Source: Deltaproteobacteria bacterium (GTDB taxonomy: Bacteria > Desulfobacterota > Syntrophorhabdia > Syntrophorhabdales > Syntrophorhabdaceae). Taken from it: 34,597 bases of DNA. Position numbers and translations under genes: made by a program. This document shows, piece by piece, positions 1-34,597 of the stretch (positions are counted from its first letter, which is position 1; every line of letters begins with the position of its first letter). The stretch lies in contig JAKORG010000099.1 in the NCBI GenBank assembly GCA_029777945.1, forward strand, positions 1 through 34,597. The letters run 5' to 3'. The notes below the pieces were generated by a model, which was given only the letters and a program-made list of their open reading frames with translations, had not been told where the DNA came from and ran no database searches.

Positions 1-1118
1 GAACTGAAAGTAAAGGTAATCCACCTGTCATACATGCCGTTTTCGGCTGCAGTCCAAATCCCTAAGAAAAGGGAACTGAAAGGCGGGAGGCGGCCTCGTA
101 GTGTTGAACCCCCCTTACGCTGCAGTCCAAATCCCTAAGAAAAGGGAACTGAAAGTAAAGGTAATCCACCTGTCATACATGCCGTTTTCGGCTGCAGTCC
201 AAATCCCTAAGAAAAGGGAACTGAAAGCGCATTTCCAGCAAAAGATACTGTTTTTTTCATGAGCTGCAGTCCAAATCCCTAAGAAAAGGGAACTGAAAGG
301 GTAATGATTTGGTTGTAAACTACATAGTGCTTAGAGCTGCAGTCCAAATCCCTAAGAAAAGGGAACTGAAAGAAAGAAGATTATGACGATACCGGTGAAT
401 TAGAAGAGGCTGCAGTCCAAATCCCTAAGAAAAGGGAACTGAAAGACCCTTTTGGTTATAGAATTATAAAGAATATGGACGCTGCAGTCCAAATCCCTAA
501 GAAAAGGGAACTGAAAGAACTATAAATATATCTGCAATAGAAATGATAGCTATCTAATCAGGCTGCAGTCCAAATCCCTAAGAAAAGGGAACTGAAAGAA
601 CTATAAATATATCTGCAATAGAAATGATAGCTATCTAATCAGGCTGCAGTCCAAATCCCTAAGAAAAGGGAACTGAAAGTGCACCTCTCATCACTGATAA
701 TCCTGATCTATGATACAGCTGCAGTCCAAATCCCTAAGAAAAGGGAACTGAAAGTGCACCTCTCATCACTGATAATCCTGATCTATGATACAGCTGCAGT
801 CCAAATCCCTAAGAAAAGGGAACTGAAAGTCCATGTGCCCGTTTTGAATACTTCAATTAATAACAGCTGCAGTCCAAATCCCTAAGAAAAGGGAACTGAA
901 AGGGTTAATCCTGCGGGCGTAATATAATCCCTCCTCAGGGCTGCAGTCCAAATCCCTAAGAAAAGGGAACTGAAAGTATTTTGCGTTAGTGCGTTCATTG
1001 CGTTTGCTGCAGTCCAATACCCTAAGACAGGTTAATTGAAAATATAACGCTATAAACACCATAACTCTATAACGCTATTATGTTGCAGTCCAAATCCCTA
1101 AGAAAAGGGAACTGAAAA
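1..1118 (+). CRISPR. CRISPR array, trailer-side portion, 37-nt repeats
   Basis: Thirteen identical or near-identical 37-nt repeats start at 46, 119, 191, 263, 336, 409, 481, 562, 643, 718, 793, 866 and 940. They are preceded by the last 10 nt of another repeat at 1-10, and followed by a decayed repeat (1006-1042) and a slightly variant terminal repeat (1082-1118). Each begins GCTGCAGTCC, ends AGGGAACTGAAAG and can fold through TCCCT/AGGGA. There are 15 spacers of 29-44 nt, only 12 of them distinct. The GAAAG-type 3' end and the decay on the right indicate plus-strand transcription with the leader to the left of base 1. Repeats of this form usually belong to type I or III systems, but no cas gene lies in the window, so the subtype is unknown. 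The last spacer (1043-1081) is low-complexity, with TATAACGCTAT twice. Confidence 0.98.
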
Positions 1119-1133
1119 GCGGTTATCTTCATC

Positions 1134-1161
1134 TTGACATTTTTGGTTGCAATGTTATAAT
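1134..1161 (+). promoter_or_regulatory. Consensus sigma70 promoter after CRISPR trailer
   Basis: TTGACA (1134-1139) and TATAAT (1156-1161) are separated by 16 bp; both hexamers match the consensus exactly. The promoter begins 15 bp past the last CRISPR repeat and would start transcription near 1168, about 12 nt before the ATG at 1180. Confidence 0.8.
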
Positions 1162-1179
1162 CGTCGATAGGAGAAGTTT

Positions 1180-1323
1180 ATGATACTTGCTATAATATGC
1201 GGAGGATTATTTCCATTCACCTTTATATTTGCCTTGCTTATGTGCTTTGGGGGACATCCAGTCATAGGCGGCCTTGCCATAATTGCGTGCCATTGGATGT
1301 ATAAAAAGGTTTTTGGTAAATAA
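1180..1323 (+). CDS. Small hydrophobic membrane peptide (47 aa)
   Basis: The ATG at 1180 is preceded by an AGGAGA ribosome site (1169-1174) and by a perfect-consensus promoter, so expression is likely although the frame is short. The 47-residue product starts MILAIICGGLFPF and is hydrophobic over roughly residues 2-37, with two glycine-rich stretches and a basic tail ending YKKVFGK. This suggests one long or two short membrane segments. I do not recognise a family. It sits directly after the trailer of the CRISPR array and before an isolated decayed repeat. It may be a leader-type or membrane toxin-like peptide, or an unrelated gene. The function is unknown; the evidence is the signals, not homology. 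Confidence 0.6.
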   Translation: MILAIICGGLFPFTFIFALLMCFGGHPVIGGLAIIACHWMYKKVFGK

Positions 1324-1478
1324 TGACCATCACTTCGCCGTAATCCTATTCGCACATACTTTCCTGCACATTGCACATGCATCGACATTTTTGCATCGCT
1401 TCTGTTTTCCACGACCATCTCTATTCCGCTCTTAAATCGAGAAAAAATCAATAACGACCTATCTGAACATCATTTCCC

Positions 1479-1515
1479 GCCGCAGCTCATTTCCTTGAGA
1501 TAAGGGAACTGAAAG
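1479..1515 (+). repeat. Orphan decayed CRISPR repeat
   Basis: Aligned without gaps to the array repeat, 29 of 37 positions match, including an uninterrupted AAGGGAACTGAAAG 3' end (1502-1515). It lies 360 bp beyond the terminal repeat and in the same orientation. Confidence 0.75.
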
Positions 1516-1678
1516 AGATCCCTCTCATGATGGGCTGCATGCGGTTGCAGGGTTTAAGAAGGTTCTGCACGCCGGTGTCATCAACGGTAATGGTTATGTC
1601 TATACTGCGGCCAACATATCGTTGACAAAAGAGAAAAATTGGTATATATTCAAAAATTATGGATACTTCCGAACATAT
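1499..1678 (+). pseudogene. Open reading frame without start, unknown family
   Basis: From the orphan repeat to a TGA at 1679-1681 one frame stays open without ATG or GTG. It reads ...HDGLHAVAGFKKVLHAGV... and ...NGNGYVYTAANIS.... The composition looks protein-like, and the frame starts at the repeat boundary, as if a gene had lost its 5' end there. I do not recognise the family. Its 3' end overlaps the next gene's promoter and start, so it may be chance. Confidence 0.25.
1622..1650 (+). promoter_or_regulatory. Promoter of the 83-aa gene, apparently leaderless
   Basis: TTGACA (1622-1627), a 17-bp spacer and TATATT (1645-1650) lie directly before the ATG at 1659. The predicted start site (about 1656-1658) leaves essentially no 5' untranslated region, and no Shine-Dalgarno sequence is visible. 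Confidence 0.65.
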
Positions 1679-1910
1679 TGAAACAGTCTTCGACTATGCC
1701 ACACCTGAAGAGATTGAAGAGCTGGGGCTTGAGAATATGACAAGAGAAACCTATCTTGCCATCCATGCTCAAAACCATGATGATATCTACATAGACCTTA
1801 GCTGCCTTTTTGAAGGTTATCGTAATGATCCTGTGCGTGGTAAGTTCTATGCAGATAAGATTCAAGACCCTCAACGAAAGTTCTGGCACAATTATCAAGA
1901 TATCTTTTAA
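1659..1910 (+). CDS. Hypothetical acidic protein (83 aa)
   Basis: This is an 83-residue soluble, acidic protein beginning MDTSEHIETVFDYATPEEIEE. It has no signal peptide and no membrane segment. It contains an aspartate-rich stretch (HDDIYIDLS) and a C-terminal half with several aromatic residues (RKFWHNYQDIF). I do not recognise a family. The start is supported by a strong promoter ending only 9 bp upstream, which suggests a leaderless message. The complementary frame (1650-1919) is open too, but lacks comparable signals. It stands alone between CRISPR remnants and insertion-sequence debris, a typical place for accessory genes. Function unknown. Confidence 0.55.
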   Translation: MDTSEHIETVFDYATPEEIEELGLENMTRETYLAIHAQNHDDIYIDLSCLFEGYRNDPVRGKFYADKIQDPQRKFWHNYQDIF

Positions 1911-2002
1911 TCCCGCCATATAAACCTCAAGCCGACATCAAACAATGTTGGGTTCTTTCTAAATGTTTAGTAATGCTTGGCGTATATGATGAATATAACA
2001 CA

Positions 2003-2029
2003 CCCCAACCTTGTAAATTAGTGTACTAA
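2003..2029 (+). repeat. Possible IS3-type left-end relic, copy 1
   Basis: The 27 bp starting CCCCAACCTTGTAAATTA match 33531-33557 at 22 of 27 positions. The second copy lies just before an IS3-family transposase tail, so both may be solo left ends of the same element family. This is inference. Confidence 0.35.
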
Positions 2030-2075
2030 TAATGAAGGTGTCATAATGTGATTCCAAAGACAGAACAGGTAGGGT

Positions 2076-2321
2076 ATGTTGAACCGTTCAATCAAACCCA
2101 AAAAGCATCTCCTGTGGCACGACGATTTCGATTCTTGTTATTCTGCATATTTGATGTTATCATTATATATTATGGGTTTCTTACTTAGTCTGCCTTTGTA
2201 TTTTATTATAGGAGTAATGTTATTTTTTACGTTCTGCGCATACTGGCAACCCATTCTTATCTCTATAGGCATTGTTATCTTCCTTATAGCTTTGTGTCCT
2301 CCGGATAACCCCAAGAATTAA
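2076..2321 (+). CDS. Small two-helix membrane protein (81 aa)
   Basis: The 81-residue product has a polar, basic N-terminus (MLNRSIKPKKHLLWHDDFDS). Two hydrophobic helices follow at about residues 24-52 (LMLSLYIMGFLLSLPLYFI) and 56-73 (CAYWQPILISIGIVIFLI), then a short polar tail PPDNPKN. The pattern suggests an inner-membrane protein with both ends in the cytoplasm. The purine-rich stretch AGGTAGGGT directly before the ATG is a weak ribosome site placed very close to the start. No family recognised. It lies between two insertion-sequence relics and has no operon partner. Confidence 0.5.
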   Translation: MLNRSIKPKKHLLWHDDFDSCYSAYLMLSLYIMGFLLSLPLYFIIGVMLFFTFCAYWQPILISIGIVIFLIALCPPDNPKN

Positions 2322-2350
2322 TCCTGGAATCAGAGTAAAATAGTAAATCA

Positions 2351-2421
2351 GTGTTAGCCCCATACACCCTATTTCCCAATGCAAACTGCACATACTGATT
2401 TAAGTAAACCATTGTAGAGCT
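2351..2421 (-). mobile_element. Insertion-sequence relic: transposase C-terminal tail
   Basis: Two modules are fused here. Bases 2381-2421 match 9766-9806 at 38 of 41 positions; on the minus strand both read YNGLLKSVCAVC followed by a stop, as expected for a transposase C-terminus. Bases 2351-2380 match 11861-11890 at 25 of 30 positions. The element family is not identified. The joined modules suggest an internally deleted copy. Confidence 0.5.
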
Positions 2422-2450
2422 AACAAATTGTAACAATCTGAGACCCAATT

Positions 2451-2637
2451 TATTGGGGTTTCACTGTTTCTTTCATGGTCTGAAAGGCTTCGTAATGCGC
2501 AAGAACAATAAACTCCTAAAACCGAAATGATAATAAAAATCAAATGGTTAAGGTAAACGAACATTGACACTGCCCATCAATATTTATATTATATAATTCC
2601 TTCACATATAGAAGAAAATTAAAAAATAATGTTATGC
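2451..2637 (+). repeat. 190-bp promoter-bearing repeat, copy A
   Basis: About 187 bp is shared with the complement of 8884-9076 (copy B). Long identical blocks include CTCCTAAAACCGAAAT, CCCATCAATATTTATAT and GAAGAAAATTAAAAAATAAT, with diverged segments between them. The block ends about 30 bp before the start codon of the gene at 2666 and contains its promoter. Copy B holds the same position upstream of the ClC gene. Confidence 0.8.
2564..2592 (+). promoter_or_regulatory. Promoter of the 2666-6826 operon
   Basis: TTGACA (2564-2569), a 17-bp spacer and TATTAT (2587-2592) predict a start near 2599 and a leader of about 67 nt. The spacing and the surrounding sequence are conserved in copy B upstream of the ClC gene, which supports function. 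Confidence 0.75.
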
Positions 2638-2665
2638 CCATAGGCAGTATGCCAGGAGGAGAGGT

Positions 2666-3780
2666 ATGAAAAAGATTACGCTTGCTGTCTTTTTTGCTTT
2701 TGTATTTTTAAGCAATGCTGCACTTGCTCAGAGAATACCCGAGCCAAGTCCAAAGGTCCATTGTAGTTACGACGGCAAGTGGTACAGTCTGAGGATTACA
2801 AAGTATATTGTAAATCGCCCTCTACATCAGGTCGGCCCCAAACTCCCCCCGCAGGATTAAAACCAGAACAACAGATGCAGCTTATGATGATGCAGAGCAT
2901 ACTTCAGCCATTTTTTAACTCTCTATTTAATTTTGGAGATCTTTTTACTCCTCCTGATACCTCAAAGCAGCAAGAAACAGAAAGGCAGAAGCAGGAAAAA
3001 TTAAGACAGGAACAGGAGGCGAAGCAAAGAGCCCTTGAGGAGTGGTTGAATATTCAGCAGGAGGTAGAAAAAACAAGAGCTGCAGAAGAAGCTAGAAAAA
3101 GAAAAGAGGGGCAAAAAATCCTAGCCAGAAGTAGTATAACCGGTAATAGTGGAGGGCTTGCACCTTTTTCCTGGAGCACTCCTCAAATGTCTTTAGCTCC
3201 CATATCCATGAAAGGTTATGAGACAAAAAATTTTAATGTAACAGAACAGCTCCTTTGTGCGGCCTATTTTTCTAAGCTCGCAGAAGGTGCTATGATAGGT
3301 GGAGATCTGGAAGGAGCCCGCTATTACGCAAATCAGATGGACAATGTTCTCCAGGGAATGCCCACTGCGATAGAGTGCAAACCCCCAAAGGATCTTACCT
3401 CTTCCATAAATACCAAAAACGCACTTGAACTCAATAGAAAATATAGCCAGATGGCAAGGCTTTATGATAAAGTCATGCCCAAGATAGAAAATTTAAGTGG
3501 TGTGATGGTAAAGCTTGACGAGGTGGTCAAGAAAAAGGAAGAATCAAGGAAAAAGATTGAAGACCTGGAAAGACAGATAGAAGAGCATAAAGCAAAAGCG
3601 CTAACGATGGATGAGCCTGAAAAAAAGGCCGAAATAGATAATTTATTAGCACAGGCCTTAGCGTTAAAAGCAGAAGCAGAGAAGGAACATCAGGAGGCTA
3701 TAGCATTAGAACAGAAACTTAACCAGGAAAAAGAAAACCTAGAAAAAGAGATCAATTATATCAAAGCTAAATATCAATAG
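2666..3780 (+). pseudogene. Exported coiled-coil protein, frameshifted near codon 38
   Basis: A strong ribosome site (AGGAGGAGAGG) precedes ATG 2666, which encodes a clear signal peptide (MKKITLAVFFAFVFLSNAALA, cut after ALA) and the start of a mature protein (CSYDGKWY). This frame ends at 2860. The protein continues in another frame from about 2779 to the TAG at 3780. Adding one base around 2781-2784 joins them as DGKWY-x-SEDYKVYC, so a single-base deletion is the simplest explanation. The body has a QQMQLMMMQ segment, a Q/E/K-rich charged helix (about 3000-3115) and a long C-terminal coiled coil (3440-3777). No enzyme domain is recognised. It is the first of three genes for exported proteins; 11 bp separate it from the next. 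Sequencing error, true pseudogene and programmed frameshifting are all possible. The GTG at 2779 has no ribosome site. Confidence 0.75.
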
Positions 3781-3791
3781 GGAGAGAAGAA

Positions 3792-5939
3792 ATGAAGATG
3801 TTTAAAATTGTCTGTTTCTTTTTTGTCTTCATTTTTCAAACAAGCTGTGCTATGACCATATCAGAAACGAGAGAAAGCTACGAAAAAATTTATAAGCTTG
3901 CTCATCAAATACCCTCCTCCTACTCTGTCCCAGAACGGTTACCTTTTACTGCAGCCATTGAAGTAAATAATAGCTTGATACTTCGAGATACTGACGATAG
4001 GGGGGACCGTTATGAATTTCAGGCTGGTCCGAGGTTAGAAGAGGCCGCGAGATTTTATCTTAAACCGATGTTTGCAGGAGAAGAAAAAAGGAACATTTAT
4101 CTCTATCTGGATGCTTATAACCTGGAAATTACCCATAAGCGCAAGGAGGGTACCATAAAATTCCTTACATGTTATGAGGTAAGTATATCAGCACGTATAT
4201 ACATTGATGCGATTGATGTGACATACGTTAGTTCCAAAGGGAGTTATTGTGCAGATGAGACAGGTTTAAAACCAAAGGAAGATGGCTTATTTATGGCTAT
4301 AGTCAAGGGCTTAGAAAATTTAAGGCCAAAAATCTATGAAGTGTTCATGTTTCCAGAAAAAGAGAAAAATGATGCTGCAGTCTTAATGCAACAAGAGCCC
4401 AATAATCCTCTTAAAGCCATCTCTTTAGCACATTTAGCCTTATTATGCAAAGATTATAATCTAGCTATATCTGCTGCCCAAAGAACAATTGAATTATTAA
4501 GAAACCCAAAGACTCTCCCCATACCTTTTGATCTCCGTTATGCTGACCGGGAGGTAATAAACAGAGACTTATCCCAGGCGTATGCAATCTTGGGCAAAAC
4601 CTATAAGGAAATTGAACAATATAATGAGGCCATCAGTAATTTAAGAAAAGCAATAGAGCTTTTTCCCAAAAATTTGTCGTATTATGAGAAATTATCCGAA
4701 GTTCTTTTGATTCAACAAAACTTCACTGAAAACATTAAACTGTGGGAAAAAGCTGTAACAGCAATTCTATCATGGTACAGTTATACACGTCTTGCCTCGG
4801 CTTATACCAAAGTGGGCAGATACAACGATGCGATTACGAGCCTTAACAAAGCTGTAGATTACTTAACTATAACAGGAATTGGGGCCTCAATATCTATTGA
4901 AGAAAACTACCCAGTTGTGAAGGAACTTCATGAGTTTGGTCCTGCCAAAAGGGCAGGAATTGAGGTTGGAGATAAGATAGTCAAAATAAACGGCCAATCG
5001 ACTAAGGGCTGGGAGATTAACAAGGTTTTCCAAAATCTACGGGGAAGTGAAGGAACCCGGGTTACATTAACCACAGAGAAAAAGGGAGAGGAATTCGAAA
5101 AGACTATTACAAGGGAAAAAATAATACAAAAAGAAGCGGCTTCTCCACATGGTTTGCGCAGTCTGGTTTATGCGATTGTGGGAAATATTGAAAAGTCTTT
5201 GAAAGATGCAGAAATGGCTTATGCTCTTAATCCTAATGATGAATATGCCAAAAGGGCTATTGGGCTGGCTTATATTCAAAAAGGCAATCCTGATGAGTCA
5301 TTAAAGATTTTGGCTTCTTCAAAAGAATACTTTGATAAACTTCTTCTTGCCCTTGCCTACGCTAAAAAGGGAAGCTTTGCGATGTCCTCTGAAATTTACA
5401 GAGATATACCAGAGGATTATCTTGCTTCCCAGAGTGTTTTTAGCCAGGACTTTAGAAGAATGGTCCTGCAAACCATGAAACCATACATTGAAGGGAAAAG
5501 AAGTCAGGTAAAAACCCTCGAGGCTAAAGGTCAGTATAAAGAGGCCTTGAAAGAATATAGCGAGCTTATCAGGTTTGCCGATGATAGAGATGCTAAGGAG
5601 ATTAGATCTCATGTAGCGAAACTTTTGAAAGAAAGGCCATATCTTCTTGAGATTCCTGAAGAGGTCAGGAAATTTGCCATAAAAGCAGAGGAGTACACAA
5701 AAGAGGGTAAGTTTATTGAAGCTGTCAATGAGTACAAAAAGGCGTTAAAAATTTCTCCTTTCCTTCCAGACCTCTACAAGGCCCTTGCCTTAAACTACGC
5801 CGGTATGAAACATTATGCCCAGGCAATAGATAATATGAAAATCTATCTTGAACTTTATCCTAATGCCCCTGATGCCAGGGCAGCAAGAGACGAGATTTAC
5901 AGGTGGGAGGTTCAGATGGAGAAGGAGGGGAAGCGATGA
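3792..5939 (+). CDS. Exported TPR-PDZ protein, probable lipoprotein (715 aa)
   Basis: The 715-residue product starts with a signal sequence (MKMFKIVCFFFVFIFQTSC), and the cysteine at residue 19 is a possible lipidation site, although QTSC is a poor lipobox. Residues 25-190 form an unrecognised domain. TPR-like helical pairs follow (about 205-350), for example YNEAISNLRKAIELFPKN. A PDZ domain lies at about 356-445 (FGPAKRAGIEVGDKIVKING), and more TPR units continue to the C-terminus. PDZ and TPR domains bind peptides or partner proteins, so an envelope scaffold or assembly role is likely, but the target is unknown. The ribosome site GGAGAG precedes ATG 3792. The stop overlaps the next start by 4 bp (ATGA), implying translational coupling with the FecR-domain gene. 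Confidence 0.85.
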   Translation: MKMFKIVCFFFVFIFQTSCAMTISETRESYEKIYKLAHQIPSSYSVPERLPFTAAIEVNNSLILRDTDDRGDRYEFQAGPRLEEAARFYLKPMFAGEEKRNIYLYLDAYNLEITHKRKEGTIKFLTCYEVSISARIYIDAIDVTYVSSKGSYCADETGLKPKEDGLFMAIVKGLENLRPKIYEVFMFPEKEKNDAAVLMQQEPNNPLKAISLAHLALLCKDYNLAISAAQRTIELLRNPKTLPIPFDLRYADREVINRDLSQAYAILGKTYKEIEQYNEAISNLRKAIELFPKNLSYYEKLSEVLLIQQNFTENIKLWEKAVTAILSWYSYTRLASAYTKVGRYNDAITSLNKAVDYLTITGIGASISIEENYPVVKELHEFGPAKRAGIEVGDKIVKINGQSTKGWEINKVFQNLRGSEGTRVTLTTEKKGEEFEKTITREKIIQKEAASPHGLRSLVYAIVGNIEKSLKDAEMAYALNPNDEYAKRAIGLAYIQKGNPDESLKILASSKEYFDKLLLALAYAKKGSFAMSSEIYRDIPEDYLASQSVFSQDFRRMVLQTMKPYIEGKRSQVKTLEAKGQYKEALKEYSELIRFADDRDAKEIRSHVAKLLKERPYLLEIPEEVRKFAIKAEEYTKEGKFIEAVNEYKKALKISPFLPDLYKALALNYAGMKHYAQAIDNMKIYLELYPNAPDARAARDEIYRWEVQMEKEGKR

Positions 5940-6826
5940 AAATACTAAAATACATCTTATTTTTTGTTTTAATACTTTCAGGGATTAAGGCTACCTATGC
6001 TCAAGACATAAATGGCTTCCTTTTGGGCATCTATTTTAAACGAGAACAGGCAATAGAAAAAATAAGACAGCTCGAAATAGAAATAAACAAAAATAAAAGC
6101 ACCATTTCACAGTCTCAGACCTTAATAGATCTTTCAAGGCAAAAGGGCAATAAAGAAGCAGAAAAGGTAGCTTTAGAAGCCTTACAGAAGGCAAAGGAGA
6201 GTCTTAAGAAAAATGAAGAGAGTCTTAACAGATGGAAGACGCACAAGATCATGCTTGATCATGTTTATACCTCATTGCAAAATGAGATAAATAATAAAAA
6301 CATAAAAGGTGTTACTTCTTACTGTTCGGGCAGGGTAGATATATTCAAGGCAAATGGGGATAAAGTGAGTTGTGAAAATGGGCTACTTGAGCCTGGAGAC
6401 ATGGTATGGACCTATGATGGAACTGCAAAGATAGAGATGCTTGGTGGAAGAGGAACCACTACAGTAGGTCCATGGTCGATCTTTAAGATGAGGGATGATT
6501 CTGAGATAGAGCAGATATGGGAGTTAATAAAAGGCAAGATTCATATGACAATTGAAAAAATAAAGGAGTCAATTAGGAGTAGGAGAGTGAATATACGAAC
6601 CGTAGAGGCTGTGTGTGCTGTAAGAGGCACTGAATTTTACATGGAAAGAAAAGAGGATATTCTCTGGCTTTACGTTATTGATGGGTCTGTTGAGGTAAAG
6701 GGCATAAAAGATGAACGAATGGTGGAAGTGTTCTCTGGCTATAGAATAAGGGTTACAAAAGACGGCTTAATAGGTGAGCCCGAAAAGATAAATCTTAAAG
6801 ATGTGGAAAGGTGGTGGGAAGGATAA
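5936..6826 (+). CDS. Exported FecR-domain protein (296 aa)
   Basis: The start is ATG 5936, inside the ATGA overlap with the upstream gene and behind GGAGGGG. It is preferred over an in-frame start 33 bp upstream because it places a proper signal peptide first (MKILKYILFFVLILSGIKATYA). Residues 25-110 form a charged coiled coil. Residues 120-285 match the FecR domain: GRVDIFKANGD, LLEPGDMVWT, TVGPWSIFKM, and RTVEAVCAVRGTEFYM near the end. Classical FecR is an inner-membrane anti-sigma partner; this stand-alone exported form has no sigma factor or TonB receptor nearby. Here the domain more likely serves as an extracytoplasmic binding module working with the TPR-PDZ protein and the coiled-coil protein of the same operon. 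Confidence 0.85.
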   Translation: MKILKYILFFVLILSGIKATYAQDINGFLLGIYFKREQAIEKIRQLEIEINKNKSTISQSQTLIDLSRQKGNKEAEKVALEALQKAKESLKKNEESLNRWKTHKIMLDHVYTSLQNEINNKNIKGVTSYCSGRVDIFKANGDKVSCENGLLEPGDMVWTYDGTAKIEMLGGRGTTTVGPWSIFKMRDDSEIEQIWELIKGKIHMTIEKIKESIRSRRVNIRTVEAVCAVRGTEFYMERKEDILWLYVIDGSVEVKGIKDERMVEVFSGYRIRVTKDGLIGEPEKINLKDVERWWEG

Positions 6827-7211
6827 AAAAGATTAAACCCTGGCATAACAATCTCATGCACAGGGAAGGTGATAAACTCGCGTGTGATGATAAGTTACGG
6901 TGCGGCATCAGCCTTTACATTTGACAGTATCACTTTTCAAACAACCCCTGTCTGATTGGGTTGAGATGAATGTATCTACTTAGCTCAAGGAAATAACTGT
7001 TTCTTTAGAAAGGTATTCAATCCGAGTCAAGGTTGAAAATATTTTTCACCTCTATTCAATAATGATTTTATGGACTATCCTCACGCATATGGTGTCTGAA
7101 AGGGTAGATTCTCCTGTATGTCATGTATCTATTATGTCCTTTTTGCCTTTTTTGGGAGCAGAAAAACTCGAAGAGAGGAAAATGCTCGAAAATGCCGCAG
7201 AATGCCACACC
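6827..7211. other. Intergenic space between convergent genes
   Basis: No gene is supported. Bases 6899-6914 (CGGTGCGGCATCAGCC) match 11854-11869 at 14 of 16 positions and probably belong to the dispersed repeat family of this window. No clear intrinsic terminator is seen for either flanking gene. Confidence 0.4.
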
Positions 7212-8864
7212 TCAGGTGCACGCTTTGTTAGCCCGCTTTTTGTTTGCAAGGATTTCATGACTGAGACATCCTTGCCGTAACATTTCCAAACCATTAGGTG
7301 CTTCTGGTGAGACCATTGCTGTGATTCGCATGTGCGCTTCAAGTCGTGTGTCCGCTTTCGGTATCCATTCGCGTTTTCCATCTGAACATCGCACAAGAAT
7401 ACATCCTGATGGAAGTCCAAGGGAACGCACTTTACGACCCACAAATGGTGCACCAGGTTTGATAATAAACTCCACCACCACAGGCTCTTGAAGCAAATGG
7501 GCTTTTCCACCGCGTTTTAAATCCCGCTCCAAAAGGGCTTCATAAATTGGTAAATCTTTTAGCAACTCAGCGACAGCATAGGCGCAAAAACAACCAACCA
7601 ACAAGGGGAGCATTTGATTGTAATTACCCGTCATTTCAACGATAAGCATAATCCCTGTCAGCGGCGCGCGGACAATGGCTGTAAAGTAAGCTGCCATTCC
7701 AACAACCGCAAAAACCGCAGGGATAGGAACAATTGCAGGAAGTAAGATATGGGCAATTTGCCCAATACCCAGGCCAATTAACGCGCCAATTACAAGCAGT
7801 GGCGCAAAAATGCCACCAGGCGCACCGGTGCTATAACTGGAAATAGTTAACAGAAAGCGGACTGCAAAAAATAATGGGATAGCAGAAAGCAATAAATCGC
7901 CCTTAAGTGTTGTTTCTGCCAATAAGTGACCACTTCCTATAAGAAACGGAGAAAACCACCCTACCAACCCCACAGCTCCACCGATGAGCACTGCAACGGG
8001 TAACATAAATCGAGCGGGTATTTTTGCGTAGATATTCAGTGCATTTAATAGACTTCGGTTAAACAACACTCCCAAAAAGCCAGCCACAACACCTAACAAT
8101 GCGAATATAGGCAAGGAAGCCAATGGTGGAACAGAGTAACTTGGAATTAAAAAGACTGGAAATTGCCCCGAACCAATTCTTGCAACAATATCTGCAATGA
8201 CTGCGGCGACAAAGGCCGCGCCAAAAACAATCGGTTGAAAGTCGCGGCGCACTTCTTCAAGAACAAAGACAAGCCCCGACAATGGAGCATTAAAAGCTGC
8301 AGCTAACCCTGCACCTGCGCCCGCTGAAATTAAAGTGAAACGTTCTCTTTCTGATACTTTTAGCCAGCGCGACACCGCGTCTCCAACCGTGCCACCCATT
8401 TGAACGGTAGGTCCTTCACGACCTAAAACCATACCGCTTCCAATGGCAATAATTCCACCAAAAAACTTTACCGGTAAAATACGTTTCCATTCAAGTTTTC
8501 GGAAACGATGAAGCACGGCTTCTAAATGGGGAATACCGCTTCCGCTTGCTTCGGGCGCATAACGCCGCGTGATGGCTACAGAAACCCCTGCTCCGAGCAT
8601 GGTAAATACCATCGGGAAAATCCATCCCAAAATCGGAAAACTATGCGCCCAAGAAATCAATCCATCTCTAATAATATCCGCACCAGTTAATGCGGCACGG
8701 AAAAGGAGTGCCACAATACCAGCAAAAAAACCCACTAACATTGCCCGTGGAAAAATCCATCGCCGTTGTTGGCTGATAGTTAGATATTCTTGAATTTCAG
8801 ATTGAACGGAATCATCCATGTTGTTAGTGAGCAAAGATAGTTTATCGTGCTTTTTTGTTCTCAT
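7212..8864 (-). CDS. ClC-family chloride/proton antiporter with TrkA-C domain
   Basis: This 550-residue membrane protein carries every ClC signature. GSGIPH is at residues 108-113. GREGP contains the gating glutamate E150. The LEEVR segment holds the inner proton-transfer glutamate (E203/E204), which marks exchangers rather than channels. GAPGGIFAP lies near 342-350. A cytoplasmic RCK/TrkA-C-like domain fills about 450-535 (PGAPFVGRKVRSLGLPSGC). Such proteins exchange chloride (or nitrate/fluoride in some subgroups) for protons; the GSGIP selectivity serine favours chloride. ATG 8864 lacks a clear ribosome site, and ATG 8819 is an alternative. A promoter in repeat copy B lies 60-90 bp upstream. 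Base composition is richer in G+C than in the surrounding DNA, which hints at transfer. The gene stands alone, convergent with the FecR-domain gene. Confidence 0.95.
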   Translation of the reverse strand: MRTKKHDKLSLLTNNMDDSVQSEIQEYLTISQQRRWIFPRAMLVGFFAGIVALLFRAALTGADIIRDGLISWAHSFPILGWIFPMVFTMLGAGVSVAITRRYAPEASGSGIPHLEAVLHRFRKLEWKRILPVKFFGGIIAIGSGMVLGREGPTVQMGGTVGDAVSRWLKVSERERFTLISAGAGAGLAAAFNAPLSGLVFVLEEVRRDFQPIVFGAAFVAAVIADIVARIGSGQFPVFLIPSYSVPPLASLPIFALLGVVAGFLGVLFNRSLLNALNIYAKIPARFMLPVAVLIGGAVGLVGWFSPFLIGSGHLLAETTLKGDLLLSAIPLFFAVRFLLTISSYSTGAPGGIFAPLLVIGALIGLGIGQIAHILLPAIVPIPAVFAVVGMAAYFTAIVRAPLTGIMLIVEMTGNYNQMLPLLVGCFCAYAVAELLKDLPIYEALLERDLKRGGKAHLLQEPVVVEFIIKPGAPFVGRKVRSLGLPSGCILVRCSDGKREWIPKADTRLEAHMRITAMVSPEAPNGLEMLRQGCLSHEILANKKRANKACT

Positions 8865-8883
8865 GGAATAAATTTTGCTGAAG

Positions 8884-9076
8884 GCAGGCTAACATTATTT
8901 TTTAATTTTCTTCTATATAATGGAGGGATTATATAAATATTGATGGGTGGTGTCAAGATTCAAGATTCATTTAGATTGAACCTTTGATTTTTATTATAAT
9001 TTCGGTTTTAGGAGTTTGTTATGCTTGCGAATTACGAAGCCTTTCTAACCATGAAAAAAACGGTGAAACCCCAATA
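8884..9076 (-). repeat. 190-bp promoter-bearing repeat, copy B
   Basis: This is the inverted partner of 2451-2637. On the minus strand it ends about 20 bp before the ClC start codon and carries a TTGACA/TATAAT promoter. On the plus strand it contains a well-placed ribosome site (TTAGGAG) before a 38-codon frame (ATG 9021 to TAA 9137). Copy A has GTT in place of that ATG, so the small frame is not conserved. It may be the decayed start of a transposase gene. Confidence 0.8.
8928..8956 (-). promoter_or_regulatory. Promoter of the ClC gene
   Basis: On the minus strand TTGACA (8956-8951), a 17-bp spacer and TATAAT (8933-8928) match the consensus exactly, predicting a start near 8921, some 57 nt before ATG 8864. 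The same arrangement is conserved in copy A. Confidence 0.8.
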
Positions 9077-9153
9077 TATTCCGAACAATGCTTCTTTCAT
9101 GGCATATTTTGAAGGCTTACGATTAAGTCATGCATAATAGCCGCAAAAAGCGC

Positions 9154-9288
9154 TTACTTTTCATAAACGCACACCTGGCAGCGACTCTTTCCATCTTTAC
9201 CTGAGTAAATTAATATTTCCATTTCTGTTTCATTTAAGGGTTTCTTAGAGCTTACTACACTGGAAAGTCTGTTCTTTTTTTCTGCCAT
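9154..9288 (-). pseudogene. N-terminal fragment resembling RhuM/Fic-type proteins
   Basis: The 44-codon frame starts MAEKKNRLSS and ends EMEILIYSGKDGKSRCQVCVYEK-stop. From memory of the family, RhuM-type virulence and Fic-associated proteins begin with a similar I-x-I-Y-x-x-x-D-G-x-x-x-x-x-V strand before the ETVWLTQ segment, which is missing here. No ribosome site is seen. Most likely the stump of such a gene; the similarity is short. Confidence 0.35.
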
Positions 9289-9451
9289 TACCCAATAGGT
9301 TATGGTTTACCATCATCCTTACTGCTTCTTCTAAAAGCTTCTTTGTGTAAACTGTATTTGGAATCTAATAAATCCTGATACCTCTTTTCTGTATTGAACA
9401 TCAACTATAAATCAATTAAAACTGGAATTGGTGCTGGAGGTTGAGAGGAAT

Positions 9452-9637
9452 TTACATCATAAACACATATGCATGCAAGATAAAGCCGTATTTTTGGCAG
9501 GCATCCTTCATGTATTGTTTGAATTTTTCAAAGTCTGACTTTTGTAAGAATAATCGCATTCGTTCATTTCTTATGGTGGTGATATGATATAAGACATGTT
9601 CATATTCAATGCAAGGTGGTCTGGCCATTTTAGACAC
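9452..9637 (-). pseudogene. Truncated REP-associated (Y1) transposase, N-terminus
   Basis: The 61-codon frame contains MARPPCIEYEHVLYHITT (residues 4-21), then RNERMRLFLQ and YGFILHAYVFMM before a stop. This is the typical N-terminus of IS200-like REP-associated tyrosine transposases, in which HAYVxM is followed by a histidine motif and, about 60-70 residues later, the catalytic tyrosine. Those parts are absent and the downstream DNA does not restore them in another frame. Only the first quarter of a 200-300 residue gene remains, so the enzyme is dead. Confidence 0.8.
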
Positions 9638-9694
9638 TTTTCATAAAATTACCATAAAGCATAGGATAAGCTGATAGATTTGTCAAATGTTAAT

Positions 9695-9727
9695 AGCCTG
9701 TTTCCCAAACCCCATTTACTGTGATGC
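9695..9727. repeat. Dispersed 33-bp repeat, copy 1
   Basis: AGCCTGTTTCCCAAACC and the following TTTACTGTGATGC match 11876-11908 at 31 of 33 positions. It lies 18 bp past the stop of the transposase-tail frame, so it may be the 3' flank of that element. Confidence 0.6.
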
Positions 9728-9744
9728 ATAAATATCTTTTAAAT

Positions 9745-9990
9745 TTATTTTTGGTTTAAACATATGCAAACTGCACACACTGATTTAAGTAAACCATTAT
9801 AGGGCTCAATGTGCCCTATTTTAATCTTCTTATTTACTTTATCGGATACTCCTTGCATAGGATATTGACGGATTTTAATATCCCTTTGTGCTTGGGAGCT
9901 TTTAGTTGTTGATATCATTTTATCCAGTTCTTCTTTTCTTATATTACGCCGGATAGACCATGTAGTAGAAATCGAACTCCACTGTTTCTT
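9745..9990 (-). pseudogene. Transposase C-terminal relic, family unresolved
   Basis: An 81-codon frame without start reads WSIRRNIRKEELDKMI, QRDIKIRQYPMQG and finally YNGLLKSVCAVC before its stop. The last motif and its DNA recur at 2381-2421 in the same reading frame, which supports a once-coding repeated element rather than chance. The basic, glutamine-rich composition fits a transposase tail. I cannot name the IS family. Confidence 0.45.
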
Positions 9991-10087
9991 TTATTCTCCT
10001 TAAGGGATTATCCTTTCTTATTCTGTTCTTATTCTGTCCTCAAGGTAAAATATTAAACAAAAACAGGTTATACTGAGGTGATCTATA

Positions 10088-10144
10088 ATGGTGACCCATC
10101 ATATCGTGTATGTACTTGTAGTTACGAAAAGAAAGTATGACTGA
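10088..10144 (+). pseudogene. Possible IS200-type transposase N-terminal stump
   Basis: ATG 10088 follows a GAGGTGAT ribosome site and encodes MVTHHIVYVLVVTKRKYD before a stop at 10142. The pattern resembles the first beta strand of IS200/IS605 TnpA (H-x-V-Y-x-L-x-x-x-T-K-x-R). Only 18 codons remain, so the assignment is tentative. Confidence 0.35.
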
Positions 10145-10403
10145 AAGAAATCCATAATTATATACAGTTATACACACTATTGTGTGGTCTTTTCATGATG
10201 AATATGGTTTATGGTGGGGGGTTGGGCAACAGGCTGTAAAGGGGTGATACAGATGTTGCCTTTGTTTAACCTATTGATAACACACAATAATTTATATTTT
10301 TCACCCTTGGGTTGTAGCAGGATAAAATATGATATGGTATATTGTATGGAAGCAAAAAATATGAATACCGATTCTGATAACATCAAGGGGAGGAGGATTC
10401 ACC

Positions 10404-11693
10404 ATGAAAACAGCTTTTAGGTTAATCCTGACCGGCATGTGTCTCTTTGCGATGTGCACATTTGCGTGGGATGTGGCATATTCGATAGAGCTTGTCTTCA
10501 AGGATACACAGTACTCGTTCCAGACCTTAAGGGCTCTTAGCTATGCGGTGAGCGGAGGCGCAGATGTCGGTGATGTGCTTAAGACCGCATATGCCATCAA
10601 GGAAGGGGATGACGAGAGCTGGTATCAAGAATGGTTCAAGACTGCCAAACGTTGCGAGAAGGCAGGGGATGATTTCCTTGCCCGAAATAAAAGAATCAGC
10701 GCACGGCAGGAATTCTTCAAGGCCTCGAATTATTATAGAACAGCCGAGTTCTTCCTGCATATCAACCCAAAAGACCCCCGTATAATATCGACTTGGAAGA
10801 AAAGTCGGGAGTGCTTTCTAAAAGCTGCACAGCTCGCCGACCATCCGATTATCCCCATCACAATCCCCTTCGAAGGAACCACATTGCCGGGATATCTCTG
10901 TCTTGTAGACGGGTCAGGGGCAAAAAGACCTTTGTTGATTGTCCACTCGGGCTTCGATGGCACAGCAGAGGAACTATATTTCTCAACGGCACATTTCGCT
11001 GTTATGCGGGGTTATAATGTGCTTATATTTGAGGGGCCTGGGCAGGGAGGCGTAATAAGAACACAGGGTATACCCTTCCGACACAACTGGGAAACCGTTG
11101 TATCGCCTGTTATAGATTTTGCCATTACCCTTAAGGAAGTGGATGCAAAAAGGATAGCACTCATGGGTATTAGTTTCGGAGGCTACCTCGCCCCAAGGGC
11201 AGCGGCATTCGAAAAAAGGATCAGTGCCCTGATTGCCAACGGCGGCGTTTATGACTTTCATATGACATCCCGTCTGAAACCGGAGGATGAAAAATATCTT
11301 GACACCAAAGAGGGTGCAGCAGAAATCGATAGGATACTTTTAGAAAGGATGAAAACCGACCCTTCTCTGAGGTGGGTTATGGGCAACGCCATGTTCACGT
11401 TTAATGCCCCCTCCCCGAGTGAATGGATGAAGATGACAAGGGTATACACCATGAAGGATATAGCTGCTAAAATATCCTGTCCTGTACTTATCGTCGATTC
11501 CGAAGAAGACAAGGATATGCCAGGACAGGCACGGATGCTTTACGAAGCCCTTAAAACACAGAAAGATTTCCTGCTGTTTACAAAAGACGAAGCTGCTGAA
11601 GAACACTGCCAGATGGGCGCTATCCTCATATCAAACGCAAGGATACTCGACTGGTTGGACACGATTATGAAAAAGGACGTGAATAAGAAATAA
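10404..11693 (+). CDS. Exported or anchored alpha/beta hydrolase (429 aa)
   Basis: The start at 10404 follows a strong ribosome site (GGGGAGGAGG). Residues 5-25 are hydrophobic (signal peptide or anchor). Residues 35-135 form a helical cap-like domain, and residues 145-420 a serine hydrolase of the FrsA/DUF1100 or 2,6-dihydroxypseudooxynicotine-hydrolase type. Visible features are the nucleophile elbow GISFGG with S257, the oxyanion-side FEGPGQGG segment, an acidic loop DSEEDKD (365-371) that should supply the catalytic Asp, and H401 in EEHCQMG. Members cleave esters, C-C bonds or peptides, so the substrate cannot be inferred. G+C content is higher than in the flanking debris. It stands alone, with no operon partner on either side. 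Confidence 0.85.
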   Translation: MKTAFRLILTGMCLFAMCTFAWDVAYSIELVFKDTQYSFQTLRALSYAVSGGADVGDVLKTAYAIKEGDDESWYQEWFKTAKRCEKAGDDFLARNKRISARQEFFKASNYYRTAEFFLHINPKDPRIISTWKKSRECFLKAAQLADHPIIPITIPFEGTTLPGYLCLVDGSGAKRPLLIVHSGFDGTAEELYFSTAHFAVMRGYNVLIFEGPGQGGVIRTQGIPFRHNWETVVSPVIDFAITLKEVDAKRIALMGISFGGYLAPRAAAFEKRISALIANGGVYDFHMTSRLKPEDEKYLDTKEGAAEIDRILLERMKTDPSLRWVMGNAMFTFNAPSPSEWMKMTRVYTMKDIAAKISCPVLIVDSEEDKDMPGQARMLYEALKTQKDFLLFTKDEAAEEHCQMGAILISNARILDWLDTIMKKDVNKK

Positions 11694-11702
11694 TAACGAT
11701 AA

Positions 11703-11719
11703 GATGTGTTTTTCACATC
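11703..11719 (+). terminator. Weak hairpin after the hydrolase gene
   Basis: GATGTG and CACATC flank a five-T loop 10 bp past the stop codon. No uridine run follows, so intrinsic termination is doubtful. Confidence 0.25.
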
Positions 11720-11853
11720 CCCGCGAGGAACCTGTAATAACTTTTAAGTCAACATCATAAAAGGTCGAAACGGTCAAGGTTCATGACTTTCGTCCATGTA
11801 GCTATAAAATCGTGCACAAAACTTTTCCTTTGAGTCATCACAAGCTTATGATT

Positions 11854-11908
11854 CGGTGCGGTGTCAGCCCCAGACAGCCTGTTTCCCAAATCCCCTTTAC
11901 TGTGATGC
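11854..11908. repeat. Dispersed repeat, longest copy
   Basis: This copy joins segments found separately elsewhere: 11854-11869 matches 6899-6914, 11861-11890 matches 2351-2380, and 11876-11908 matches 9695-9727 (31 of 33). The minus-strand frame across it reads GNRLSGADTAPNHKLVMTQR. It may be a fragment of a transposase or its flank. The rest of 11720-12213 shows nothing else I can support. Confidence 0.55.
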
Positions 11909-12213
11909 TGTAATAGCACCTGTTTTAACGGACACCCCCTAACCAAAATAATAGCCCATAGAGTTATTTCTGTAATTAACAGGTAAGAGAAAAAAGAACT
12001 ATGAGTCTGGTAGAAATCGTTACATCGGTTCAGAGAAGACAGTAACTTTACACGCAAGCAGAAAAAACCCTTGGTAGAAGAAGCTTAAGTAGCCGGGAAA
12101 TAGCACCTCTTTTGTGGCACAAAACTATAAGATTCATTCCAATCAACTCTTTAAGATGGAGATGTCTTATCCATGAAGGTGCCGTAAAGCTGAACCCATT
12201 TAGATTAAATGTA

Positions 12214-12545
12214 ACCAAGCCAAACCACCACATAACTGCCCTTCTTAGCCATTCTCTCAAAGCTAATGAAAAGCTATCGGTGAATCATAAGAGGGTATAC
12301 CGTATCATGAGGGTTAATAATTTTATTTTGCTTAACACATAGTAAGGCCTATAAAACCCAATGATGGTTTAACAAAAATACCTGTGATAGAAAGATTATA
12401 AACTACATTTAATTATTTCCTTTGTGGTTTAAAGATTATAACATAAATCATCCCTATAAGGGGCTTAAGATGAGATACCCAAGACAATACGGGTTGATGG
12501 AAAATAAGTTAGAGAGGTGTCCGGTTTGACAGGGGCAAGTCCAAA
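12214..12545 (+). mobile_element. IS3-family transposase relic (orfB pieces and end)
   Basis: Bases 12214-12342 encode HHITALL, then VNHKRVYRIMRVNNFILL and a stop. This is the HTH_21 segment of IS3-family orfB proteins, where VNHKRVYRLM is near-invariant. After a gap lacking most of the DDE domain, 12446-12529 reads NHPYKGLKMRYPRQYGLMEN and KLERCPV, the usual orfB C-terminus. The tail runs into GTGTCCGGTTTGACAGGGGC (12518-12537), which looks like an IS3-type right end. The catalytic core is deleted, so the element is inactive. Confidence 0.7.
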
Positions 12546-12782
12546 GTTCTTTCAGGAAAATTATCTTGAAAGTTGTTTCCATCTAAGTTATTCTTTATTC
12601 ACTTATGGGACTTTACAGAAGGAAAGATTTACCCCTTTGGTGGGTAGTTTTTTCATGGGGTGGACACGATTGTGTTACAAGACTAATGGCAAAGTCAGAA
12701 AAAGAAAAGAAAGCGATAGAAACACTTAACATAAATGTGGTGCAGAGATGTCATCAATTTTCACGATTTTTTCACTAAATAT

Positions 12783-12811
12783 TTGTAAAAAAATTTGTTA
12801 CTTTATATATT
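12783..12811 (+). promoter_or_regulatory. tRNA-Arg promoter
   Basis: TTGTAA (12783-12788), a 17-bp spacer and TATATT (12806-12811) lie 17 bp before the tRNA 5' end, predicting a start near 12818. Confidence 0.6.
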
Positions 12812-12828
12812 AAATAAAATTATTAAAT

Positions 12829-12902
<74 letters not shown>

Positions 12903-13022
12903 CATAAGATTTTGCAATACAGTAACTCTGGGGTAGAATTTAAGTAGCTCGATCTGTATCTTTTCACCATATCCTGAGACAAAGGCTTATTTTTAAAAAA
13001 AAATAAAAAAAATTATTAAAAA

Positions 13023-14528
13023 TTGAAAGTCAACCTCTCACGCATATCCCAGATAATATTCCTTATAATATTCTTTGTTCTTTTTCTCATGACAGAATAC
13101 AGAGGTAAAGACGAGATCTCCCTTGCTGTAAACAGTTTTTTTAGGGCAAACCCCCTTGTAGCAATAAGTTATATCCTTTCTGCTAAGTCGTTTAATTTAA
13201 TTCTAATACCTGCTTTATTGATGATCATTTTTTCTGCAGCACTGGGAAGATTTTTTTGCGGATGGATATGTCCATTAGGTACAACCATAGACATCGTAAC
13301 AAAAAAAATAAAAAAGACAAAGCCCATTGCTTTTTTAAAGTCAAATCTCAAATACTATATACTTCTCATATTACTTTCATCTGCACTGTTAAACATGAAT
13401 ATTGTAGGTATTTTTGATCCCATAGCCATTTTTTTAAGGGCCCTTACATTTTTTATCTACCCAGTTTTCGGCTGGATAGTTAAGGGAGGTTGGGCTGGAC
13501 TGTATACTGCAATAGGAGATAAAAGGGATTATCTCGAGTTTTTTTACAAATTTTTAAAGGATTATATCCTTCCTTTCAGAGAAACATTTTATCCCCTTGC
13601 CTTTTTGTCCATGGCATTTCTATTTTTAATAATATTCCTCGAAAGATATGAAAAGCGAAACTGGTGCAAGAACATATGCCCCCTTGGGACATTTCTCGGT
13701 CTACTGGGAAGGCTCTCCGTATTTAAAAGGATACCCATAAGTGTTTGCAGTGATTGCGGCGCATGTAAAGAACTATGTCCTACCGGATTTGACAGAGAGA
13801 TACTTCAAAAACAGGACTGCATTCTTTGCATGAATTGCCAGCTATTATGCAAATCAAAGAGGGTTAGGTTTTCTTTAAAAGATTTTAAAAGAAAAATAGA
13901 TGAACCACTTCCTATTTTTGAAAGAAGGGTCTTTCTTACAGGCATCATTTCAGGTTTTGCCTTATCAAAACTATTTATTTTTACAAACCCAGATGGGAAA
14001 AAACTGCTAAGACCACCTGGTGTCCAATCAGAAGAGGATTTTCTTAAAAAGTGCGTAAGGTGTGGAGAGTGTATTAAGGTATGTCTCAAAAATGCCCTGT
14101 ATCCTTCAGGTTTTCAATGGGGGGTTTATGGTCTTTTTACGCCTGTTGTTATCCCCAGATTGGGTTATTGTGAATACAACTGCAATCTATGCGGACAGGT
14201 GTGCCCTACCCATGCCATACCGAATTTATCCCTTTCTCAGAAAAAGAAGAGTGTCATAGGTGTCGCTGTTATTGACAAAAATCACTGCCTGCCCTATGCA
14301 AAGAGAATAAATTGTATTGTTTGCGAGGAACACTACCCTGTAGAGGAAAAAGCCATAAGGCTTGAAGAGGTCATGGAAAAAGATTACAAAGGTAGGTTAA
14401 TAAAATTGAAAAGGCCATACATTATAGATGAGCTTTGCATAGGCTGTGGTATTTGTGAAAATAAATGCCCTGTTGAAGGCAAGGCAGCCATTGAAGTCTT
14501 CCACATTAAAAGTAAAAAAGTGAATTAA
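13023..14528 (+). CDS. NapH/NapG-like membrane polyferredoxin (501 aa)
   Basis: The N-terminal half is NapH/YccM-like: four or five membrane helices with GRFFCGWICPLGT (about 77-89) and the paired KNICPLGTFLG (about 218-228). Two four-cysteine motifs follow (CSDCGACKELCP, CILCMNCQLLCK). Residues about 301-500 resemble NapG/MauM, with an RRVFLTGIISG stretch, CVRCGECIKVC, CEYNCNLCGQVCP and a final CIGCGICENKCP. Such proteins pass electrons between the quinone pool and soluble or periplasmic partners. One cluster motif reads CIVCEEHYP: the fourth cysteine, normally present in relatives (EEHCP), is tyrosine 438. The start is TTG 13023 with no clear ribosome site, so the N-terminus is uncertain. 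It is the first gene of a plus-strand run leading to the methyltransferase. Confidence 0.85.
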   Translation: MKVNLSRISQIIFLIIFFVLFLMTEYRGKDEISLAVNSFFRANPLVAISYILSAKSFNLILIPALLMIIFSAALGRFFCGWICPLGTTIDIVTKKIKKTKPIAFLKSNLKYYILLILLSSALLNMNIVGIFDPIAIFLRALTFFIYPVFGWIVKGGWAGLYTAIGDKRDYLEFFYKFLKDYILPFRETFYPLAFLSMAFLFLIIFLERYEKRNWCKNICPLGTFLGLLGRLSVFKRIPISVCSDCGACKELCPTGFDREILQKQDCILCMNCQLLCKSKRVRFSLKDFKRKIDEPLPIFERRVFLTGIISGFALSKLFIFTNPDGKKLLRPPGVQSEEDFLKKCVRCGECIKVCLKNALYPSGFQWGVYGLFTPVVIPRLGYCEYNCNLCGQVCPTHAIPNLSLSQKKKSVIGVAVIDKNHCLPYAKRINCIVCEEHYPVEEKAIRLEEVMEKDYKGRLIKLKRPYIIDELCIGCGICENKCPVEGKAAIEVFHIKSKKVN

Positions 14529-14637
14529 TAAAACAACGAGATTTATTTATCTTTTAAAAGTAATATTATCTATTATATATTATCGGTATAAATTATCGCG
14601 GCTTTTTAATATTACTGTTTGAGATTGAAAAAAGGAT

Positions 14638-17600
14638 ATGGGGTTAAAAAATCTAAGCCTTACAACAAAGATGGCATTGACCATTTCTTTTCTATTTTTT
14701 TTCATGTTTTCAGGTGGGGCATTATTACTTTTTAACTATTTCGAAAAGGAATATAAAAAAATTATTGCAAATCAGCAGTTTGAATTTGTCTCTAACCTTG
14801 CAAACGATACGGACGAAAAATTAGAGGAAGCAAAAAAGTTAATAAAGATGGCAATCGGTAATGTGCCGGAGCATATCGTTAACGACCCTAAAAAACTGCA
14901 ATCCTATTTTATGGAAAAAATCAAAAACAAACCTTTTTTAAGCTATTTTTTTGATAAAGGCATTGTTCTTTTTTCTGAAAATGGAGAACTTATAGCAGAA
15001 TATCCTGAAAACAAAGAAAGGAACAAAAGGAGTTTTTCCGATGCAGATTATTTAAAGGTAACTGCTGAGACAAAAAGGCAGTATGTTTCCAATCCTTTTA
15101 TAGATTCAAAATCGCCTGATGAACCCTTGATAATGTTTACAAATCCAATATTTAACGAAAAAAAAGAACTCAAGGCAGTTATAGGTGGCTGTATCAGGGT
15201 TTTAAAGGATAATTTTCTCGGGGAGTTAATAAATGTAAAAATAGGTAAGACAGGTTATGTCTATCTATTCGATACAGATAGGCGAATTATAGTCCATCCT
15301 GATAAGACAAGGATAATGAAACAAGATATTCCTGAAGGGGCAAATAAACTCTTGGACCGGGCTTTAGGTGGTTTTGAAGGCACAGGCGAAACAGTTACTT
15401 CAAGGGGTGTTCATGCAATCACGAGCTTTAAAAGGCTAAAAAACAAAAATTGGATACTTGGGGCAAATTTTCCCACCAGGGAAGCCCATTATCCCATAAA
15501 AAAGACACAAAAGTATTTTGCCGTTTTTACGATTATTGGCATAGTCTTTTCAGCATCGATTATTATCCTACTGATGAAAGGGTTCTTGAACCCCTTGACA
15601 ATATTAACGAGTCAGATAGAAAAAATCGGTTCAAGGTCTGGAGAAAGGCATTTGCTAAATATAAATGCAAAGGGCGAAATTGCCATACTTGAAAACTCTT
15701 TTAACGAGATGCTGAAAAAACTATATATCAGGGAAGAAGAACTATTAAGACTCTCAAGGGCCGTTGAGTTTAGCTCTGCCATTGTTATAATAACAGATGT
15801 TGATGGTGTTATAGAATACGTAAACCCTAAATTTACAGAAATAACGGGTTATACGAGGGAAGAGGTGATAGGTAAAAAGCCGAACATTTTAAAATCAGGC
15901 AATAAGACCCAAGAAGAATACAGGTTATTATGGGATACAATCAAATCCGGTAAAGATTGGAAGGGCACTTTTCTAAATAAAAAAAAGAATGGTGAGCTTT
16001 ACTGGGCATCCTCCTCTATTTCGCCTGTAAAGGATGGGCAAGGCAATATCATAAACTTCATAAGTATTCAGGAAGACATTACCAAGATAAAAAAGGTCGA
16101 GGAAGAACTACAAAAGGCAAAAGAAATGGCAGAGGCCGCAAACATGGCAAAGAGTAATTTCCTTGCAAGCATGAGTCATGAGATAAGGACGCCTATGAAC
16201 GCAATAATTGGTGTCTCTGATTTGCTTCTTGAAACAAATCTCACCCCCGATCAGTTAAGATACGTAAAGATTTTCAAAAATGCAGGGGATAATTTGCTGA
16301 ACATAATTAATGATATACTCGATTTATCAAAAATAGAGGCAGGGCATGTTGAAATAGAACATATCGATTTTAATTTGATAGAAACTGTAGAAAAAACCTG
16401 TGAGATTATGTCTCTAAAAGCTCATGAAAAGGGTCTTGATTTTATATGTCATATACATAATGACATACCTGCCCACCTTAAAGGTGATCCTTTTAGGTTA
16501 AGACAGATTTTAACAAATCTCATTGGAAATGCCATAAAGTTTACTGATAATGGCGAGGTTGTAGTAGAAGTGTCCCTATTTACGGACAAATCGAAAACAG
16601 AAACATCCATATCACAGGAAATATCGGATAAGAAGAGGATAAAAGATGAAAGCGAATATGTAGATATACTTTTTTCTATTAAGGATACGGGTATTGGAAT
16701 ACCTGAAGATAAGATAAAGTCTATTTTTGATAAATTTACCCAGATAGATAATTCCTCGACAAGAAAATACAGTGGGACCGGGCTCGGTCTTGCCATCACA
16801 AAGAACCTCGTAACGTTAATGGGAGGCGATCTGTGGGTTGAAAGCAAGGTGGGGAAAGGCAGTAGTTTCTTCTTTACCCTGCCATTTGGTATACAAGAAA
16901 AATATCCAAAAAAGATTTTTGAAGAAAAAGTGGACTTAAAGGGAAAGAAAATACTCATAATAGACGATAATGCTACAAACAGGATTATACTAACAGAGAC
17001 TTTAAACAACTGGGGTGTTGATGTAAAAGAGGCAGAATCAGGAGAGAAAGGCATTTTTGAATTAAAAAAGGCAAAAGAGTCATGTACCCCCTTTGATTTA
17101 ATCCTTCTTGATTATCAAATGCCTTTAATGGATGGTTTTGATGTAGCAGAGAGGATAAGAGAAGACCCTTCCATATCAGACACATCGATTATAATGCTTA
17201 CATCAGATTATGCAAGGCAGCATTCATTAAGGTCAAGGGAATTAAATATTGAAGCATTTATTACAAAACCCATCAAAAGGGAAGAACTAAAGTCTATCAT
17301 ATCAGAAACGATAAGTAGGACAAAAAGAGTGCCTGACATGGATACAGAGGAAGTAATTAAGACAACAAAATCTTATAAACCCACAAAACCCCTTAATATA
17401 CTGATTGCTGAAGATTCAGAGGATAACAGGACCCTACTACAGGCATTTTTGAAAGACCTTTCCTTTAATTTATTTTTTGCAAAAAACGGGGAGGAAACGG
17501 TTAATCTCTTCAAGGAAAGGTCTTACAACCTCATCTTGATGGACATTCAGATGCCTGTAAAAGATGGGTATGCCGCTACTATGGAGATAAGGCAAATAGA

Positions 17601-17763
17601 AAGACAGAAAAATCTTGAAAAAACCCCAATCCTTGCTTTAACTGCCTATGCATTAAAGGAAGAGATACAAAAAAGTCTTGAAGCAGGTTGTGACGCCCAT
17701 ATTACAAAACCTATTAAAAAAGCTACCCTTATAGAGCTGATAGAGAAATACGCAAAATTGTAG
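14638..17763 (+). CDS. Hybrid sensor histidine kinase, Cache-PAS-HK-REC-REC
   Basis: The 1041 residues run in this order: membrane helix about 11-33, extracytoplasmic Cache-type sensor domain to about 290, second helix 291-314, HAMP-like linker, PAS domain about 372-490, then HisKA with the phospho-accepting H514 (SMSHEIRTPMN). The HATPase follows, with DTGIGIPEDK and GTGLGLAI near 680-720. The first receiver has D825 (LLDYQMP) and the second D969 (LMDIQMP). Phosphate is expected to pass H514, receiver, then the HPt protein encoded 16 bp downstream. No DNA-binding response regulator is encoded nearby, so the output is unknown. AAGGAT lies just before ATG 14638. The linkage to redox and methyl-transfer genes suggests that it senses a small molecule relevant to them; that is inference. 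Confidence 0.95.
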   Translation: MGLKNLSLTTKMALTISFLFFFMFSGGALLLFNYFEKEYKKIIANQQFEFVSNLANDTDEKLEEAKKLIKMAIGNVPEHIVNDPKKLQSYFMEKIKNKPFLSYFFDKGIVLFSENGELIAEYPENKERNKRSFSDADYLKVTAETKRQYVSNPFIDSKSPDEPLIMFTNPIFNEKKELKAVIGGCIRVLKDNFLGELINVKIGKTGYVYLFDTDRRIIVHPDKTRIMKQDIPEGANKLLDRALGGFEGTGETVTSRGVHAITSFKRLKNKNWILGANFPTREAHYPIKKTQKYFAVFTIIGIVFSASIIILLMKGFLNPLTILTSQIEKIGSRSGERHLLNINAKGEIAILENSFNEMLKKLYIREEELLRLSRAVEFSSAIVIITDVDGVIEYVNPKFTEITGYTREEVIGKKPNILKSGNKTQEEYRLLWDTIKSGKDWKGTFLNKKKNGELYWASSSISPVKDGQGNIINFISIQEDITKIKKVEEELQKAKEMAEAANMAKSNFLASMSHEIRTPMNAIIGVSDLLLETNLTPDQLRYVKIFKNAGDNLLNIINDILDLSKIEAGHVEIEHIDFNLIETVEKTCEIMSLKAHEKGLDFICHIHNDIPAHLKGDPFRLRQILTNLIGNAIKFTDNGEVVVEVSLFTDKSKTETSISQEISDKKRIKDESEYVDILFSIKDTGIGIPEDKIKSIFDKFTQIDNSSTRKYSGTGLGLAITKNLVTLMGGDLWVESKVGKGSSFFFTLPFGIQEKYPKKIFEEKVDLKGKKILIIDDNATNRIILTETLNNWGVDVKEAESGEKGIFELKKAKESCTPFDLILLDYQMPLMDGFDVAERIREDPSISDTSIIMLTSDYARQHSLRSRELNIEAFITKPIKREELKSIISETISRTKRVPDMDTEEVIKTTKSYKPTKPLNILIAEDSEDNRTLLQAFLKDLSFNLFFAKNGEETVNLFKERSYNLILMDIQMPVKDGYAATMEIRQIERQKNLEKTPILALTAYALKEEIQKSLEAGCDAHITKPIKKATLIELIEKYAKL

Positions 17764-17779
17764 ATTAAAGGAGGATTTA

Positions 17780-18091
17780 ATGGATGTAAAAGATAAAAAG
17801 ATACATGTTAAAATCGATGCTGATTTAAAAGAACTCATACCCGGTTATATAAACAATAGATATCTCGATATAGAAAACATAATTATAGCCCTTGAAAAAA
17901 GTGATTATGAAACAATCAGGATCTTGGGCCATAGCATGAAAGGTTCAGGCGGAGGTTATGGATTTGATGCTATAACAGAGATTGGAGGTGTCATAGAGGC
18001 TGCAGCGAAAGAAAAAAATAATGATGTAATAAAAGGTAAGGTTGAAGAGCTAAAAGATTATTTGAGCAAAATTGAGATTATTTATGTTTAA
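17780..18091 (+). CDS. HPt phosphotransfer protein (103 aa)
   Basis: This is a stand-alone HPt domain: helical, with the H-box LGHSMKGSGGGYGF, where H51 is the phosphorylation site. A strong ribosome site (AAAGGAGG) precedes ATG 17780, only 16 bp after the hybrid kinase stop, so the two are surely co-expressed. The kinase lacks its own HPt domain, so this protein completes its phosphorelay and should carry phosphate to a response regulator encoded elsewhere. The length is normal for the family. Confidence 0.93.
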   Translation: MDVKDKKIHVKIDADLKELIPGYINNRYLDIENIIIALEKSDYETIRILGHSMKGSGGGYGFDAITEIGGVIEAAAKEKNNDVIKGKVEELKDYLSKIEIIYV

Positions 18092-18112
18092 TATTTAAAA
18101 GGGGGTCAAGGG

Positions 18113-19540
18113 ATGGAAAGACAACGTTTAATAGTAATCGGAGGTGTTGCTGCCGGGATGAGTGCTGCAAGTAGTTTTAAGAGATTAAAGCCCGATGCAG
18201 AAGCCTTTGTTTTCGAAAAGGATTACTTTATATCATACGGTGCTTGTAGTCTTCCGTATTACATATCAAACGATGTAAAAGACTTTAACGACTTAATAAG
18301 CCTAACGCCAAAAATGGCAACAGAAGAACGTAATATTCACGTCTATACAAGACACGAGGTAAAGGCAATAGATACCCAGAAAAAAGAAGTGGTGGTTTTA
18401 GACATCGAAAAAAATACGGAAACGAGATACAGCTACGATAAGCTTGTAATAGCCACAGGAGGTCTTCCTGTTAGACCCAATTTACCTGGAATTGATTTAA
18501 ATAATATTTTTACAATAAGGACTTTAATGGATGGGATAGAAATAAAAAAATACATTGACGAATGGGGGCTGTTCGAGGTCTGTATCGGTTCCCCTGAGTG
18601 CCTTTATGTGAATAGATACGGTGAGAACAGAAGACAGATGAAAGCAGTCATTGTCGGTGGTGGATACATTGGTATGGAGATGTGCGAATCCTTTAGAAAA
18701 AGGGGTCTTGATGTGACTGTGATTGAAAAAACTGATAGGGTTCTGGGGAACATGGATACAAGCATTACAAATGTGGTAGAAGAAAGATTAAGGTCAGAAG
18801 GCGTAAAACTTTTAAAAAATACATCTGTTGAGGGATTTTCAGGTGTTAAAAACTCAGTAAAAAAGGTTTTAACAGATAGGGGAGAAATGGAAGCTGACCT
18901 CGTTTTAATTGCCATAGGCGCAAGACCTAATACAGATCTTGCAAAACAGGCAGGTATAGAACTTGGGGTCAATGGCGCAATTAAGGTGGACGAGTTCTTA
19001 AGGACAAATATTCCCCACGTTTACGCAGCAGGAGATTGTGCAGAGGCAATACACATTGTAACAGACAAAAAGGTGTATATACCATTGGGGACAACGGCAA
19101 ACAAGCAAGGCCGCATTGCAGGTGAAAATGCAGCAGGAAATAACAATAAATTTGAGGGCGTGGCAGGCACGGCCATTACAAAGATTTTTGACCTTGAGGT
19201 CTCGCGAACAGGTTTATCACCCCTTGAGGCAGAAAAAGAAGGCATAGACTTTTTTGTTACAACCATCAAAGGCAGATCAAGGAGTAATGCATATCCTGCA
19301 GGCAAACCCATCATAGTTACTTATATCACAGAAAAAGGCTCTGGGAGACTTTTAGGCGCCCAGATAGTAGGAGAAGAAGGTGCTGCCCACAGGATTGATA
19401 CCCTTGCAGCATGCCTTTCTGCCAGAATGACCATCTATGATGTGGCAAGGTTGGATTTAGGGTATGCCCCACCTTTTGCAACTGTTTGGGACCCCATACT
19501 CATTGCAGCAAATGCAGCTATAAAAAATGTAAAAAAATAA
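18113..19540 (+). CDS. CoA-disulfide reductase-like FAD/NAD(P) oxidoreductase
   Basis: The 475-residue flavoprotein has an FAD-binding start (VIGGVAAGMSAA), the active cysteine C45 in SYGACSLPYY typical of CoA-disulfide reductases and related NADH oxidases/persulfide reductases, an NAD-binding motif VIVGGGYIGMEM (about 179-190), the second FAD motif YAAGDCAE (about 304-311) and a C-terminal dimerisation domain with DLGYAPPF. The rhodanese domain of the persulfide-reductase branch is absent. Compared with usual relatives there is an insertion before the NAD domain (about 152-175) containing C157-x5-C163. The likely role is NAD(P)H-dependent reduction of CoA disulfide, polysulfide or oxygen. 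It lies 21 bp after the HPt gene, with a GGGGGTC ribosome site, in the same operon. Confidence 0.88.
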   Translation: MERQRLIVIGGVAAGMSAASSFKRLKPDAEAFVFEKDYFISYGACSLPYYISNDVKDFNDLISLTPKMATEERNIHVYTRHEVKAIDTQKKEVVVLDIEKNTETRYSYDKLVIATGGLPVRPNLPGIDLNNIFTIRTLMDGIEIKKYIDEWGLFEVCIGSPECLYVNRYGENRRQMKAVIVGGGYIGMEMCESFRKRGLDVTVIEKTDRVLGNMDTSITNVVEERLRSEGVKLLKNTSVEGFSGVKNSVKKVLTDRGEMEADLVLIAIGARPNTDLAKQAGIELGVNGAIKVDEFLRTNIPHVYAAGDCAEAIHIVTDKKVYIPLGTTANKQGRIAGENAAGNNNKFEGVAGTAITKIFDLEVSRTGLSPLEAEKEGIDFFVTTIKGRSRSNAYPAGKPIIVTYITEKGSGRLLGAQIVGEEGAAHRIDTLAACLSARMTIYDVARLDLGYAPPFATVWDPILIAANAAIKNVKK

Positions 19541-19592
19541 ACTGCCATGAATATTATTCCTTATATTTAAAAAAATGAAGGAAGGAGAAAAA

Positions 19593-20906
19593 ATGTCGGC
19601 AAAAGAAAAAATGGAGGCAAGATTTGAAAGATGGTTAAATCCAGAAGGTATTGTATTCAATGATAAAGAGGCTGAAATTACATACAAAAAATCTGTTAGT
19701 AGATTCATCGATGCAGTTCAATTAGAAAAATTGCCTGACAGGGTCCCTGTGTATATATCTGGAAGTTTCCTCGTGCCTAATCTTTATGGAATATCTCCTT
19801 ATGAGGCAATGCATGATTACGATAAGACTATTGAGATACATATAAAATTTCTTTTAGATTATGAACCTGATTATATACTATCACCTCTTTTTTTAGGCTC
19901 CGGTAAGGTTCTGGAAATTCTCGATTATAAACAATACAAATGGCCCGGTCATGGTGTTTCAAAAGAGGTGGGTTATCAATACGTTGAGGCAAAATATATG
20001 ATGGAAGATGAATATAATGCCCTTATAGATGACCCGTCGAATTTCTGGTTAAGAATTTTATTTCCCCGTATATTCGGTGCCCTTGAACCATTAAAGGATA
20101 TCGCACCCTTTACAGATATATGGGAAATCGTCAATGTGACCCCCTATATGGTCCCCTTTGGCATACCTCCTGTTCAAGGGGCCTTAAAAAAGTTGTTAGA
20201 AGCGGGTAGCGAGGCAATGGTATGGATAAGAAAATTTGCCGAATTCAGAACAAAGGCAAATAGTATGGGCTTTCCTGCTGCAGTAGGCGGTGCCACAAAA
20301 GCACCCTTTGATATTATCGGTGATACATTAAGGGGAACAAGGGAAATAATGATAGATTTATACCGAAGACCAGAGCTTGTTATTAAGGCAGTAGAAAGAC
20401 TTACCCCGATTGCAATAAAGCAAGGGGTAAGGGGTGCCAATGGAAGCGGTGTTCCTGTTGTCTTTATCCCCCTTCACAAAGGTGCAGATGGCTTCATGTC
20501 CGACGAACAGTTCAAAAAGTTTTACTGGCCTTCCCTTCTTGCCCTTGTTTACGGCCTCGTAGAAGAAGGTTGTATACCTTATCTTTTTGCAGAAGGTTCA
20601 TATAATACAAGACTCAAGTATTTAAAAGAGCTACCTAAGGGCACATGCCTGTGCCATTTTGATAGAACAGATATGGGAGAGGCAAAAAAGGTTTTAAAGG
20701 ACATTGCCTGTATTGCAGGAAATATCCCTGCCGGCCTCTTGTTGACAAAAACATCGGAAGAGGTTAAGGGCTATTGCAAAAATTTGATAGATATTGCAGG
20801 AAAGGACGGGGGCTTTATCTTAGCACCTGGCTCTGCCCTTAATGAGGCAAGCCCCGATTCAATTCGTGCCATAATTGAATGTGCGAGAGATTCAGGAATC
20901 TACTGA
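19593..20906 (+). CDS. UroD-superfamily corrinoid methyltransferase (437 aa)
   Basis: ATG 19593 follows GAAGGAG at proper distance and is preferred over ATG 19575, which has none. The protein fits the UroD/MtaA/CmuA superfamily TIM barrel, longer than uroporphyrinogen decarboxylase (about 350), with an N-terminal extension of about 35 residues. Family-like segments are RVPVYISGSF, GATKAPFDIIGD, LYRRPELV and a C-terminal GGFILAPGSALNEASPDSI. Relatives transfer methyl groups from aryl ethers, methylamines or methyl-corrinoids. The H-x-C zinc motif of MtaA/MtbA is absent: that strand reads YLFAEGSYNTR (E334), so ligands may be carboxylates as reported for O-demethylase enzymes. It lies 52 bp after the flavoprotein gene, and its 3' end overlaps the activator gene by 7 bp. 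True heme decarboxylase activity is unlikely given the neighbours. Confidence 0.85.
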   Translation: MSAKEKMEARFERWLNPEGIVFNDKEAEITYKKSVSRFIDAVQLEKLPDRVPVYISGSFLVPNLYGISPYEAMHDYDKTIEIHIKFLLDYEPDYILSPLFLGSGKVLEILDYKQYKWPGHGVSKEVGYQYVEAKYMMEDEYNALIDDPSNFWLRILFPRIFGALEPLKDIAPFTDIWEIVNVTPYMVPFGIPPVQGALKKLLEAGSEAMVWIRKFAEFRTKANSMGFPAAVGGATKAPFDIIGDTLRGTREIMIDLYRRPELVIKAVERLTPIAIKQGVRGANGSGVPVVFIPLHKGADGFMSDEQFKKFYWPSLLALVYGLVEEGCIPYLFAEGSYNTRLKYLKELPKGTCLCHFDRTDMGEAKKVLKDIACIAGNIPAGLLLTKTSEEVKGYCKNLIDIAGKDGGFILAPGSALNEASPDSIRAIIECARDSGIY

Positions 20907-22756
20907 TAATCTTTCAAAAGGTCATCTATATCGGGGAAAGGGTCTTTCCTGTGGGGGATGTATAGGGCATCGAGAAATTCTTCCTGAAACCCCTTATAAA
21001 GGGTAAGCTCTACATATTCAATTTTTCTTGCTATTTTTTCAGCTTCTTCCCTTTCCTTTCTGTTCAATAAAGCAAAGATTGCCCCTTCTCCTGCTGCATT
21101 TCCAACTGCAGTAATTTGAGATACAGTAGCATAAGGAAACATGCCGAGGACATAAGCATTTTTTACATCAATATAATTGCCAAAGGCACCGGCAAGCATG
21201 ATCTTTGAGGGCCTATCTATATTGAGATGTCGCAGCAGTATCTTTGCACCTGCATATATTGAGGCCTTGGCAAACTGAACATTTCTTATATCTTCCTGGG
21301 TTATTGTTATATCCCTTCCTGTAGCCGTATGTTCTGCCCACTCTATAACAAATTCCATCATGCCATAAGTGTTTCTCAATCTTTTACTGTTTATATCCTT
21401 TTTAAAACGTCCAGAGCTGTCTATGATTCTTGCCTTAAAAAGCTCAGAAACCACATCTATTACGCCTGAGCCGCATATACCCTTTGGTTTTTTATCTCCC
21501 ATTACCTTATATTCTACTTCCTTAGTTTTGGGGTCTATAGTGACCTTCTCAATAGCCCCTATGTCTGCCCTCATGCCATGCTTCACGTGGGCACCTTCAA
21601 GGGCAGGACCTGTTGCACATGAGGCACAGACAAGCCTATCTTTATTCCCTGCCACTATCTCTCCATTGGTTCCAATGTCTATTATGAGGCAATCTTCATC
21701 GGAAAGATATGGCTTTAAGGCAAGAACTACACCTATATTGTCTGCACCAACAAATCCCCCTTTTACAGGAAGGACATACACATTGCCTGCGGGATTAATC
21801 TTGATACCTAAGTCCCTTGCCTTAAGGGTGATTGATGATGACAGAAAAGGTGTAAAGGGAGATAACCCGAGACTTGAGGGATTGATATTCAAAAATATAT
21901 GATGCATGACTGTATTTCCCACAACTGTTACCTCGAAGATATCTTTTTTAGATATACTGGCCTTACGACACATGTCATCTATAAGGGCGTTCAAGCCTTT
22001 AATAAGGGTCTTATTCATATCCATGAGCCCTTTAATCCCGTTTTCCCTGATATACCCTATCCTTGACATAATATCCTCTCCAAACTTTATCTGGGGGTTC
22101 AATGTTGAACCTGATGCGAGGTGGCATGCGTCTTTTAAATTCAAAAGATATGCACCTATTGTTGTTATGCCAATATCCATTGCAACACCATATAGTTCTT
22201 TGTCGTTCTTAGGTTTTATATGAAGTATTTCCTCATCCCATGATACAACGACATTAACCTTCCATTTTTCTTTTCTCAATATTAAAGGGCCGGCCTTAAA
22301 ACAAAAAGGGTCTATCCTTGACACTGACACATTATGCATTTTTTTTAATTCTCTCTTAATCCTTTCAACATCACTTTCATTATCTGAAAAACTTGGGATA
22401 GAAATCTCAATAGGATAAAGACAGACAACGGGCTGAGGGAATATCTGCCTTTTAGTTCCTGCTTTATCCTTGACAAAACCCCTTACAATACTTTCTTCAG
22501 GTACCTCAATTATCATGTCCCCATATATTTTAGTCTGACATGCAAGTCTCATCCCTTCTGTAAGTTCCTTTTCTGTGACTAGGCCTTTTTCCCTTTTGGT
22601 TACACCTAAGAAGTCTACCTTAGATAGTATTTTAACTTTACATTTTCCGCATTTGCCTTTTCCTCCGCATACGGATGCTATGGGGATGTCTGCCTTTCTT
22701 GCAGCATCAAGTAAGGTTTTTCCCTTATCTACCTTTATTGAGCTATTAAAAGGCAA
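20900..22756 (-). CDS. Corrinoid protein reductive activator, 2Fe-2S plus ASKHA ATPase
   Basis: This 618-residue protein is of the RACo/O-demethylase activating-enzyme type (DUF4445). The N-terminal 2Fe-2S ferredoxin domain has C30-x5-C36-x2-C39 and C73. The actin-like ATPase part carries DIGITTIGAYL, IIDIGTNGEIV, CGSGVIDVV and AGAFGNYI. Such enzymes use ATP to return inactive Co(II) corrinoid to Co(I). The annotated TTG 22756 is probably not the true start. An ATG at 22767-22765 overlaps the upstream stop (TGATG) behind AAAGG, and would read MYLFLPFNSS... into this frame if the A6 run at 22755-22760 contained one more base. This completes the first ferredoxin strand, so a one-base shift or sequence error is likely. 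It is the last gene of the corrinoid operon. Confidence 0.92.
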   Translation of the reverse strand: MPFNSSIKVDKGKTLLDAARKADIPIASVCGGKGKCGKCKVKILSKVDFLGVTKREKGLVTEKELTEGMRLACQTKIYGDMIIEVPEESIVRGFVKDKAGTKRQIFPQPVVCLYPIEISIPSFSDNESDVERIKRELKKMHNVSVSRIDPFCFKAGPLILRKEKWKVNVVVSWDEEILHIKPKNDKELYGVAMDIGITTIGAYLLNLKDACHLASGSTLNPQIKFGEDIMSRIGYIRENGIKGLMDMNKTLIKGLNALIDDMCRKASISKKDIFEVTVVGNTVMHHIFLNINPSSLGLSPFTPFLSSSITLKARDLGIKINPAGNVYVLPVKGGFVGADNIGVVLALKPYLSDEDCLIIDIGTNGEIVAGNKDRLVCASCATGPALEGAHVKHGMRADIGAIEKVTIDPKTKEVEYKVMGDKKPKGICGSGVIDVVSELFKARIIDSSGRFKKDINSKRLRNTYGMMEFVIEWAEHTATGRDITITQEDIRNVQFAKASIYAGAKILLRHLNIDRPSKIMLAGAFGNYIDVKNAYVLGMFPYATVSQITAVGNAAGEGAIFALLNRKEREEAEKIARKIEYVELTLYKGFQEEFLDALYIPHRKDPFPDIDDLLKDYQ

Positions 22757-22766
22757 AAAAGATACA

Positions 22767-23639
22767 TCAAATTGTTCTACCTTTTATCCTTTCTTTTAAT
22801 CCCGGGTAAAGGACCAAGATTTTTTCTTTTAAAAGAGATCCAAAAAGCCCAGAAATAGAACCTATAATCATTCCGCCATCTAAAAATATCTCTTTCGCCC
22901 TTTTTATTTCCCTTTCCACTGTTTCTTCATCCCATTTTAAAAGATCTATATGCCCCATAAAACAGACCCTTTTTTTTATGCTTGCCATAATTTTATACAC
23001 ATCCATACCAGCACCAGCATCTAATGTGTGAAGACAGTCAAAGCCCATATTTACAAACTCATCTATGTATCCTTCGAGATTGCCGTCGCTGTGAAAAAAG
23101 ATAAACAGACCATGGGCCTTTACGTCCTCAACTAATTCTGAATAAACAGGCTTAAGCAAAATTTCAAAATCATTCTTTGAAAAAAATACCCCGTCGTTGC
23201 CTGCAATATCGTCAACGATGGCAATGCCGCTAAATCCTAAATCCTTGTAAATGGGTAATCTTTTCCTGAAACCTCTTAAAAATTTTTCTGTAAGTTCAAA
23301 AATTATTCGCCTGTCCTTTCTTAATGCCTTAAGGACCTCAATAAAACCAAGGCGACCCATCCAAAAGGAAAAAGGGCCTTCAAAATTGCATACGAGAAAA
23401 ACATCCTCCAGTTTTTTTAAATTTCTTTTTTTAATAATCTCTTTGTCAGAAAAGGGAATTCCAACCATATCTAACTCGAGTATAGAAAGGGCATCTCTTA
23501 ATTTATCAAGATAGCTACATGAACACGGAAACGTCTCGTTTAAAAAAGATCGCTCAATAAAAAGCTCACCCTTTGGCACATAGGGCAGAGGACCACTAAA
23601 AGATAGTGCCTTCTCTACAACATGTTTTTTCTTAGCCAT
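22767..23639 (-). CDS. UroD-like methyltransferase homologue (290 aa)
   Basis: This is a short UroD/MtaA-superfamily protein. Barrel-strand motifs are visible: VCNFEGPFSFW, GIAIVDDIAGNDGVF, then FFHSDGNLEGYIDEF followed by GFDCLHTLDAGAGMD, and near the end GHIDLLKW. In MtaA the H-x-C-G motif supplies zinc ligands; here it is HSDG, the form seen in many uncharacterised UroD-like proteins in methyl-transfer clusters. At 290 residues it lacks about 50 residues of a standard barrel. It lies between the pterin methyltransferase gene (3-bp gap) and the activator gene (1-bp overlap), so it belongs to the corrinoid operon, probably acting on the methyl-corrinoid or the methyl donor. Confidence 0.82.
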   Translation of the reverse strand: MAKKKHVVEKALSFSGPLPYVPKGELFIERSFLNETFPCSCSYLDKLRDALSILELDMVGIPFSDKEIIKKRNLKKLEDVFLVCNFEGPFSFWMGRLGFIEVLKALRKDRRIIFELTEKFLRGFRKRLPIYKDLGFSGIAIVDDIAGNDGVFFSKNDFEILLKPVYSELVEDVKAHGLFIFFHSDGNLEGYIDEFVNMGFDCLHTLDAGAGMDVYKIMASIKKRVCFMGHIDLLKWDEETVEREIKRAKEIFLDGGMIIGSISGLFGSLLKEKILVLYPGLKERIKGRTI

Positions 23640-23642
23640 TAT

Positions 23643-24491
23643 TTATCTGGATTTCAGTGCTTTGCAAAAACTAATATACCTTCTTGCAAGGACGTCCTTA
23701 CCTGCAATAAGATCAGAAGCCATTATATAAGGTTTCAAGATTCTTGGATTTGTTATAGCACATGTAAGACCGTAATTTATGGCCGTTGAGAGAAAAACAA
23801 TATTTATGAAACTTCTTTGAGGGAGACCATAAGATATGTTACTGGCACCTAAAATCAGGTTAAGATTCCACTCCCTTTTCACCATCTTCATGGTCTCAAA
23901 GGTATTTAATGCAGCTTTAGCATTCAACGCCACAGAGTCTACAATAGCATCCACTATAATATCCTCTCTTGGAATATTCTCTCTGTCCGTCTGTTCCAGA
24001 ATGTCCTTTATTATCTTTAACCTGCTATCCGAATCCTTTGGTATTCCCTTCCCATCAGATGCAATAAGGACAACCGCTGTTTTGTATGCTTTAATTATGG
24101 GGAGTAGTCCTTCCATCACATGCGTTTCCCCTGATACGGAATTTATTAAGGGCTTTCCGCACCCTATATCGAGAGCCCTTTTAATGGCCAAAGGATTCCT
24201 GCTTTCAAGACACAGGGGCACATCAAACCTTTTTGTTATATTTTCCACAACGAATGGAAGAACAGATGTCTCGTCTATCCCAAATGCCCCAACGCTTATA
24301 TTTAGAGCATCTGCTCCGTCTGATATCTGTTCTTCAGCAACCCTCAATATAGGGTCTATATCCCTTTTTTCAAGGGCCTCCTTAATGCCATTTTTCCCAA
24401 AAGGGTTTATCCTCTCACCTATTATAACCGTTGGAACATCGTCTCCAATTATCAGTTCCTTTCCGCGAGGGCCATATAAAACTGTTTTCAT
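23643..24491 (-). CDS. Pterin-binding corrinoid methyltransferase, MeTr type (282 aa)
   Basis: ATG 24491 follows GGAGAGTGGAG; an in-frame start 69 bp upstream would overlap the preceding gene. The protein is a pterin-binding TIM barrel like AcsE and MtvA-type enzymes: VIIGERINPFGK, DGADALNISVGAFG, LCLESRNPLAIKRAL, LINSVSGE and LGASNISYGLPQR. The asparagines and aspartates in these strands bind the pterin ring. Such enzymes move a methyl group between a corrinoid protein and tetrahydrofolate (or tetrahydromethanopterin). The barrel is only slightly longer than AcsE (about 262). It follows the corrinoid-protein gene by 13 bp, so the pair forms the methyl carrier and its folate-side partner. Dihydropteroate synthase is excluded by context and motifs. 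Confidence 0.92.
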   Translation of the reverse strand: MKTVLYGPRGKELIIGDDVPTVIIGERINPFGKNGIKEALEKRDIDPILRVAEEQISDGADALNISVGAFGIDETSVLPFVVENITKRFDVPLCLESRNPLAIKRALDIGCGKPLINSVSGETHVMEGLLPIIKAYKTAVVLIASDGKGIPKDSDSRLKIIKDILEQTDRENIPREDIIVDAIVDSVALNAKAALNTFETMKMVKREWNLNLILGASNISYGLPQRSFINIVFLSTAINYGLTCAITNPRILKPYIMASDLIAGKDVLARRYISFCKALKSR

Positions 24492-24504
24492 CTCCACTCT
24501 CCGC

Positions 24505-25128
24505 TTATATCCATTTTTTACAGAGGTTAACCGCTGCAATGGCATCTTTACCGTAGGCATCGGCCTTTACATATTCCCTTACCCTCTCATCAATCTGGCC
24601 ACCGCCTATCATTATTTTTATGACATCCCTTAACCCTGCCCTTTCTATTTCCTCTACAGTTTTTTTCATGGCGTCGAAGGCAAGGGTAAGAAAACCACTC
24701 AAGCCAACCACTTGGGGTGAAACATCCTTTATCTTTTCTACAATCCTTTTTGCTGGCACATCGACCCCTAAGTCATAGACCTCATATCCGTTAACATCGA
24801 GCATGAAGACCACAATATCCTTACCTATATCATGGATATCACCTTCTACAGTCGCTATAATCACCCTACCTTTTTTCTTTGTCTCTTCCTTTTGTTTTAT
24901 GTAAGGCTTTACAAGCTCTGATACCCCCCTTAATATCTCACCTGCCATGATTAAGTCGGGAAGAAAATATTCTCCCACTTCAAAACGCTTTCCCACTATC
25001 TCCATGGCAGCCCTTGCACTGTCCAATATCTCAAGGTGATCTACGCCACTTGCGATTTTCTCCTTTGTCAGGTCTAATACTTCCTGTTCCCTGAGGTCTG
25101 CCATAAGATTCAAAAAATATTGATCCAT
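24505..25128 (-). CDS. Corrinoid (B12-binding) methyl carrier protein (207 aa)
   Basis: ATG 25128 follows AAGGAGG; the upstream in-frame extension of 36 residues is not protein-like. Residues 1-85 are the helical cap domain (Met synthase B12-binding type 1). Residues 88-207 are the cobalamin-binding Rossmann fold with the base-off motif D97-x-H99-x-x-G102 in EGDIHDIGKDIV; H99 is the lower cobalt ligand. The second signature VGLSGFLTLAFDAM and the tail loop IGGGQID follow. The length matches MtaC/MtbC/MttC and O-demethylase carriers (about 210). It is the first gene of a four-gene operon (carrier, pterin methyltransferase, UroD-like protein, activator). The 177-bp upstream region has no cobalamin riboswitch that I can recognise. 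Confidence 0.95.
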   Translation of the reverse strand: MDQYFLNLMADLREQEVLDLTKEKIASGVDHLEILDSARAAMEIVGKRFEVGEYFLPDLIMAGEILRGVSELVKPYIKQKEETKKKGRVIIATVEGDIHDIGKDIVVFMLDVNGYEVYDLGVDVPAKRIVEKIKDVSPQVVGLSGFLTLAFDAMKKTVEEIERAGLRDVIKIMIGGGQIDERVREYVKADAYGKDAIAAVNLCKKWI

Positions 25129-25305
25129 TTGAAGCCTCCTTAGAAAAATAAGACGTAAAAACGTATAACAAAGAAAGGATAAAAAACTTTTTGTGGAAAA
25201 ATCAACAGAAAATTTCCATAGTTTATGCACTAACACTTGAGCCTTAACAGGATATAATATTCTGTGATGGAGTTCTTAAATATTTATCACATTAAAAAAG
25301 GGCTT

Positions 25306-26391
25306 TTATCTGGGAATTGAAAACCAAAATGTGCTTCCTTTTCCTGGATGACTCATAACTGATATAACCCCATTATGTGCCTCTATAACAGCCCTCGCAA
25401 TAGAAAGCCCGAGACCTGAGCCCTCGCCGTCTCTGTTTACCCTATGAAATGCATCAAATATATAAGGTAGGTCTTTTTCATGAATTCCTATGCCTGTATC
25501 CAGTACCTCAACGGTTATTTTGTCTTTATCTGATAAAACCCTTACTATAACCCTTCCCTCTTTTTTATTATATTTTATTGCATTATCAATAAGATTTGAC
25601 AAAACCCTGTCCATCATCTCAGTATCAGCATGGACTATAAAATCCTTTTCTTTTTCATATTCAAAAGAAATTTCTATATCCTTTTTTTCTGCCTCTATTT
25701 TTATCATTTCAATCTGTTTTTTTATTGCCTCTTTAATATTATATGGGGCAAGGATCGGTTTGTATTCTTTTCTATCAAACTTTGAAAAATCAAGAAAATC
25801 TAAAATAAGCTTTTTAAGTTTTTTTATGGCATTATTTATAATGCCTATATAATCTCTCTGTTTTTCTGTCAGGGGTCCAGCCTTTTCTGCGAGAAGTCGC
25901 ATTAAAAAACCCTCTAAAGCCACTATGGGATTTTTCATATCATGTGCAAACATGGATAAAAGATTTTTTCTTTCCTTTTCAAGCCTCTTCATTTCTGTTA
26001 TGTCCCTGAATAGCTCAGCCCCGCCCACAAACTCACCTGATATGTTGAAAATTGGAAAAGCCACAACTACCACATCTATTTTATTACCGTTTTTTTGTTT
26101 CAGTTCTGTTTCTATTGCAACAGATGACTCGTGTTTTTGAAAAAGGGCTTTGAATATGGGACACGATTCCTTATCTTCTGAATTGTGGATTATCTGAAAA
26201 TGTGATTTACCCATAACATCTTCTTTTTTGTATCCAGTTAATTCCTCTGCAACATCGTTAAAATCGTGGATATTACCGTTTTTATCAAGAAGAATAAAGC
26301 CTATGGGAAGATTATCTATAATCATTTTATAGACATGTGGTGTTGATAATATCAAACGGTCATCTATGGATTTGAATTCATTTTTATCCAT
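25306..26391 (-). CDS. Soluble PAS-domain histidine kinase (361 aa)
   Basis: A PAS domain spans about residues 17-135, with IGFILLDKNGNI and EELTGYKKEDVMGKS. A HisKA dimerisation segment follows, with H150 in MFAHDMKNPIVAL, then a HATPase_c domain with DNAIKYN, DTGIGIHEKD and GSGLGLSIARA, ending STFWFSIP. No membrane helix or signal peptide is present, so the signal must be cytoplasmic, such as redox state or a ligand bound by the PAS fold. No response regulator gene adjoins. It lies 177 bp upstream of the corrinoid operon in the same orientation and could govern it, but this is inference. Ribosome site: AAAAAGCCAG before ATG is poor. Confidence 0.93.
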   Translation of the reverse strand: MDKNEFKSIDDRLILSTPHVYKMIIDNLPIGFILLDKNGNIHDFNDVAEELTGYKKEDVMGKSHFQIIHNSEDKESCPIFKALFQKHESSVAIETELKQKNGNKIDVVVVAFPIFNISGEFVGGAELFRDITEMKRLEKERKNLLSMFAHDMKNPIVALEGFLMRLLAEKAGPLTEKQRDYIGIINNAIKKLKKLILDFLDFSKFDRKEYKPILAPYNIKEAIKKQIEMIKIEAEKKDIEISFEYEKEKDFIVHADTEMMDRVLSNLIDNAIKYNKKEGRVIVRVLSDKDKITVEVLDTGIGIHEKDLPYIFDAFHRVNRDGEGSGLGLSIARAVIEAHNGVISVMSHPGKGSTFWFSIPR

Positions 26392-26618
26392 AACTGGCTT
26401 TTTTAATTTTCCTTTTTTAGCTAAACCCTGTCAAGACTTTTATAGGTAATCTAGGCTTTTTTCAATTTTTCTTGAAAAACAACGAATTATTTCTCAGTAA
26501 TGCTCGAAGGCTTCTTATATTTAGATGCAGCTTGTAGCATTGATAAGGCAATTTAGGTTCTCATTTTTTTCCACCTTATACTTATAATAATCGTTGAAAA
26601 TATGGGGGAATAACAGCT

Positions 26619-27353
26619 CTATGTGCTATTTCTAAGAAGGCCAATTAATTGCAGTGCATTTTGTGGGGCATAGGCATAGGCATCATTATTAAAATAAATA
26701 AATACATCCTTTCCATTTTGAAGATACCTTTTTATCCTTTCAGCATCTTTTGATATTTCCTTATATGTGTAACATGTTGCATAATTTCCTTCATGTCCAT
26801 GCCTTCTTATGTATGCGAAGTCTGATGTCAAAGGAAGGTCATCTATAAAATAAGGCCAATCAGCCATACAAAAGGCAGCATTAAAGTGTCGTAAAATCTC
26901 TACAATTTCATCGTTTATCCAGGATTTATCCCTGAATTCAAAGGCACATCTTTTTTTGTAAGGTGACAATAGTTTTAGGAAATTTATAAATCTCTGAGTA
27001 TCAATCTTAAACCCTGGAGGGAATTGCCAAAGCACAACTTTCAATTTATCCTCTAATATTGATGCCCTCTCAAAAAAGGCTTTAAGAGACTCTTCTGGGT
27101 CAGCCAGTCTTTTTAAATGTGTAATAAGCCTACTGCCCTTTAATGCAAAAGAAAAATTCGATGGTGTTTGGTTAGCCCATCTTTTAAATGTAGTGGTGGT
27201 GGGTAGCCTGTAAAATGTTACATTTAATTCTACGGTAGAAAAGATATTGGAATAATAGCTTAGCCATTCTTTTTGCACTAAACCTTCAGGGTAGAATCTT
27301 TTTTTCCATCCATAATAACTAAAGCCGCTACATCCAATAAAAATTTCTGGCAT
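26619..27353 (-). CDS. DUF72 family protein (244 aa)
   Basis: This is a full-length DUF72 (YecE-like) TIM-barrel protein. It begins IFIGCSGFSYYGWKKRFYP and contains the family segments YSNIFSTVELNVTFYRLP, FALKGSRLITH, VVLWQFPPGF, CAFEFRDKSW, YIRRHGHEG and FIYFNNDAYAYAPQNA. Biochemical function is not established for the family, although conserved polar residues suggest an enzyme. The length of 244 is normal. It follows the metallophosphoesterase gene by about 57 bp on the same strand; the next gene, a histidine kinase, is 227 bp away, so any operon stops here. Confidence 0.93.
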   Translation of the reverse strand: MPEIFIGCSGFSYYGWKKRFYPEGLVQKEWLSYYSNIFSTVELNVTFYRLPTTTTFKRWANQTPSNFSFALKGSRLITHLKRLADPEESLKAFFERASILEDKLKVVLWQFPPGFKIDTQRFINFLKLLSPYKKRCAFEFRDKSWINDEIVEILRHFNAAFCMADWPYFIDDLPLTSDFAYIRRHGHEGNYATCYTYKEISKDAERIKRYLQNGKDVFIYFNNDAYAYAPQNALQLIGLLRNST

Positions 27354-27410
27354 TATTAAATATATTATAACTTTATCTTACTTTAATATACATTAATTCT
27401 GGCTCTAACA

Positions 27411-28583
27411 CTATTCTGCTATAAAATCGAAAATAGTCACTTCAGGAGGTGCTAAAAACCTCACAGGCGGTCCCCATGTGCCAGTGCCACTACTTACATA
27501 TAGGTATTTATCCTCAGAAAGGACTGTAAGACCTGAAGGATATGGATAAATCATCTTTGTTAGATATCTGAAAGGATATATCTGCCCATTATGGGTGTGA
27601 CCTGAGAGCTGAATATCAAAATATGGCTTTGCAGATTCATCAATTAAAGGTTGGTGTTTAAGTAGTATTATAAGCCTATCCTCTGGCAGGTCTTTTAAGA
27701 GGCCCTTTTCTGAAACCTCTACATAATTAAAAGGAATACCTGCTGGATCATCTACACCTGCAATGGTGATTATGCCTTGAATATCTACTGCTTTGCCTCT
27801 TAGTATCTTAAACCCCTGCTCTTCAGTGAATCTAATAGCGTCTTTTATGCCTGCATAAAACTCATGATTACCCAGAACGGCAAATTTTCCAAATCTCGGC
27901 TTTATTTCTTTGAAATAAAAAAAATTATTATCTGTATTGTTAATCCTTTTATCCACCAAGTCACCGGTAGATACAAGGATATCCGGTTGATAACTTTTTA
28001 TTATGTCCGTTATTTTTTTTATCCTTTTGGCATCTACGATTGTGCCTGCATGGACATCTGATATCTGGGCAAGCCTTATTCTTCCTATATCTTTGGGAAT
28101 TTTTTTAGATTTTATAATGATTTTTTCTGCCTTAATATTGGCAGCCTCATAGTATCCGTATGCAACAACGCAGGTGCTTAAAATCAAGGCAAGAAAAAAA
28201 TAAACCCTATTCAATAAAGATTTGTTGAAAATATCCTTTTGCAATAAAATGCCTGTGAGATTTATAAATAGGGCAATTATGTCAAAAAAAAGACATATGA
28301 TAAAAAACAAAAATATAAATGCCATCCATGTATATCCAATATATGCCAAAATAAGCGCTATGGTTTCATAATTCGCCTTCTCTGATATGCGGATAAAAAT
28401 AGGGGCTAAAATCATAAATACCATAAACAGAGCCAGTGCAACATGTGCAAGGAAAGGCAAATACAATGCCCTTAAGACCTTTACAAACATATATAGATGC
28501 AATAGGCTGTAAATAGAAAAGAAGCTTATGAGAAACCAGTTCATATAATGCAAAAAAATAACAGAAAAGAAGGGATTAGACAA
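27411..28583 (-). CDS. Membrane metallophosphoesterase, YkuE-like (390 aa)
   Basis: Residues 1-155 contain about four membrane helices. Residues 165-390 form a calcineurin-like phosphoesterase with the metal-binding motifs ISDVHAG, STGDLVD, LGNHEFYAG, LKHQP and SGHTHNGQIYP, the last typical of the YkuE subgroup. Relatives hydrolyse phosphodiesters or pyrophosphates at the membrane (for example UDP-sugar lipid precursors); the substrate is not known here. Helix count and topology put the catalytic domain on one face of the membrane, side uncertain. The start is TTG 28583 without a good ribosome site; ATG 28544 is an equally plausible start within the first helix. It is followed by the DUF72 gene. 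Confidence 0.9.
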   Translation of the reverse strand: MSNPFFSVIFLHYMNWFLISFFSIYSLLHLYMFVKVLRALYLPFLAHVALALFMVFMILAPIFIRISEKANYETIALILAYIGYTWMAFIFLFFIICLFFDIIALFINLTGILLQKDIFNKSLLNRVYFFLALILSTCVVAYGYYEAANIKAEKIIIKSKKIPKDIGRIRLAQISDVHAGTIVDAKRIKKITDIIKSYQPDILVSTGDLVDKRINNTDNNFFYFKEIKPRFGKFAVLGNHEFYAGIKDAIRFTEEQGFKILRGKAVDIQGIITIAGVDDPAGIPFNYVEVSEKGLLKDLPEDRLIILLKHQPLIDESAKPYFDIQLSGHTHNGQIYPFRYLTKMIYPYPSGLTVLSEDKYLYVSSGTGTWGPPVRFLAPPEVTIFDFIAE

Positions 28584-28625
28584 GGAAAAGAGATTAAGAG
28601 GTTAGGAAAAATGAATAAGTTTTTC

Positions 28626-28644
28626 AGGAGTTCGAAAAACTCCT
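28626..28644. terminator. Hairpin between the phosphoesterase and tRNA genes
   Basis: AGGAGTT and AACTCCT form a 7-bp stem around CGAAA, 25 bp past the tRNA-Glu 3' end on the minus strand. No U-run follows on that strand, so it could be a weak terminator or a structural element. Confidence 0.35.
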
Positions 28645-28668
28645 AATTCAGATTCAATTAATAAAAAG

Positions 28669-28743
28669 CGTCCCCAGGGGGCTTTGAACCCCCGTTGCCG
28701 GCTTGAAAGGCCGATGTCCTAGGCCAGGCTAGACGATGGGGAC
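28669..28743 (-). tRNA. tRNA-Glu (anticodon UUC)
   Basis: On the minus strand the acceptor stem GTCCCCA pairs with TGGGGAC. The anticodon loop CTTTCAA gives UUC and the T-loop GTTCAAAGC is standard. CCA is not encoded. It lies 28 bp after tRNA-Lys and is presumably co-transcribed with it. Confidence 0.96.
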
Positions 28744-28771
28744 GTAATTAATTAAAAATTTAATCTTAAAG

Positions 28772-28845
28772 TGGGCCGTGCAAGACTTGAACTTGCGACT
28801 CTCTGCTTAAAAGGCAGATACTCTACCGATCTGAGTTAACGGCCC
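28772..28845 (-). tRNA. tRNA-Lys (anticodon UUU)
   Basis: On the minus strand the acceptor stem GGGCCGT pairs with ACGGCCC. The D-arm AACTCAGATCGGTAGAG, anticodon loop CTTTTAA (UUU) and T-loop GTTCAAGTC are intact, with A as discriminator. CCA is not encoded. A strong promoter lies immediately upstream. Confidence 0.96.
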
Positions 28846-28856
28846 GTAAGGCTATT

Positions 28857-28885
28857 AAGATATTAAAAAATTCAAATATTGTCAA
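28857..28885 (-). promoter_or_regulatory. Promoter of the tRNA-Lys/tRNA-Glu unit
   Basis: On the minus strand TTGACA (28885-28880), a 17-bp spacer and TATCTT (28862-28857) predict a start near 28850, five bases before tRNA-Lys. Confidence 0.75.
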
Positions 28886-29247
28886 GTTTAATAATTTTTA
28901 GGCAACGTAAAACTTCTATGCAAATTTTTCCAGTTTAAAACAAAAAATGTATATTCTCTAATGGTCACATACTCAAATTTAGGAGGTAATAAGAAGGAAG
29001 AAAACCATTAAAAGAATTTACATATGGAGATTGACATTACTTTGCGTGATATTTTTTTGATAAAAGGGTATTGAATGATAAATATGCCAAAATATTTACA
29101 TGCACCATGCCAATAAGAAAGATATCATAGACTGCAATAAAAGGCAAAATTATATCTGATTTTTTTCGTTTATGGAACTTAATAATTTACTTTATTAAAA
29201 AAAGAGATTATTCTTAATAGATTATAACCTTTCTGCAAAGGGGCGTG
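28886..29247. other. AT-rich intergenic region
   Basis: No gene is supported. An AGGAGGTAAT stretch at 28981 is not followed by a usable start. A TTGACA at 29031-29036 lacks a matching -10 at the right distance. The region separates the divergent tRNA unit and the large exported-protein gene. Confidence 0.4.
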
Positions 29248-32200
29248 ATGAATATGAAAAAACAATTCATTAAAAAGAACAAATTCCGGTTCATAAAGGG
29301 GTTTAGCATAAAGTTATGGACGTTCTTTTCCATTATCTGTCTGCTGGGAGTGCCTGTGGCAAGTAGGGCCGACGAGGATGATGTATATGAATCCATGTAT
29401 GGTTCTGCCGCATCTCTGTATAGCACCTCTTACGGAATTGCCTTTGACAACTTAAAGGAAGGCCAGCGTCTTGAGCCTTACATTGACAAGATTAACAAGA
29501 TCGCCGGCTTTGCTGCTACTGTCGGCAGTGCAACGAGAAAGGCAGCATCCGGCGATATGTACGGCGCAGGCGAGGAAACGGTCCTGGCGATTTTAGCCGA
29601 AATCGCAGGTTGGGAGGCAACGGGTCAGGCCTACCTTAAAGCCATAGGGCTTTCAACAGGGGTTTTTCAGCTTGCCCTTACGGCATATTCCATTACCAAG
29701 GAGTCCTATGCGCAAGTAGAATCTACGCGGATTGCCCGCGACATAGAATCGCTCTACGGGGCTATCGAGAGTGACCCGGTGCTGAAGCCGAAGACCGGCA
29801 GACAGCTCGGCGATAAAAGCGACCCCATACCAGTCACCAAACAGTCAGTAGAATATGTATTCCGCAAGGTGGTGCAGGATACAAGCTGGCGTGAAAGACT
29901 CAAGGCCTACGTGACCCAGGAACTGGGGCGTGAATTTCCCGAGCCGTCCATCTGGGACTGGCTTATGGTCACCGCTGTAGAAGGAGGGAGAGGCTCTGAC
30001 ATGGCTGCTCAGGCAGAGGTGTTCAAGAACAGGCAGGAGATAGAGACTTGGATCGCGGGGCTTTTGAAGCGGCTGAACGATTATGCAAGGGCAGCGGAGA
30101 GCGAAGTGATTATGCGAAAGGCCCTTTTCGAGATTGAGAAGGCATCAAAGAAGATTACCCCAGAGTTCGTGAATTACACGGTAAGTGTTGAGGAGGCGAT
30201 AAAAAAGCTCCCTGAGATAGATGCCTACGCGAAGCAGGTACCGCAGATGATCGCCTCCGCGAAAAAGGATAAAAAGTGGGACAATCTATACAATATTCGG
30301 GACAGGATCGGGTATTTTGTGAGGGTTTACGTGAGGATCCTCCCTGATAGAGGCGATATCGGCAGGAAGAAACAGGCAACAAAGGCTGCACTCAAGCAGT
30401 CATGGAGCGATGTGTCAAAGGCATTAAAGGAAATACCGAAGACCATTCAGGAAGAGTTCACTGCACAGGTGTCTACCCCCCAATACAGCACCTCCCTTTC
30501 ATTTACCGCTACCTCCCCGAACTTCATAACCATCGATGAGGCTGCGATGAGGCTGCACCAGGCGAAGACCCTTCAGGCCATGGAGTCCGAGGCAAAGATC
30601 ATGACCGAGGACGCTGCTGCAAGAAGAAAGAAGTTTCTGGAGCAGTTCAACAAAGAAAACCCCAATGGCAATGAACACCCACAATTCTTGGATATGCGCA
30701 AACGGTTGAACACCATAGAAGATGCTCTAGCAAAGCAATGCGGCATATTCAGAAATCAAGAGTGCGATGACAGATATGCCGACCTAGGAAAACAGTACAA
30801 CAACCTTTTTGCCGAAAGAAATAAATACGAAGCGAAGCGCACGCTCTATATTGATAATGTAGAAACACAATATACAACTTTAGTTCGGGCCATCGGCAGA
30901 TTGGCGAATGAGGAGCGCGCGCGGTTCGCCGATATGGAGAAATTGAAGAAGGAGGCGTGGGACAAGCTTGAGGCAACCAACCGCAGGGTCCCGGTTTCTT
31001 ATCCTGCGTACCCTGTTTCTCCGCCTCCAGTAAACGTTCCCGCTAATTATTATAATACAGAAGGCACAAAACAGCTTTTGAACGGCCTTAAGAACATGAA
31101 GATAGACAGCGGGTATATGGGGCTACCGAAGATGAAGTTTCCAGCGTGGGGAGAGAATGGGGAGGCGGTAGTTCAATATGTCGAAAACATAAAGAGGAAA
31201 ATATCCAACGAGAGTAGCAGCATCTATTCAATGAACCAGACCTTTAAATTCGCGATGGAATATCTTGAGCGACTAAAAAAGCATCTTGCCGAAAAAGACT
31301 TATATACACAGGAGGTATCAGAGGCGAGGGAGAGGATATACGCACTCAACCTCCAATCTGACCTTAAGGCCCAGGTATTGACGGATCTGGAGAAGAGAAT
31401 TGCCGGCATGAAGGATGTGGAGAAGCTTACCCTGGAGGTCGAGGCTGTGATGAAGAACAAGGTTGCTAATGAGAACGACAAGCAGCTTGCCAGCATTCAG
31501 GAAGACCTGGCGTATCTCGACAGCCTTCGCAAGAAGGTGGAATACTGGAGATATGCGGTCCAGATGTATTCCACGCCTTTATATAAATTCGGTGGTTCGG
31601 TGAATGCGGTTATGGTCTCAGTGGCGATGGCCTCAGAGGGTAGCACTGGCTCCAACAGGCGCATATTCCTGGCGCCTTCCACCTCATCCACCGACCTCTT
31701 TGACAGGGCAAAGGCTAACGCCGCCGCGGACGCGCTTCTGAAGGATATCGAACAGACCGGCATCGCCAAGTGGGATCCTAACGGGGATACGGAGCTCAAG
31801 ACCATGCTGGAGAAGAAGGCCGCGGAGATAAGGAACTACTACATAGATACCCCTGATTATGCCATAGTGAACGGCAACATTATTTATGCCTCGAGGATTG
31901 CGAAGATGGCGTCCGACGTGAAGGCGATCCCCACAAGCTCTTACGGAAGCAATACATACAAAGAAGGAATCAAAAATCGTACCTTTGATGATAAGCTCAG
32001 CACGGCGCTCCGAAACGGCACGGCCTTTGCTATGGATATAGAGATGAAGAAGAACTCCAATGACCAATCGGTTTCGGTGACACTCGATACGGCTAAAAAA
32101 TTGGCGGCTGGCCACAAAAGCGTTGCTATTAAGACGGCATCAGCCGATCTGGTAAAGGCGATCGAGGAGCACCTGACACGCTATAACGCGCAGGTAGCCG

Positions 32201-33273
32201 AGGAGGCTAAACAGTTTGCCATCGACCGTGCCAAGTTCGAGGCAGAGATGAAGCTTCAGAATGAATGTTCAGCCAAAGGAGGGGTATTTGCGGATGGTAA
32301 GTGTATGACCAAACCTGGACTGGGTCAGGCAGGACTACCAGGCCAGCCTGTACAGCAGGCAGGAACAGGCACTGGTGCACCCCCCATTGGCAAGGGCCCC
32401 ATGACCACACAGTCAGGACCAGGTGCAGCAACCCCTCCGACAGGTTTAGGCCAGAGGACACCGCAAGTCGCACAGGGAGCTATAGCACAGCCTAAAGTCC
32501 CAAATGACATAGGCCCAATGGCGGCTAAGCCAGGAAGCCAGCCTATAGCCCAGCCGCAAGGGCCTGGTGGACAGGCTCCGGCTTCAGGCCAGCCCGGAAC
32601 GCCTCCAATGGCTCCGCCGACAGGACAGGGGCCTACGATGGCTCAGGCTTCCACAAAGCCCCAGACGCCACCTCCAAGCCCTTCCATGGTAAAGCCAGGT
32701 GTATCGGCGACTCAACCTGCTTCCCAGGCAATGCCTCCGCAGGGCACAATGCAGATCGCTTCGCTTCCACCAGCTGGAAAGACGGCACTTACAGGGATGG
32801 CAACTCCCCAATCTTCATCTCCTCAGGTTGTTTCCCCGCAGTCTGGAGCACAGGCAAAGGTTCAGGCACCTGTTGCCAGTCCCGGAACACCGCAGCAGAC
32901 TTCTCCTATCCAGCAGACAAAAGCCGCTTTCGCTTCATCCATGCCTTCACAGATGCCTCACGCACAGCAGCCCAAGCCAGGAGCTGCTGGTTCTGTGCCG
33001 CAACAACCAGGTATAGGACCCATGGCATCCCTGCATGGACCAGGCACCACCCAGAAGGTTGAAGACCTGACATCGAAGGTGAAGGATCTATACAACCAGT
33101 TTAAGCAGTCATACGAATCCAAAAACGTCTCGGGGGTAATGCGTTGTCTCAGCAGTCAATGGACGTCTGCCGATGGAGGAACCTCCTCGGATCTCCAGCG
33201 GAGCTTGCAGAAGATATTCACCATGTTTGACGAAGTCAGATTTAATATACAAAACATGCAGATTAATAAATAG
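29248..33273 (+). CDS. Giant exported coiled-coil, proline-rich protein, TAG-interrupted
   Basis: The frame opens GTG ATG AAT ATG; ATG 29248 follows AAAGGGG. The N-terminus is a signal peptide with a long basic region and cleavage after VASRA (residue about 42). Residues 45-140 include glycine/alanine-rich segments (IAGFAATVGSATRKA). Helical, charged coiled-coil stretches occupy about 140-1010. A small C-x12-C motif (CSAKGGVFADGKC) precedes a 245-residue Pro/Gln/Ala/Gly linker (about 1022-1268). A final NTF2-like domain begins VEDLTSKVKDLYNQF. That domain is cut by TAG 33271-33273, but the same frame continues 56 more codons (see next feature). No enzyme motif is recognised. G+C content is clearly higher than in the flanks. 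An envelope or surface structural role is likely. It is monocistronic as far as visible. Confidence 0.85.
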   Translation: MNMKKQFIKKNKFRFIKGFSIKLWTFFSIICLLGVPVASRADEDDVYESMYGSAASLYSTSYGIAFDNLKEGQRLEPYIDKINKIAGFAATVGSATRKAASGDMYGAGEETVLAILAEIAGWEATGQAYLKAIGLSTGVFQLALTAYSITKESYAQVESTRIARDIESLYGAIESDPVLKPKTGRQLGDKSDPIPVTKQSVEYVFRKVVQDTSWRERLKAYVTQELGREFPEPSIWDWLMVTAVEGGRGSDMAAQAEVFKNRQEIETWIAGLLKRLNDYARAAESEVIMRKALFEIEKASKKITPEFVNYTVSVEEAIKKLPEIDAYAKQVPQMIASAKKDKKWDNLYNIRDRIGYFVRVYVRILPDRGDIGRKKQATKAALKQSWSDVSKALKEIPKTIQEEFTAQVSTPQYSTSLSFTATSPNFITIDEAAMRLHQAKTLQAMESEAKIMTEDAAARRKKFLEQFNKENPNGNEHPQFLDMRKRLNTIEDALAKQCGIFRNQECDDRYADLGKQYNNLFAERNKYEAKRTLYIDNVETQYTTLVRAIGRLANEERARFADMEKLKKEAWDKLEATNRRVPVSYPAYPVSPPPVNVPANYYNTEGTKQLLNGLKNMKIDSGYMGLPKMKFPAWGENGEAVVQYVENIKRKISNESSSIYSMNQTFKFAMEYLERLKKHLAEKDLYTQEVSEARERIYALNLQSDLKAQVLTDLEKRIAGMKDVEKLTLEVEAVMKNKVANENDKQLASIQEDLAYLDSLRKKVEYWRYAVQMYSTPLYKFGGSVNAVMVSVAMASEGSTGSNRRIFLAPSTSSTDLFDRAKANAAADALLKDIEQTGIAKWDPNGDTELKTMLEKKAAEIRNYYIDTPDYAIVNGNIIYASRIAKMASDVKAIPTSSYGSNTYKEGIKNRTFDDKLSTALRNGTAFAMDIEMKKNSNDQSVSVTLDTAKKLAAGHKSVAIKTASADLVKAIEEHLTRYNAQVAEEAKQFAIDRAKFEAEMKLQNECSAKGGVFADGKCMTKPGLGQAGLPGQPVQQAGTGTGAPPIGKGPMTTQSGPGAATPPTGLGQRTPQVAQGAIAQPKVPNDIGPMAAKPGSQPIAQPQGPGGQAPASGQPGTPPMAPPTGQGPTMAQASTKPQTPPPSPSMVKPGVSATQPASQAMPPQGTMQIASLPPAGKTALTGMATPQSSSPQVVSPQSGAQAKVQAPVASPGTPQQTSPIQQTKAAFASSMPSQMPHAQQPKPGAAGSVPQQPGIGPMASLHGPGTTQKVEDLTSKVKDLYNQFKQSYESKNVSGVMRCLSSQWTSADGGTSSDLQRSLQKIFTMFDEVRFNIQNMQINK

Positions 33274-33444
33274 GCAGAGGGGAAATATCGGGTCAGCTAC
33301 GATGTGACCATTACGAGCAAAATCTACAAGAAAAATCTGAAGCATGAAGAAAAATTGAGCATAAACGAGGAAGTCACAATAGACCAAACAGGTCAGCCGA
33401 AGATTTCGAGAACGCTAAGTGGAAAATTGTTGTCTGTTAAGTAA
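33274..33444 (+). other. In-frame continuation beyond the TAG of the giant protein
   Basis: Directly after TAG the same frame reads AEGKYRVSYDVTITSKIYKK, then HEEKLSINEEVTIDQTGQPK and SGKLLSVK, ending at TAA 33442. Alternating beta-strand composition, the typical order YRVSYDVTIT / EEVTID / GQPKI and the lack of any new start argue that this is the missing second half of the NTF2-like domain. Either a nonsense mutation or readthrough separates the two parts. Confidence 0.75.
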
Positions 33445-33530
33445 TTTACATTTTGAGCGAAATAGCGTCAACCCCAGACACTTAAACACTCATTCAAGAG
33501 GCATATGTGATCCATGATGAATTTAATGGA

Positions 33531-33824
33531 CCCCAAACTTATAAATTAATACACTAAAATGGTGGTAGTGTAAAATCTTTTGTGTAAATTCATTAAAGGG
33601 ATGAAAAAAGGATGTACCTCCTAAATGAAGTTTGGGAGCCTTGAAGAAGCCAGAGAATGTATAAGGAGTTGGACAACGAATGATTATAACAGGTTTTATG
33701 TTCACAGTAGTTTGGATACCTATCTCCTGAAGAATTTGAGTTAAAATACTACATTGAAAGGGAAAGAAATATTGCATTTCTACAAATTAAAACATTAAAA
33801 AGTATCCACAAAAATGAGGAGTAG
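33531..33824 (+). mobile_element. Internally deleted IS3-family relic
   Basis: 33625-33750 encodes GSLEEARECIRSWT, NDYNRFYVHSSL in one frame. From 33714 a second frame gives GYLSPEEFELKYYIERERN and ends at TAG 33824. Together these form the IS3-family orfB C-terminus (EEAREC..., RPHSSLGYLSPEEFE in intact relatives) with one frameshift. Just upstream, 33531-33557 resembles an IS3-type left end and matches 2003-2029. The element's middle is gone. Confidence 0.65.
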
Positions 33825-34328
33825 TACACAAACCTGGCTAAAAGACAAGGGACACATGCTCTATATTTTAGGCAGATATATTTTTTCTTGAAAAACATGA
33901 AATAGTTATTTTACAATCAGTTAACCCTTTACAAAAAGTATAGTGAAAATTTTTACCGTATAATTGTGCAAAAAGGTATTATATTCGTTATTGATCGGTT
34001 GTTATTATAAAAGGGCTTACGAATTGAAGCAAAATTAAGAAACAACAGCATTACATATTAACTATAATAGATGGCAATATCAATGAGACTGATTTATCCT
34101 GGGTGAGAAGACATATCTAAGGATATATTATTGTATAAGGCCCTATCATTAGTAGAATGGTTTAAGGGAATATCTAAGCACAGCAACCGGTTGAAGTGAA
34201 ATGAAAAGGTTTTATAATAGGCGATTGAGCAAGCTTTCCACTATTGAGCATGGCTTACTCAACAGGGAGATACGATAAAGGTTATTGACCTCAAGCACAT
34301 AGAAAAAAATAATAAATCTGGAGGAATC
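33825..34328. other. AT-rich intergenic region without a supported gene
   Basis: I see no gene, tRNA or clear repeat. A short stretch at about 34206-34275 reads RFYNRRLSKLSTIEHGLLN, faintly like an IS3 orfB tail, but is too weak to call. A good ribosome site (GGAGG) appears only before ATG 34329. Confidence 0.4.
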
Positions 34329-34597
34329 ATGAAACATATTGCAATGGTAACAGGAATAGTATTGTCCATGGTTTTGGCTGTATGCATAAACCTGTGGGCC
34401 ATTGAATTCTCTGCTGATATGATAACAAAAAGTGCCGGCCAGACCATTACAGGCAAGATGTACATGAAGGATAAGAAGATGCGTTCAGAAACACAGGGCC
34501 AGCCTGGCTATTCAATTATCCGTATGGACAAGAATATTGTTTGGTTTGTCATGCCTGATACAAAAACATATATGGAGATGGCATACGATCCATCCCA
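34329..34597 (+). CDS. Exported DUF4412/LolA-like protein, 3' end outside window
   Basis: ATG 34329 follows CTGGAGG and encodes a signal peptide (MKHIAMVTGIVLSMVLAVC..., cleavage near LWA-IEF, about residue 24). The mature part reads EFSADMITKSAGQTITGKMY, KKMRSETQGQPGYSIIRMD and VWFVMPDTKTYMEM. This S-A-D-M...G-K-M-Y...MR...IIRMD...YMEM order is typical of DUF4412 and related LolA/LolB-fold outer-membrane lipoprotein-sorting-like proteins. Members are periplasmic beta-sheet proteins thought to hold lipid or hydrophobic ligands; specific function unknown. The visible 89 codons are open to the window edge. Confidence 0.85.
   Translation, partial: MKHIAMVTGIVLSMVLAVCINLWAIEFSADMITKSAGQTITGKMYMKDKKMRSETQGQPGYSIIRMDKNIVWFVMPDTKTYMEMAYDPS

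Follow-up and report, generated by a model that had tools for sequence, protein, structure and literature searches.

The inverted repeat of about 190 bp in this contig is very probably the end of an integron platform, in which the 5′ end of an integrase gene (intI) and its leader are followed by the cassette promoter Pc and by attI as far as the crossover G^TT. The genes that follow it in the window (the whole stretch of 34,597 nucleotides analysed here) would be captured cassettes, and intI would have been lost by decay. As read from the sequence, the window holds two convergent, integrase-less integron remnants 6.3 kb apart, each with the order intI′–Pc–attI–cassette. Their features are collected in Table 1.

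Table 1. Features assigned to the two integron remnants, in positions of the window.
Feature	Position	Strand	Basis
Truncated intI, 2.4 kb copy	2421–2506	−	tblastn with reconstituted own IntI: INWVSDCYNLLAL = LKWVSDCYNFL at 2453–2415; VLAHYEAFQTMKETVKPQ followed by a stop, from 2506
Pc, TTGACA-17-TATTAT	2564–2592	+	11/12 consensus; lines up with the Pc sites of the other copies and of relatives
attI region; crossover G2631^T2632, core GTTATGC	2593–2637	+	Copies and relatives agree through AATAATG, then diverge
First cassette: signal-peptide protein, TPR/PDZ lipoprotein, FecR-domain protein	2632–6894	+	ORFs, Pfam; starts TTATGC, attC R″ GCATAAC is its complement
attC-like site, exported-protein cassette	6843–6900	+	R″ GCATAAC, L″ TCAT[G]CACA, L′ TGTGATGA, R′ GTTACGG
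attC left half, overlapping ClC gene end/stop	7212–7233	−	R″ GGCTAAC and TGCACCTGA; right half missing
ClC-type chloride channel/antiporter gene with TrkA_C domain, first cassette of second remnant	7212–8864	−	PF00654 (E = 4.9e-101), PF02080
attI region; crossover G8893^T8892, core GTTAGCC	8887–8927	−	Same alignment, agreement to AATAATG
Pc, TTGACA-17-TATAAT	8928–8956 (8956–8928)	−	12/12 consensus
Truncated intI, first 21 codons (MLANYEAFLTMKKTVKPQYIP), unrelated DNA after	9021–9083	+	tblastn to IntI residues 1–21

The repeat itself is real, with a similarity far above chance. A whole-genome BLAST search using 8870–9180 as the query aligns 2447–2634 on the minus strand with 8888–9080 on the plus strand at about 82% identity over 191 bp (E = 4.8e-49), and direct comparison with a repeat search gives the arms 2447–2567/8960–9080 (121 nt, 85%) and 2559–2592/8928–8961 (85%). 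This bears out the original prediction of a 190 bp inverted repeat at 2451–2637 and 8884–9076. A BLAST search for further genomic copies and for the genes downstream of them had been proposed as a check, and its outcome is largely the expected one: other contigs of this genome carry three more partial copies, at C91:1243–1431 (83%), C34:52933–53069 (81%) and C86:1088–1157 (90%). The outer 33 bp alone recur at C88:40824–40856, adjoining an integrase gene. Weak matches on C35 and C97 lie in unrelated sequence without the attI end and were discarded. Neither the repeat nor intI was found in the one same-genus genome examined, which is 90% complete. IMG/VR contains no exact match to attI; among plasmids, the 24-residue start of intI has no match and the whole protein matches only distant IntI1 (about 50% identity).

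On the gene-proximal side the repeat ends exactly at 2631/2632 in the 2.4 kb copy and at 8893/8892 in the 8.9 kb copy, which refines the limit first given. In the alignment, the copies of this genome and the sites of four related genomes (G050, G020, G253 and G274) have ...TATAGAAGAAAATTAAAAAATAATG in common up to this boundary, with small differences, and the bases that follow it read TTATGC, TTAGCC, CTAGCC, TTAGCC, TTATCT, TTAGCC, TTATGC, TTAGCC, TTCGGC and TTCGGT. G^TT(RRRY) is the expected junction between attI and an inserted cassette. As judged from this alignment, the common end AATAATG^TT, present in all copies of this genome and in the four related genomes, is where the integron attI crossover would fall.

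Beyond the boundary, and within about 10–40 bp of it in nearly every copy, there is a gene that is different each time and points away from intI. These are exported-protein genes and a ClC gene in the window, an Eco57I-type methylase pair on C34, an N6/N4 methylase with an R.Pab1 endonuclease on C86, a GAF/HD-GYP protein on C88, another methylase in G020 and short unknown genes elsewhere. Several of them are restriction–modification genes; on C91 no clear gene is left. Both window copies stop a few tens of bp upstream of a start codon with the promoter directed towards the gene, as had been described. Solitary Pc–attI sites before short genes, with no intI frame nearby, are seen in G253 (L084) and G274 (L085), two members of a distantly related genus of the phylum, the one that also includes G050 and is placed in a different family. 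The similarity between copies might alternatively be that of ordinary promoters and leaders of unrelated housekeeping genes, shared by common descent with no integron involved. Nothing beyond A+T richness points that way; the boundary that the copies share exactly argues against it, as do the intI frames and the attC-like sites, leaving this explanation virtually no chance of being correct.

The distal end of the repeat is not a true boundary: in the 2.4 kb copy, tblastn shows that similarity to the IntI protein runs on in another frame to about 2415–2421. The reverse side had been predicted to carry a ribosome site and a short frame, as at the start of a transposase gene. An AGGAG, an ATG and the open frame MLANYEAFL...KPQYIP are indeed present in the 8.9 kb copy, while the corresponding remnant in the 2.4 kb copy has lost its start codon and contains an in-frame stop and a frameshift. 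The supposed transposase start is that of intI, because the frame beyond the shared end on C88 starts with MLKAYENFLNKKGNIKPQYIPYYLKW, the same kind of start as MLANYEAFLTMKKTVKPQYIP in the window, and because a full-length relative matches the integron integrase family TIGR02249 and has an IntI4 as its best solved structure. This relative, from G050, is 412 residues long, scores 413 bits against TIGR02249 (cut-off 265 bits), retrieves PDB entry 2a3v (V. cholerae IntI4, E = 2e-79) and has about 100 N-terminal residues ahead of the canonical part. By these comparisons, the reverse-side frame of the repeat is the N-terminus of IntI.

The intI gene on C88 covers residues 1–272 and then runs into IS DNA and the contig end, and C81 starts with IS-like DNA followed by IntI residues 266–410. 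Joining the two across contigs, we infer that they are probably one intI gene split by an IS. The N-terminal part, cut by the IS, scores 195 bits against TIGR02249, which is below the cut-off. An intact intI is absent from every copy in the genome; a truncated one stands beside the site at each of the two window copies, and the full-length example comes from the relative only. Wherever intI is retained, it lies on the strand opposite to the cassette genes and would be transcribed away from them.

The intI remnants end near codon 35 (2.4 kb copy), codon 21 (8.9 kb copy), codon 24 (C91) and codon 5 (C34); on C86 the platform remnant already stops upstream of the gene, with IS3-type DNA abutting it. 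Since the truncation points are different in every copy, they argue for decay and not for the end of a mobile unit. An apparent coincidence of three of them at codons 20–24, which would have corresponded to a unit end, was dropped when a sensitive tblastn search extended the 2.4 kb copy, frameshifted, to about codon 35. This bears directly on the original prediction of an IS end or MITE-like unit that inserts before genes and spreads ready-made promoters. The repeat is multicopy, is nearly always found before a gene with its promoter facing outwards, and has the start of a recombinase gene on its back, all of which would suit such an element; however, only one end is common to the copies and the other differs from copy to copy, no terminal inverted repeats or target duplications are seen at the copies, the recombinase belongs to the integron integrases, and attC or attC-like sites accompany several of the genes. 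An IS or MITE-like origin is therefore extremely unlikely. The genes appear to have come to the promoter as cassettes, not the promoter to the genes, and nothing suggests that the 190 bp move as a unit. As a whole, the earlier interpretation is partly supported.

The promoter hexamers that had been predicted to face the two genes are present exactly as given and are the best two among 19 promoter-like sites in 7 kb. Their position and consensus suggest that they are Pc facing the first cassette, and hexamers of the TTGACA-17-TATAAT type are kept in the intI-less copies of this genome. Pc and attI together span 2564–2631 and 8893–8956, with a distance of 67 bp from the first base of the −35 hexamer to the crossover; the Pc of V. 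cholerae lies 65 bp upstream of the crossover (PMC8876359). The Pc–attI half and the intI leader are each about 80% conserved among the copies, neither better than the other, and for this reason we make no claim that selection keeps the promoter.

A cassette is expected to carry at its 3′ end an attC site, and the inverse core R″ of that site should repeat the first bases of the cassette itself in reverse complement. We read the genes at the attI sites of the window as probable cassettes because the R″ of their attC-like sites complements their own first bases. In the exported-protein cassette, the GCATAAC at 6843 lies 16 bp past the FecR stop codon. The first gene of this cassette is frameshifted (the frames 2666–2860 and 2779–3780 overlap), through decay or a sequence error. 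The ClC cassette extends from 8892 to about 7212 and keeps the left half of its attC only. A complete, textbook attC of 72 bp is found on C88, where GGCTAAC lies at the end of the HD-GYP gene and L″ TT[G]CACCTG is matched by L′ CAGGTGAA with an extrahelical G; each of 200 shuffles folds less well (z = −3.1). The attC-like site on C86 reads AGATAAC...TT[G]CAGCCG...CGGCTGAA, with an imperfect R′ and weak folding, as is also the case at 6843–6900. The folding energy of the site at 6843–6900 (z = −0.14), like that of the C86 site, is no better than that of shuffles, and the support for these two comes from sequence geometry: both have R″, L″/L′ and the extrahelical G. The three attC sites align poorly to one another.

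In four of the six cassettes in this genome, R″ matches the start of its own cassette in reverse complement and has TGCA 6–9 nt further on. This combined motif occurs once per 5 kb stretch (n = 4) and in 0, 0, 4 and 1 of 300 dinucleotide shuffles, counts that serve as a guide only since the TGCA part was picked after the sites had been seen. For the C34 and C91 cassettes neither the motif nor an attC was found. Elsewhere in the genome, C67:107306–107372 (L093) is attC-like and lies after an HNH gene that neighbours a DNA methylase gene; no attI match was found there, and it is possibly a single cassette.

From the anatomy that the sequence displays, we infer that an integron integrase would have inserted circular cassettes at attI through attI × attC recombination, and that Pc would have driven transcription of the first cassette. 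The arrangement would then have been frozen when intI was destroyed by IS insertion and deletion. Decay of intI is common. Five platforms in this genome are without an intact intI and retain attI–Pc before what would be the last-inserted cassette. The several platforms may stem either from repeated acquisition or from duplication followed by loading with different cassettes.

Within an integron origin, the attI–Pc segment could instead have been spread by the integrase as a mobile promoter, through recombination at attI or secondary sites, rather than left by platforms that were acquired or duplicated and then decayed. Known cassettes of the ΔattI type contain as much as 244 nt of attI, and recombination has been shown for some of them (PMC12901181); this genome has five copies from a single attI lineage and the one same-genus genome examined has none, which is compatible with such spread. 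In the ΔattI cassettes, however, the piece of attI takes the place of attC downstream of the ORF, and here it lies in front of the gene. Moreover, all four longer copies keep the intI start, which such recombination would not carry consistently, and their second ends differ. We consider this route very unlikely. It is also improbable that the solitary attI–Pc sites form a set of fixed promoters and landing pads, with one integrase acting in trans to load each with its own cassette; if this were true, the integron would be a dispersed multi-locus expression system and not a single array.

Several other repeated sequences occur in the window. Beyond the cassette side of two remnants, a 184 bp segment at 6969–7152 is 95% identical to C34:46538–46720, in the same relative orientation, and has only one weak third match elsewhere in the genome. 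A candidate empty site for the ClC unit, C34:46538–46912, between this segment and a RAYT-like start, was rejected, since on its right side it matches nothing more than the start of a RAYT-like gene that occurs dispersed. Remnants of the 5′ end of an IS200-like/REP-associated transposase gene (MARPPCIEYEHVLYH...) lie at 9452–9690, C34:46810 and C45:4323, and nearby, at 2379–2421, 9695–9806 and 11876–11915, there are dispersed REP-like intergenic repeats. Short matches to the ends of IS3-type elements, which have many genomic places, are located at 1986–2064 and 33508–33561. At the contig end, 1–1120 is a CRISPR array with at least 15 copies of an approximately 37 nt repeat (GCTGCAGTCCAAATCCCTAAGAAAAGGGAACTGAAAG) and spacers of 35–44 nt, some of them duplicated.

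The preferred reading, that of decayed integron platforms, places these loci close to sedentary chromosomal integrons. As in those, intI and the cassettes are divergent with Pc between them, the crossover would be at G^TT, the attC-like sites have R″/R′ and an extrahelical G where they are preserved, and the integrase of the relative belongs to TIGR02249. Unlike them, this genome has five intI-less platforms with one recognisable cassette each, and an IS probably interrupts the one long intI that it has. The CALIN elements of IntegronFinder are similar in having a cassette and attC without an integrase; by default they are reported only at two or more attC sites and attI is not searched (PMC9024848). 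Here, in contrast, attI and Pc are kept, together with one attC or half of one per window remnant. Among intI genes roughly one in three is broken, and one IntI clade is about 120 amino acids longer (Nemergut et al., 2008; PMC2426708), a length that the 412-residue IntI resembles; compared with those pseudogenes, most remnants here are cut to 5–35 codons. The attI2 site of class 2 integrons has a core, AATAAAATGTTRRRY (PMC12901181), that resembles AAAAAATAATGTTA, and it contains Pc2A, placed after intI and before the crossover, but the integrase lineage is another one and the similarity is short and A+T-rich. More than one intI is present in about a fifth of integron-bearing genomes (PMC2426708, PMC9024848). 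In the literature searched, which covered few subscription journals, we found no description of several solitary attI–Pc sites in one genome, of a 'solo attI' or of 'attI duplication'. The elements would thus be of a known kind and reflect ordinary integron biology, the number of leftover attI–Pc sites in one genome being unusual.

Outside the clinical classes, attI sites are poorly described, and comparing the natural copies found here would by itself define attI and Pc for an environmental lineage. The remnants would show how, once the integrase has gone, ClC antiporter or restriction–modification cassettes can turn into normal chromosomal genes, present in single copy and preceded by a promoter left over from the integron. 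Remnants of this sort would tend to escape searches that start from intI or from clusters of attC, and integron-delivered genes may therefore be undercounted.
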